Shown here: one piece after another, positions 1-64,000 of the stretch
Numbering within the stretch: the stretch's first letter is position 1
Layout: the number at the start of each line of letters is the position of its first letter
Source of the DNA: Sodalis endosymbiont of Henestaris halophilus
Lineage (GTDB): Bacteria > Pseudomonadota > Gammaproteobacteria > Enterobacterales > Enterobacteriaceae
Reading direction: 5' to 3'
DNA: 64,000 bases
Assembly: GCF_900161835.1 (NCBI RefSeq)
Contig: NZ_LT897836.1
Location: 248,001-312,000, forward strand
The notes under the pieces: generated by a model
What the model was told of the DNA's origin: nothing
Database searches by the model: none
The model's input: the letters and a program-made list of their open reading frames with translations, nothing else
Made by a program: the position numbers and the translations under genes

Positions 1-344
1 AAAACATCTCCTTGATTACCTACCGCTTCAATATAGCGTGAAAAGACATGTGCATATCCGAAATCGTTACTGACACATGATAGATAGCTGGGATCGGAAA
101 TAGCAATAGCTGGATAACCTGGGCGATTTTTGCGATAACGACCGGTTAATTCTTCGGCAAAATGCATCGCGTCACAGTGAGACCCGCCGTTGCCGCAGGC
201 AAGTACTTTTCCGCCGGCTTTAAAAGTATCGGTAATCAGTTTGGCCGCATTTTCAATATACTGAATATGGCGCTCGTCACTAAGAAAATTTTGTAGCGTT
301 TGTAAAGATTCATGAAGTTCGTTGCGGATCATGTCTTGATACAT
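1..344 (-). CDS. gmhA: GmhA, sedoheptulose-7-phosphate isomerase (5' part)
   Basis: Cytoplasmic SIS-fold isomerase that converts sedoheptulose 7-phosphate to D-glycero-D-manno-heptose 7-phosphate, the first step of ADP-heptose synthesis for the LPS inner core. The frame opens at 344 (ATG, preceded by a good AAGGAG Shine-Dalgarno at about 350-355) and runs off the left edge, giving 114 of the family's roughly 192 residues. The start [10 protein letters not shown], the glycine-rich CGNGGSHCD loop (residues 50-58) and the following H61 and E65, which the family uses for metal binding/catalysis, are all present, as is the [11 protein letters not shown] segment. Identity is by close match to the E. 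coli protein as I remember it. Retention implies that heptose-containing LPS is still made. In E. coli gmhA lies a few genes from dnaQ, so the local order is ancestral with fadE and others lost. The 3' part cannot be judged. Confidence 0.95.
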
Positions 345-2866
345 TAAGTCTCCTTCAATTAAAACGGGAGGATGTATAAATTTTTACGTTTATTTGTTTA
401 CCGAAAAATGTGCATATCGCAAAGAAGCAGTTTGTATAAACCGTCATTAAAAATCTTCATCCTGAAAGATAAAAAAAGGGGGCTATAAGCTATTGACAAC
501 TCTTATAGCTCCAGAGCTGTTATTTGATAAGCATTTTATCGCAATATTTATCAAATAGCATATATAATGCTGGGCACACACTGATTTAGTTAAAGTTTTG
601 AACGTTTAAAGTTTAAGGGAACATAAACCTACAGCAACTTCAGGGGGGTATATGGTGTTTTACCACGCGGTTTAATTCAGCACCGCATTCAACATGACTA
701 AAAAGCTAATAACGCCCTACTTTCCTAAGATTAGGAAAGACTACATAACGATTATCTCCTTTGCTGACACTTTTGATACTATAAAAGTTGCTTATAGGTA
801 ATATTGCTTATATAATATTTCATATCTTTGAATGCATTATTTAACATTTACACAGTGTTATCCACTATTTTTACTGAAATGTTTACATACACTTTAGCAT
901 TCACGATAACTGCATAGCACTAACCTAATATGTGCTATAATATCAAAAAGTTAGCTGGAAATTATAAAACTAAAGTGATGATAATACACACTAACTAAGC
1001 ATATTTGAGGTTTAAATAATAAGGTTTTCTTTTGCCTATCGACACTCGAAACCAAAATATATCTCACTTATCAGTGACGTAATCATCTTTTATGCTAATT
1101 ATTTAAATGTTATTAATTATGCTAATTGTATTCGTTTACTAACGTATTTTACTCATGAGACTTTGTAAAATAACTTATTACTTTTACTACTTTTAATATA
1201 AAGCAGTAGCAGATATTTGGCTATATACATGTTTATTATCATTTATAACTGAAATATTTTTTGATTATAAATACGCTTATCAGAAGTAATATTTAACCAT
1301 AAACACTTTAATGATCAAATAATATCGCGTTATTGTATGATAATATCACCTCTCGATCTGACTGTTTCTGGAATAACAGTCAATTTTACTCGTTTAGCGT
1401 TAAACTTTCTTTATATCTGGTAAAATCAGATGTGAGCTATAAGCAACCCTTTAATATAAAGTAATTATACAAGGATTTTGCATTAATTAAGTTTTGACAA
1501 ACTACTCCCAGTGTCGATTCTGTCGTGAGGATCTTAAATGTTTTACTACATAGCACTATTATTTCAACTGTTACCTAGCACCCGGCTACATACCTTAATT
1601 ATATTATTTGATAACACTACAACTATAGACGGTATTTTGGCTGATATAGTGGATTCTTTTAATAGCTATGGAAAACACACACAGATAGAAGGACGACCCA
1701 ACAACAGCAACTATCTAGCTATCTTGAGCTATTATAACAGTGTATAAAGAGTAAATCAATGTCTAAAACTTACCAAAAACCCATATTAGTTTATAGGCAA
1801 ACAAATTGAGTATCACCTCTAGATAAGCTCTCACTCTTGCTAGTCCAAAAATTAGTAATGTCACAGTACAAACCTAACTAGACTATTTATTTGTAAACTC
1901 GAGGTGAATAAAAACTAACTATCACTATTTCTATAAGCTCTTCCCTGATAGTGAATCAACGTTCTATCCTGACCTCGTGGTTATAAAAGACGACGGAAGA
2001 AATATCTTTGGTATTGATAGAAAACCTACGTAAATATTTCAGGTTAATTTTACCAGGCTGCTTTTAATGACGCCTGAACATCAGATTTATATCTCTTATT
2101 CAGCAATAACATGGACTATAGTTACTGTGATGTAAATTAAAAAATCGAGCACAGCGATATAAATACATATTGAGCTCTGTAGTTATATTTTATCGAAAAA
2201 CATTAAGTTTATATAAGTTAAAGAACGCATTAACCTGTTTAGAATTTATTTTATTTAATACCGCATCTTTTATAATCATAAATTCAATTTATTAAAGTAA
2301 GTTATGATAACTTATAGAGATGTAAACCTTTTCTTCAAGGCAATAGTCTTGACACACTACTCATAGTAAAATACTTAACGTTCATTGCCTTAACTGTATC
2401 TTTATTTAAATAATATTAATTAAAATCTATATGAATATTGCGAGCTGCACTGAAGTTAAAAATGTTCTACTAATAAGATTACTTATAAAATATTAAAAAT
2501 AGCATTACACACTATAACTTAGGTAAGCTCTTATAAATTGCTGCTAAAAACAGGGAGAAAATAGCGAGCACTTAATATGTATTTCTAGCAAGAAAAGACA
2601 AAATCCTGTAATTTGGGAAATACTGAATTCTAGGTTTTTAAGTAGTTAACATTGCAGATGATAATAAACTTTATAATTCTAGCGTAACAGTACAGTGCTC
2701 TAATTAAATAAAGTATTGCAATACTATTACATTTTGTCGCGAATAGAAAGGCGCATAGTAAAATCAAGGGTAAATCACATTTAATGCTTTGGGCGAGTAC
2801 TGAGTTGTTTTTTGATAAATACACAAATGTAGTATCCTGCGTTCATTGCAACCTGCCAAGATAATT
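345..2866. other. Gene-free spacer between gmhA and dnaQ
   Basis: About 2.5 kb of A+T-rich DNA with stops in all frames. The ancestral occupants here (fadE, ivy, and the tRNA-Asp that follows dnaQ in E. coli) were looked for; no tRNA-Asp and no recognisable fadE reading frame is visible. Small inverted repeats occur at about 523-558 (10-bp arms around an AT-rich loop) and about 720-739 (8-bp arms, 4-nt loop). A 25-codon open run near 1946-2022 and a 69-codon frame at 1538-1747 look like chance open frames. Confidence 0.6.
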
Positions 2867-3628
2867 TTATTCGCTTTGCACCGTAATTTCTTTTCGCCAC
2901 AAACAGTTGCCGCTTTTTTTCTGCACTAGATCCAACTGCTTCTCATGGGCTACGACTTCCTCAATGTTAGCATAAACGACCTTCAACGAAGTTCGGGCGC
3001 TATTATGCTTTTTATGCATTTGCACAGAATCCCTTACATCGCGCTGTTTATGCTCCCCTTCCATTACAAAATGCATGGCGGTCTGACTGCTGGTCATTCG
3101 CAAAAAAACAGCCGCTAGGATTTCGGCATCGAGCAAAGCTCCGTGGTAGGTACGTCTACTATTATCGATAAAATAGCGGTCGCACAGTGCGTTCAAACTA
3201 TTGCGTTTACCTGGAAACATTTTACGTGCTAATAGCAAGCTATCCGTGACCTTACACATAGTATCAGTTTTAGCAATGCCTAGATTAAGCATTGAAAACT
3301 CATAATCTATAAAGCCGATATCAAAAGGTGCGTTATGAATTACCAGTTCTCCCCCGCGAATAAACTGCAAAAATTCATCTGCCACCTCCGCAAATGACAA
3401 TTTATCGATTAAAAATTCATCACTGATGCCGTGTATATTGAACGCTTCTGGATCTACGTACCGATCCGGTTTCAGATAAGTATGAAAATGCCGGCCAGTA
3501 AACCGGCGATTGATGACTTCTATCGCGCCAATTTCAATAATTCGGTGTCCTTCGTAGTGGACACCGAATTTGTTTATGCCGGTAGTTTCAGTATCCAGAA
3601 AAATCTGTCGCGTAATGTCCGTGCTCAT
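2867..3628 (-). CDS. dnaQ: DNA polymerase III epsilon subunit (proofreading exonuclease)
   Basis: 3'-5' exonuclease of the replicative polymerase core, which removes misincorporated bases. The DEDDh catalytic set is complete: D12 and E14 in the DTET motif, D103 in HNAPFD, H162 and D167 in the HGALLD segment. The C-terminal part that binds the alpha subunit ends with the usual LDLVQKK..CLWR block, followed by about nine extra residues, so the protein is about 253 aa against 243 in E. coli. Two ATGs lie side by side (3631 and 3628); the second gives the E. coli-like start MSTDITRQ and is used here. No clear Shine-Dalgarno. It is divergent from rnhA with 52 bp between starts, as in E. coli. Oddity: codons 22-32 contain a perfect 12-bp inverted repeat (3539-3570). 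Proofreading therefore appears intact even though spacer DNA is drifting heavily. Confidence 0.97.
   Translation of the reverse strand: MSTDITRQIFLDTETTGINKFGVHYEGHRIIEIGAIEVINRRFTGRHFHTYLKPDRYVDPEAFNIHGISDEFLIDKLSFAEVADEFLQFIRGGELVIHNAPFDIGFIDYEFSMLNLGIAKTDTMCKVTDSLLLARKMFPGKRNSLNALCDRYFIDNSRRTYHGALLDAEILAAVFLRMTSSQTAMHFVMEGEHKQRDVRDSVQMHKKHNSARTSLKVVYANIEEVVAHEKQLDLVQKKSGNCLWRKEITVQSE
3539..3570. repeat. Perfect 12-bp inverted repeat inside dnaQ
   Basis: Arms AATTCGGTGTCC and GGACACCGAATT flank an 8-nt loop. It lies entirely within coding sequence and encodes the conserved FGVHYEGHRII segment. The amino-acid sequence is family-like, so the repeat has been accommodated by synonymous choice and mild substitution. 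Confidence 0.95.
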
Positions 3629-3680
3629 CATGTTTGTTTATGTCAGACTTGAGTTTTAACTTATAGTAAATATATCAGAA

Positions 3681-4172
3681 ATGCGCAAACAAATTGAAAT
3701 TTATATTGATGGTTCGTGCCTAGGAAATCCCGGCCCCGGCGGCTATGGAGCTATATTACGTTATAAACATCATGAAAAAACTTTTAGTGCCGGATATTAC
3801 CTAACCACCAACAACCGCATGGAGTTGATGGCGGCTATCATGGTTCTGGAAACACTTACGGACACCTGCGAAATCGTGCTCAGTACCGACAGTCAATACG
3901 TCCACCAAGGCATTACACAATGGATTCATAATTGGAAAAAGCGGAGCTGGAAAACTGCCGAAAAGAAACCGGTAAAAAATATCGATTTATGGCATAGGTT
4001 AGACGTTGCTATTCAGTCCCATAACTTGCGCTGGGATTGGGTAAAAGGCCATGCTGGTAATCCTGACAATGAACGCTGCGATAAACTAGCAAGCGCCGCC
4101 GCCAGTCATCCAGCGTTAGCTGATACTGGCTATCTAATTGAATTGCAAACTCGTAGTAAACGAGAGAAATAA
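3681..4172 (+). CDS. rnhA: Ribonuclease HI
   Basis: Cytoplasmic endonuclease that cuts the RNA strand of RNA:DNA hybrids (R-loops, Okazaki primers) with two Mg2+ ions. The catalytic residues sit at the E. coli positions: D10 in [16 protein letters not shown]48 in NNRMEL, D70 in STDSQYV, H124 and D134 in NERCDKLA. The basic handle [12 protein letters not shown] (residues 81-92) that grips the hybrid is retained. The protein is 163 aa against 155 in E. coli, owing to a short C-terminal tail ending in basic residues (SKREK). It starts at ATG 3681, 52 bp from the divergent dnaQ start; no Shine-Dalgarno is obvious. The shared 52-bp gap must hold both promoters, as in E. coli, but I cannot pick convincing hexamers. 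Confidence 0.97.
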
Positions 4173-4203
4173 AAAGTGTTTACTATTCTTTCCAGGCGTG
4201 CAG

Positions 4204-4917
4204 CTATCGGTAACTGCAAGTGGTGACGTTAATCGGCCGTTGCAATTTTTGTTTGGAAACTATCTTTTTCAATAGCGTCAGACTTAAAGGCAACGTTCGT
4301 TTGCGAGAAATTATAACACTCAGACAACCAATAGCGGGACAATGAGTACTGAGGAGCCGTCCTCCTTGAGGACGCCATGGCAACACTTGCAAACAGGTAC
4401 GATATAATACCTCAAAATTCAGCATCCCTAGCCAATCTAACAGTCTCATATGTGTATACATTCGGCTTCTGTATGGCTGATTCTTAAAAAGAATCGGGAA
4501 CATTTTTCTCAATCCCAACAAACTCACTGGATTGAATGTCGTCGTAATAAGCCAACCATCATCAATCAGTACCCGATCTACCTCCCGCAGTAGCCGATGC
4601 GGATCAACCGAATAAGATAAGGTATGAGCCAATAAACAGGCATCTGCTGACTTATTGGCAAAAGGCAATTGGTAAGGATCGGCAATAACGTGCAAATATT
4701 TACCATTTAAGCCCACATTAATCTGATGGGAAATAGCACAACAGCTGGTATCTAGATCCGCGCTCAAAGCGCCGATTTTGAGTAAATGAAAACCAAAAAG
4801 TTTAGGCCACCAGGTTTTCAACCCATGCTCTAGTGTCCGACGATAGTAAACACCAAAAGGAATATCTTCCCATGACGTAGGCGCCAAAATAGTCTTGTTA
4901 ATTTTCGCTGGTTTCAT
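4204..4917 (-). CDS. yafS: YafS-type SAM-dependent methyltransferase
   Basis: Class I methyltransferase of unknown substrate, 237 aa (E. coli YafS 240 aa). The start MKPAKINKTILAPTSWEDIP and the segments HLLKIG..SAD (about 44-55), ADPYQLPFANKSADACLLAHTL (about 79-100) and DPHRLLREVDRVLIDDGWL follow E. coli YafS closely. The last of these is the usual motif after the SAM site (acidic loop, then a hydrophobic strand). The gene lies tail to tail with rnhA (31 bp between stops), in its ancestral place. The neighbour on the far side in E. coli, gloB (divergent), is gone. Its retention in such a reduced genome is slightly surprising for a gene of unknown role. Identity as YafS is firm; function is not known. 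Confidence 0.9.
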   Translation of the reverse strand: MKPAKINKTILAPTSWEDIPFGVYYRRTLEHGLKTWWPKLFGFHLLKIGALSADLDTSCCAISHQINVGLNGKYLHVIADPYQLPFANKSADACLLAHTLSYSVDPHRLLREVDRVLIDDGWLITTTFNPVSLLGLRKMFPILFKNQPYRSRMYTHMRLLDWLGMLNFEVLYRTCLQVLPWRPQGGRLLSTHCPAIGCLSVIISRKRTLPLSLTLLKKIVSKQKLQRPINVTTCSYR

Positions 4918-6389
4918 GTTTTTTATCTTCTAATAAATTATCACAGAGAAGAGTAGGTTAATAAATATTATCAATATGCTAACACTGACAGATAATTACA
5001 TTCGGTTTTACACCATTGCAAAAGCCAATAGCTAGCTGCAAACCATAACTAGGTAACGCTAGGATTATAGGTGCTTATCAATCACTACTTTTACCTATCG
5101 CGATTTATTAACTAATAACATCAAATCATGTAAGAAAAACTACTGACTGAATAACGCATTTTGGTACAAATTTAAAAATCAAACACTAGCACTAACATTA
5201 ATATATGCATGATCAACGAAACTATACTTAGACATTACTGTATAACACCATTTAGCATAATGACATTACTCGTTTATATACTCCGGTATATTGTATTTTA
5301 CAGCGTATTTTAGATTTTGAGCGGTGATACGATGCTTACGAGGATTATAGTTAGATTTTTGAAAGCAAACTAAAGCAAATATAATAACACCTTCTTATAC
5401 ATTTATTTTGATGCACGTGAGTACAAAATTATAACATTAACAATGTGTTATTTTCGACGCGCTCTGTTATCACAAATAGTGATAACACAGGTTATTAACG
5501 TAATATTAAATAGTTACACTTAAATAGGCTCACTTGCCTTCTACACTCTATGTAGATATTCAGCAAATTTTTAACGCTGTCATTGCATTGATTAAAACAC
5601 AAAGAAAATGCTTAATTCGTTTTCCAATAAAACAGGTGTGCTTTTGCGATATTAAGCAAGAAAAACGAGATCATTTCTTATGTTCTTTGTAATAGCTTAT
5701 AACTTTTAAGTGAAGTGGATAGTATGTATGAGATCTCTCTCACATACAAATAAGCACCAGTACAATACTACTATTGTAGTATAATAGTTTTAACTATAAT
5801 CTCCAGGCAGTTAAGAAGAATACAAATAGATCATAACGAAAAGATTAACGATAATCCAAAAAATATAGAGATACAAGATAACTTATTATTCTACGATGAA
5901 ATAAAGAGTTTTTTTTAAAAGGCGTCATCTTTACGATGTAAAATTACTAGCAAAATCATACTACATATGTACTAAAAAGTAAATCATATTAAACAACTAT
6001 CGCTTTTGTCTTTAAAGACACCATCAACTATTAACGCGGCTAATTGTTGACTATCCTTGGCCTATAACAAGCAGTCAAGTAGTTAGATTGTTTATTTTAT
6101 CTATTAACACAAAAAAGAGCAAAAAGCAGCAACCCCAATTTTAGGCCATTGGCCTTGATGTGTGACACTACTATTTCTATTTCAAAAATGATTTTGTTTA
6201 GCAAGTTCATTAAGAACAGCGAATAATTTTGCATCTTATTATTTAAATACAATGCACAACCTACACTTGCGAAGGTGAAGTCGGTTAACTAACCGGCCAA
6301 ACGCAGATAATTGCAATTACTAGCTTTCGCTGATCAAAATGTAAAATTACACAATAACTACAAATGCAACACAACGCCGCTAATTAACT

Positions 6390-6434
6390 AAATGATATTA
6401 TCATTTATGTTTAAAAGCATATGCTTTTAAACAT
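6390..6434. repeat. Two adjoining perfect palindromes (17 and 28 bp)
   Basis: AAATGATA-T-TATCATTT occupies 6390-6406. A 28-bp uninterrupted palindrome follows at once at 6407-6434, its half-site being ATGTTTAAAAGCAT. There are no genes within 1 kb and no T-tract, so it is not an intrinsic terminator. It is far longer than expected by chance. Confidence 0.95.
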
Positions 6435-7026
6435 GTGCTAGAGAATGACAAACCCGTAGCGGCGGTAGCAATTGAATAAGTGCTACACAATACGTTGTAT
6501 GGCATAACAAAACGTTAACACGCTAAATCCTCGCTACCCCTGCAGACATGCATTAACTTAAGTGTGTAGCACACATCCTTAAATATATGCTAAAATAATA
6601 AGAGTATCACTAAAAGGCACGATGTGCAGAGTGCTAACAAAACAATACCCTTAATGTAGGACATAAAAGAGATTTTTTGGCAAACGCCGCTAAACGCAAA
6701 AGACGTCTATGTAAAGGACGTTATGTGCTGAAACAATTGATTGAAAAGTATTCACAATATGCATACGAAACTTAAGCTACTATGATTAATCAACGGCTAA
6801 TTCATATAACAACTACTAATACATAAACAACTACACATTTTGCTGTCGACGACATTTAAAACTTAGAGTTGCACCTGATTATGTTATTGCCTATAGTCAA
6901 AAAAACTGCTATAATATCTGCTTTAATGCCCCCACACATCAACACTATAGTCGGTATTTTATATCAATAATTTGCGATCTAAACGTGATCGAATTCAATT
7001 AGCAATAAATTATGATCTCAGGCCTC

Positions 7027-7046
7027 AGTCATTAGTACTAATGACT
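7027..7046. repeat. 20-bp perfect palindrome
   Basis: Half-site AGTCATTAGT followed directly by its complement, in gene-free DNA. Confidence 0.9.
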
Positions 7047-7649
7047 AGAAGTCGCTCAGGTCGCGATAAAAAATAAAACACAACAGTCGGCCAAGCACCC
7101 GTCTGCACTAATCATCGACAAACCTTACTTTATTAAGTTTGTGATACGTGCAGCAAACCCAATAAAACATTAGCCGGCGCTGTCAGAGCTCCAAGCATTA
7201 AAATCTCCACGCTATAATAACAAAACCACGATGATGAAGAATCTGCTCTTGAATTGGGTATAGCTGTTTACAGTACACATCAATGTACTAGATAAAATCT
7301 ATTGCGTGGATACTGACTACAAATCAGTAGCTTTAAATTAAAAACAAGATACACAAGTGATCAAAGCCCTCTTAACTAATCGTAACAACAGCTAGCACTT
7401 GAGCAATAAAAAGCAACAAACAGGATAAGCGGCGAAAAGGGTAATGGCTTTTGATGAATGCTGGAAAATTAATGCATAATCTAGTCAACTGCCAGATAAA
7501 TGCAAGGTATTAAATCGGATGAGCGCAAGTGTGGTTATTGCTTCTTGCAATAAAACAACTAGGTATTCTACCAAAATTTTGTAGTATCGATAACCAATTG
7601 ATGCACTGCTGTTTGTAGATATTACATACCATTATCCGTAAAAGATAGG

Positions 7650-7683
7650 ATCTTTTACCTCTAACTGACTAGAGGTAAAAGAT
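7650..7683. repeat. Perfect 14-bp inverted repeat, 6-nt loop
   Basis: Arms ATCTTTTACCTCTA and TAGAGGTAAAAGAT around ACTGAC. No neighbouring gene and no T-tract follow it on either strand. Confidence 0.95.
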
Positions 7684-9205
7684 GGAAAATACGTTCAACT
7701 AACTGACAAACTACATATCTAACAACATATGTTTGTGTTGGCAAGATACCCCTATTTATTTAAATACATTTTACGACTGTGGCAGGATTTAAGTTCACTA
7801 TCCGAATCTTATTGATAGACGACTAACTATAATGCATGCTTATAAAAGCTCAGACAGCAAATTCAATGTGTAAGCTAATAAAATATTACTTAGCCACACA
7901 CATAATATATAACAAAACTACCCGCTTTTGTAAGCGTAACCATAGAATACTGCAAACGCACGGCGCCTGCTTTCGTATAGTATATATTTCAACAGTTAGT
8001 AAAGGTTACTGCCGTCATCTATTCTATCCTGACCTTAACTAGACGATGACAGGGAATGATTAGCGCGTCGTAATTAACTACGGCAAATAGACACTGTGAT
8101 TATATTACTAACTGCCAAACTTATTGATCGTAAGAATTTAAAAAGCTAGTAATCGATGACGCATTTAAAATAGAATTAGAAAAAGATGTTAAGAACCAAT
8201 ACACAATAATTTTGTATTGTTAATAGCAATACCAACATTGATAGATATTTGGCGGCACCATTGTACTACAGTAGCAATAGAAAAATTCTATGTAATAATT
8301 ATCGAGTTATCCGTTGTAAAATACTGGTACAGAACTGCCGCCTTTGCTACCCATCGGTATCCTGCCCCTTTTTTTCTCTAATCACGTAGGTACAAAGCGC
8401 TTACGTCACCAACCGATGACATACTTTAATGGGCAACTTACTAGTCCGTTAGCGAAATGTTTGACGAACTTAGCACACAATAAAACGCAGCAAAACGCCT
8501 GTTCTTATATAAAGCAAATTTCACTTATTTCTCTATGAGAGCAATGAAGCTATAATGCTGTTGGCCAATACTACGACTATAATCTAGTTTATATAGTAAA
8601 CTACACCGATCTTTGGAAACTAAACTTACTAATACATCGTACAACTGCTGTATAAAGCACAAAACGCAAAAAAGAACGAACCCCCTTAACAACATACGGG
8701 CCGGTACTCCTTATCCTTATCTAACTTTAGCGCTTAACATATTTAGCTTAAGTAAAAATGACTGTAAAATTTACGGTGTTAGCAATTTCAGCATACGAAA
8801 TAAGTGCTGCTAACTTCTAGCTAGAAATTAACAACCAGATTCATCCAGGTAGTAATAATGATATGATTTTTGAGGAAGAGCGGCGGGTATTAACCATGAA
8901 GTCGATTTCATCGAAACTGTAGTAAAGCATAACACTCACACTAGATTATTAAGCCTTACAAACACAGACCCTAGCTAAAAAAAAGCAATAGCAAAATTGC
9001 CCCACTAAAAATTAGTACCTTGACTCACATGGATTCTACCCAAAAACTATAACTGTGCTAGTTGAGTCAATACTCTGTGCTATGATTCCTAGCGACCAGC
9101 TATAATTGATTGCACTTGAAGTAATATGAGATTTATATTTCATAATAACAGCTATATGTAATCGGTGCAAAAATATTATGCATACCACTAGACGAGTAGT
9201 CTGGG

Positions 9206-9223
9206 AGCACTAATATTAGTGCT
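9206..9223. repeat. 18-bp perfect palindrome with a nearby direct repeat
   Basis: Half-site AGCACTAAT plus its complement. Its right part, ATATTAGTGCTGT (9213-9225), recurs as a direct repeat at 9255-9267. Confidence 0.85.
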
Positions 9224-9988
9224 GTTTATAATAATTTAGTTTAAATACAGCTAGATATTAGTGCTGTAGCTGGTACTTTTCATAAATACCTTAATATAAT
9301 CGACAAATTATGATAAGAACATCGTTTGTAGTATATCCTTATGATTAAACTATTAACTCTATTCACCACTCTGAAAACTAATCACCATTTCGATCTTTTT
9401 AGCTAAAATATTTATCACGCTAGCTTTTGGTAACCCCAAGGAATGGCATAAAGCCGTTAGAAGCGAGAATGCATAACTATCTTTAGTTATTATCTTCATC
9501 TATCACTTTATTTTATGAGCAACGAGCCATACATACATGATACTGCTATTATTTATAATTAAATCTCTTCCCAGCATAGCCAAAGGCACGATAACTCGTA
9601 TTATGAATTGACAAAATTAAATTTACTTTATGCGCACCAATTCAGACACGCTATTAAACCTAATTAAGCTGGTTAAAAGTAAATAAAATTTTATTAACAT
9701 GCACACTTTATTAAATAAAGATTTTTAATCAAATCAATATTAAACATAACTAACTGTTATGTAATTTTTTGTGCGTTACTAATTGTTATTATTATTTTCT
9801 TAATTGGCATGCATAATCAAAATTAATGCTATAGCTATTATATGTTTTATATATTTACTTTTATGAAGCTGACATAATATATCATTTTATTAAATATCCA
9901 AATGCATCAAGCTATTTAATAAATAGTTAATATATTCATAACGTAATTACTGTTATTGAGTTAATCTTTTTAACCCCATTTAATTGAT

Positions 9989-10035
9989 AATGCCTCCTTT
10001 TCGCCACTCTCAAATAGTAGCGAAAAGGAGGCATT
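9989..10035. repeat. Perfect 16-bp inverted repeat, 15-nt loop
   Basis: Arms AATGCCTCCTTTTCGC and GCGAAAAGGAGGCATT. After one mismatch the loop continues with a further ACT/AGT pairing. It is more G+C-rich than its surroundings and isolated from any gene. It could be a surviving small structured RNA, an old terminator, or a palindrome produced during decay. Confidence 0.95.
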
Positions 10036-10753
10036 GTATTTATTCATCGCCAGCCGATATGTTCGTATTTTCAGCAAACTGGCAGATACAGTAATTTTTT
10101 ACAGTAATTAACCACATTTTATTTATATCTCAAACACACATCGTTCTAAATTGAATCAAAATTTCAAATTCTAGTTAACTAGAATTTGACGAATGCTGCA
10201 GATCTTAAATTTTGCTATTTAATACATCGATTTATGCATTACTAACAAATTAGCATTATTAGCTTCTGTACTGCTTACCTAGTTGTCGCATGATGAATTT
10301 TATTCTACTATAATTATTTGTTTTATTTTATTAATTTATAAGGCAAAATTTTGTTCTATTGCCCTGGTATTTAGCCTCTTACAACATAAAGAAACCTTTC
10401 TATTACCATGCTTATAGCGATACTTGAATGTTCTAAAAACTATTAAACATACACGTTATCTTTATTCACGCGTAGGCAACTAATGTGTTATGGCACTATG
10501 TTTACCTAATATATTATTATCAGAGCGTTGCTATCCGCATATACAACACTAGCGCGTGTGGAGGTTGCTGCTAACAATGCTTATAGTCAGCACTGTAGGT
10601 ATCAATAATTTTGATGCTTTTCTTTACTTTTACCAGTATACAAGTTATAATCCACAGTTTCCTGTTAAAATATTTAATATATAAATATAAAATAAAGTAT
10701 GCTGACGGTAGCAACTGCAAGAAGGAATTTTACACGTCCACAGTTGGGTCGTA

Positions 10754-10778
10754 AACCCTGCCATTAAAAGGCAGGGTT
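10754..10778. repeat. G+C-rich 9-bp hairpin, 7-nt loop
   Basis: Arms AACCCTGCC and GGCAGGGTT around ATTAAAA. On the - strand it is followed by TTTACG, so a weak intrinsic terminator for a lost gene is possible, but no gene remains upstream. Confidence 0.85.
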
Positions 10779-10960
10779 ATAATAATGTTCTCTCCTATTT
10801 TGCTTAGGCTTAGTACTGTGTCGGCTCATATTGTATGAGCACCAAAGTGAGTAATAGAAAGTCTACGCTTTAACGTAACAAAAGCAGCATGTCATCCTCG
10901 TATACTAATAAATACGCTAAACGGGGGTGTAAGAGAAGCAAGATTTGCACATCCTTTAGA

Positions 10961-10992
10961 GACCGATGCTGCATCTTTCTGCAGAATCGGTC
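10961..10992. repeat. Hairpin of 7 + 5 bp with one mismatch
   Basis: GACCGAT and ATCGGTC pair, then a G/A mismatch, then CTGCA with TGCAG, around a 6-nt loop. No T-tract. It is the third strong hairpin within about 1 kb. Confidence 0.85.
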
Positions 10993-12109
10993 ATCAAACT
11001 TGACTTAAGTGTTGTGTTATTAATTCATGCCTTGCACGCAAAATTACCTAACACCTTCTTATAAAATAAAAAAGGTAACAACTGCTATTGTCGCTTATCT
11101 TTTCTAGCTATTTAACTGCAAAAATCTTCTTAATATTTTTTTGACAGTTAACTTCTTTCAACGGGTTAATCCCATAAATTACTCCTTCTTTTGTTGTATC
11201 TGCTGAGGATAAAAAAAACCATTCTAAAATAATGCTCGACGAGCACATGGCTAAAAATGTTATCGTTGCAACTTGAATAACAACAAAAGCTTCTTGCGCA
11301 CCAAATTTATCTTCTAGTAGTTTAAAACCTGTTTATATCTTTTGGTCAAAAGTCTAATCTGAGAACGACGTAATAATTAATATAAAATAAACTATTAATG
11401 CAGCCACAGCATTCTTGCAATTATAACTGCTTTAAACTTAGGTTATTAGTAAAACGATAAATAAACCGAAATACAGGAGAGGAAATATCGTCGTAAAGAT
11501 AGCACGATTAAAAACATGTCTCATGTGTAGACTTATTGTGTTATTGATACTCGCAGTTTTGACAGCGAGTAATATCAGAAAAGAATGCTGTCTTACCCGA
11601 AGGATGTACAATACGTTATAAAGTTCTATTAATTACGGTAGTTAGCCATTTAACTACAAGAGACGATTGCGAGAATAAACTCAACTAAGAAAACTACGAG
11701 CACAAGCCTGCAAAGCTTCAACTGCGTACGTCGCAGAAAACACTTAAAGTAGTGCATTCCATAATTTTAGAACATGAGTTAATACAAGGTGCTGGTACTA
11801 AAAATTAACAGAATTAGTTTCAAAGAGGTCACTGCGTGAAGAAGCATATCTTTCCTAACCGCACTACTAGCAAATTACGTACACGCAACTATAACAATAA
11901 CGCACATCTCGATGTTTGTTACCATTTTATCACTCTCCTTGGGCAAGGATTCAAATAGGTTATTAGTATTACTTTCATGCGACAGGCAATCAAAGCTTGC
12001 ATTAATTAGCGCCCTATCAATAAATTTTATGTATATAGTGTTAGGCTATTCAAAGCTAGAATGTTGACTTTTATTTACCTTCAAGAATACATTGAAGCGC
12101 TCGGGACTG

Positions 12110-12135
12110 AAAAACTAGCGCAAGATATTTCTTGC
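12110..12135 (-). terminator. Probable intrinsic terminator of zwf
   Basis: Read on the - strand just past the zwf stop: GCAAGA - AATA - TCTTGC, then GCTAG and a run of five T. The stem is short, so this is a weak but correctly placed terminator. Confidence 0.5.
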
Positions 12136-12155
12136 CAGTAAGCTAACACTGGCGA

Positions 12156-13631
12156 TTACTCGAACGCATTCCACGATCGACCAGCACGGGTCATCATGGC
12201 TAGAGAAGAGGCCGGTCCCCAGGTGCCAGCCTGATAAGGTTTGAGTGCGTCATTGTCAATATTCCAGGCTTTCATAATTGAATCAACCCATCTCCAAGCT
12301 TCTTCTACTTCATCATGGCGTACAAATAGCGCTTGAATACCGCGCATGGTTTCCAAAAGCAAACGTTCATAAGCATCGACCAGATGTTCTTGATTAAAGC
12401 TTTCGATAAAGCTTAAATCTAATTTAGTAAGCTGCAGACGATGTCTATAATCTAAACCAGGAACCTTATTCAAGATCTGAATATCCACTCCTTCATCTGG
12501 CTGCAGACGGATCGTCAACTTATTATGTGGCAACTCCTTATATGAATCCCGGAATAAGTTAAGCGGCGGATTTTTAAAAGAAACGACCACTTCGGAACAT
12601 TTGGTCGGCAAACGCTTGCCGGTTCGTAGAAAAAAAGGCACACCAGCCCAGCGCCAATTGTCGATATCAACGCGGATAGAAACGAAGGTTTCAGTACGGC
12701 TATTTTTATTCGCGCCCTTTTCTTCCAAATATCCGGGAACTTTTTCCCCGCGCACGAATCCGCTGGTGTATTGTCCGCGCACAGTATTGTTACGCACATT
12801 GCTTTGATCTATAGGGCGAAGAGCGCGTAGAACCTTTACTTTTTCATCACGGATACGGTCGGTAGTCAAATCCGAAGGCGGCGACATTGCTATCATGGTA
12901 AGGATTTGCAATAGATGGCTTTGAATCATGTCACGCATTTGGCCAACCTTATCAAAATAGCCCCAACGGCCTTCGATGCCGACTTCTTCAGCAACCGTAA
13001 TCTGGACATGATCAATTGTGCGGTTATCCCAATTAGAGGCAAAAAAAGAATTAGCAAAACGCAATGCTAACAAATTTAACACGGTTTCTTTACCTAGATA
13101 ATGATCTATCCGGTAAATCTGATTTTCATTAAAATATTCTGCGACCTGAGCATTAATTGCCTGAGAAGAAGCCAGATCAGTACCCATTGGTTTTTCCATA
13201 ACCACACGACTCGGCGCGTTATTGAGTCCCGCCGCGCCGAGGCCTTTACAAATTATTCCGAAGGTGGTAGGAGGCATGGCAAAGTAATTTATCGTAACTC
13301 GAGCGTTTTGATCTATTTTTTTACTCAGCTGTTTAAAATTTTTGGTTTCGTTGACATCCAGATTACAGAAATCAAGCCGTGCACTAAAATTTTGCCATAA
13401 TTTATCGTCAATTGGTTCTTTCATGAAGGTTTCTAATGCTTCACGCACAACGTTTGTGTAAGCTTTGACGTCCCAAGCGGCACGGCCAACACCAATGATA
13501 CGGGTTTCTGGATAAAGTGCACCAACTTTTTCCAGTTGATATAACGAGGGCAACAATTTACGCCGTGCTAAATCGCCTTTTGCACCAAAAATGATAAAAT
13601 CACAGGCAGGGGCTATATATGTTAGCGCCAT
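12156..13631 (-). CDS. zwf: Glucose-6-phosphate 1-dehydrogenase
   Basis: Oxidises glucose 6-phosphate to 6-phosphogluconolactone with reduction of NADP+, the entry to the oxidative pentose phosphate pathway and a main source of NADPH. The 491 aa equal the E. coli length exactly. Visible landmarks are the nucleotide-binding GAKGDLA (16-22), EKPMG (146-150) and the active-site motif RIDHYLGKE (174-182). The end GRSWNAFE also matches. Start ATG 13631 is preceded by AGGAGA. The gene stands alone: edd/eda downstream and hexR/pykA upstream, its E. coli neighbours, are absent, so no SoxS or hexose-type control can be inferred. Retention fits a need for NADPH for biosynthesis and for the peroxide defence represented by ahpC. 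Confidence 0.98.
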   Translation of the reverse strand: MALTYIAPACDFIIFGAKGDLARRKLLPSLYQLEKVGALYPETRIIGVGRAAWDVKAYTNVVREALETFMKEPIDDKLWQNFSARLDFCNLDVNETKNFKQLSKKIDQNARVTINYFAMPPTTFGIICKGLGAAGLNNAPSRVVMEKPMGTDLASSQAINAQVAEYFNENQIYRIDHYLGKETVLNLLALRFANSFFASNWDNRTIDHVQITVAEEVGIEGRWGYFDKVGQMRDMIQSHLLQILTMIAMSPPSDLTTDRIRDEKVKVLRALRPIDQSNVRNNTVRGQYTSGFVRGEKVPGYLEEKGANKNSRTETFVSIRVDIDNWRWAGVPFFLRTGKRLPTKCSEVVVSFKNPPLNLFRDSYKELPHNKLTIRLQPDEGVDIQILNKVPGLDYRHRLQLTKLDLSFIESFNQEHLVDAYERLLLETMRGIQALFVRHDEVEEAWRWVDSIMKAWNIDNDALKPYQAGTWGPASSLAMMTRAGRSWNAFE

Positions 13632-14946
13632 GTTTTTCTCCTCGAGTAGGATTTGTAATCTTATTAAATCTTAAGGATATTTTTCTTATATCAACCAGTA
13701 AAAAGTCTACAATTACAACTTCAACCTATTTTAATTAATAAAAAAACACGACTTTATTCTAACCATATCATTAATTAAATTGTAGCTGTATTATCTCTTT
13801 GAAAAGTCATACACAACGCGCGCCATAGTTTGGCAAAAAAAAATATTTAGGACAATCCCGGTTTCGGTGCCTTTAAATATCATCCCCTACGGTTAGATAA
13901 TATGTTTCATACAACAGGTAATAATTTACTCTCGATGTGAAATCAACAAAATATATGAGTTACACTCACTACATAAAGTCGCAGAGGGGTGGTGTCTTGC
14001 CCCACCAAAAAAAAACCTAACACCATCTATGCTACAGAGCTATAATTGCTCGAACGACTGACGTTAGCAAGAATTAACCATAAACTATTTATGGAGTTTA
14101 AAACACAAAGATTAACGTGAGTTGAGATTGTATCTAGCCCAAAGTCTGGTGAATAAGATTGTCGTGTCATGTTTAAACCGTAATGTAGATAAATATAATT
14201 GCGTAAAGTAATTTACTAATAAATTTCTTATTTTCTGTGAAAATACGGCGCACGCAGGTAAAAAATAATATGGACATCGCAACAATAAATCGTACGGTGA
14301 AATAGTTTACACAGGCTAAGAATATTTTCTTATTATTAATGCGTTAATAGCATGGGGTTTATGATAGAATGTGATAAATTATCCATTTTAAATTTTTACT
14401 AATTGATTATGTAGGTATTATTATTGAGATCATGAAACGCATAGATTCTAGTGAATGAGATGTTGTAATGCTGCTTTTTCATACTTTACTATTATCAAAA
14501 TAATGATAAAACAAATAATATATAATGATAAATGTAATTACCCTCCTGGATCGCAATCTGATGCTGTAAGCAATAATTTACCCTAATGCTGCTAAACATC
14601 CTATTAGGACACTGATATATTTATGCTACGAACATGTGCTTGCGGCACTTTAAATTGTTTAATCTCTTTATAAAAAGGAATTTACGCAGACAACAGTGAG
14701 ATATAAAACTCCGTGATCACTGAACGCATTTTCATAATCGCCTAAAAATTAGGCTTTAATAAAACGGCACAAGGACTCTAAAGAAAGCACCTCTTGGGAA
14801 ACCTTTACTTACTCTATTACTCTGGCAACCTGGCAGCAGCTAAAAGACTTACATCAACGGGTACTATAAAACTTTCAAATACAGAACAAGCGTCGGGAGA
14901 CGCTAACAGAAGAAATGTTGTCTTGCAAAAACTTTATTATCATAAA

Positions 14947-14970
14947 GTTATAGCTCACCAGAGCTATAAC
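14947..14970. repeat. Perfect 10-bp hairpin, 4-nt loop
   Basis: GTTATAGCTC - ACCA - GAGCTATAAC, with no neighbouring gene or T-tract. Confidence 0.9.
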
Positions 14971-15020
14971 CAAGCAGCTGAAAAGCACTAACATACTCAC
15001 TAATTTCTAAACCCTACTAC

Positions 15021-15044
15021 TGTTCACGATAATCATCGTGAACA
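15021..15044. repeat. Perfect 10-bp hairpin, 4-nt loop
   Basis: TGTTCACGAT - AATC - ATCGTGAACA, only 50 bp from the previous hairpin and unrelated to it in sequence. Confidence 0.9.
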
Positions 15045-16289
15045 ATGACTACCTTTCATGGCACCGATTTCTATCACTTAAATTTTACACAAAAACGCAA
15101 GCGTAAAATAAAAGTATTTCTACCAATTGCAAAAGTGCACTAGATCTCAGTACCGTCTTGGCCGGTACATTATTTATCATGAATAGGTGATTTGCAAATG
15201 CCGAAAATTCATGTACATACTTTTAGGTGAAAGGACTTCTCTAAATATTTGCTATACATTTTGCTGGATGTATAAAACATTCTGTTGTAGTAAGGACGCC
15301 ATGAATAAATCGGCACGCAAAATAAACGAATTTGTCGTGATCTTAATACGAATTACTGCTCTTTAATTACCGCTATTTATATCACGGAATAGTTCATAAC
15401 AAATTTTATACTTATGTACGCCTAAGTCGTGCATGAAATTTATTTAATTCTCGAAGACAGCGAAGTAGTTATGTTTATCTTGTTAAGTGTAATTCGTCTA
15501 AATTACCACAGTACAATGTTACCTAGCCTAAACGATGTACGAAATGACCAAATCTGCTTATAAATAGAGCAGAAATAACCAAACATTCATGATGTCTAAG
15601 CGTCGACTAGATATGCGATTCAAGAATGATGAATACAATGCATGGCACTTTAAAAATAGGCGCCTAATTTGAAATGTTATTCTCATCTTATTTTTATGGA
15701 TGACTAAATCAGTAAGCATTTATTGCTGAATAAATACTGGCAATAACCCACTACTGGTCTCTTACACATTACTTTTATAATGTGTAGTTCAATCTATGGA
15801 TATAAGACATTAACTTCATGAGAAATAAAGTAAAAACCATGTTTGGCATGATAGAAAAACATTACTAAGCTTGCCATAAATTCCTGCATAAATTGCACTC
15901 AGGAGACTACAAAGCAGAGGTATACCATTTAAACCCTGCAATAGATAATGAAATCATCAAACGTCTAAAGTGATATTAATCTCGTACTTAATTAACAGCT
16001 CTCTATAATAGACAAACTTAGCTTGCAATATTATGACGCAACTCTGCATTATATTATGATGTTTACTGTAATAAGTACAACTCACGACATTGCCAAACGA
16101 CTGAGTTTAATGCTTAGCTAGTTAATATCCCCAAGGCCAGGGTATATCTGGCCATTGCTTTTATTATCACCTATATTAACTTAGCAATGAATACGTTAAA
16201 ATAATATTTTTAACTACCGTGTTACCTATTAATACAGCACAGCTACACGTATCAGACTCTGTCACTGATATCTAGGGCGGAAAGTTATA

Positions 16290-16311
16290 AGTATTATCTC
16301 ATGATAATACT
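16290..16311. repeat. Perfect 9-bp hairpin, 4-nt loop
   Basis: AGTATTATC - TCAT - GATAATACT in gene-free DNA. Confidence 0.8.
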
Positions 16312-18111
16312 GGATGTATTTAATATGGTAATAAATTTATTTACAAGTAATCAAGTAGGCTGGACAATGGTTCCCTTATAATTCGATATTAAGCATGCAA
16401 GCACTTTAGATAATCTAGGAACGACGTGGTTGACCTTTTCGTGAGAAATTACCAGGTTGAGAAAGAAGGCATATATTACTAGACATAAATACCAGTAAAT
16501 ACTTGTATAGCCGCTATTCATATTAGATCAAAGCATGAATTCGCTAGACAACTACTAAACACAGTAAACAAATAACATTTTTCACAGGCATATAAATATA
16601 AATACTTACCGAAAACAAACTAACAACTATTTCTTTACAGAAAAGGTTTATGCTATAAAAATGTTAGCTATATTATAAGATACCACAAGGTCATTAGCCC
16701 CCCCTTGCAACTGCTGATATAAGTTAGATTCAACACCAAACCAACTAAACAACTTCTCCATAAATAATTAGGTCAAGTGACTTATATTAATTGACTACCA
16801 AAACTCATTACCAAGGGTATAATTAATGTTTGCGGCATTATTACAAACACTAGCTGCATCATCATGAACACAGGATATAATGGACTGCGTCCGATATCAT
16901 GCTAGATCTGTACAGGTTTTAATGCTAAAATCAAAACAATATGCTCGAGTGACAATGCAAGCAGGTTGCCTAATGTGAATACTAATCCCATTCATATGGG
17001 TAAAAGCGCTGCCTGCAAAATATTATATAAATAGCATATTTTCGCACTATATTGAGGTCGTAGACACCCACAACCACATTACTTGCTATTATTAGCTTAG
17101 CGAGAATTATATAGTTAGTCAACAAAATTATTAGTATTTTACTAATAATCCACTTACGGCGACATCATTCGCTTGTGACGCGGCAAGTAGAGTCAACTTT
17201 CTGTCACTAGTAATGATCAAGTCTTAACGCAACAAACATTTAGTTAAATTTTATCTTTTACTCTATGCTTTTCAAGCATTCATTACTACACTTTAATAGG
17301 TATGACGGCACATGCATCAGAAGCTGATTTTATTTTATCCAATTATTGTTTTAATAATCATTACTATATTAGTTAAATTTTTTTACAAACCTAGACCAGG
17401 TTATTATCTACCACATCAATAGTATGGATATAATCCGTGCTAGTCTAGGAACTGTATGGACTTGGCATGCCCTATATTCTCTTTATTTTCGTCACATAAT
17501 TATTTATAGCCAATTAACTAGGTATATATTTCGTAACAAACATATTCAAATAGTCACCGTAGTGTTTTAACCGTCACGACACAGCAAAAAAACAGAATCA
17601 TTATAACTTATTAGTTATATCTAATATTATATACTATGCAAAGATTATTCACAATTTATACGACCATAACAGTCATTTAAGGTCATTTTAACAAGGGTGA
17701 TTTTCAAGGCAAAATAAAGAATGAAATAGACTAAAAACTTATATTTAATTTATTTATCTTTAGTAATTAACTTTTGTAAAAACCTCTTGCCAGTAATGTA
17801 CGCAAAACAGCGATTAATATCCTCAAATATTTTAGTGTTTTTCCCTCTGACTTGTTATGTATCGAATACGTTATCAACTTTTATAGGAGTAATTTCTACG
17901 TAGCTGTGGTATGATAAAGTCACTTAAGACATTTCAGACACCACTTACTTTATGATCTTAATTTCCTTTACGTATAAAGGTTTTTAACAAGATCTTTATT
18001 TAACTCTAAAGATACCTACTATAATAATTTACCGTTTTTATAAAAACTTTTATTAACTTTAATATCGGACTAACGATTACTTACCACATACATAACCATT
18101 AATATATTAAC

Positions 18112-18138
18112 ACTATTACTATTACTATTACTATTACT
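18112..18138. repeat. ACTATT microsatellite, 4.5 copies
   Basis: Four exact copies of the hexamer ACTATT plus a partial fifth. Slippage-type simple repeat in non-coding DNA. Confidence 0.95.
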
Positions 18139-18985
18139 TTACCAAAGTACACACTTATATCCACGATGCTTTTCATACTTTAATGTATTATTTATCTTAT
18201 ACAAATATAAAAACACTATTAAATTATTTATTGTTTGAAGAGATACATTAACTATATAGTTGCAATTAATCAGCTTGTTTATTCCTTATTATTACACCTT
18301 AAGTTTTCGCTAAATTAAATTAACAAATAATCATCTACAGTATGGTGCAATTTTATTGCGCACATAATAGAATATTATTCTAGTAAAAGCCAATATTTTA
18401 TTTATAAGTTAACGCTTTCCCAAACATTAACCTTTAATCATACTATTTATGGTATCAATTTTATCATTCAAAGTTAAACTAGTTAAATGAAATAAATTAC
18501 ATTACTTGTAATGATGACTATCTTTATCGGCACGTGCATCTAAAATATTTACTAACCATGAATACTATTCTTAAATAGTTAATACATTAATCTATTCTCT
18601 GCAAACGCAAAAGCATAATTTCTGTTTAAGACACATGAAATATCGTAATATTTTATTTATATATTTTATTAAGTCAATATGTTAACTAATTCATAGTTAT
18701 AATTTAAAAGATCAATAATTAATTTTAACGATATTGCTATTATTTCTTTTTTATTATGTCAATTCGTTGAGGTAATTAAAAACAGGATAAATGCTTTAAT
18801 AAGCAGGTGAAACCACCAAAAAACAAGGAATCTTTCGTTAGCCATAGATGATTTTACAGATTAGTTTGCAAAAAAAACGCGAAAATATGATATCGATCAC
18901 TTCACAAATGAGGATTATAGCCAAAGTAATTCATACACACATTAACATGAAAGCGAATAGAGGAAGAACAGCCTTCGCTAACTAA

Positions 18986-19213
18986 GTATTTGAGCACGAC
19001 ATTCACTACACCAACCCGCAGGTTACTTGTCCCAAAATTACGCTTCATGCAATTTATTTAGGAGAATATATCGATGTTTATGTTAAACTTAACGGACCTG
19101 ATGCTTCTTATGTGAACCTTTTCATCAGGAAAGTAAGCGTGCTCTATTACCAAAATGCACTTTCATTACCAAATAAGAAAGTGGTAGGCATATCTCGCGT
19201 GGAAAATATCTAA
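18986..19213 (+). pseudogene. Unidentified protein-like open run, possible gene fragment
   Basis: 75 codons without a stop, bounded by TAA on both sides and without a credible start. The translation has protein-like composition, with a segment reading AIYLGEYIDVYVKLNGPDAS. The pattern (YLG.., alternating hydrophobic residues, then a LNGPDAS turn) resembles the C-terminal TOBE/OB domain of ABC-transporter ATPases, but this is a weak resemblance from memory. It lies just upstream of mntH. It may equally be a chance open frame. Confidence 0.25.
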
Positions 19214-19800
19214 AGCGTATCAAACATTATGTTACTCGCAGAGTATAAATAATAGAGAAACATTAGTTACCACGTATGAATAATGCCATAGCATCTGTAA
19301 TCAATTGCTCATGAAGCATGAGAAAACACCACGGGGCTGCAATGCACAGCATTGCATCATGAAAATGAGTGGTTACCATCGATTATGAATGCATTCACGT
19401 AAAGTTAGAAGACGATAATCTAGAGTGTTGGCTCACACTTTCTTTTGAAAGTGCCACCGTCAAGAAGAAACCGTAATTTGTCTTAAACAGCATCAGATTA
19501 TTTTGCAGCTTTCCCGCCCAGCACACTTTATTATTTGCTGTAGTATACGCGATTTGCATCTAAATCTATTTCGGATAGGGGCGATGATAATACCCCGCAA
19601 ACACGTAATGGTTTGCAATGCCAAACTAACGGCGCATATGCTAAAGTCGTTGACGATTACAATTTAATCAACGCGCCACGCAAATTTTAATGCTTGTATA
19701 CTATACTGAATATAAGCAAGCCCTAATCAGAAACTAACAGCATTAACATTGATAATAAAGTCACTCTTTGTAACTGCTCTCGATCAATTTGGAAGAAAAG

Positions 19801-21156
19801 ATGGCAATAGTTAAAAAAAACAGTCTAGAAGAAATTAACAATACAATTCCTGTCCCAAAGGGGAAAGGCGGATTTTTTAGAAAACTGTTTGCTTTTTCGG
19901 GACCAGGAGCATTGGTAGCGGTAGGCTATATGGATCCAGGCAACTGGATTACCTCTATCCAAGGTGGTGCGCTATATAGTTATCTTCTGCTATCAGTAAT
20001 ACTGATTTCTAGTCTTATTGCGATGCTGCTACAAGTCATGTGTGCAAAATTAGGCATTGTAACAGGAATGGATTTAGCACAAGCAACGAAAGCTCTAGTC
20101 GGAAAACGTACCACAGCGGCGCTTTGGATCACAACCGAATTAGCAATTATTGCTACGGAAATCGCCGAAGTCATCGGTAGCGCTATCGCGCTAAATTTAC
20201 TTTTCAAGATTCCGATGCTGCTCAGCGTAATTATTACAGTGCTAGACGTCTTTCTTCTTTTAACCTTAATGAAGTTCGGTATTAGAAAGATCGAAGCATT
20301 GGTCTTTACGTTAATTACCACTATTTTTATTATTTTTGCCTATGAAGTGGCTCTTGCTAATCCTGATTTAACACAAATTGCCCGTGCTTTCATTCCTCAA
20401 AGAGATATTATTACCGCGTATGTGGCGGGGGGGGATTCCGCTTTCTTTATTGCTTTAGGCATTGTGGGAGCCACAGTTATGCCACACAACCTGTACTTAC
20501 ATTCTTCTATTGTGCAATCACGTCAATATGACCGTAGCAATGAACAGGCATTGAAAGAAGCCATCCACTACGCGACTATTGATTCTAATATTCAGTTAGG
20601 ATTTTCCTTTATTATAAACTGCTTACTTCTAATATTAGGCGCCGCACTATTTTTTGGTAAAAATCCGGATGATATTGGTCGTTTTGCTCAACTGTACGAC
20701 GCCCTGCAGGATCATAACATAGTCGGCGCTATCGCTAGCACCACTCTGGCAACATTATTCGCTGTTGCTTTGTTAGCTTCCGGTCAGAATGCGACTATTA
20801 CGGGTACCTTAACCGGACAAATCGTGATGGAGGGTTTCATTAATTTCCGGCTACCACTATGGCAACGTCGTTTAATTACACGCATAATTGCTATTATGCC
20901 AGTTGTGATCTGCATCTATTGGTGGGGAGACACAGGAGATGTGGTGGAAAAACTCTTGGTCTACACACAGGTGTTTTTGAGCATTGCCTTACCCATTTCA
21001 ATGATTCCCCTGCTATATTTAACTTCATCTCAAAAACGCATGGGAAAATTTGTCAATTGCAAATCCTTTATTGTCCTTGGATGGTTAGCTACCGCCGTAT
21101 TGGTGGCCTTAAACCTCCAACTCATCATCGAAACAGTGCAAATGCTGTGCGATTGA
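19801..21156 (+). CDS. mntH: MntH, NRAMP-family Mn2+/H+ symporter (unusual subtype)
   Basis: Inner-membrane importer of Mn2+ (and Fe2+) driven by protons. 451 aa with about 11 hydrophobic segments. The metal site motifs are present: DPGNW at 45-49 in the first helix and MPHN at 227-230 in the sixth. A TTG opens the frame at 19789, but ATG 19801 is preferred because GGAAGA at 19791-19796 then sits at Shine-Dalgarno distance. The protein departs from E. coli MntH: it has DPGNWITS for the E. coli DPGNFATN, a longer N-terminus and an internal VTGMDLAQATKA..TELAIIATEIAEVIGSAIAL segment. This style is one I associate with lactic-acid-bacterial MntH, which suggests horizontal acquisition by an ancestor. 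It occupies a slot (pykA-lpxM) that holds no mntH in E. coli. No MntR or Fur box was recognised upstream. Confidence 0.9.
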   Translation: MAIVKKNSLEEINNTIPVPKGKGGFFRKLFAFSGPGALVAVGYMDPGNWITSIQGGALYSYLLLSVILISSLIAMLLQVMCAKLGIVTGMDLAQATKALVGKRTTAALWITTELAIIATEIAEVIGSAIALNLLFKIPMLLSVIITVLDVFLLLTLMKFGIRKIEALVFTLITTIFIIFAYEVALANPDLTQIARAFIPQRDIITAYVAGGDSAFFIALGIVGATVMPHNLYLHSSIVQSRQYDRSNEQALKEAIHYATIDSNIQLGFSFIINCLLLILGAALFFGKNPDDIGRFAQLYDALQDHNIVGAIASTTLATLFAVALLASGQNATITGTLTGQIVMEGFINFRLPLWQRRLITRIIAIMPVVICIYWWGDTGDVVEKLLVYTQVFLSIALPISMIPLLYLTSSQKRMGKFVNCKSFIVLGWLATAVLVALNLQLIIETVQMLCD

Positions 21157-22005
21157 AAAACATTACTGATCTGAGAAGCGTTGCTCAACAAAGGAATAAT
21201 GTTAGACTTTAAATTTGATGAAATAAGAATGTTGCTAATCTGAATTAAACCACGCAGCTGATCTTTTAAATAGAGGACACATGATGCATACACGCTCGTT
21301 CCACGGAAAACAAGTAAACTTAACAAGCAGGTAAATTAGAAAAAGTTAGAGGATCCCTGGTGTTGGGAAATTGTGAGAAAGTTTAACAGTCAAAGATATT
21401 TTTAAGAATTCGGATCCGCATTAATATTCATGCGCTACGCTATAGCACAAGCTGAACCGACGTCTTATAACGCTTTGTATTAGAAGAAATTAAAGTTGTA
21501 AATAAAAAAGTAACGATCGCTAAGTATCCCTTTCATCAGGCGGTCTATCGACGGCAACTTCACTGTGTGTGTATGTAGCAAAATACAAATTTACTGTGGT
21601 CCGTGTCCAGTTCTGGTTCTGATCCGGTAAATAATATCCCCCAACGCCCTGAAGCATCGATCTAATACAAAGTGGGTTAGATGCTGTGTAGTTACTAACT
21701 TGCATACGCTACCCGCCCTAAAACTTTCTAATATTGAATTACGAAGCCCGAGTACATAACACAACAAACCGGAGGCATAACCATAGCTTTTATATCTTAT
21801 AAAAGCAGAAACACCCGTTATAACATGATGCATAACCGTGTGTTTTTAAAACAAGTTAGTATATGAACTTTGTCTATCTACTTTGCTTATTTTATGTATA
21901 ACTTTATCAATATTTTTTATAGCACAGTTACTTTTGCTAACCTACTTATCATTATAAAAAACAAGGCAACCACAATACACAAGATTGACTATTGATAGCG
22001 TATTG
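21157..22005. other. Spacer between mntH and mepM, mostly the grave of lpxM
   Basis: About 850 bp. The part at about 21505-21700 holds the lpxM fossil described separately. The rest has no open frame with family resemblance. A small 8-bp hairpin lies at about 21785-21805. Confidence 0.6.
21505..21705 (-). pseudogene. lpxM: lpxM remnant (lipid A myristoyltransferase)
   Basis: LpxM adds the last acyl chain to lipid A. By synteny (mepM - lpxM on one strand) it should lie exactly here. One frame reads QGVGGYYLPDQNQNW, then LYFATYTHS, which fits the LpxM core (..GYLPDQDHGPE.., ..DFFATYKATLP..). The next block, VKLPSIDRLMK (LpxM ..TLPAIGRLMK..), appears in the adjacent frame, so a frameshift separates them. 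Everything N- and C-terminal is unrecognisable. Loss implies an under-acylated lipid A unless another copy exists elsewhere. The LpxL paralogue shares some of this pattern; synteny favours LpxM. Confidence 0.8.
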
Positions 22006-23331
22006 TTAGTGTAAATGCAGCTGTGGCAACATCTGTTTAACTTTAGCAAGATATTTAGTGCGGTCGTTGCCAGTCAGCCCTTCGGTACGCGGCAGTTTAG
22101 CAGTCAGAGGATTAACTGCCTGCTGGTTGATCCAGACTTCATAATGCAAATGGGGACCGGTAGAACGTCCAGTATTGCCGGACAAAGCGATTTTATCGCC
22201 ACGTTTTACTTTCTGGCCTTGTGTAACTAATAATTTTTTTAGATGCATGTAACGGGTCATATACTGACGGCTATGGCGAATAGCCACATAGTTGCCGGCG
22301 GCACCGTCTCTTTTGCTAACAATCACCTCACCGTCGCCTACAGCCAGCACTGGCGTACCAACCGGCATAGCAAAATCTACCCCACGATGTGGCGCGATAC
22401 GACCGGTAACGGGGTTGCAACGGCGAAGATTAAAATTGGAGGAAACACGGAATTGTTTTATCGTAGGGAAACGCATAAAGCCACGGGCTACCCCGGCTGC
22501 ATCGCGGTTATAAAATTTACTGTCATCCGCACGAAAAGCATAATAATCTTTCCCTCCGGTGCGTAAGCGTACGCCGAGCAATTGACTTTGAATGCTTTGG
22601 CCATTTAGAACTTCTCTTGAAGTCAAAACAGAAAACTGATCTCCAGTACGCAACTTACGAAAATCTAGTTGCCATTGCAGCGCTTTAATTACAGAGTTGA
22701 TATCACAGTCCGTCAGGCCAGCTATACGAGCACTAGTAACGAAACTACCGTTGAGTTTACCGGTCAAAGTTGTATTGCGCCACTCGCCTGTTATATTAGC
22801 GATGCTTTCCTTAAAACTACCATTAACGCGCTCATAGGTGCGGGTCTCAGAGCGGGATATATTCCAAGTTAAGCACTGCAAATAGCCCTCGGCGGTCAGC
22901 GTCCAAGAGAGAGACTGACTTATTTTTAGATTACGTAACGCAGGATGTTGCCGAGCTAGCGCAGTAACGTCGGCGATATCGATGCCGTACTGGGTGAGGA
23001 CGCTGCTGAGCGTATCTCCGGTAGATATGATATATTCATGCACTCCCGCTTCCCCTGCCATACGTTCGTCAAGTTCATCTTTTGGAATATCTTCATCGTT
23101 ATCAGGGATAGTCTGATCCAGAAGTTCGCTGGCTTCAGGCTCTAACACCGGCAAAGAGTGTTTTTCCAAAAGAAAGATGCCGGTGGCAGGCCGTTCTACC
23201 GCTGGCGAATAAATATAAGGTCGTAAAACAGTGATAGCTAAAGTGAATATAGTTAGCGATCCCAGCATAACGCGATGAATTCGCGGCAGATAATTAAACG
23301 CTAAGGCGAAAGAGCGAGCTACCTGCTGCAC
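22006..23331 (-). CDS. mepM: MepM, murein DD-endopeptidase (M23/LytM)
   Basis: Periplasmic Zn endopeptidase that cleaves D-Ala-mDAP crosslinks to let new peptidoglycan be inserted. 441 aa (E. coli 440). The N-terminal inner-membrane anchor is about residues 22-40. A LysM/OapA-type region follows, including EYIISTGDTLSSVLTQYGI (99-117). The C-terminal LytM domain carries the Zn set H315 and D319 (HRGVD) and H394/H396 (HLHYE), with a further H at 363. All catalytic residues are intact. In E. coli lpxM lies directly downstream (here a fossil) and znuA directly upstream, with 12 bp to the znuA stop here. Kept while lpxM was lost, consistent with an essential role in wall growth once redundant MepS/MepH are gone (inference). 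Confidence 0.96.
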   Translation of the reverse strand: MQQVARSFALAFNYLPRIHRVMLGSLTIFTLAITVLRPYIYSPAVERPATGIFLLEKHSLPVLEPEASELLDQTIPDNDEDIPKDELDERMAGEAGVHEYIISTGDTLSSVLTQYGIDIADVTALARQHPALRNLKISQSLSWTLTAEGYLQCLTWNISRSETRTYERVNGSFKESIANITGEWRNTTLTGKLNGSFVTSARIAGLTDCDINSVIKALQWQLDFRKLRTGDQFSVLTSREVLNGQSIQSQLLGVRLRTGGKDYYAFRADDSKFYNRDAAGVARGFMRFPTIKQFRVSSNFNLRRCNPVTGRIAPHRGVDFAMPVGTPVLAVGDGEVIVSKRDGAAGNYVAIRHSRQYMTRYMHLKKLLVTQGQKVKRGDKIALSGNTGRSTGPHLHYEVWINQQAVNPLTAKLPRTEGLTGNDRTKYLAKVKQMLPQLHLH

Positions 23332-23343
23332 TAATAACTATCC

Positions 23344-24300
23344 TCATGTGTTCTTCTCCAGGCAGCTCATGTACTGATTAGACAATTGCGATAGAAAGCG
23401 CGTGTAGCTTTCCTTGTCTAATACAATACCTCTTCCTAATGGATCTAGAGTGCCAATATGCACAGTTGTCCCGCGTGCCACGGCGTTGATAACGGATGGC
23501 CTGAATTGTGGCTCAGCGAAAATACAGGTTGCTTGTTGCTCAACTAACTGTGTTCTAATTTTGTGTAAAGCCTGAGCGCCAGGTTGTATTTCGGGATTGA
23601 TGGTAAAATACCCTAACGGCGTTAGGCCATAGTATGCTTCAAAATATCCATACGCATCGTGAAATACGTAATATTTTTTAGTACGAAAAGGAGCTAACAT
23701 TTTAGCAATATTTTTGTCATTTTTTGTCAAGAACGTGTTGAAAATTTGCAAATTATCATCTAAACGTTGCTTTTTTTCCGGCACTAACGCTACGAGACGG
23801 TCATGAATAGCATCGGCAGCACATCGCGCAATAGCTGGAGAAAGCCACAAATGCATATTATATTCGCCATGATAGCGGTTGCTATCATATTTATGATTTT
23901 TATGTAGCGCTTTTCCACCTTTTTGCAATAATGGTGTAACAGTAGGAAGACTAGCCAAAGTAATGCGCCGTTCGGCAGGCAAAGAAGACGCAGAACTAGA
24001 CAAAAATGCCTCCATTTCTGGTCCTACCCACACTAGCACATCGGCTTTTTTTAACCGCATCACATCTGTAGGCCACAAAGCATAATCATGAGGTGACGCG
24101 CCGTCGGGTAATACTACCTCTACGGGCATAACGCCATCGGCTACGGCAGCAGCAATAAATCCCAGGGGACGAAGTGAAGCGACAACAGCGGCATGCGCAT
24201 CTACTATGCTCACCATCATCACAGACACGACTACTAGGCAGAAAAAACAAATGGTACTAAAAATGGCTCTTAGCAAGCTAGTAGGACTGAATACGGGCAT
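23344..24300 (-). CDS. znuA: ZnuA, periplasmic zinc-binding protein
   Basis: Captures Zn2+ in the periplasm and delivers it to ZnuBC. The frame can be read from 24375, but that would run through the operator, so ATG 24300 is chosen (318 aa). It gives a signal peptide: a hydrophobic core at about 15-31, then cleavage after AHA (about 37). Zn ligands by family position are H71 (GASPHDY), H150 (NMHLWLS) and H214 (FHDAYGYF); D286 (LDPLG) and the C259/C313 disulfide pair are also visible. The long His/Asp-rich loop of E. coli ZnuA just before NMHLWLS is reduced to a short stretch with four histidines (about 133-144), and the glutamate next to H71 is replaced by proline. Divergent from znuCB across a Zur site. 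Confidence 0.95.
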
Positions 24301-24330
24301 GGCAATATTTTCATCGTCAACAACGTGGTT

Positions 24331-24348
24331 TGTTATGATATAATAACA
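24331..24348. promoter_or_regulatory. Zur operator between znuA and znuCB
   Basis: TGTTATGATATAATAACA: 6-bp perfect outer arms (TGTTAT/ATAACA) with an AT centre, matching the core of the enterobacterial Zur box as known from E. coli znu. It lies in the 73-bp divergent gap, exactly where zinc-bound Zur represses both transcripts. Its survival amid decaying spacers implies that zinc regulation is still under selection. Confidence 0.7.
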
Positions 24349-24373
24349 TAGCAATTTACAAACCGTAATCATC

Positions 24374-25099
24374 ATGACTCATTTGGTAATCTTGGAACAC
24401 ATTAGCGTCGCTTTTGGTAGCAACGCGGTGCTGCATAATATATCTTTAACCCTTCGCCCTGGTCACATTCTTACTTTGCTGGGTCCAAACGGCGCCGGCA
24501 AGTCGACACTGGTACGGGTAGTTCTCGGTCTTATCACCCCTACTGACGGTACGCTAAGGCGACAACCTAAACTACGCATGGGATATGTGCCGCAAAAAAT
24601 TCACCTAGATCCAACGTTACCGCTTACAGTGGAGCGATTCATGCGATTGCGACCGGGAGTAAATAAAAACGATATAGTGCCGTCGCTAGCACAAGTGCAA
24701 GCGCAACATTTGCAAACGGTGCCCATGCAGAAACTTTCTGGTGGTGAAATGCAGCGGGTGCTGTTGGCGCGCGCCCTGATCAATTCACCTAGGCTTCTTG
24801 TACTAGACGAACCGACTCAGGGGTTAGATGTAAATGGCCAGGTGGCTCTATATGATTTAATCGATAATATTCGCCGAACTATCAGTTGCGGGGTGTTAAT
24901 GGTCTCACACGATTTACATCTAGTAATGGCAAAAACAGATGAAGTTCTATGCCTTAATCACCATATATGCTGTTCTGGCACACCAGAAATGGTCTCGACT
25001 CATCCTGATTTTATTGCCATGTTCGGGCTGCTAAGATCTGCATCGCTCGCGATTTATCGTCACAACCATAACCATCGTCACGATCTTCAGGACGGGTAG
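24374..25099 (+). CDS. znuC: ZnuC, zinc ABC transporter ATPase
   Basis: Cytoplasmic ATP-hydrolysing subunit that powers ZnuB. 241 aa (E. coli 251; the shortfall is in the C-terminal tail). Walker [10 protein letters not shown] at 37-45, Q-loop Q74 (YVPQK), signature LSGGE at 121-125, Walker B LLVLDE at 141-146 and H-loop H179 (VSHD) are all intact. The tail keeps the His-rich segment [10 protein letters not shown], thought to sense or handle zinc. Starts at ATG 24374, 34 bp before znuB on the same transcript and divergent from znuA. Confidence 0.97.
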
Positions 25100-25133
25100 T
25101 GCTGACTACCGCCTACACCAGGAGCATGTCGCC

Positions 25134-25919
25134 ATGATTGAATTATTGTTACCTAGCTGGTTTGCTGGCGTGCTGTTATCGCTAGCGGCTGGCCCGCTAG
25201 GTTCCTTCATGATCTGGCGTAAAATGTCTTATTTTGGCGATACCCTCGCCCATGCTTCGCTTCTGGGCGTAACTTGTGGTCTTTTGTTGGATATCAATCC
25301 CTTTTACGCAGTGATTGCAGTTACATTAGCGCTAGCACTCGGACTAGTATGGCTAGAAAGCTTTTCTCAATTAACTATCGACACGTTGTTGGGCATTATT
25401 GCGCACGGATCACTCTCTTTAGGACTGGTGGTAATTAGTCTAATGCACGGGGTGCGAGTCAATATGATGGCGTATCTTTTTGGCGATCTGCTAGCAGTCA
25501 CGCCACAGGATGTTGCGCTGGTAGGTGGAGGAGTCGTGATAGTTCTGACCATCATTTTATCGCAATGGCGACAGTTACTATCTGTGACTATCAGTCCCGA
25601 GTTAGCCCACGTAGACGGGATCTGTTTACCACGCATTAAGTTGCTTCTAATGCTGGTCACGGCACTAACAATCGGGTTTGCAATGAGATTTGTCGGTGCG
25701 TTAATAATAACCTCGTTACTTATTATTCCAGCTGCAGCCGTACGTCATTATGCGCGTAGCCCAGAGCAAATGGCGGTATACGCCCCTTTAACCAGCGTGC
25801 TAGCGGTTACTGGTGGGCTGGCGTTTTCCGCGTTCTACGATACACCGGCCGGGCCATCCGTGGTACTATGCGCGTCTGTACTGTTCCTAATTAGCCTAAC
25901 CATTAAACCACGAGCTTAA
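25134..25919 (+). CDS. znuB: ZnuB, zinc ABC transporter permease
   Basis: Inner-membrane channel subunit of the high-affinity Zn2+ importer, probably working as a dimer with two ZnuC. 261 aa, the same as E. coli. Seven to eight hydrophobic segments alternate with short polar loops; the N-terminus [14 protein letters not shown], the [20 protein letters not shown] block and the permease loop region ending in LRFVGAL-like [15 protein letters not shown] are typical of the ABC-3 family. GGAG at 25121-25124 precedes ATG 25134. In E. coli ruvBA converges on znuB; here that space is empty. Confidence 0.96.
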
Positions 25920-25965
25920 CCACCGTTAGTTAGCAAAATAATCTACGTTAATCACCGCGATCAAC

Positions 25966-25981
25966 ACCCACCATGGTGGGT
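25966..25981 (+). terminator. Possible terminator hairpin after znuB
   Basis: ACCCACCATGGTGGGT, a 16-bp palindrome 46 bp past the znuB stop. G+C-rich stem, but no T-tract follows, so intrinsic termination is uncertain. Confidence 0.35.
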
Positions 25982-27390
25982 AAGTCTAACTATTTAAAGT
26001 AAAATAAAAAACTCATTCAATTTTCATTGAAACCTGCAATCTGCTTTTAACAAAAATATATTATTGTGAAATATTCTATTACCGAATACAACACTACATA
26101 CTATCCTGGTAAAAGTTAATATATTTTATTAATCAATAAAACGTTATGAGGCTCTGGATCTAGAATAGTGCGGAATTATAGGTCCCCCTTGTTTCAGTAA
26201 ACAATGTTTACATGGTGATTTTACGCAGCTGCTAGGGTTCAAGCGAGCCCAGAAATAAAAATATGATCGAGCACATAGCATTATACATTTTTGCCAACTC
26301 AATGAAGATCTATATTTGCACGCATACGTAGAAATAATTTATGCAGTTTATACCCCGCACTACAAGGACCGGCAAAAAATTTACTTTAGGGAACAAACTA
26401 ATTGATCTCTGCATCAATAACTGAAAGGAATAGCTTTTATGCTCTACTAATTGAACAGATCCATAAACAAGACTCTTATTAGTCTATCTCGTATTTTATC
26501 AATTGCTATTATGCGGTTTTTATTTGACGTTGCAAGGCAACAACAATGCATTGATTTATTAACGTTTCATAGCGATAAAATTATAAAACAACCAGGATAA
26601 AATTACTTACACTATCTGTAGCCTGATGCTATTCACTTTATTCACGAAACAGCAACTTATTCTTTTTTATAAATAAAACCAAAACAGTAGATCAATATCC
26701 TTATTCATTAATTTAATGATGGATGAAAATGATCTTTTCTATTAGTTTTGTCAGGCCTCAAAACAAACTATTGACTATTTAGTCTAATTAATCTACTTCA
26801 CCATAGTTTTCTAATAGCACCAGTAATATCTGCTTTCCATGACTTACTTTTTTATGTGTTAGGAGAGTATTATTCATGATAGTGATGCTGATACTTCCTT
26901 TAGACTAAATAAATATCTAGTCTAGAGGAGGTACACGAACCCACAACGGCTGTTAGTTGATTTTGAATGTGACACACAACACTAAGATTGAGTTTATGTT
27001 GCCGCATATGCTCAGGGGCATTTTAGTTAATGTAGTGATCACATTAGCAAACGTCAAACTGTAAGTCAGTAAAAAAAACTTCAGTTGAACAACAAGCTAT
27101 ATGTAATATACCTAGAGTTTTTGCACACCTTATCTTTATCACCATCTTTGTTATTTAACAAAAATATATATTAAACAAAGTTGGTATACCCAATTTAATC
27201 AGATGCGCCGCTGCTGGCAAACCAGCCCTCTACTTGATTAATAAAAAATAAGGTGGTTACAAATGCCTGATGATTTCAATATCTTCGACACGAGTGATCT
27301 TGATCATGGCGGTAAAATAGTTTATTTCTAGTACATATCAATCTATGGCAAAAAGATCAGTGCACACCATGCTAGCGCATGGTGACAACT

Positions 27391-27438
27391 CTAGAACTCA
27401 TGCGTTAATCTATAGTTGATACTCAAAATTATAGTCAT
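27391..27438 (-). pseudogene. ruvC: Probable 5' remnant of ruvC (Holliday junction resolvase)
   Basis: 45 bp after the yebC stop, the - strand reads M-TIIL-SI-N-Y-R-LT.., then a stop. The expected RuvC start is MAIILGIDPGSRVTG, with the first catalytic Asp in it. The similarity is short, and the match depends mainly on synteny: ruvC follows yebC in E. coli. The catalytic Asp would be Asn here and the frame closes after 15 codons. Confidence 0.4.
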
Positions 27439-27446
27439 AACGCATC

Positions 27447-27470
27447 CGTGTTATCACGAGAGATAACACG
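27447..27470. repeat. 9-bp perfect hairpin just past the yebC stop
   Basis: CGTGTTATC - ACGAGA - GATAACACG. Placed as a terminator of yebC would be, but no T-tract follows on the - strand. Confidence 0.7.
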
Positions 27471-27482
27471 AAAACTTAGTCA

Positions 27483-28226
27483 TCATAAAATCGCTGTTAT
27501 TTCGTCAGAAATTCCACCGTTGTGATATACTGCTTGCACATCATCTGAATCTTTCAACATATTGATAAGGCGTAGCAATTTAGATGCTGTCTCCACATCT
27601 AGATTGACGCTGCTAGATGGAATTAGCGTTACTTTCGAGGATTCTGGCGTCAAACCAGACGCCTGCAGAGCGCTTTTTACTTCATAAAAAGCTCTAGGTG
27701 TAGTGTACACATCAATCGCGCCGTTATCATAAGTAATTAAGTCATCGGCACCAGCCTCCAACGCAGCGTTCATAACAATATTTTCGCTAAACCCCGGAGC
27801 AAAGGAAACTACTCCCCTTTTAGTAAACATATACGAGACAGAGCCAACATCACCTAAATTACCGCCAGTTTTATTAAAAGAATAACGCACTTGAGAAACA
27901 GTCCGATTGCGGTTATTACTCAGGCACTCCACCATGATCGCGGTACCGCCAGGGCCATAACCTTCATAAAAAATGTTTTCCATTCGCGTATTATCATTAC
28001 CACCTACTCCGCGAGTGATAGCACGATTCAACGTGTCACGCGTCATGTTATTCGTTAATGCTTTATCTACTGCCGCACGCAAACGTGAATTACATTCGAT
28101 ATCTCCTCCTTCCAGTTTGGAAGCAGTAACCAATTCTCGGATAATTTTAGTAAAAATTTTTCCGCGCTTGGCATCCTGTGCGGCTTTACGATGTTTAGTA
28201 TTAGTCCACTTACTATGACCTGCCAT
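27483..28226 (-). CDS. yebC: YebC family DNA-binding/translation-related regulator
   Basis: Conserved three-domain YebC/PmpR/TACO1 family protein. The family has been described as transcriptional regulators, and more recently as a factor helping ribosomes through proline-rich stretches; which role applies here is not visible. 247 aa against 246 in E. coli. The signature N-terminus [23 protein letters not shown], the GYGPGGTA motif (about 91-98) and the end [11 protein letters not shown] match throughout. GAGAAA precedes ATG 28226. In E. coli it sits in the aspS-nudB-yebC-ruvC cluster; nudB is lost here and only spacer remains. Confidence 0.96.
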
Positions 28227-28575
28227 ATATTTCTCATAAAATGGCCTATTCGGCTGAATAGAATTTTTCTAATAGATTGCTAGTTAATCTAGGATGTAGT
28301 CGTGTTACGGTATCATCGTCGCTAGCAGTCACCCGCCCGCACCAACTAATATACTTACTTAAAATGAATTCTATACACCACAAGCATGGTGTAAAATAGA
28401 ACCAATATGTTGTATACAACGTTACTATATATGCATAAAGGCAGCAAAAAATAATTAAATCTCAAATAATATGTAACGCAGGCAAGAGATTCATGTAAAT
28501 CCCTAATCGTACTCATCAAAAATTACTACTTCACTGATTTTTATAGTAGTACCGACGCCGGCCGTTGATTTATTG
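28227..28575. other. Spacer left by nudB
   Basis: 349 bp between yebC and aspS. nudB (dihydroneopterin triphosphate pyrophosphatase) lies here in E. coli. No NudB segment or Nudix box can be read in any frame. A loose inverted repeat lies at about 28360-28400. Confidence 0.5.
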
Positions 28576-30354
28576 TTATGAAAGACCGTTTGACATAACT
28601 TCCTTATCGTTACCAACGACAGCAATGGAAAGATCGGCTAGTGAGTCAGCATTGCCGAAACCGGGGGCTTCAGTCATCAGATCCGCCGCCGAAGTGGTTT
28701 TTGGAAAAGCGATAACATCGCGGATATTGTTAGTACCGGTCAACAACATCACCAGCCGATCTAAGCCAAAAGCCAATCCCGCATGCGGCGGCGTACCGTA
28801 TTTTAACGCATCGAGCAAAAAGCCAAATTTCTCTTGCTGCTCATGTTTATTTATACCTAAAATGCTGAAAACGATCTGCTGCATGTCACCGCGGTAGATA
28901 CGAACAGAACCGCCGCCAACTTCATAACCATTAATGACCATGTCATAAGCGTTAGCCACCGCCGCCGTTGGACAAGACGCAAGCATCTGAGCATCTATAT
29001 CTTTTGGTGCGGTAAAGGGATGATGCATAGAGGTTAAGCCACCGTCCTCGTTTTCCTCAAACATCGGAAAATCTACCACCCAAAGGGGTGCCCAACGATA
29101 AGTCTCCGTAAGCTGCAAATCTAAACCAAGCTTGAGACGCAGAGCACCCAGCGCCTCAATAACTAGCTTTGCACGATCCGCACCGAAGAAAACGATATCA
29201 CCGCTGACAGCATGAGTGCACTCAAGGATCTGCTCAATAACCTGAGATCCCCACAATTTCGTTAAGGGACTTTTTACCCAGTCCGCGCCGGCGGCACGGT
29301 AATTTACTTTTATCCAGGAAAGCCATCTGGCTCCATGGATTTCAACATATTTACCGTATTCATCAATCTGTTTGCGACTTAATTGAGCTCCACCAGGTAC
29401 GCGCAACGCTATAACACGACCGTGGCCATCGCAAAACGCATTAAATTTTATGTCTTTGACCAAATTCGTGACATCTACCAGCTCCATTGGATTACGCAGA
29501 TCTGGTTTATCGGAACCAAAACGACGCATCGCATCAGCATAGGTCATCTGAGGGAAGATGCCTAGATCGATACCAATAATATCACGCCACAAATCACGCA
29601 CCAACCGCTCCATGACCTCTCGTACCTGACCTGCAGTCATGAAAGATGTTTCTATGTCGATCTGGGTAAACTCAGGCTGACGATCGGCGCGCAGATCTTC
29701 ATCGCGGAAACATTTTACAATCTGATAATAGCGGTCGAATCCAGAAATCATCAGCAACTGCTTGAACAACTGTGGCGACTGCGGCAAAGCGTAAAATTTA
29801 CCTTTATGTACTCTGCTGGGAACCAGGTAATCCCGCGAACCCTCTAACGTTGCTTTAGTTAAAAGTGGCGTTTCAATTTCGATAAATCCTTCGGTATCCA
29901 TGAAACGACGCACAAAACTAGAGACACGTGCCCGCATTTTCAGTCGCTGCAACATAACAGACCGGCGTAAATCAAGGTAGCGAAATTTGAGGCGCTGATC
30001 TTCGTTATTATTCTGATTGGTATCAATGGGAAGAGGTTCAGAACGATTAATAATAACCAATTTAGTGGCCAGAACTTCTATAGCACCAGTCATCATATCA
30101 TTATTGACCTGCTTGTTTGGGCGAGCGCGCACGATACCGGTCAGTTGCAGACAAAATTCATTACGCAGCTTAGCTGCACTGGTAAAGACATCTTGCCGGT
30201 CTGGATCAAAAAACACCTGCACTAAGCCTTCACGGTCACGCATGTCTATAAAAATCAGACGGCCAAGGTCGCGTCGACGGTTAACCCAACCGCATAGCGT
30301 CACTTCCAAACCAACATGTGACAAGTTTAGCTGTCCGCAGTATACAGTACGCAT
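28576..30354 (-). CDS. aspS: Aspartyl-tRNA synthetase
   Basis: Class II synthetase that charges tRNA-Asp. 592 aa (E. coli 590). Domains in order: N-terminal OB-fold anticodon-binding domain (about 1-105, [23 protein letters not shown]), motif 1 helix and strand (about 141-166), motif 2 [18 protein letters not shown] (217-234), the bacterial GAD insertion (about 290-420) and C-terminal motif 3 ([13 protein letters not shown], about 534-546). All aminoacylation motifs are intact. AAGGAT lies just before ATG 30354. Next to it in E. coli are nudB and yebC downstream; the former is lost. Essential for translation, so certainly functional. Confidence 0.98.
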
Positions 30355-30614
30355 TATGGTATCCTTAAACTTTTTTTCACCTTCAGTGTAAGCGCCCTAA
30401 TGACAAAATAAGCTGTTATTTACTAACACATAACCGCTGATTCATCGTGTATAATTATAGTCAAGTTTGTACACGAAACCACTGATTAGCTAGCACGTTT
30501 ATACAACCTCCTCCATTGCATTTACTACCATGGAGGTTTATTACAAAGAAGTTTTAGTCAGGCACAACATAAGATCGTATATAGTAACATTGCACTAAAT
30601 GATGAAATTATCGA

Positions 30615-30649
30615 TTTTCGCATAAATATTGATAATATTTATGCGAAAA
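30615..30649. repeat. Perfect 16-bp inverted repeat, 3-nt loop
   Basis: Arms TTTTCGCATAAATATT and AATATTTATGCGAAAA around GAT. It lies about 260 bp upstream of the aspS start, with no gene reading toward it and no T-tract. Confidence 0.95.
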
Positions 30650-31149
30650 AACTATGATAGCAAGCATGGATTAACATACTCTTAGCCGATCATCCTAATT
30701 AACTTAATAAATTTAAGAATTATTTACTCAAGTAGATCCCTAAATAATTAGCTATCATCCTGATAGTACTTCTGCTCTGATCTTTATCGATTTACAAAAA
30801 GATAACTTATTGCAGGGGGCTACCGTACATTGTCAAGTACGTTACTAAGTGCACAACAAGCCCTAGTGAATAATTTTTCGCGATACATAATGCGCAAAGC
30901 ATTACGCGATAATAATCGGCTATTGTCCCAGGGTAAGAGCACAACAATACACAGTAAAACCATTACGGGCTTGCGCCCTGCGGCTGTATTACACTATCCG
31001 CTTCAAATGCGTGGGGGGCAATAAACCATACTGTATACGCTCTCGTATGCTGAAATAGTGCGCGAGTTGTGCGCCATATAATACGTAGAAAATTTTTGTT
31101 TTTCTTTAAACTATACTTTATAATCATAATATCTATTATAATGAGTGTA

Positions 31150-31177
31150 ACCATCTACAGTTGCAACTGTAGATGGT
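31150..31177. repeat. 28-bp perfect palindrome
   Basis: Half-site ACCATCTACAGTTG directly followed by its complement. Isolated in gene-free DNA. Confidence 0.95.
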
Positions 31178-32908
31178 GTTTAACGTATCTTGCGCTACTT
31201 TAGCTGACAGCATTAAACAATATTTTTTATCCTGCAAACTGATTAGTTTGGCGCAGCATATATGAAAAAATCTGTGAAGTAAAAGTATAATATTTCTCGC
31301 GAACAAAAGAGTTTAATAGAGAGTCCCGCTAAAATGAGAAACTACATTTTATATAGTATAAAGGCATATTTTATGAGTACCGCTGAACACAAACGGTAAA
31401 CACAAATTAAGTATTGATATCTACTGATTACTAATAATGGTCTGACGACTAATCTTAGATATAACACATAATATGGTAATTATCTCTACTTAACGGGCGG
31501 CATAGTTATACCTGTAAGCTAATTGCTAGGTACAATGCTACGGTACATTAATTAACATTAAATATCTAACAATTACTAGAATTGGACGACTTCGATACTA
31601 GGTTTGCATTATAAATACTATACCATAGTAGTACCTATATAATTTGCTGCAATTAAAATATCTTTATTCAGCAACGATACACTGTACTTAAAAAGTATGA
31701 TTATTAAATAATACTAACACTAAGTGCTAGTATTATGAAATCTGTATGTCAATATACGAAATGTTTGTTTTTTATCTTAATCGTCTATCGTTGCATTATG
31801 TACAAATCATGCGCTCTTAGCGCTTAATTTAATGTAGATAACAACAAATACTTAAAAACGTATCATTTTACCCTGCAAACAACAATTAAATATATTTTAT
31901 AGTATAATACTATCTATTGCACTGCGCCTTAAGCTCTCAATACAATACGTAACTTATCTTTTTAAGACTATAAGCAGAGTCAACTTTAATAAACGAAGTA
32001 TTGCGATTATTGATTTCTTTTTATTTAAAATACGTCAGCATTAAACAAAAATAGAAATGCTCTCATTTCTTCTAGAAATATTAATTTTAGTAACGATAAA
32101 TATTCCTAGCAATCAAAATATTCTCACAAGAGACTTGATTTTGTGAGTATGACTTACAGCTTTTAGGAAAAGTTAATGAATTTTAAATTAAAAACTTCAT
32201 TCAGTTTATTGAATTATTTTCATTAAAGGTCTTACTAATTACCGCACAAACATTTACTGTCGCAACTAGTTATTCGTTATTTTGTCAAATAGGTTTATTC
32301 GAAAGACGTTCATGCATTATAATGCACATATATTTATTTGAATAATAGCATTAAGTACCAAATATTTATTTGGCTTAATAACATAATAAAAAACTTGTGG
32401 TTTTCTGACGTTACATTTATAAATATCATCCTTACCTCATTTTAAATTAATTGAAAGTGTAGGGTAAGTATGTTAAAAAACACATCTTACAAATAGTAAA
32501 CTCAAACTACTTTAAATGCCTAAATACCTAAACAATTAAAGACATATCAATATCATATTTAATTTAAGTTTATTCATAATTATTCTAGCCGTTTATTTTT
32601 TTTGAAATATAGAATGTACGTAGCACGTAAAATTTTCTAATCAACTCAATATCTCTCACAAATAACGATGCGGCTATCGTTAGTATTCTTGCTTTGCTGC
32701 CAGCGAACGCTTAACTTTTCTATCCGCACTCGTTCAATTTATTTAACCTGCTTTAATGACTACCAATAGCTCCGACGCAGCTTATGGTATAAACATAGTA
32801 TATTTTTAAAATTGACCACCGTAGCGGATCAGTTATGGTAATCAGGTAGATGGTTAAGAAATATTGGAACTTGGTCCTCCTTCCGCTAATGTGATAAAGG
32901 TATTACCG

Positions 32909-34639
32909 ATGAACATCAACATGTTTCTCTCTAAAAAAATTCAACAGGCGCTAGTGACATTAGGCGCAAGTGCTGACTGCAAAGCGCAAGTACGGCATTC
33001 AGCAAAGACTCAATTCGGTGATTATCAAGTTAATGGCATCATGGCGATTGCAATGCAACTCCGTCTGCCGCCCCGCGAGTTGGCAAAAAAGGTTGTCGAC
33101 TTGCTTGAGTTAGGCGGCATTGCCAGCAAAATTGAAATCGCTGGTCATGGTTTTATCAATATTTATCTTGACCCTAGCTGGCTAGAAAAACATCTTACCG
33201 AGGCCATTGACTCACCGCGGCTAGGAGTTGCGAACGTTCCGCCGCAGACTATTGTGGTAGATTATTCTGCTCCTAATATCGCAAAAGAAATGCATGTGGG
33301 CCACGTACGATCTACGATCGTAGGAGATGCTTCAGTACGAACACTCATATTTTTGGGACATAACGTTATAAAGGCCAATCATATCGGGGACTGGGGAACT
33401 CAATTTGGTATGCTAATTGCTTATTTAGAAAAATTGCAGCAAGACGGCGAAGCAGAAATGCAGATCTCATGTCTAGAAAGATTCTATCGCGCGGCTAAGC
33501 AGCATTATGATAAAGATCCTGTCTTTACTGAACGCGCCCGTGACTATGTTGTGAAGCTCCAGAGGGGAGATAAATATTGTCGGAAGATGTGGCATAAACT
33601 GGTAAATGTCACTATGGAACAGAATCAAAAAATCTACGACCGACTAAACGTAACGCTTAAGCATAACGACATCATGGGCGAAAGCCTGTATAATCCTATG
33701 CTACCCGGGATAGTGTCAGATCTAAAGGAAAAGGGAATAGCGGCAGAGAGTGAAGGCGCTATCGTGGTATTCCTAGAGGAATTCAAGAACAAACAAGGCG
33801 AACCCATGGGTGTTATTATCCAAAAAAAGGATGGTGCTTACCTTTATACTACAATCGATATCGCCTGCGCTAAATACCGCTACGAAACACTGAAAGCCGA
33901 ACGCATGATCTACTATATCGATTCACGTCAGCATCAGCATTTGATGCAGGTATGGACCATCGTGCGTAAAGCTGGTTACGTACCTGAGTCGGTACCACTT
34001 GAACATCACATGCTGGGCATGATGTTAAGCAAAGATGGCAAACCGTTTAAAACACGTTCTGGCGGAGTAATAAAACTCACCGCACTGCTAGATGAAGCTC
34101 TAGAACGTGCACGATACCTAATAGCTACTAAAAATCCTTACATGGAAGCCGCAGAGCTAGAAAGACTAGCACAAGTGGTGAGTGTTGGGGCAATAAAATA
34201 TGCCGAATTATCAAAAAACCGCACTACTGATTACGTTTTTAACTGGGACAATATGTTAAGTTTCGAAGGCAATACGGCACTCTACATACAATATGCTTAT
34301 ACCCGTATCGCTTCGATATTTAAACAAAGAGGCCAAAATAAGCAACAGTTTACCAGCGATATTAGGCTAAAAACAATACAAGAAACCCAGCTAGCAGTGC
34401 GTCTTCTGCAGTTTGAAGAGGCTGTTATCACAGTGGCGCGCGACGGCACGCCTCACATATTATGCACATATATGTACGATTTGGCTGTTTTGTTTTCCAC
34501 TTTTTACGAACATTGTCCAATTCTCAATGCCAAACATGCAAGTTTATGCCAAAGTCGCCTTCAATTAGCGCTCTTAACCGGGCGCACACTAAAACAAGGA
34601 CTAAATTTATTAGGTATCGAAACGGTAGAGCGTATGTAG
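32909..34639 (+). CDS. argS: Arginyl-tRNA synthetase
   Basis: Class I synthetase that charges tRNA-Arg. The frame extends back to a TTG at 32864, but ATG 32909 gives the E. coli-like start MNI and has AAAGG at 32896-32900, so 576 aa is chosen. The N-terminal Add-1 domain binds the tRNA D-loop (about 1-105). The Rossmann fold carries the HIGH-type motif HVGH (129-132). As in E. coli ArgRS, the KMSKS box is non-canonical (around [17 protein letters not shown], about 371-387). The helical anticodon-binding domain ends in TVERM, as in the family. Tail to tail with murJ (99 bp). Intact and essential. Confidence 0.98.
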
Positions 34640-34738
34640 CCGACTCGTAACGGCAGAATTAATAAGCTCTCAATAGCAAATGTTGTTAACAAGAAAATTT
34701 ATACTTGCCAAGTAATAGTTTTATCGGTAAAAATGTGA

Positions 34739-36280
34739 TTACTGAGCCTGCACTGAACACGCGAAGTGGTAAGGGCGAAAACCCATAAACCACAGCATGG
34801 TGAAATATACAGCTACCCCTGCAACTACCACGCTTATTAGACGCAACAGTCGCCAGGGCATGCCGCCGTGCGACCAATCTGGCATCACGGAAAGTAGAAA
34901 GATTAACACTACCGCCATAATAGCAACTGCAAGCATAAGACGGCAAAAAAAACTAAACCAGCCAGGCTGAGGATGAAAAAGTTTTTTCCGTCGTAGTTGC
35001 CAGTACAAAAGTACGGCATTAAGACAAGCTGCCAACCCAATAGATAAGGATAAACCAGCATGTTCCAGAGGACCGATAAACATTAAGTTCATTATTTGTG
35101 TCATAATTAGCGTTATCAGCGCTACGCGCACCGGTGTTTTGATGTCTTGACGTGAATAGAACCCAGAAGCCAGCACTTTTACCATAATTAAGCCTACTAA
35201 TCCAACTGAATAAGCTATGAGCGCTCGCTGGGTCATCAGAGCATCAAAGGCGGAAAACTTACCGTACTGGAACAGCGATATCGTCAATGGATGCGCAAGA
35301 ATGCCAAGTGCCACAGCGCTTGGCAATGCTCCTATAAAACATAAGCGAAGTCCCCAATCTAGCAAATGAGAATATTCATCTTGATTGCCGCAGCTAAAGC
35401 TGCGCGAAAGTGAAGGCAGCAAAATAGTTCCTAGTGTCACTCCAAGAACTCCGGAGGGGAACTCCATCAAACGATTGGCGTAATACATCCATGATATAGA
35501 GCCAGATACAAGAAAAGAGGCAAAAATAGTATTAATAATAATAGATAACTGACTAATAGACGCACCCAGAATCGCCGGCCAAATTTGTTGAAGTACGCGC
35601 CATACGTCCGTATCTCGAAATTGAACTTTAGGTAAGACAAGCATACCGATTTTTTTTAAATGCGGTAGTTGATAACCTAATTGTAAAATTCCGCCGGCCA
35701 CTACGGCCCAGGCCAATGCCATTATCGGTGGATGAAACAACGACGACTCCCACAGCGAGAAAAATATCATGCTGAGGTTAAGTAATACTGGTGCAAAAGC
35801 TGGTACCGAAAATTGATGCCAAGTATTGAGTATTGCACCAACCAGCGCGGTTACAGAAATAAGCAAAATATAGGGGAACGTAACACGTAATAGCGCAATC
35901 GCAAGGGATAATTTCTCCGGCGTATCGTTAAACCCCGGGGCAGTGATCATAATTACCCAAGGTGCGGTCACCATGCCACAAACTGTAACCAATGCCAACA
36001 ATATAATGAGTAATCCGGCTATATAAGCAACAAACACGCGCGTCGCCTCGTCGCTCTGATGACTCTTATAGTCCGCTAAAATAGGCACAAATGCCTGTGA
36101 AAAAGCTCCTTCAGCAAAGATGCGTCTTAGAAGATTAGGAATTTTAAAAGCGACAAAAAAAGCATCACTCGCTATACCTGCACCGAATACATGCGCAACG
36201 ATAGCATCTCTAGTAAACCCCAGTACACGAGAAAAAAGTGTCATTGAGCTGATCGCTGCTAGCGATCTTAATAAGTTCAT
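34739..36280 (-). CDS. murJ: MurJ, lipid II flippase
   Basis: Inner-membrane MOP-superfamily flippase that moves lipid II to the periplasmic face for peptidoglycan assembly. 513 aa (E. coli 511), with about 14 hydrophobic helices. Residues that are important for MurJ in E. coli are visible at the same places: R18 and R24 in [11 protein letters not shown]39 in SDAFFVAF and R52 in [12 protein letters not shown]. With mepM, gmhA and tsaC this is part of a retained envelope/essential set. The start [10 protein letters not shown] is clear. Only about 160 bp separate its start from a 23S rRNA fossil, so the normal upstream neighbourhood has been rearranged. Confidence 0.97.
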
Positions 36281-36439
36281 GGTGTTATTTTTTATTCTAC
36301 GCGGCAGACGTTAATAATAGGTTAGCAGATTAACTTGCGTACCTGGGTTTTTAAGGTACGCTTTGATTGAAATATCATATAGTTATTGTTACAAATTGTT
36401 AATATTCGTTTTCGACGCTGAAGTAACAGCTATATAACT

Positions 36440-37420
36440 GACCATCTCCAACTATAGCAAAAGGAGATTATCGATTCGCGCTGTACAACTTTACAGAATT
36501 TGAAGATAAGCATGAAAGACGCCGCCCTCATGCCATTACTATCCCTTAACAATTTTTATCGGCACCGAAAGACATAGCGTATTAAGGCCTTATCTCATCG
36601 TGTGATATCAACCAAGAACCACAACAAACATTGTTTGGTTATAACATCTTATAAGTAAGTTGTTGATAGCAGAATATCATTTATCTATGCAACTAAACGC
36701 ACAACTCTATGTTAGAGTTGTTAAATTCAGCGCACAGCAAACTTATGTTCTCCACAACATAAAGAAACGTCGTGGTTTAATTAATAACTAGACTTAGTGA
36801 TCAACTAAGTTACTAACAATCGATTAACTTACTGGCTACCCTAATATAATCGCTACCTTCTTAACTGTTGATAAAATGACCGCTTTAATTTGTTTGGCGT
36901 AAACCACCATCATTTTTACTAGAACCTAGTAGCTCTGTAGTATTCTACAATATAATTTAATTATGATATAGTTATATTAGTCAAATTCTATTACCATGCA
37001 TTATACCTTCGCAGGTATACAGTGACGAAGGTAGTAATGCTTTTCCGTTATAAAACTGCGATCAACTATTAAGATCATCTCGATCATCAAACAAATGATG
37101 CTATGAGCAGTCGTTACTGAGACAAACACCAAAAATTAGCACAACAATACCACTTTATTAATGGTCTACTGAATTTGTAGATTACCTACAGACCTGCTTA
37201 GTGCATTCACCCTGAAGACACTAAAGTTTTGTTAACACTGATCACTTTACTCACCCTTTTTCAAGGTTTAGTACACTCTTCTGAATAGCTCTGAATGCAC
37301 TCTGCTACAAAGTTAGATGGCAATTATGGTGTAACCTTCTCTTCTAATGCCATTCGCAACATAAATTGCTCACACAGATACTAATAGTCAAACGACTGAC
37401 GTTTGATAACTTGTTCTGCA
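36440..37420 (+). pseudogene. rrl: Decayed 3' half of 23S rRNA (copy L)
   Basis: Several blocks match E. coli 23S rRNA in order and at near-correct spacing on the + strand. At 36501-36545 is TGAAGATA..GAAAGACGCC..TTACTATCCC, for domain V TGAAGATGC..GAAAGACCCC..TTACTATAGC. At 37291-37320 is CTGAATGCA..TGCTACAAAG..AGATGG, for domain VI CTGAAAGCATCTAAGCACGAAAC..GAGATG. Between them, around 37105-37125, is a segment related to the GTGAGACAG region. Many substitutions and indels make it non-functional. The 5' half, 16S and spacer tRNA are absent; murJ occupies that side, so this copy has been broken by rearrangement. Confidence 0.7.
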
Positions 37421-37489
37421 TTACCCGGTATGATATTGGTTGCGGCTAAGAATAGCTATTTAAAGTTTCAAGTAAGCAGTACATGCTAT

Positions 37490-37605
37490 ACTCAAAAGGT
37501 CACCTATAAATTTTTTGTGAAATATAATACCGAACTTAGATAGTTTGTGTTTAGTGTGCTATTCTAACGCGGTCTTAGCTGTAGAAAGGCTTTTCATGCT
37601 CGATA
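37490..37605 (+). pseudogene. rrf: Decayed 5S rRNA (copy L)
   Basis: At 37528-37545 the + strand reads TACCGAACTTAGATAGT, for the 5S segment TGCCGAACTCAGAAGTG, and TTAGTGTG at about 37551-37558 fits the later TAGTGTGG. The position is about 100-200 bp after the 23S 3' end, as in an rrn operon. Too degraded to be functional. Confidence 0.6.
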
Positions 37606-37707
37606 GCTTATAAGCGGAAAGCTTAAGTACCTAATATAATAAAAGAACAACCACCATAGCGATGTTTTCTATGTCACACTAAAGATCAACAGACCAAAAG
37701 CGAAAAT

Positions 37708-37731
37708 CATTTACTACTACAGTAGTAAATG
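37708..37731. repeat. 11-bp inverted repeat, 2-nt centre
   Basis: CATTTACTACT - AC - AGTAGTAAATG, just beyond the end of the homology shared by the two rRNA fossils. Confidence 0.85.
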
Positions 37732-39491
37732 CAGCATCATACTAACTAATAATTATATTGAACTTTCTCCATTTTAATAACCTAAACTTCATAACTAACG
37801 ATTTTCTGCTTAGCACATTTTTTATCGAATACAATTTAAGCTATTGGCTTGATGTCAATGACTTTAGTCATAAAATATAAACCAACGCTAGCTGATTAGG
37901 AACCGTCGTTTTTTAAATTAATAACGGTTTTCTCATGTTTTGTTGCTAACCATGGTATAGCCTTTGTTTAGAGCATCACTGCTTCAAGCAAACCTGATAA
38001 AACATTAAACTCGCCGTAGAGGGGCTATAACGGCTATTGAATCTAACAGGCATGACATGCTTGCACCTGAGTGCAGGCTGAAGACTCATAATTCATGTCA
38101 ATGATTATAAATATCATCCTCTTTATTTTAATTATAATCAATTCTAGCTAGAGCATTATAGTCCTGCGGATATCAGAAAAATTCCCTAACTTTGTTACGT
38201 TCGTTGAGCAACAGCTTGAGATAGGCTTGAATATCCTTCCCACCACAGCATTTATGCTTTCTTGCGGCATTATCAACCCAAGTATTGTCAGCAGCACTTG
38301 TATTCGGCTTCGTTTGACTGAATAAACTAGTTAATTTTAGCTATTCGCTATCAGCGTCAGCAGTAAATAGTCTTGCGTTAATGCTTTATTAACCTAACCG
38401 GTTATTTCATATTTACATTGTTTAATTTTATTTTTATGAACTTTTTCCTGTCGTTAAATTGCATAAATGTTAATTTCTTTACATACTGTATCTGCCAAAC
38501 TAAAGGCTGTCATGGTGACAAGTTACAACAATAACATAAGTAGAAAGTGTATTCATTTAATAAGAAAAATCAAAAACAAGCTTTTGATGACTATTTATTG
38601 CTATTTATTATATACTTATACAGCTTGATTAAAAATATAGCTAGAAAAAGCCGGAGCAAATCATATTCATTAATATCCCTACATAAGTAGTAGAGCTCAA
38701 TAACTAATCAATTATGCAATAGCATAATTTGGGAGATAACAAGCTGCTTTAAAATTATGGTTAGTAGAATGATATCCTTGTTGTCTCTTGTTAACTAAAA
38801 TTCTACTGATGGCAATAATTGCTCTGACAATAAAAGATAAGTAGCTACTATACCCGATAAAAATCAACATCAAATCCATATAAACAAATCTATTTAATAC
38901 CCGATCTTTCTCAATGTATTCAACGATATAATGTCGGGTAATTAACTTATTAAGTTAAGTCGTTAAAAGGTTTAACGTAACCATCAACGATATATTTCAT
39001 TCCATATTTTCTTAGAGTTAATTAATATTTTTATTAATTGTTAACATGTCATACACGCTTCACTATTAAACATATTTATGGACATAGCGGTTATATTAAT
39101 AAATACAAGGAATTTAAGCATATTAAATTTACCAAATTAAAAAATTAAGTAAGGCTGAACACGTTTGACTCATTGCTAATAAACTAATACACTTAATTAT
39201 TTTGCGTCATTATCGATCACTACCTTGACTCAATTGTTCACCAGAGCAATATCAACATTAATATTATTCTGGCTAAATTTAAGGTTTCTAATTGAATTAT
39301 TCTTTATTGACTTGTAATTCCTACGATTTAAATTTAAAAAACTTAAATGTTATGTGTATAATATTTCGATACATTGAAAATAAAATAAAGTAATTAACAA
39401 TCTAGAGCACCGCATGTAGTGATAAACACCAATAACCTACATTATAATAATTTATTGTTATTTACTAACATTACCTTTTCTTAAATTCAGT

Positions 39492-39514
39492 TCACATACC
39501 TGAAAGGTATGTGA
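39492..39514. repeat. Perfect 10-bp hairpin, 3-nt loop
   Basis: TCACATACCT - GAA - AGGTATGTGA in gene-free DNA upstream of ahpC. Two further 9-bp hairpins follow at 39911-39931 and 39943-39965. Confidence 0.85.
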
Positions 39515-40333
39515 TACGCAATATATTATTTATATATTTCCTTACTAAAATAGATTGTTGCAAATATAAACACTACTAACGTATTTAAAATTATATACTC
39601 TTATTATCTATCTTGCTATTATAAGCATCCTTAACGACATAACGTTACAGCAAGATACATTAAATTTATATTTAAGGTAATAATAAATATTAGATAGCGT
39701 AACTTTAGTTTATCACAATTGCCATAAAGAGATAAGTTATCTTCTTTATTGTATACGTAAATTATTTCACTTGCTTTATTTTGTTATCTAGTATTCTAGA
39801 TTTAATTTTTATGGTTGTTATCGATGATAATCGTAGTACGTAATATTTATTATTATTTGTAATAATAAAAATTCAAGGGCAATTAACAATTGCAATTAAC
39901 TATTTTACGTTTAGCAGTTCCCAACTGCTAACTTTATTTATTTTAATTCTTAAGATAAGAATTAAGTTCATGATAGTAATTTCAAAGAGCAAAAAAAACT
40001 ATCATTTCTTGCACATAACCGCATTGATACCACCTCTGGTGGTGCCCTCGTTTCTCCTCTGTAGATTTATTGCACCGCTGCACATTAATTTCTTCTATTT
40101 GCCATCTTTTGTTTAGATAACCAGCAAATAACTAGTGACATCCTAATGAAACTTTTTGATTGACTAATCAATACGGATAGCAGATATATACTAACAAAGT
40201 TTAATTATATCTTTAATTGTCATAATCTATTTTACTAAATATTATGATTAAATGTACTTTACAACTAGCACAGGTTTATACTAAACTCCTATTTAAGTTT
40301 CATTAATCTAAATACTATGTCTCAGGAGTTAAT

Positions 40334-40936
40334 ATGGTCTTAGTCACTCGTCAAGCCCCAGATTTTACCGCAACCGCCGTTCGCGGTACGGGTGAAATCG
40401 TTCACAATTTTAATTTAAAATCACATATTCAGGGTAAACTAGCAGTTATTTTCTTTTGGCCTATGGACTTCACTTTCGTCTGCCCGTCTGAATTGATTGC
40501 TTTCGATAAACGTTACACAACGTTTCAGAAGCGCGGCGTAGAAATCATCGGCGTATCTTTCGACTCAGAATTTGTACACACCGCCTGGCGTCAGGTACCC
40601 ATCGAAAAAGGCGGTATCGGACCAATCCAGTACTGGATGGTAGCAGACATTAAACGCGAAATAATTAAAGCCTATGGCATTGAGCATCCTAACGCAGGTG
40701 TCGCTCTACGCGGTTCGTTCCTGATCGATAAAAAAGGTATTGTCCGCCACCAGGTAGTTAACGACCTGCCTCTAGGACGCAATATCGATGAAATAATGAG
40801 AATGGTAGACGCCTTAATATTCTATGAAGAACACGGCAAAGTTTGCCCGGCACAGTGGGAAAAAGGTCAAGAAGGAATGAACGCTTCCCCTGAAGGGGTT
40901 GCAAAATATCTGTCTGAAAATATAAATAAACTATAA
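40334..40936 (+). CDS. ahpC: Typical 2-Cys peroxiredoxin (AhpC/Tsa family)
   Basis: Thiol peroxidase that reduces H2O2 and organic peroxides. 200 aa. The peroxidatic Cys is C50 in DFTFVCPSE and the resolving Cys is C171 in VCPAQW; T47 and R126 of the active site are present. It carries GGIG (93-96), and the C-terminal tail has YL (191-192) in place of the YF motif of overoxidation-sensitive enzymes, so robustness to peroxide is uncertain. The sequence resembles the Tsa/thioredoxin-peroxidase type found in Yersinia, Sodalis and Buchnera more than E. coli AhpC, so reduction by thioredoxin is more likely than by AhpF (inference). AGGAG at 40323-40327 precedes the ATG. It stands alone between two convergent rRNA fossils and is followed by a clear terminator. 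Confidence 0.93.
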   Translation: MVLVTRQAPDFTATAVRGTGEIVHNFNLKSHIQGKLAVIFFWPMDFTFVCPSELIAFDKRYTTFQKRGVEIIGVSFDSEFVHTAWRQVPIEKGGIGPIQYWMVADIKREIIKAYGIEHPNAGVALRGSFLIDKKGIVRHQVVNDLPLGRNIDEIMRMVDALIFYEEHGKVCPAQWEKGQEGMNASPEGVAKYLSENINKL

Positions 40937-41719
40937 TGGAGTCTATGTTACAGCACAGAAAATACTTTTATCCTTTTAGCGCCGGCCAGTAATGTGGCCG
41001 GTTTTTATACCCTGAATCTGCAACTACCATATATAGTCAAGCGATCAAACATCTTATACACACAAAAAAACCTACCTAAGATTTTAGCTACAAGAGTACT
41101 CCACCAGTTTTTTACCCAATCGGGTTTTTATTCTACTCAGCTAGAGTTAGTATGCGAAAATAGTTTCCGCCTAGATCATAAAACAGTAAAAAGATAATGC
41201 CTAAATTTACCGTCATTTCGCCGATAAGATAGATAAATGTTAGCGCTTACCCCTCCGCGGGCTTGAGCTTGTGGCAACAAGTAATTCGTAAGCACATAGT
41301 TATTCTCCATACCCATCTCAGTAGCAAAAAAGGTCAACGAAACTAGCAGGTTAAAAACATATCTTAGCATGATGTTATTTAAGTAAATAACATTTTTATC
41401 ATAACCATGATACAAAAACGATAGGACTCAAACACGCGCTGTAAGATGTAACGGTACATACCTAATTTTCTGCAATGTCGTCGTGCAAACATACTCCCTC
41501 TACAAAAGAGGGATATTGATGACGGATGATAATTATAAAAAGTACAAAAATGTCTGTAGGACAAGGGGCAATAGGTTAGGTATATATAAATTCTAAAACT
41601 TCAGCATAAAATAAATTAACGTCCCCTGTCACCTAGTTAGTCTGTTAACCTTTAATCTCACATACAAAAGATCGCTATGGTAGTTGTTCTTTTATTGCAT
41701 TAGGTACTTAAACTTTCCG
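40937..41719. other. Spacer between ahpC and the rrn fossil
   Basis: After the ahpC terminator (40982-41006) no gene is seen. Open frames of 61-79 codons at 40994-41564 lack any family resemblance. Confidence 0.6.
40982..41006 (+). terminator. Intrinsic terminator of ahpC
   Basis: CCGGCCA - GTAATG - TGGCCGG followed immediately by TTTTT, 45 bp past the stop. Textbook rho-independent structure and the best terminator in the window. Confidence 0.9.
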
Positions 41720-41850
41720 CTTATAAGCCATCTATCATGAAAAGCCTTCCTACGGATAAGCCCGTATTATAACGGCACACTAAACACAAACTATATAAGT
41801 TGAGTCTCATATTTCACAAAAGTTTTTATGGGTGAACTCCTGAACATAGC
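41720..41850 (-). pseudogene. rrf: Decayed 5S rRNA (copy R)
   Basis: Homologous to copy L (37490-37605) in inverted orientation, with shared blocks CACACTAAACACAAACTAT and ATATTTCACAAAA. By position it follows the decayed 23S. The match to functional 5S is weaker here than in copy L; the identification rests on alignment with L and on operon order. Confidence 0.5.
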
Positions 41851-41934
41851 ATTGTACTACTAACTTTAAACTTGAAATAATTACGTTACTCCTCAACTAA
41901 TATTAGCCTGGAAGGAAGTAACAAGACAGTAACG

Positions 41935-42880
41935 TCAGTCGTTCAGCTATTAATATCTATGTGAGCAACTTCCATTACTTATAGCAGCAAGGAAAATGAT
42001 TACCAGAATTACCATTGAACCTCAGAGCAGATTACACTCAGCTTCATGTAGAAAGATATTCTCTCTACCTTTAAAAAGGTGGATTTTTAAATAATTTTAG
42101 TTTCTTAATGTCGGATGCACTAAACGTGTTGGTGATGATCTACAAAACCAGTAGATCACACTAACGTAGCATTCTGTAATAAATTTTTGATGCTTGTCTC
42201 AGTACCAACTGACCGGTCATGGCACTGCCAGCTCGATGAGCGAAATGCTCTTAAATATAGTCAAAGCGCAGTTTAATAAAAGATAAGTATTGTTACCGAC
42301 ATAACCAGAGATATCATCAGAAGTCAAGCTTAGCTGTTAAGATGAACAGCTAAGCAGAAGAGTAGTGGTAATTAATTGTTAAGTTACATCTCAAAAACAT
42401 AAATAAGGCGGTAATTTAATGTATTGAAATGTAACATATTGTAGGATAACAATTTATAGTGACACAGTTTAGGTGGTTTAGCGACGTGACTTAACTAACA
42501 TGTTAATGATGCAATACTGGGTTTATATAGCAGTAGTGTTAAATTTTGTTCACCTGTAAATTAACAGTGACTAGAAAAACAAACTCGACAGATAAAACTA
42601 CGCGGGTCAACTTTTAGCTGATTATGTTTTTACTTTCACAATAACTAAAGAAACCATTACTACTAGTAGTAAATATTCGCAAGACATGTAACCATACTAC
42701 ATAACGTAAAGTATAAGTTATTTAGTTAACTGATAGGATAATAACGCAAAAGCATAACTTCTTCCTAAAGTTCTTGGGAAGGTAACATAGTATTAAGGCT
42801 AATATAATAAGCGTTTATTAAAACAGTATCTGCTATTAAGGGGATAATGCACCCGATTAGTCTAGATGTTAGTTTATAAT
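41935..42880 (-). pseudogene. rrl: Decayed, internally deleted 23S rRNA (copy R)
   Basis: Read on the - strand downstream of tRNA-Glu. The 3' part (about 41935-42330) aligns block by block with copy L and with 23S domain VI, e.g. around 42194-42210 for the conserved antisense TGTCTCACGACGTTC. A 5'-end-like block (GGTGCATTATCCCC for GGTGGATGCCCTGG) lies near 42855. Only about 1 kb remains of a 2.9-kb gene, so roughly 2 kb has been deleted. The internal alignment between about 42350 and 42850 is uncertain. Confidence 0.6.
42328..42355. repeat. Perfect 11-bp hairpin, 6-nt loop
   Basis: GCTTAGCTGTT - AAGATG - AACAGCTAAGC, within the decayed 23S segment. Confidence 0.9.
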
Positions 42881-43013
42881 TGCATCAAGGTTGTAATGTA
42901 AAATGACAGCCACTACTCCACAAACAATTAGGTAACGCGTGGCTGGATGAGTTAACTATTATGGTATTTCACAACACACTAAAATAAAAGTATACTCTGA
43001 AATAAAATGAAAG

Positions 43014-43089
43014 TGGCGTCCCCTAGGGGATTTGAACCCCTGTTACTGCCGTGAAAGGGCAGTGTCCTGGTCCACTAGACGAAGGAGAC
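43014..43089 (-). tRNA. gltT: tRNA-Glu (anticodon TTC), CCA encoded
   Basis: The 76 bases including CCA match enterobacterial tRNA-Glu almost throughout. The acceptor stem GTCTCCT/AGGGGAC pairs fully with one G-U, the anticodon loop is CTTTCAC (anticodon TTC) on a 5-bp stem, and the T arm carries TTCAAAT with a perfect stem. It is the classic spacer tRNA of an rRNA operon and lies between 16S and 23S fossils on the same strand, so it has outlived both. It reads both Glu codons and may be the only tRNA-Glu in the genome, which would explain selection to keep it. It may now be transcribed from the old rrn promoter or from a new one. Confidence 0.97.
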
Positions 43090-43535
43090 GTAAATCAAAA
43101 TAAAAACTACTAACCGGCTGCTTTATCCGTAACAGTTATCAGATAGTTTAATATGTATATTATAGAATCGTAGGTTCTTTACCTTTAGGTTTCCTTACTA
43201 TATTTATTCTGTTACTTTAAGTAGTAGAGATTTATTTTAAGCAAAATGCAGTCAACTGCACTTCTTTTGCAAACACTCGGTTATAGCATTCGCTATGTTG
43301 TATAAAGGGGCTGGTAACGTATTATGATATTTACCAATATGTTATGGAGTTTATTTTTATACTCTAACTTGTACCACAAGTATACAAGATTTGCTGACGC
43401 TAGAGAAAACGATTCGCGTTTTTAATGCGTTATTTTGTCACTAATAACACTTGTGTAGCTCTTAAGGTATCGGGGTATTATTAGTTATAATATCTTTTAG
43501 GTTCTTTAAGTTTATTATGGCAATTTTTGTAGAAG

Positions 43536-43562
43536 TTTCGTTGTTTCTAGAAAACAACGAAA
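43536..43562. repeat. Perfect 11-bp hairpin inserted in the 16S fossil
   Basis: TTTCGTTGTTT - CTAGA - AAACAACGAAA. At this point functional 16S has no comparable hairpin and the fossil is longer than the gene, so the hairpin seems to have arisen after the gene died. Confidence 0.85.
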
Positions 43563-44230
43563 AATCATAGCGATATAATAATTTTAAGGTTCCTGCAAGG
43601 ATTAAGGGCTCCCTTTGCTTTTTATCTAGATGCCAAGAATAAGTCAGGTTCTTCGTTGTATGTATTAAATGACGATAATCTATGGCTACGTGGTTTCTTC
43701 TCCGTGAGTTTATTTATTTTAATCTTTTATCTTACGTATCTATAACCCGGCCAGTTTATCACCTTCACTTTGAAGGTCTTGACGTAAATTGCAACCTTTA
43801 AATTAACATTGCTTGTAAAGAAAACTCGCCAGTATGTATAAGCAAACCACCACACGCACTTTTACAAAAAAAAACGCGGCTAATCCTTAGTTAAGGATGA
43901 CTTAAATTTAAAAGCATTTAAAAATATTTATAAATACCACCGATACACTAAATTTTACTTTTACTGTTATAGTCTATAGACTCTAGTTAGTTATAACTAT
44001 AACTGTAGTTACACAGTTAAGTCAAGTACGGGGATTAACGATATTTTACGAGTAATATAAATCTGCATTATTCGAATGAACGTTTTTCTCTCTGTTAAAA
44101 GCCCTCTGCAACATTAATAACTTTTCAAGTTTTTCGAAACTACATTATGATGATAATGAGTTCTACCTAATTCAGATCATTTATTATATGCTCTTAAAAT
44201 AGTTTTAGTTTTGCGACGTTATTTGACGTT

Positions 44231-44253
44231 AACCGCCATTTATAATGGCGGTT
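44231..44253 (+). terminator. Strong hairpin with short T-run, orphan terminator
   Basis: AACCGCCATT - TAT - AATGGCGGTT followed by CTTTT on the + strand. It would terminate + strand transcription, yet there is no + strand gene upstream for kilobases and it lies opposite the 16S fossil. Either a relic or another decay hairpin. Confidence 0.5.
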
Positions 44254-44850
44254 CTTTTACCACGTAGGTTAGATACACAGATATTATATATGCAGTGTAA
44301 TGAAAATAATGTTTGCTTTTTTCTCATGTTGCTCGATTTATCTTTTTCTTAAACTATTACCTAACGTTTAATCTGAGTACAGATAAAATCTGTAATAAAA
44401 TGATAAGTCTTGTGACTGCACAATAACTTACTGATAAAATGTTAAAATAGCAACAAAATATTTTATTTTAGCGCCGGCATTACAAACAGCTAGTACAATA
44501 CTACACTCTTTACTGATGTAGTATCAAGCCATTTTATCTATTTTTAATCTTTTCGTTAACTTTGATGCTGTCCACATAACAAAAAGATATAAATGAACTA
44601 TATACATTTATTTTTACGTAAACTCTATATTTATTTTCTGTTACTTGTTGAGTTGTTATCCCTGTTGTTGTGATCTAAAGCAATTATTTGAGCAAAACTA
44701 TAACAATAGCGGGCGGTGGAAGGTCATCTCAAACGTTTGCAACTGAAGCAGGATAAACAGCATCCTGTAAAAATTCTAGTTATGCATGTTTTAGCATGTT
44801 AAGTCACTAAACTTTTACTGAAACTTTACCCCTTTACACAAATTATCAGT

Positions 44851-45779
44851 AAGTTATAACCAATTTTAACATCATAATCATCGATTATGTAAATCGGAAA
44901 TAATGTCAGTATTTGGTTTCTAGCTATTATTTGCAACACTTTCAAAAGCATGAAAAATCAGCGCACGCGCTAATTATTAAGGATGGATGCGTATTAAAAT
45001 ATTAATTCTCACACCGCGATGGTTAATCAAGCGCGAGGATTATAATCTGATTATCTGCGATGAAGTTAAGTTGGTACCTAAAATCATATTGCATAGCTGT
45101 ACTATCGTAAATAATGCCCATGATAATTATGGGAGATATTATCTTAGATAAAGCCATAATTGATTATGAGGTTTACAGGTCATCATTAGTGTTGGAAGTG
45201 CTATAAAATATAGCATAAATATCAACACATAGGTCATCTTTATTTTTAGAAATTTAGTTAGATTGAGTAACGCCATTTCATACCATCAGAAATTAGTAAC
45301 TTTACTTAACCAAATAATGTGACATATAAACAGATCCATAATAATTATCTTAAGCAAACGGACGCACAGTGGTATTTGTAGACACACGATAAAGTAAATA
45401 TTTTTGTGTTACTCTAGCAATTGCTATTAGCTTATATGAGAAATAAACTTTTCTGAAGTCACAACGAACTTTTTATGTGGGCTAGAAAGCGTGCTTATGC
45501 TTTTATCAACAGCAGCATTAATAGTATCGGACAGTATCTTATATCTTAATATAAGATAAGCAATTTTATAACATTAACGTACTCAACGTTCACGGGGATC
45601 GGCGCAATAGCTTTAGTGCAGTAGAGTCACCAGCCGCATATAAAAGCTAATAGATAAAACAACTTACCATCCCATCGTGCCTGAGCAAATCACGCACATA
45701 TTGCCTCCACATGCTAGAAAATATATGCTTGAACGCTCGGCATATAATTGCTCCAGATCTGCAAAATTGCAGGCGTAAT
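44851..45779. other. Spacer between the rrn fossil and aroE
   Basis: In E. coli yrdA and yrdB lie between rrnD and aroE; neither is recognisable. A perfect 10-bp hairpin lies at 45535-45558 (TATCTTATAT - CTTA - ATATAAGATA). A promoter for the rrn operon should lie near 44900-45100, but I cannot pick convincing hexamers. Confidence 0.5.
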
Positions 45780-46598
45780 TCATGCGGTCAGTTCCGCACG
45801 TAACGTGTTAAGCACCGGTAAAATAGAAGGTAAAACGCCATGCCACAACAAGAATGAAGAGGCAGCTTGACCCACTAGCATACCGAGCCCATCAGCGCAA
45901 CGCACCGCACCTTGCCGTCGACTCCAAGCGATAAATGGAGTATCTTTTTGTTGATAAAACATATCATAACAGCAGACCGACGGTGTAATTATGGATGCAG
46001 GCAACTGCGGAATGCTGCCATACATACCGGCAGATGTAGCATTAATGATTAGGTCGTAATCTGGCGCACTAAGAAGCTCTAGCGGTAACGCGCTAATATC
46101 GCCGGCGTGATGGTAAAATCGCACTAGCTCTTGCGCACGGGGGAACGTGCGGTTGGTCAATACCACCTTGCAGCCGTAAGTTAGCAGCGGCAAGATCCCT
46201 CCCCGCGCTGCGCCACCCGCTCCTACTAGTAATACTCGGCTATTTTGACTTAATAAGTTTAGACGCTCCAAATCGCTGATGAGCCCAATGCCGTCAGTGT
46301 TATCCCCCAATAATGAACCATCTGGCAGTTTCTTGATAGTATTGACTGCTCCGACTAAAGATCCCCGCGTAGTAAGGTGATCGCAAAGCGAGAACGCACG
46401 TTCTTTAAACGGTAGAGTAATATTCGCTCCCAAGCCGCCTGTATCAAAAAATCGCAGCAGCGTTTGCTCAAAGTCATTTATCGGTGCTAGAACTCGACCA
46501 TAAGTATGAGAAAGTCCCATTTCGACGGCAAAGAGCGTATGAATACGCGGTGATCGACTATGGTTAATAGGATTACCAAAAACGGCATAGATATCCAT
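45780..46598 (-). CDS. aroE: Shikimate dehydrogenase
   Basis: Reduces 3-dehydroshikimate to shikimate with NADPH, step 4 of the chorismate pathway. The frame extends to 46655, but ATG 46598 gives the E. coli-like start [10 protein letters not shown] (272 aa, identical to E. coli length) and has GGAG a few bases upstream; the longer form would overlap tsaC. The catalytic pair K65 (TLPFKE) and D102 (GDNTDG) is intact, as are the NADP loop GAGGAARG (126-133) and NRT (149-151). It follows tsaC on the same strand with a 25-bp gap, so they are cotranscribed as in E. coli. Retention points to aromatic amino acid or chorismate provisioning. Confidence 0.97.
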
Positions 46599-46623
46599 GA
46601 TATCACTCCAGTGATAGTCAGTT

Positions 46624-47187
46624 TTAACGAATCGATGCGCCGGTAAGAGCATCAAGAAGTTTAGAAGGATTGCGATGACCCTCTACCGCTTCGTCTAGCA
46701 TTAGAATATCATTGCCCAATTGCTTACGCACTTCGGCAGAGGTGCGTGCCGCCGGCAATCCAGCCAGATTAGCACTAGTTGATACCAACGGCTTGCCGAA
46801 CGCAAGACAAAGACGCCTAACAGGTTCAAATGCACTAACACGTATCGCAAGTGATGTGTATTGTCCCGTTAACCATAATGGAGTTGTGTCACTAGCCGGT
46901 ACCACCCAAGTAACGAAGCCAGGCCAACAAGAAAACATACGCTCCCGTGTAGCATTATCTAATGCTTGATCATCAATATAATCTGTCAGCTGAGCATAAT
47001 AAGCAGCGATTAAAATCAACCCTTTTTGCCATGGACGTTGCTTGAGCCTGAGCAACGTCCGTACTGCCGTTTCGCTATCTGGATCGCATCCTAACCCAAA
47101 CACAGCTTCTGTAGGATAAGCTATAACCTGTTGCTGGCCTAGCGCATTAACTAAATTTATCAGTTTAATCACGAGAGATTTATGCAT
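46624..47187 (-). CDS. tsaC: TsaC, threonylcarbamoyl-AMP synthase
   Basis: Makes threonylcarbamoyl-AMP from Thr, bicarbonate and ATP, the first step of the t6A37 modification of ANN-decoding tRNAs. 187 aa (E. coli 190). The YrdC/Sua5 fold is shown by [17 protein letters not shown] (21-37), LKQRP..KGLILIA and the STSAN motif near residue 136. Start ATG 47187. Its usual upstream neighbours, yrdD and then smg, are partly lost: yrdD is gone, leaving a 538-bp spacer. Confidence 0.96.
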
Positions 47188-47725
47188 GAATGTAGTTTAT
47201 CGCTACTATAGTTAGATCAATTTTTATAATCTTAAAACTAATTTAGACAGCTTACGGTCTTTTTTAATCTATAAAAGCAATAATTGTCAATACTCACATT
47301 ACCCGTAGTAGGTTGTTGACTTGATACATACTCACAGGTAAATCATCTATAAAAGTGTAACAACTTAACAAAGTTCAACAATAAGATAAACAAGTTTAGC
47401 GTTACGATACTTGTGGATGCAATATATCCTCATGCTTGATCGCTCAAGCAGACTATAAACATACCTAAATATCCTTGATGCAATCCTAGCATTAATTAAC
47501 TAGCTGGGACTATCTAGCTGCCAATCGAGCACTTTACCACGTGATAATCACGATAGGGGTGTTATAATTAAATATGGTCGCATTTCAAGTAATACAATGC
47601 TGTCACAAATCAGATAAATGCTATCTAGCACGAATAACATAACTTGCACTAAATTCGATGCAAGACGCTTAGTCTATTTAATAAAAATGCAACTTTATTT
47701 ATAATATTAAATTATCTTTGATATC
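47188..47725. other. Spacer left by yrdD
   Basis: 538 bp where E. coli has yrdD (topoisomerase-I-like zinc fingers). None of the CxxC clusters of that protein can be read in any frame. A 13-nt palindrome, CGTGAT-A-ATCACG, lies at about 47539-47551. Confidence 0.5.
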
Positions 47726-48196
47726 TTAATGCAGATGTTTGACATGTTCTTCAAACACTAGATCTTCCATTTGCTGATAAGCATTTTCACAACCTGGAAT
47801 ATTAAATAGAACCATAAGAACCACCCATTTAAGATCTTCTAAATCAAATTCCACTGCATCGAGCGCCATAACTCGATCGATAACCATCTCACGGGTTTCA
47901 AGGTTTAATACTTGAATTTGCTCAAGAAACAATAAAAAACCGCGGCAGCAGGTATCCAGACAATGATTTTCTTCCTCAGAGTAAATACGCATAGCGAGCG
48001 GATCGGCATTGAAAGCAACCGCCCTACCCTGACCATCCTGCAAATCAGCTAGTTTCTCAAGCCAATTTAAAGCATTATAAATATCGTCCTGATGAAAACC
48101 TACTCGGGTAAGGTCATCGGTCAATTTATCTTGATCTACACGCATTTCTACAGCGTGGATGTAGGTTTCAAATAAATATATTAGCACGTCGAACAT
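47726..48196 (-). CDS. smg: Smg, DUF494 protein of unknown function
   Basis: 156 aa (E. coli Smg 157), matching nearly throughout: [14 protein letters not shown] at the start, [26 protein letters not shown] in the middle and [29 protein letters not shown] near the end. The family is all-helical and acidic; its role is unknown, but it is consistently linked to the dprA-def-fmt locus. A strong GGAGGGG Shine-Dalgarno precedes ATG 48196. The end of the dprA fossil overlaps that ribosome-binding region, as expected from the compact ancestral operon. Retention while dprA decayed suggests an independent function. Confidence 0.95.
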
Positions 48197-48204
48197 GACC
48201 TGCC

Positions 48205-48480
48205 CCTCCTTAAGTGGACATAACCGCTAGGTCAAATTGCAATCTATCCTGCTAACTCCAGTTAAATTAGTTTCACTATCACATCTGGCACAGGTTGGCC
48301 GACACGTACAGCGACGACGTCAATAGGTGTAACATTATTTCTTACGTTAGCCAACACATCCGCAAATGGAAATTTAACTTCACATTCTATTGTGGAAATT
48401 ATTTCTGATTTGTTAGACGAAAAATATTGCAAATCATAAAATATTTGTTCAAATACCGCTTCCTGTGGGTAAAAAGCGAC
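48205..48480 (-). pseudogene. dprA: 3' remnant of dprA (smf), DNA processing protein
   Basis: In its ancestral slot between smg and def, the - strand reads VKFPFADVLANVRNNVTPIDVVAVRVGQPVPDVIVKLI, a stop, LELAG, a stop, IAI, a stop, PSGYVHLR. This follows the DprA C-terminal winged-helix domain (E. coli LPFPELLANVGDEVTPVDVV..GQPVPEVV..LELAGWIA..GGYVRL). There are three in-frame stops. A less certain upstream fragment lies at about 48857-48929. DprA loads RecA on incoming single-stranded DNA in transformation, so its loss is expected in a host-restricted cell. Confidence 0.9.
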
Positions 48481-49253
48481 TAGCGCGGACAGATAAACAT
48501 ATGTATCTCGGCGTTAGATGAGTTACATAGTGGGCTAAGACAAGACAAAGATCTTACCTCCATAATTCAAAATATATACAGCCGTGAAAGACAATCTAAT
48601 TTTTATTGCCAGTTAAGTCCTATACTATTCTCATACTTAGATATCTATCTACTAGATAAAACAAAAACAATACCTAGTCTGCATAGACCAATGAGGCTAA
48701 CATTAGATACCAACATGTCTTTATTACACATGATACTATGATTGTGTTAACAATTTCATGTTAATTTCATGTCAATTTCATCACAAATAGACATGACCAC
48801 AGTAGGCCCAGATCACTGGTAATTATAGTATTTTAATGCAGGTTAGCTCCTTTGATCATAGGTGCTGGTAGCAGACATCAAAGTCTCCGGACAATTGATG
48901 CGGAAAGAGCAATCGTTAATAGCAACGCGTTTTAGTTTTTCTGACTAAGAACAACGATAGCACTCAGGCTTACCTTAGGATTGAAATCTAATTCAATATT
49001 GCTTTGAGGTTTAAAAGCGCCAAATCTGTTGCTGTGGTTAAATATTTTATTTTCTTTAGACATAGATCACCATTTAACCCCTTTTTTAACCTATGCTAAG
49101 CAGCTATGTTTTTAATAATATTTTCTCTAATCTTCTCTAGCGACTGGCGAACAACCAGGGCATTGTCTTTATCAAAAGATTGTTAATTAGTTAAAAACTG
49201 ACTAACATAATATTAAATTTAGTTTTTATATTTATGTATAAATTAACACTATT
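48481..49253. other. Remainder of the dprA grave and def upstream region
   Basis: Apart from a possible dprA fragment at 48857-48929 (RVAINDCSFRINCPETL in the - frame), nothing is recognisable. A short coding-like run on the - strand near 49105-49185 is unidentified. The def promoter must lie in the last 100-200 bp; no clear hexamers or Shine-Dalgarno are seen. Confidence 0.45.
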
Positions 49254-49769
49254 ATGTCATTAGTGACTGTATTATTTTACCCTGATGAACGGCTGCGCAA
49301 AGTCTCCAAACCAGTCGTCAAGGTTAATGACGATATTCGCAACATCGTGGATGATATGTTTGAGACCATGTACGACGCAGAGGGAATCGGCTTGGCAGCT
49401 ACTCAAGTTGATATTCACCAGCGTATAATTGTTATTGATACCTCTAAAAACCGCGATCAGCGTCTGGTGCTAATCAATCCCGAATTATTAGAGAAAAGCG
49501 GTCAGACTGGTATTCATGAAGGCTGTTTATCGATCCCTGAGCAGCGTAGCTTCATACCACGGGCAAAAAGGGTAAAAGTACGAGCGCAAAACCGCGATGG
49601 TAACATTTTCGAACTAGAGGCGAACAATTTGCTAGCAATTTGCATTCAGCACGAAATGGATCACCTGGTCGGTAAACTATTTGTAGATTACCTTTCGCCG
49701 TTTAAACGTCAACGAATTCGTCAAAAAATGAAAAAAATGGCGCGCATGACCGCACGAGCAGAAAAGTAA
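49254..49769 (+). CDS. def: Peptide deformylase
   Basis: Fe2+/Zn2+ metalloenzyme that removes the formyl group from the N-terminal Met of nascent proteins. 171 aa (E. coli 169). The three family motifs are intact: GIGLAATQ (44-51), EGCLSIPE (89-96, metal ligand C91) and [10 protein letters not shown] (132-141, ligands H133 and H137, catalytic E134). No Shine-Dalgarno is visible before ATG 49254. It is followed after 22 bp by fmt, with which it forms the usual formylation/deformylation operon. It is divergent from the smg-dprA side, as in E. coli. Confidence 0.97.
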
Positions 49770-49791
49770 CCCAAATATCATAGGACTTATC

Positions 49792-50742
49792 GTGTCAGAC
49801 TCTTTACGTATTATATTTGCCGGTACGCCCGACTTCGCAGCACGCCATTTAAATGCACTAATTCATTCTAAACATCAGATCATGGGCGTTTTCACACAGC
49901 CTGATAAACCTGCCGGTCGTGGTAACCACTTAACCCCTAGCCCGGTCAAGAAATTAGCGATCCTACATGATCTACCATTATTTCAACCTGATTCACTACA
50001 GAAATCTTCTAGTCAAGAATGGGTGTCGGCGTTGAAAGCAGATATTATGGTAGTCGTGGCATATGGACTTATCCTTCCCCAGGCGATGTTAGATCTACCG
50101 CGGCTTGGCTGTATCAATGTACATGGGTCACTACTGCCACGTTGGCGGGGAGCCGCGCCGATTCAGCGAGCATTGTTGGCTGGCGACGACCAAACTGGAG
50201 TGACGATTATGCAGATGGATGCAGGCCTTGATACAGGAGCCATACTGCATCAGATTACCTGCCCTATCCAACCCGATGATACCAGTACATCGGTTTATGA
50301 AAAATTGATGCAAATTGGTCCGGATGCTTTATTGACTACACTTAATCAACTCGCTGATGGTCATGTAGTAGCTAAGCCTCAATACAGCGCGCTCGCCACT
50401 TATGCCTACAAGCTCAGCAAGGAAGAAGCCCGGCTCAATTGGCGTCTGCCAGCGACGCAACTTGAGAGATGTATCCGTGCTTTTAATCCTAGCCCCGTTA
50501 GTTACTTATACTTATCGGGACATCAAATAAAAGTCTGGGGCGCTAGCGTTAGCGCACGGCAGACAAATACGTGTACACCAGGCACGATTGTGGCTTCGGA
50601 CAAGTCTGGTATTCACATATCTACCGGAAAGGGTTTTCTGACGCTAACTCATTTGCAGCCCGCAGGTAAAAAAGTAATGCCAGTCCAAGACTTACTCAAT
50701 TCACGCAGCAAATGGTTTATTCCTGGTATGCTCCTTGATTAA
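49792..50742 (+). CDS. fmt: Methionyl-tRNA formyltransferase
   Basis: Transfers a formyl group from 10-formyl-THF to Met-tRNAfMet, priming initiation. 316 aa (E. coli 315). The start is GTG at 49792 rather than ATG: the second codon gives [16 protein letters not shown], exactly the family start, and AGGA at 49782-49785 is well placed. The catalytic core [17 protein letters not shown] (about 109-125) and [12 protein letters not shown] (about 139-151) are intact, as is the C-terminal tRNA-binding domain ([12 protein letters not shown]). In E. coli rsmB and trkA follow; both are absent here. A weak hairpin at 50795-50814 could end the transcript. Confidence 0.97.
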
Positions 50743-50794
50743 TTATCAAAGTATTTTACGATTTTAATTTGTTAATTAAATAATTAAAGATATT

Positions 50795-50814
50795 AACTTA
50801 CTTATCAGTAAGTT
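50795..50814 (+). terminator. Weak candidate terminator after fmt
   Basis: AACTTACT - TATC - AGTAAGTT then TTATGA, 53 bp past the stop. A+T-rich 8-bp stem with a poor T-tract. Confidence 0.3.
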
Positions 50815-51179
50815 TTATGAATTATCTTTATATTGTTTTTAAAACATCTTAACGAGACATTTAAATGTTATTAACTTATTTAAGTATTTATATTTATAAA
50901 TAAATTGCACCTCATAAAATAAAGTTATTTATGACATAAATATAATTAAAGAGAAGATAATATTTATATTTGAAGGCGCTAAACGCAAGAATGCGCAAAT
51001 AGTGTAAACTCCTGCAAATTACTTAATAAGCAATAAGCTACGTATATATTACATCAAACTACTTTGTCCAATTGTCAAATGCACTACATATATACAGGCT
51101 TAATAATTAGTAGATAATAAGTAATATATTTCGTTTTAAAGCTTTGTGCATCTATTATTTATACTTAAGTTAAACATTG

Positions 51180-51203
51180 CTTACTTATTAAGTAATAAGT
51201 AAG
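51180..51203. repeat. 11-bp inverted repeat, 2-nt centre
   Basis: CTTACTTATTA - AG - TAATAAGTAAG in gene-free DNA. Confidence 0.85.
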
Positions 51204-52117
51204 TTAAATTTCTTAAGCTGGTTTTATCTTTTGAGCAAACAAAGCAATATTAATATAATAAATATAATTATTTATCTTGCACCACAATTTTAATACTACG
51301 GCTTCTTGGTTTCACTGTCGCAAAAGTTTATTTAATTAGAGTATCATTCTTATTGGCTCCAGCGCTTTAATGGAAAGTCTTCGGCTGTTAAATGTTTCTC
51401 TATTTTGCTTAATCTTAAGGATATAAGATATTTTAACAAAATACTTACTAATAAAATCAAGGTTTTATTAATGTCTTCTTGACTCATCTACCCGCTAGAT
51501 GATGCGCATATTAGCTTTAACTTTAATGTTAAATCACATTAAACATACTTTATTAAATTGCATTGTTCTACTAAACTTAAAGAATTTAAGCAAAGTATTA
51601 ACTGCTTAAGTGAGGTAAAATAGCTAAACTAATTCTAGCATAACATGACATTAATAAGACATAACATAAATCTATGCTTTATTTTTCTTGTATCAAAATA
51701 CATATGAGAAATCTCTATTTAGCACAACAGAAAACATCATGATACTTGTTAGTTATTTTACATAACTTAAACTCATAGTAATTAAAGATGGATTAAAATC
51801 TTAAATACAAAATTAAATATAAAGATTTTAGCGTTCTTAATACCAAAACTACACAGTAGTTTCGATATTAGGCAAACATATAAAATAACAATTAGCACAT
51901 TGCTATACCATGCTTTATAGTTGCAACAATAGCTGCGCTTATGATATTATTGGAACAATCTATTTAGTTTCCTTAAAAGGCTTTATATGTACAAGCTCTT
52001 GGGGCACTATCGAATAACAAGATATAAATCAACGTAATGACTGCGTGGATAACACCTGATGGTTAGTTCATTATAGGAGCTTATAAAGCTAAACAGGTGC
52101 TAAACATAAGAGGTTAT

Positions 52118-52141
52118 AGGTATTGCTGAAGAGCAATACCT
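52118..52141. repeat. Perfect 10-bp hairpin, 4-nt loop
   Basis: AGGTATTGCT - GAAG - AGCAATACCT in gene-free DNA. No T-tract. Confidence 0.9.
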
Positions 52142-53296
52142 TATTGCCTACTATATCAAAAGTGACTACAGAACTATCAAGTTCATGGATGATAAGAAAT
52201 TTAGATGCAATATGAAAGACGCGTGGCGTCTATAACTTACACATATAAGTAAGGGTTGCTGATGTTCGTAACTCCATACCACTCATATTAATAATAGCAA
52301 TCATACTTTGCTATCTAAAACATCAGCATGCAAATGCAATTTAGTCGTTGCATTTGCGATCTTTTGGAAAGTAATTATCTTCGTGTATCATCCCAGTAAT
52401 CATTGATTCACGTATACGTTACGTTGCGCGTAATCATTTTAGATACATTTATTTTCCACGTTTAGAATTTCGCATTTATAATAGATATGCGGCACTAAAT
52501 ATATCAGGTTAATAATAATCATACCACAATAGTTGATTTATGTTGTCTGCTACGCATGAGGATATTCGTGATAAGTAGTGCCAAAATACGTTTATATTAT
52601 TATGCTAATAATATCACAGCGACTATCGCAATGCTATTGGTAGTTAGGTAAAATACCATTGAAAATTAAGTTGTTTCAGCATGTCATAAAATAACATTAC
52701 CTACGTCCCGATTCAGGACGTAGACATGGAATACACCGTGCGTGTTGAAATACTGACCGAAATTTTCCGGTTAAACAACATAGCCTCATGAGTTATACTT
52801 ACTTGTATTTCGACCATGTGTATGCACGATAAAAACACCAATAACTAACTTAGTATCAGTTTTGCGCCGCAAAACAAGACTGTGTGCGTTTATCGAATTA
52901 ATGATATAAGATATATATTGTGATCATGTGTCAATAGTACTAACGTTTAGTTAGTCAACGAAGCGGCAAAGAAACAATCAATTCTGATGATTTGTATTAT
53001 CTAAAAGTGCACAATTTTCTCAGTAACTAAAAAAGGGAAGAAAATTTCCTTCAAACAAGTTGGTAGTAAAGCCAAATTCACGTGATAGCTAAAGCTAGCT
53101 ATGTGCTGTTGCATCCTTTGTCATCAATCAAAGTACGGTCGATTAGGAGAAGTTTTATTCTTCCGACATGCCCAAAAATCTAAATTCTCAATTATGGTAG
53201 CAACCACACTACAACGATACAGTATGCTACTAATTAATTGATATTCTCTAACCGAAATCTCTAATATCGATGCAGAAGCAAAAAAAATAAACTGTC

Positions 53297-53324
53297 GCAG
53301 TTAGTCATATCGAAGACTAACTGC
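53297..53324. repeat. Perfect 10-bp hairpin, 8-nt loop
   Basis: GCAGTTAGTC - ATATCGAA - GACTAACTGC in gene-free DNA. Confidence 0.9.
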
Positions 53325-56300
53325 CAGAAAAGCAACAGCATCCTCGGTATCCAGGAGGCTTGAGCCACAATACCACCATAAAAGTTACAATAATGACACC
53401 GCATTACCCCATATCATTCCTCCATCTTATGATACAATTAAATAAATTACGACTCAAAAGCGTCAAGAGACGCACAACGTTATTCGCTCAGAATTAAGAG
53501 AAATAGACTTTCTTAGCACCATATACCGTAGAAGTAATAATACTCTAACTGAACGTCTCATGATTTTCAATCTATAAACTACCTCATAAATTGCTAGAAT
53601 ATCGATAATCATATTGTTGTGACACTCCAGAGATTTGTTTACCTAAATGACTATCGCCCATAGCATCTTTAATAGGAACTATTAAATTATTTTAACTTTT
53701 TAACTAGAGTTGTGTTAACAATTAGAATAGGTCATGTTTTGTTACGTTGAACCATAATAGCTTCTTGCATTATTATTACATCTTTGATAAAGGCTGCAAT
53801 AATTAATAAACAAAACTATTTCACTGAAGCTATCTCACCGTTAACCTTCAAATTTACTACTACACCATAACTAGGCAATCATTATTTCAAGTGAATGACG
53901 CGAAATAACCTTTAATACACTTGATAAGTACTTCTCTTACCTCAAAATTGCATATTTTGATATAATAAAACTCATAACCACAATGATTTCTTAATAAACT
54001 AGCTATTATCTTAATAATAAAAATCGCACGTTAACGCCATCTACTATTAGTCCGAAATATGTACCTTGGTAACGGTTTTAGATTCAGCGACATCTTCCCA
54101 TACATCTAGAATTTAATAACTTTTAGTACCAATTTCAGGAGGTTATTGAGACTGCAATTAGAGAGAATACTTTGCAACCTACCGATAAAATGATCGTCTT
54201 TTTAGTACGTCATAATATAAATAAGCTAAGCAGGGAGTTATTCCAATGAATGTAATAGCTAACATATCTTATAACTTTTATCATAATTATTTATCAATAC
54301 GCATAACCATATTAAAACTATTATATTACTACCCATAATTAAGGAAAGTATACTTTCAGTAAAGTAACAAAATAAAGATAATGAATTTGAGCGAGCACAA
54401 TATTTTATCAATACCTAATAAGTTAATAACTCTACACGCTAGAAATGCTCAAATAACTTATAAAATATAAAACTAATAATTTCATAAAATTAACAACGTT
54501 AGCAAAAAATAGTGTTAATAAATTATTCTGATTTATTTTATCTGAAAGTGTCTTAGCAGACTGCACTTCTCTTTCGGGGATCAACATTAATTTTATGTGC
54601 GTCAAAATGCAATGCAAGTTTGATAACAAGTAAATTATTTATATGATAATTGTGTTACTTGTAATAAAGTCATAAATCAAACACTTTATTACTATAATCA
54701 TTATTCTCTGCTCAATTTACTAAGATAAGTCTTCTTGAAGTAAAAGATAAACAAAAATGTACACCATAACTATTGATAGCCAGTAACGTAGTACAAGCCG
54801 ATAATATGGAGTGACATAGTATAATATGGCAAGATAAACTTAACGTGTTCCCCTCGCTCGTTGAGCAATTTATTCAAATTAACTATAGCAAATATTTTAG
54901 ATAAACAAAATGTTCGCGCGAGCCTATCATAGTCACGCAAAGGACCTAACTAGTGCTTTAATGCTTGTGTTACTTAAATTCTTTGCAGTGTTGTATGTAA
55001 TCATTCCATGACACCCCTAATCTTGCTAAAATACACATTTAACTCATTGCATTTCTTAGTGTTTTGTACTTATATGACGTTAATATAAAACTGTTAATTA
55101 GTTTTGTCTATTTAGAATAAAAAGTATTCTTTAATACCTAACGTTAGGTAAAATTTAAATTAATTAACAAAATTTTATTTACTTGATAATTTATTATGTA
55201 ATACATAAAGAAGATAATCCTGGTTATTTTTATTTATGCAACTACCGAAAATTAATTTTTATAAATTAACTACATTAGTATCTTAATCGCAACAATATAG
55301 TATGCGTAACTTTCCTTTTGATATGCTAAAAGGTTTTATTTTAGAAACTAACTAATGCAATTTGTTTTTAGTTAGCTTTAAGTCATTCAGAGCTGTAAAG
55401 TAGCAAGATCATCTAGAATTAATCACATCCTGTAGATAAATGTTGTTAAAGTAATTAATTATTACGCTATGTTACTCCTGATAAACATTTATTATTTTAA
55501 TTTAATTAAATTATGATTATATAAATGCTAGCTTTATATCAAAAAAACTGAAATCACCATCTATATTAGAATACTTTCTGGGGTTTTTAAGATTTAAATT
55601 TAAAATACTATTATTTAGCATTGCTTTATTAATATAAGTACAGTATTAATTACCAAATTACTTAACAACAAAATTATAAAAGGTAAAATACAATCAAAGA
55701 AAAATGGAAGTCATATTAGCTACCAATACAGTAAATCGTTATATAGTTGCTATCTTCAGTTAATAAACACTAACTAATGCGCCTCATTAAAATTATACTT
55801 TTATCAAAGTAATCAAATCAAAGACGAGTATTAACAATAAAAATAAAGCACCATAGCATTATCCTAAATAATTTTATAGAACATGTTAAATTGTATAAAC
55901 TATCCGTGCGTTAGGTTAACTATTTAGTTTATTTATTGAATTTATTTAAATTATTAACGATATCACTTACCTGATATTTTATTGTATTTTCTACATTATA
56001 ATATTTACTCTACGTTTAAAACAAAACTTGTATAAAATTCTGTCATAACTGTTAATCATCGTTATTATAACTATTTATAATCAGTTAAGGTAAGAAAGAA
56101 ATGGTTATTAATTGACCTCGATGATAAAATAAAATATTTATAGTCTTCAAGTAATCTTCTAGTTATTTGATTTTATCTTTTCTGTAATGCAATTATTAGC
56201 GGTAGAACATCGCACTTAATTTATTTTTTATTTACTTTACTTACAACCATAAGATTGTAATTAATTTTAAATAAAACTCATTACTGTGCTATTCACAAAA

Positions 56301-59300
56301 CAGTGACAGTTAATTATATTGATAATCACCAAAAAGTTACACTCATCTCAACTTTTATTTTAATTATAAAATAAATATACTTCTTAATTTACACCTGCAA
56401 CAAAAGTGATTTAATTTTGCTATTAAAAACACGTGTATCGCATGCTTGAAATATAATTAACTTACCTTCCATTAAGGTAAACGTGATTTACTATCATTGC
56501 AAACAAAGATTAGAGACGGCATTAAGGTAAATATTGACTTAAGCACTATTGCTGTTGCTGATTGTTACTCTGTGAAAGGCAGAGCTAAAAACCAGGCACA
56601 GCTTTTTTAGAGGAGCTTAGTAGCGCTCTGTTGATGTTGAGGGAGTGCATTAAACAATACACCTGGCTTTTCATTATAAATGAAACTCTAATCCGCGTGT
56701 CGTCAAACCTTTTGCACCAAAAGACCTGATAGCGTTTTAGTAAAATTTAATACCTGTACACTTTCGTGTGTTACTTGAGTGTATTAAAGTCGATAATAAG
56801 TTATATCTTGAGTAAAACTATAGTAGTCTTGTCATTAGTACCTATCTTCTTCATCTTACTAAAGATGAATACTACCCAACTGTTATTCCAGAAGCGCCGT
56901 GCCAATTAACGTTGTAAATTATATAATAGTGCAACGACGCTGGACAATATTTATCAAACCACTAACATCATAGTTTATTTTCTCTCTCTAGAGCAATCAC
57001 GCTATAAAACTAAATCACATAACTACATACTAATATAAATTATTTAACGGTTAACAACGAGTTTTTCTGAGTTGGTATCACTAAAAAACTCAATTGATAG
57101 GCGAACAAATTTAACACTCTCTAGGATGATATTGCATTCTGCACTTACTCGTTCATATGTTAGTAACATTACCGCATTAAATATAACTGAGGTATTACGG
57201 CCATTGTCGATTGACAGATGCCAATATTGCATTTAATGTGCTCTTGCATTCGTAATACCAGACCTTATACAACTAGCTATCGCAAAACCTTTCATCCACG
57301 TGCAGCTAATTAACGACTCATTACAACTACCGTGCGATATAAAGGTTAAAATTAATGCATGCTTATAAAACCTAGCGTGTCCATAGCTAGGTGTTCTCAT
57401 TTTACCTCAATGTTCTTCATGAGACGTTAAACTGTAAGCTTATCGGTTTAGAGTAATACTCGACGCGATAGCTACTACAATACAAGTTTGTTACAGATAT
57501 GCGCTTGAGTATTGTTCTCTCAGTTTGTTAACTGCATAAAATTATTAAGTGCAAAAACATCAAGAACACAGTAGCTTTTATATTAAATTATATTTAATTC
57601 GTTATTTCAAAATTAATATCTCTTTCTTCATCTTATTGAATTGAACCCATTAAGAGATAAAGAACAATCTTTAAACAGAAGCTATCCGCAAAAGAGTTAA
57701 CCTACTTAAAAATAATAATTAAAGATTGATGTTTATAACTTTATTTTATAATTAGTGCGATGGCATGTAACATGCCAGTATAAATATTTTGAATTTACAA
57801 TTATCATCAAATGCATTGCATCTTAGACCGTTATAAAGACTTTTAAATTAACATACAAATACCCTTTAAATTAAGTGATTTATTTTAAATATACCGCGAT
57901 AAACGCGAAGCGGTACCGTGTCAGCACATATCTCAACCATTTGCACCGCTTATCTTTTTTTATTAGTAACGCAAAATTTTGTCGACCAAAATGGAAGCTA
58001 CTAGCGTTAGCTAACATAATCTGATATGTTGCCGGTATGTAAAAAGTAACAATGACTATTCACTTTTCCTTCTCCAGCTCAAAGGGCGATAAATGCTTTC
58101 TCCCGCTATTTTAATTAAGGATAGGTAAGTAAATTACACAACCCCTTATTTCTGATTGGCAAACGCTGGTGCGGCACGACTACGATAAATTAGAAATTAG
58201 CGCTAGTCTTAAAAAATATGTATTTCTCGCGATACTGACCAGAAGTATCATGGCGTGATACAGTTAAGACTGTTAAAGAAATCAACGTTTGAGAAAGCTG
58301 GTTGGGATTTCGTACACGGGAGAGCAAAATCTTAACATGCGTTACGCAAAGACATACCGTAGTCACGACTGGGAACAATATTATTTTATCGGCGGTTTAA
58401 CCACCGATAAATGCGCCCACGAGATACAGGTGTGTATTTACAAAGTAGCCTGCACAGAAAAACTAGCCAGCCGTCTAAAGACACATCACGAGGAAGACCA
58501 ACGGTCGAGTTTAACGGGAACTTATGATCAAAAAAATCACTGAAATGCTCGCAGCACGTGAAACACTATATTAAAAAACGACAGATTACATCTTAGATGC
58601 TAGTAAACCGCTGTAAGACTTAGTATATGCCTTGTTGCAACAGTCTTATCCCAACACTACGAATTAAGTTTGTGGAGTCTCATAAAGACACATTGATCTT
58701 ATGTGATAAGATTGGGTGTGACTTACTTCTACTAACAAGACTAAACATCTTGTTTTTATGCAATTTGAATAAGTTAATAAACACTCAGTTATTAAGTCAG
58801 AATAAGGTAAAGTAAATATTGCAATCCAACCTACCTCTATGAGAAGCTCGTATCACCAGAAAACAGAAGTAGCCAGACAGTAATTATGAAACCAGCTGTA
58901 AATTACATACCGTTTAATCACCTTCTCATTAAACACCACACTTAAACAAGAAAATCTCAATGCCAAAGATCGTGACGAAGATAAAAACAAAAGTTACTCA
59001 CAGCGGAATTTCGAATCCCGACTGCTATCTGGCATCGCACACAGCAATTTTGTTAATGTTAGAGTTAAAAAATGTATGTTACATATACCATTGATATGAC
59101 CAGATCAGTCATACATTAACTAATGTTGATGCATATATTTTCCGCAATTAATTGCCATTAATACAATTATTAATTTGTTTTAAATTAAAAAACTATTTCT
59201 TATGAAAGTTTAAAACGTAAAGCGTGAATATAAAGAGAAATGCGGTAAAATATTATTTTGACGACCCAGCAAGGTCGATAAATAATAAAATTAGACGGCT

Positions 59301-61084
59301 TTTAATTTTAAATTAAAAACATAATGTTATCCAAATAGATAAAACAATATGCTGATGGCGTATTAATGTTGTTCTCTCAATCTGGCACAAATGCACTGAT
59401 AGCAAACCCATCATTCAGAAAAAATTTATAGTCCATATTATACATTTATGGAATATGATTTTTCAGCTATTTATTAATCATTTCATAAAGAAATAACAGG
59501 AGATTAGATACGCGCGGGATATTCTTAATATTCATTACATGGTTAACCATTTATAGGTGTTCTTTTTAACTATTATGTGCCCCGCCGGCGGTCTATATAT
59601 TAAATAACTATTTGTCAGGCATTAACAAGACGACCAATAAGGCGTTACTAACTATTTCAGCAGGAGAAATAGTAGCGTCGTTTGTTATAGCAACAGAGCA
59701 TCACACTATGTGAGTACAAACTTAATTAGTATGAAATTGACTGCCAGCCTCCTAGAACAATTGTAGTTAGTGCATCAGCAACACTAGATAAGGGTTATAA
59801 TAAGATTTTGTTTACACCTTGAGTGTAAAAAGGAAAAATGGCAGTTATAGTCTTCTTCCATTAGCTATATTTTATAGATAACCATCTCCCAAGTTTGAGT
59901 ATGCTGATCGGCAGCAGTGTATCACCTTGCTGATAAATTTGCTGTAAATCATTTTTACATATTTTATCCTGGTAAACATCCCCCAAATTATGCAGCAGCA
60001 GTTCATTGGAAGCATAATTTTAAGCGCTTTGACTGTAAATTGCAGCGCAGTTTCGTGCTCGATTGCATGCTTATGATATTTCGGCCAAATACCATTTATA
60101 GGCAGTCGTTTCTGTGCAGTTTGAAACTTAGATCATAGATCCAGCAATCAACCTCCTACTGCTTCGATTGTGTGATTTATTATATCATTTAGTTAAATGT
60201 CTTTTAATAATATAAAGCTGTTTACTGTTAGTATGTCGTATGTTTATCATATGAAAGTTATCAGATACGTTATCAGAAAAATTGCTAAGCATAAATGCGA
60301 ACAAATGCATGTTTTTAGAAGGGATAATTCAGAATGGCAATGAGCGGTTTTTATCAAACGGTCAACGCCGTTGATAGATCGCGTAATAGACGATACGCGT
60401 GATTTTTTACTTAACTACGGGCAATCTTTTCAACGAGTTGGATTACTGTTATCTAAATTGTATTGTTCTTGCGGGTGCAAGAATTTCTGCGGGCATATAA
60501 CAAACGACAGATAAGCACGCTTATCCAAAACAAGCGGTAGATTTTCTATCTGAAGATAAACAACACTATAAATGACAAAGTCAAATACTTACCCAACCGA
60601 TGACACTGGTTTCAATATTGAAATTATTAGTCTAACAAACATATAATCCTCCCCCCAAAAAAAAGGGCCTTTAAGCAACGCCAATTAACACGCATAGCAG
60701 GATGCACAGTAACTTGAATATAACTTATTTTACGATATGATATAAGTTGCGGAATGATTCAGTAAATTTAATACCTAGGTCTGTTGCATTAGTTGCTACA
60801 GCAGTGGCTGACAAACATATAATTACACAAGTTCATGGAAAGATCATCCTAATCTAATAAATGAAGCTAGCTCAAGAGAATAAAATTCTCCCATTCACAA
60901 TGTCAAAATAAATGAGCACTTACTTAGAAAAGTAATCTCTAAATACTTCGAGTAATTTTCATGCTTTGATAATGTAGCACTAGCCTAGGAAGCAAAAATA
61001 ATAGAAATGCAAAAGCTAATATTTGCCTGATTGTAGCCCTCCCCACCTGTATGCGGTACCGATAATTAAATCGTTTATAAATGG

Positions 61085-61850
61085 ATGCCGATTTTGCTAA
61101 GATTTTTACCTTTACTTCTTGCATTGACTTACGTTCATGCAGCGCTGACGTTATTAATAGGAGATCCAGTCTTTGTTATTATTTGTCATTTAAAGCTGAT
61201 CTGCTTGGCTAGTCAGCTAGTTCAGTTTGCTAAGATAGCGCCTAACACATTATGTAGCTTACGCATAATAACTTATTAACATCCTCAATAATTACGCTGC
61301 GCCTATCTTGATCACGCTGGGATCTTTGTTTAAGCCTGACTAAAATGAATGTGTTTTAGCAACACAACGGCAGTACGATAGCTCGGTAGCTACACCATTT
61401 TTGTTTGACCTTTTACCTTAAATTTATCAATTGCAGTAGTTACGTATTAGTTTTAGTCCGGATGTGCTGTTGGTTTATTTTTTTGGTTCTCTTCAAGTCC
61501 AACATCCTGTACTAGGTACACCTGTGATGTCCAGGTGAAGTAATGTGTTTGTTTTTTTAGTACTCGTAACAGATCATGTTATTGACATTGGATCTGTTAC
61601 TTCTGATTTAATGCCTTTAATCTTACCTGTAGGTACGCACTAGATCTCTTGTTTATGCATTTTGCCTGGCACCTTACGCTGGAGATGTAGATGTTAAGTG
61701 CACAATCTACAGCACAATATGGCAATGATGAAGGCCCGTACCACGACGTGTAAACGAAAGTATAGGGGGATAAAAATCGTTGTCGCCGTAAAGCAAGATA
61801 AAAACATGCAGGTTATATACGTTTCCTAAACGCACATTCAGCAAGATTGT
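61085..61850 (+). pseudogene. Probable dipeptide/nickel ABC permease remnant (DppB family)
   Basis: The first frame reads MPILLRFLPLLLALTYVHAALTL..GDPVFVII, fitting the DppB/NikB start (a hydrophobic helix, then ..IPGDPV.IM). About 225 bp later is ITLGSLF, for the family's LGSLxxGDLG. At 61735-61757 ARTTTCK fits VRTARAK of the EAA loop, followed by KNMQVIYV for the family's NAMLPVITV. Distances between the blocks agree with a 339-residue DppB to within about 10%. Several stops and frame changes separate them. The family (MetI-like permease for peptides, nickel or glutathione) is more certain than the member. Identified from memory of motifs only. Confidence 0.45.
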
Positions 61851-62259
61851 TGAAGTAGTGTGTACCGTAATATTGAATTGTCTTATAAAATTTAGAACAT
61901 AATGCTTATCTATTATATTATTATTTACTATGTTAAATATGAGGCGATATCAGGCTTTCTCACATTAGGTGGGCAAGCATTTAAACGTTAGATATTAACA
62001 CTATTCGTATTGCCGCTATCATACTATCGTTGATAGTATACAAGTATTAAAGTATAGCATTTTTTGTAACATTCACTCTTGATCAATAACCCATGATTAG
62101 CGTATAGCTGATCAGCCTTCACATTTGCTCACCCTACTCTGCAATCAAATGTATCAGGTTGCTTAGCCAGAGCTATTGGTAATAGTTATTTGTAAGACAC
62201 GCTGGCACGAATCTTATTACGGCTCTTCCCCTACGCAGTTGCTACGCATAATCAGTGCT

Positions 62260-62295
62260 CGCTTTTATCGATAAGTACCAGTACAGATAAAAGCG
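62260..62295. repeat. Perfect 10-bp inverted repeat, 16-nt loop
   Basis: CGCTTTTATC and GATAAAAGCG in gene-free DNA. Confidence 0.8.
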
Positions 62296-62560
62296 GATAA
62301 AATCCTTATCAGTTTTTTCATAGTCTGGGATAGCAATCCCACTACTCGGCAAAACTTACTTAAATAATTAAACAGCGCGATATACGCCGTCTTATAGTTA
62401 CAATTTAGCCGGCTACAATTGAAGAAATAATGCACTATATATTACCAAATATCGTTAAACACATGTTGTAATCCGATAAAAACGACTCATAACCGGAAGG
62501 CAGTTTTAGTGGTGAGATATTTCAAAAGAATCCAACCGAGCGTTGAAAACGGGCATAAAA

Positions 62561-62925
62561 TTACTCAATGGTAAATACCACACGAGTTTGCAGCGCTGCT
62601 ACCTTGTTCGCCCAGTTTTGTTCAATTACCACTTGAGAAAAATCTAATAACGACAGTGTCGTACTCCGTTCGGCGAACTCACCACAACCCTGCAGCCTTA
62701 TTTCCTCGCCGTCAAATAAGGCACAAATACAGATAGAAACAACTGGCTGCAATACGCGTGCAAGTATGCCTTCATGCAAACTCACAAAAGCCGTGCACGG
62801 ATCATCTAGATTGCACAGAACGCAAGTCCCTAAACCATCTAAAAACGAAGTTGTTAAAGTACTGCATCAAAAAGACAGCAATATCGGCACAATGTACTAG
62901 AAAAAACATTTAATATCCTCATAAA
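62561..62925 (-). pseudogene. hemC: hemC remnant (porphobilinogen deaminase)
   Basis: HemC makes hydroxymethylbilane in haem synthesis and in E. coli is divergent from cyaA, exactly the arrangement here. On the - strand: CADIAV (family RADIAVHSMKD), a frameshift, then DGLGTCVLCNLDDPCTAFVS (family [20 protein letters not shown]), a large deletion, then VSICICALFDGEEIRLQG (family CQVPIGIYAL..GEE.WL). The deletion and substitutions remove the lysine/arginine substrate site, and the cysteine that anchors the dipyrromethane cofactor (EGGCQ) is gone. A 74-codon frame survives but cannot encode an enzyme. Haem must come from elsewhere, unless another hemC exists. Confidence 0.85.
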
Positions 62926-63395
62926 TAATTTATCATTTCCGGGTTTCATTCATAGCTAATAAATCATCATTAAACCACAAAATAATTATAAGCCACTAAT
63001 ATCATACCTCCAAATATGCATGATGAAGCAACAATGCATCAAGGTAAGAACCAACATGCTTTCTTGTTAAAAACAACCATCAGGGAGCTGCCGGGTAGCG
63101 ATTCTAAGAAATTTATTGCATGTACATTACCAATTTGGTTATTTATATGTCATTTTAACATCGATCGTAAAAAATTTCAGTTTTTGATAATAACTAAGAT
63201 AGATGTAAATCAAGGCTTAATAAATTAACGTTAGCAAAAGTGCTTTACTCGGTAAATATCTTGATTTTCTTACGGCCAATTAATATTATTCTATTAATTA
63301 TGTTTGTAGCTTTTACTCGCATATAATGCCAGTAGTATTAAGCAGTTGGGTAAAATAAAAAGTTTTTTAACATTGGAATAATCAAGCGAAACATT
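62926..63395. other. hemC-cyaA divergent spacer
   Basis: 470 bp without a gene, including whatever remains of the hemC 5' end. A TATAAT at 63322-63327, about 70 bp before the cyaA start, could be its -10 box; the -35 region is poor. No convincing CRP site (TGTGA..TCACA) is seen. Confidence 0.4.
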
Positions 63396-64000
63396 TTGTA
63401 CTGTTACATACAAACGTTGAAACACAGGTTAGACACAATTAACCATCTTCGGGTGGATCGAGCATTGGCAGACATTGGGCTAAATTTTCAACACGTATAT
63501 ATTATGCTGCCAACTTTACTACATATTCACCATCCGATGCTTCCTGGTTATCTAGACGGTCATGTACCTCACGGCATCTGTTTTTATTCGCTTAATAAAA
63601 CACAACGATCCTGGCTTCATGACATCGGCTACTACCCTAGCGAGGGGGTGTCGGCGCCAGATAACGGCGAGCGGCAGCCGATCACCGGCGTTTACTCAAT
63701 GGGTAGCACTTCTTCTATCGGCCAGAACGCTAATTCCGATCTTGACATATGGGTGTGTCACCAGTCCTGGCTGGACAACAAAGAACGCACCCACTTGCAG
63801 AGCAAGTGTCACTTATTAGAGCAGTGGGCAGCGCGCCAAGAAGTAAACGTCAATTTTTTCTTGATAGATGAAAATCGTTTTAGGCATAATGCCCGTGCCA
63901 ATTTTGGTGGGAAGGCCTGCGGTTCCACCCAACATATCTTATTATTGAATGAATTTTATAGCACCGCGGTGCGCATGGGCGGTAAACGCATCCTATGGAA
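63396..64000 (+). CDS. cyaA: Class I adenylate cyclase (5' part)
   Basis: Converts ATP to cAMP, the ligand of CRP. The first 201 codons are in the window; the gene runs off the right edge (about 850 aa in full). The start is TTG at 63396, the same rare start codon as E. coli cyaA, and gives [23 protein letters not shown] against E. coli [23 protein letters not shown]. The catalytic block [23 protein letters not shown] (103-125) keeps both metal-binding aspartates (D115, D117). [10 protein letters not shown] and [14 protein letters not shown] follow normally. No Shine-Dalgarno is evident, consistent with deliberately weak translation. A complete catalytic start suggests that cAMP signalling persists; whether the C-terminal regulatory half is intact cannot be seen. 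Confidence 0.95.

Follow-up and report, generated by a model that had tools for sequence, protein, structure and literature searches.

The 64,000-nucleotide stretch of the genome of the Sodalis endosymbiont of Henestaris halophilus that was analyzed here, referred to as the window, contains a gene for an MntH-type transporter that an earlier note had described as non-enterobacterial in style. The locus raises the question of where this gene came from, how it reached its present position, and what became of the native one. The genome consists of one contig of 1,622,395 bases, in which a profile search revealed a single Nramp. The explanation that we consider very probable is that this gene, a member of the MntH C-beta (MCb) subgroup, is derived from Gram-positive bacteria, was inserted once in a common ancestor, and was kept as the sole Nramp and probable Mn2+ importer while the native system decayed.

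The window gene and its subgroup

The gene and the sites associated with it are the following.

19729–19747, + strand: decayed Fur-box position, 10/19 in this register versus 13–15/19 in five larger-genome relatives
19791–19795, + strand: GGAAG, ribosome-binding-like, 5 nt upstream of the ATG, read directly
19801–21156, + strand: MCb Nramp gene, 451 aa, assigned by profile matches, tree and AU test
20158–20160, + strand: GAA codon of Glu120, in TM3 at the position of DraNramp D131

The MCb gene is an intact open reading frame that starts with an ATG at 19801 and whose stop codon ends at 21156, exactly where the earlier note had placed it; a second in-frame start candidate, TTG, lies 12 nt upstream of the ATG. 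The protein matches the Pfam Nramp profile PF01566 (2e-107) and the NCBIfam MntH model for Mn uptake (4e-160), and belongs to the Nramp/SLC11 family (PF01566) by its profile and by the metal-site motifs DPGN in TM1 and MPH in TM6. The metal ligands D45, N48 and M227 are intact, and H229 is also present. TM1 reads DPGNWITS (D45–N48) versus DPGNFATN in E. coli MntH, TM6 reads MPHN versus MPHV, and the N-terminus is 11 residues longer (D45 versus D34). The long N-terminus and the motifs DPGNWITS and VTGMDLAQAT, on which the earlier note had based its description, are thus all found in the protein. The protein is a predicted proton-linked Mn2+ importer, with transport, metal preference and proton coupling all deduced from its sequence. 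By homology, Mn2+ would be bound by D45, N48 and M227, and import would be driven by protons via a charge network of TM1, TM3, TM6 and TM9, with Glu in place of the usual TM3 Asp.

The window protein is an MCb and not an enterobacterial MntH A, to which it is about 34% identical. It falls in a clade of 57 rows (100/100) with Firmicute, bifidobacterial and proteobacterial members, apart from MntH A and from the MCa rows, which were labelled from identity (about 42–51%) and not from a curated model; one row labelled MCa (G601) groups with MntH A. The charges of the MCb 'eukaryotic signature' are present, the TM9 Arg as R361 and the TM4 Asp in ITVLDV. By eye, the latter also occurs in ScaDMT, and E. 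coli has Ala there. The TM9 arginine is found in 127/127 rows at least 40% identical to the protein, and 39 of the 40 rows below 40% have a gap at that column. The resemblance to lactic-acid-bacterial transporters seen by the earlier note is borne out, as MCb is a subgroup typical of lactic-acid bacteria. A search of solved chains gave 7phq/5m94 as the closest (E ~1e-144), followed by 5m87/6tl2 (E ~1e-135), with MntH A structures matching far worse.

Of the 60 genomes searched (own included), 30 have an Nramp, and the MCb type was found only in the window genome and two others, one intact at 92% identity and one with stops at 86%; the remaining Nramps are 29–37% identical, bar short fragments in one genome. 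A family sample of 392 genomes gave an Nramp in 277 and the MCb type in 23 (own included), and no full-length match listed fell between 65% and 38% identity. Since matches above 51% came only from the window's own genome in the class (369) and phylum (398) samples, the MCb type looks rare across Proteobacteria. Among the best 80 of 499 named relatives, the closest are Sodalis-allied symbionts (84–90%), followed at about 69–77% by Gilliamella, Snodgrassella, Orbus, Wigglesworthia, Morganella, Vibrio sinus and bee/nectar Acinetobacter; the Pedicinus symbiont stands at 66%, and Listeria, Gemella, enterococci, bifidobacteria and other lactic-acid bacteria and Firmicutes at 59–69%. The proteobacterial genera that carry MCb are insect-associated, with Vibrio, Orbus and Morganella as exceptions or mixed cases.

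The upstream region and the metal carried

The 150 nt upstream of MCb genes were scored against the Fur consensus, with 1000 mononucleotide shuffles per gene. The five larger Sodalis-group genomes score 13–15 of 19 positions, with at most 13/1000 shuffles as good. Scores of 13–18 were obtained for fifteen other proteobacterial MCb genes, fourteen of them with at most 4/1000 shuffles as good (51 for A. apis). Ten Gram-positive genes (nine from Firmicutes and one from Bifidobacterium, some with approximate starts) score 10–12, each with at least 255/1000 as good. Eleven of the thirteen reduced symbionts scored are at chance, the window included (11; 669/1000); Psp keeps a Fur-box-like site (15; 0/1000), and Doolittlea is borderline (13; 41/1000). 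The native MntH A gene of an S. praecaptivus-like genome also has such a site (15). Because 135 of 2812 tiled 150-nt stretches from 15 loci, sites included, reach 13 (41 reach 14 and 21 reach 15), a score of 13 carries little weight by itself, and the sites of the S. praecaptivus-like genome and G094 draw their support from lying at a common position.

Such sites in front of the gene in relatives hint at iron-linked control; judging from sequence, MCb seems to have been placed under Fur regulation in Proteobacteria and then to have escaped it in most reduced symbionts. The sole FUR-family match in the window genome is a remnant with 3 stops in 74 positions, and mntR, matched in three larger relatives among the eight genomes searched, gave no match in the window genome. 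With both Fur and its box gone, expression of the window gene is probably constitutive. The znuACB reading frames (23344–25919; L236) are intact, and the genome yielded no ABC-3 permease other than ZnuB; as the only FUR-family match is a remnant, zinc uptake is probably without Zur control too. The search of Rfam at the gathering score gave no match in window positions 13600–24400; promoter-like sites numbered 4 versus 5.2 in shuffles, and terminator-like sites 3 versus 1.7, neither of which is telling.

Iron (or zinc), and not manganese, as the main substrate of the retained protein would fit the iron-linked control suggested for its relatives and the fact that Nramps transport Fe2+ as well. 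This reading, which disputes the substrate and not the origin of the gene, appears unlikely to us: zinc is served by the adjoining znuACB, the ligands D45, N48 and M227 are intact, the matching NCBIfam model is one of Mn uptake, and MCb-subgroup relatives act in Mn acquisition according to passages of Cellier 2022 (PMC9606685).

Phylogenetic position, insertion slot and fate of the native copy

A tree of 79 proteins was built with IQ-TREE under a site-mixture model and rooted on MntH A. Doolittlea (TM1 DSGN) is omitted, the nine dropped rows are mostly near kin of retained rows, and the broken MCb copies (G026, G143, G094) were excluded. The 27 proteobacterial MCb rows form a single clade (100/100) within Firmicute MCb, and the window gene is nested there through this clade. 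The nearest branch is Listeria (99/92), a placement that depends on the 26 Firmicute rows sampled. The horizontal acquisition proposed in the earlier note is thus supported, with the refinement that the nearest Gram-positive branch sampled is Listeria and not a lactic-acid bacterium. Sodalis, Baumannia-like, Wigglesworthia and Pedicinus symbiont proteins form a clade (100/99) to which Gilliamella/Snodgrassella is the next branch (85/91, not starred); Wigglesworthia lies outside the Sodalis and Baumannia-like group (100/93), and the branching order of bee/nectar Acinetobacter is weakly supported (86/44). Forcing the window protein with MntH A costs 192 log-likelihood units and is rejected (p-AU 8.2e-6). 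It is not a member of MntH A, and the placement within ordinary enterobacterial MntH that the earlier note had weighed against its own proposal did not occur. A single clade of the Sodalis group and Morganella is not rejected (p 0.207), so MCb may have entered Enterobacterales once or more than once. The program flagged long branches, several of which meet, and the MntH A row G025 is among them. According to the tree, an MCb ancestor would have passed from Gram-positive bacteria to Proteobacteria.

The earlier note had assigned the gene to a pykA-lpxM slot. The two genes are indeed adjacent in E. coli, with a gap of only 130 bp, but neither is intact in the window, where remnants occur in the expected order.

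12156–13631, − strand: zwf, left flank of the ancestral slot
14255–14485, + strand: yebK (hexR) remnant, E 3e-8
15183–15476, + strand: weak pykA remnants, E 0.017 and 0.023, in the expected order
18884–19237, + strand: AmiA-like amidase gene remnant, 42.9% over residues 139–256, E 2e-19
21544–21732, − strand: lpxM remnant, E 1e-4
22006–23331, − strand: mepM, right flank of the slot
23344–25919: znuA (−), znuC (+) and znuB (+), zinc importer, right flank of the slot

Of the 19 distinct Sodalis, Baumannia-like, Wigglesworthia and Pedicinus loci, 18 retain one or more neighbours of the slot zwf-pykA-[gene]-lpxM-mepM-znu, which points to one insertion; at the exception, the locus of the Heteropsylla symbiont, no queried neighbour was found. 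The S. praecaptivus-like genome, for instance, has the order zwf-yebK-pykA-MCb-lpxM-mepM-znu; three Baumannia-like genomes have zwf-pykA-MCb-ruvBAC, Wigglesworthia has MCb-mepM-znu, and the Pedicinus symbiont has zwf-pykA-MCb-mepM. Among the larger-genome relatives, where the earlier note had suggested looking, lpxM adjoins MCb in 5/5 and pykA lies on the opposite side in 4/5; the 19 kb taken from the fifth (G026) gave no pykA. At the loci tested in Gilliamella, Snodgrassella, Orbus, Vibrio, Acinetobacter and Morganella, no slot gene was found in the flanking sequence retrieved, some of which was short, with znuC matches below 40% identity not shown. Beside MCb, the five larger genomes have two further ORFs, one for an AmiA-like amidase and a second that lacks a Pfam match. 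The second ORF encodes 453 aa at L115:12364–13725 in the S. praecaptivus-like genome and has, by eye, a stretch like the nucleotide loop of kinases; its homologues occupy the MCb slot of four relatives and are partial or broken in three. With lpxM only a remnant in the window, lipid A probably lacks its last acyl chain.

Independent late transfers into the individual symbionts, such as between bacteria that live in one insect, are an improbable alternative to one insertion. MCb is mobile and sits elsewhere in the genome in Morganella, Gilliamella, Snodgrassella and Acinetobacter, and the branch order within proteobacterial MCb is partly weak; the common slot in 18/19 loci and the 100/99 clade nonetheless speak for one event. 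Recombination between symbionts via the flanking genes could mimic a shared slot, but the position of Wigglesworthia outside the Sodalis and Baumannia-like group (100/93) argues against it. The preferred reading, from tree and synteny, is a single insertion between pykA and lpxM in an ancestor from which Sodalis, Baumannia, Wigglesworthia and the Pedicinus louse symbiont all descend. As a rare genomic marker, the slot bears on whether Sodalis, Baumannia and Wigglesworthia have a single ancestor, which trees of AT-biased sequences can hardly settle.

Candidate vehicles were sought and rejected. Relatives turn up on 465 plasmid records, with one exception below 60% identity, and on 13 phage records, two of them at 60–80% (best 61%); there is no close match to the window gene among them. 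In the 25 largest ORF clusters of 41 loci, apart from the Nramp itself and frames that overlap it, only general families (ABC ATPases, a sensor kinase) link different recipient groups.

The 5.2-Mb S. praecaptivus-like genome (main contig 4.71 Mb) contains both MCb (92% identical to the window protein) and MntH A (35%), both intact. Judging from relatives with both genes, the common ancestor would also have had a native MntH A beside nupC. The shared slot and the two intact types of the 5.2-Mb relative fit an acquisition before symbiosis, as the earlier note had thought plausible. In the window genome, a weak mntH A-like match beside nupC (blastn E 4e-5, tblastn E 0.014) looks like a relic of the native gene. 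Retention was surveyed with the Nramp profile in 18 Sodalis-group genomes, preselected for carrying MCb, and in the window's own. In the five of at least 3.1 Mb, MntH A is intact in four and MCb in two, and an S. glossinidius-like genome has both broken. All 14 genomes of about 1.6 Mb or less have an intact MCb, and none has an MntH A match. Stops or frameshifts break MCb in 3/5 larger-genome relatives (L169, L170, L116), so some associations do without the gene. In the 392-genome sample, many small genomes lack any Nramp match, and in other small ones MntH A is the only type. In four Morganella genomes of 3.8–4.5 Mb, MCb is the only Nramp above the cut-off, which shows that the MCb-only state is not peculiar to reduced symbionts.

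The MCb proteins of the window and the S. praecaptivus-like genome share 92.2% identity, versus 76–87% for zwf, mepM, znuA, znuB and znuC. The NG86 estimates are dN 0.043 and dS 1.43, a ratio near 0.03 that is only indicative because dS is saturated. These comparisons support purifying selection on MCb in the window lineage. An ordinary, vertically inherited enterobacterial MntH made odd-looking by the fast, AT-biased evolution common in reduced genomes is scarcely credible, for all that the Pfam and NCBIfam families are identical, given a 5.2-Mb relative with both genes (92% and 35%), the AU test (p 8.2e-6), the native relic beside nupC and an MCb more conserved than its neighbours. Under the borrowed origin, the native copy and Fur would have decayed and MntR been lost in the window lineage while the borrowed copy was retained; MCb is now the only Nramp found, and so probably the cell's Mn2+ importer. 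The locus thus represents a synteny-placed case of a symbiont lineage in which a borrowed transporter survived and the native one was lost.

The TM3 glutamate and relation to known systems

The equivalence of Glu120 to DraNramp D131 was set by hand from the alignment, with the TM1 Asp of DraNramp taken as D56. Glu occupies this position in 37 of the 167 distinct Nramps examined, all of them proteobacterial MCb, and Asp in the other 130, among which are the five MCb proteins of Acinetobacter. The proton-path residues E113, E123, H229, R356 and R357 are present in the window protein. According to passages of PMC6398981, neutralization of D131 abolished proton uniport in DraNramp, D131 mutants are cited as retaining significant metal transport, and the Asp is given as 93% conserved, so other exceptions exist. 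Because the charge is kept, the effect of the Asp-to-Glu change may be mild. 'D131E' was not found in the literature among the matches listed, which does not prove its absence, and the passages of PMC12873925 and PMC13060092 on Nramp proton coupling make no mention of a Glu change in proteobacterial MCb. In Doolittlea endobia (L034:6001–7353), DSGN replaces DPGN in TM1, the only change of this proline in 80 rows. The Pedicinus symbiont protein (L071:5995–7335) is very divergent (branch 0.87–0.94), and its TM9 reads KRKMITR versus QRRLITR in the window protein, so its proton network is partly altered.

A more speculative proposal, which we hold to be doubtful, is that MCb was remodelled for symbiosis by the gain of Fur control and by a single Asp-to-Glu change after the branch of bee/nectar Acinetobacter, with Glu retuning or loosening proton coupling. 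Such remodelling would suit metal import to the pH and membrane potential of the insect gut or bacteriocyte, and would account for the survival of the borrowed and not the native copy in 14/14 small MCb-bearing Sodalis-group genomes. The natural Asp-to-Glu change is a ready-made experiment on the coupling of metal and protons in Nramps.

The horizontal transfer itself is already published. Passages of Cellier 2022 (PMC9606685) report MCb alongside MntH A in S. praecaptivus, MCb alone in some Sodalis-allied symbionts, Baumannia and Wigglesworthia, and MCb also in Gilliamella, Acinetobacter, Morganella and bifidobacteria; they describe the signature as Asp in TM4 and Arg in TM9, and propose that MCb spread within habitats like the insect gut. 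A 2023 'Slc11 synapomorphy' paper repeats, in the part available, the link to pollinating insects (PMC10606218). Among the matches listed for the main text of Cellier 2022, there is no TM3 Glu or Fur-box-like site, and the shared slot, native relic, Fur-box history and TM3 Glu were not found in the portions available of a mostly non-subscription literature, supplements aside. The shared insertion site, the regulator site and the proton-path change seem to be new detail.

The window gene resembles the MCb subgroup as outlined in the passages of PMC9606685 in its tree position, its TM9 arginine and its occurrence in a group found in lactic-acid bacteria, bifidobacteria and insect symbionts; it differs in that Glu120 replaces the TM3 Asp and that the proteobacterial members have Fur-box-like sites upstream. 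ScaDMT of Staphylococcus capitis (PDB 5m94, 7phq) has ligand residues identical to those of the window protein, but an Asp at the position of Glu120. E. coli MntH A shares the Nramp family and the metal ligands, and differs in its identity of only about 34%, its locus ypeC-mntH-nupC and its separate clade.
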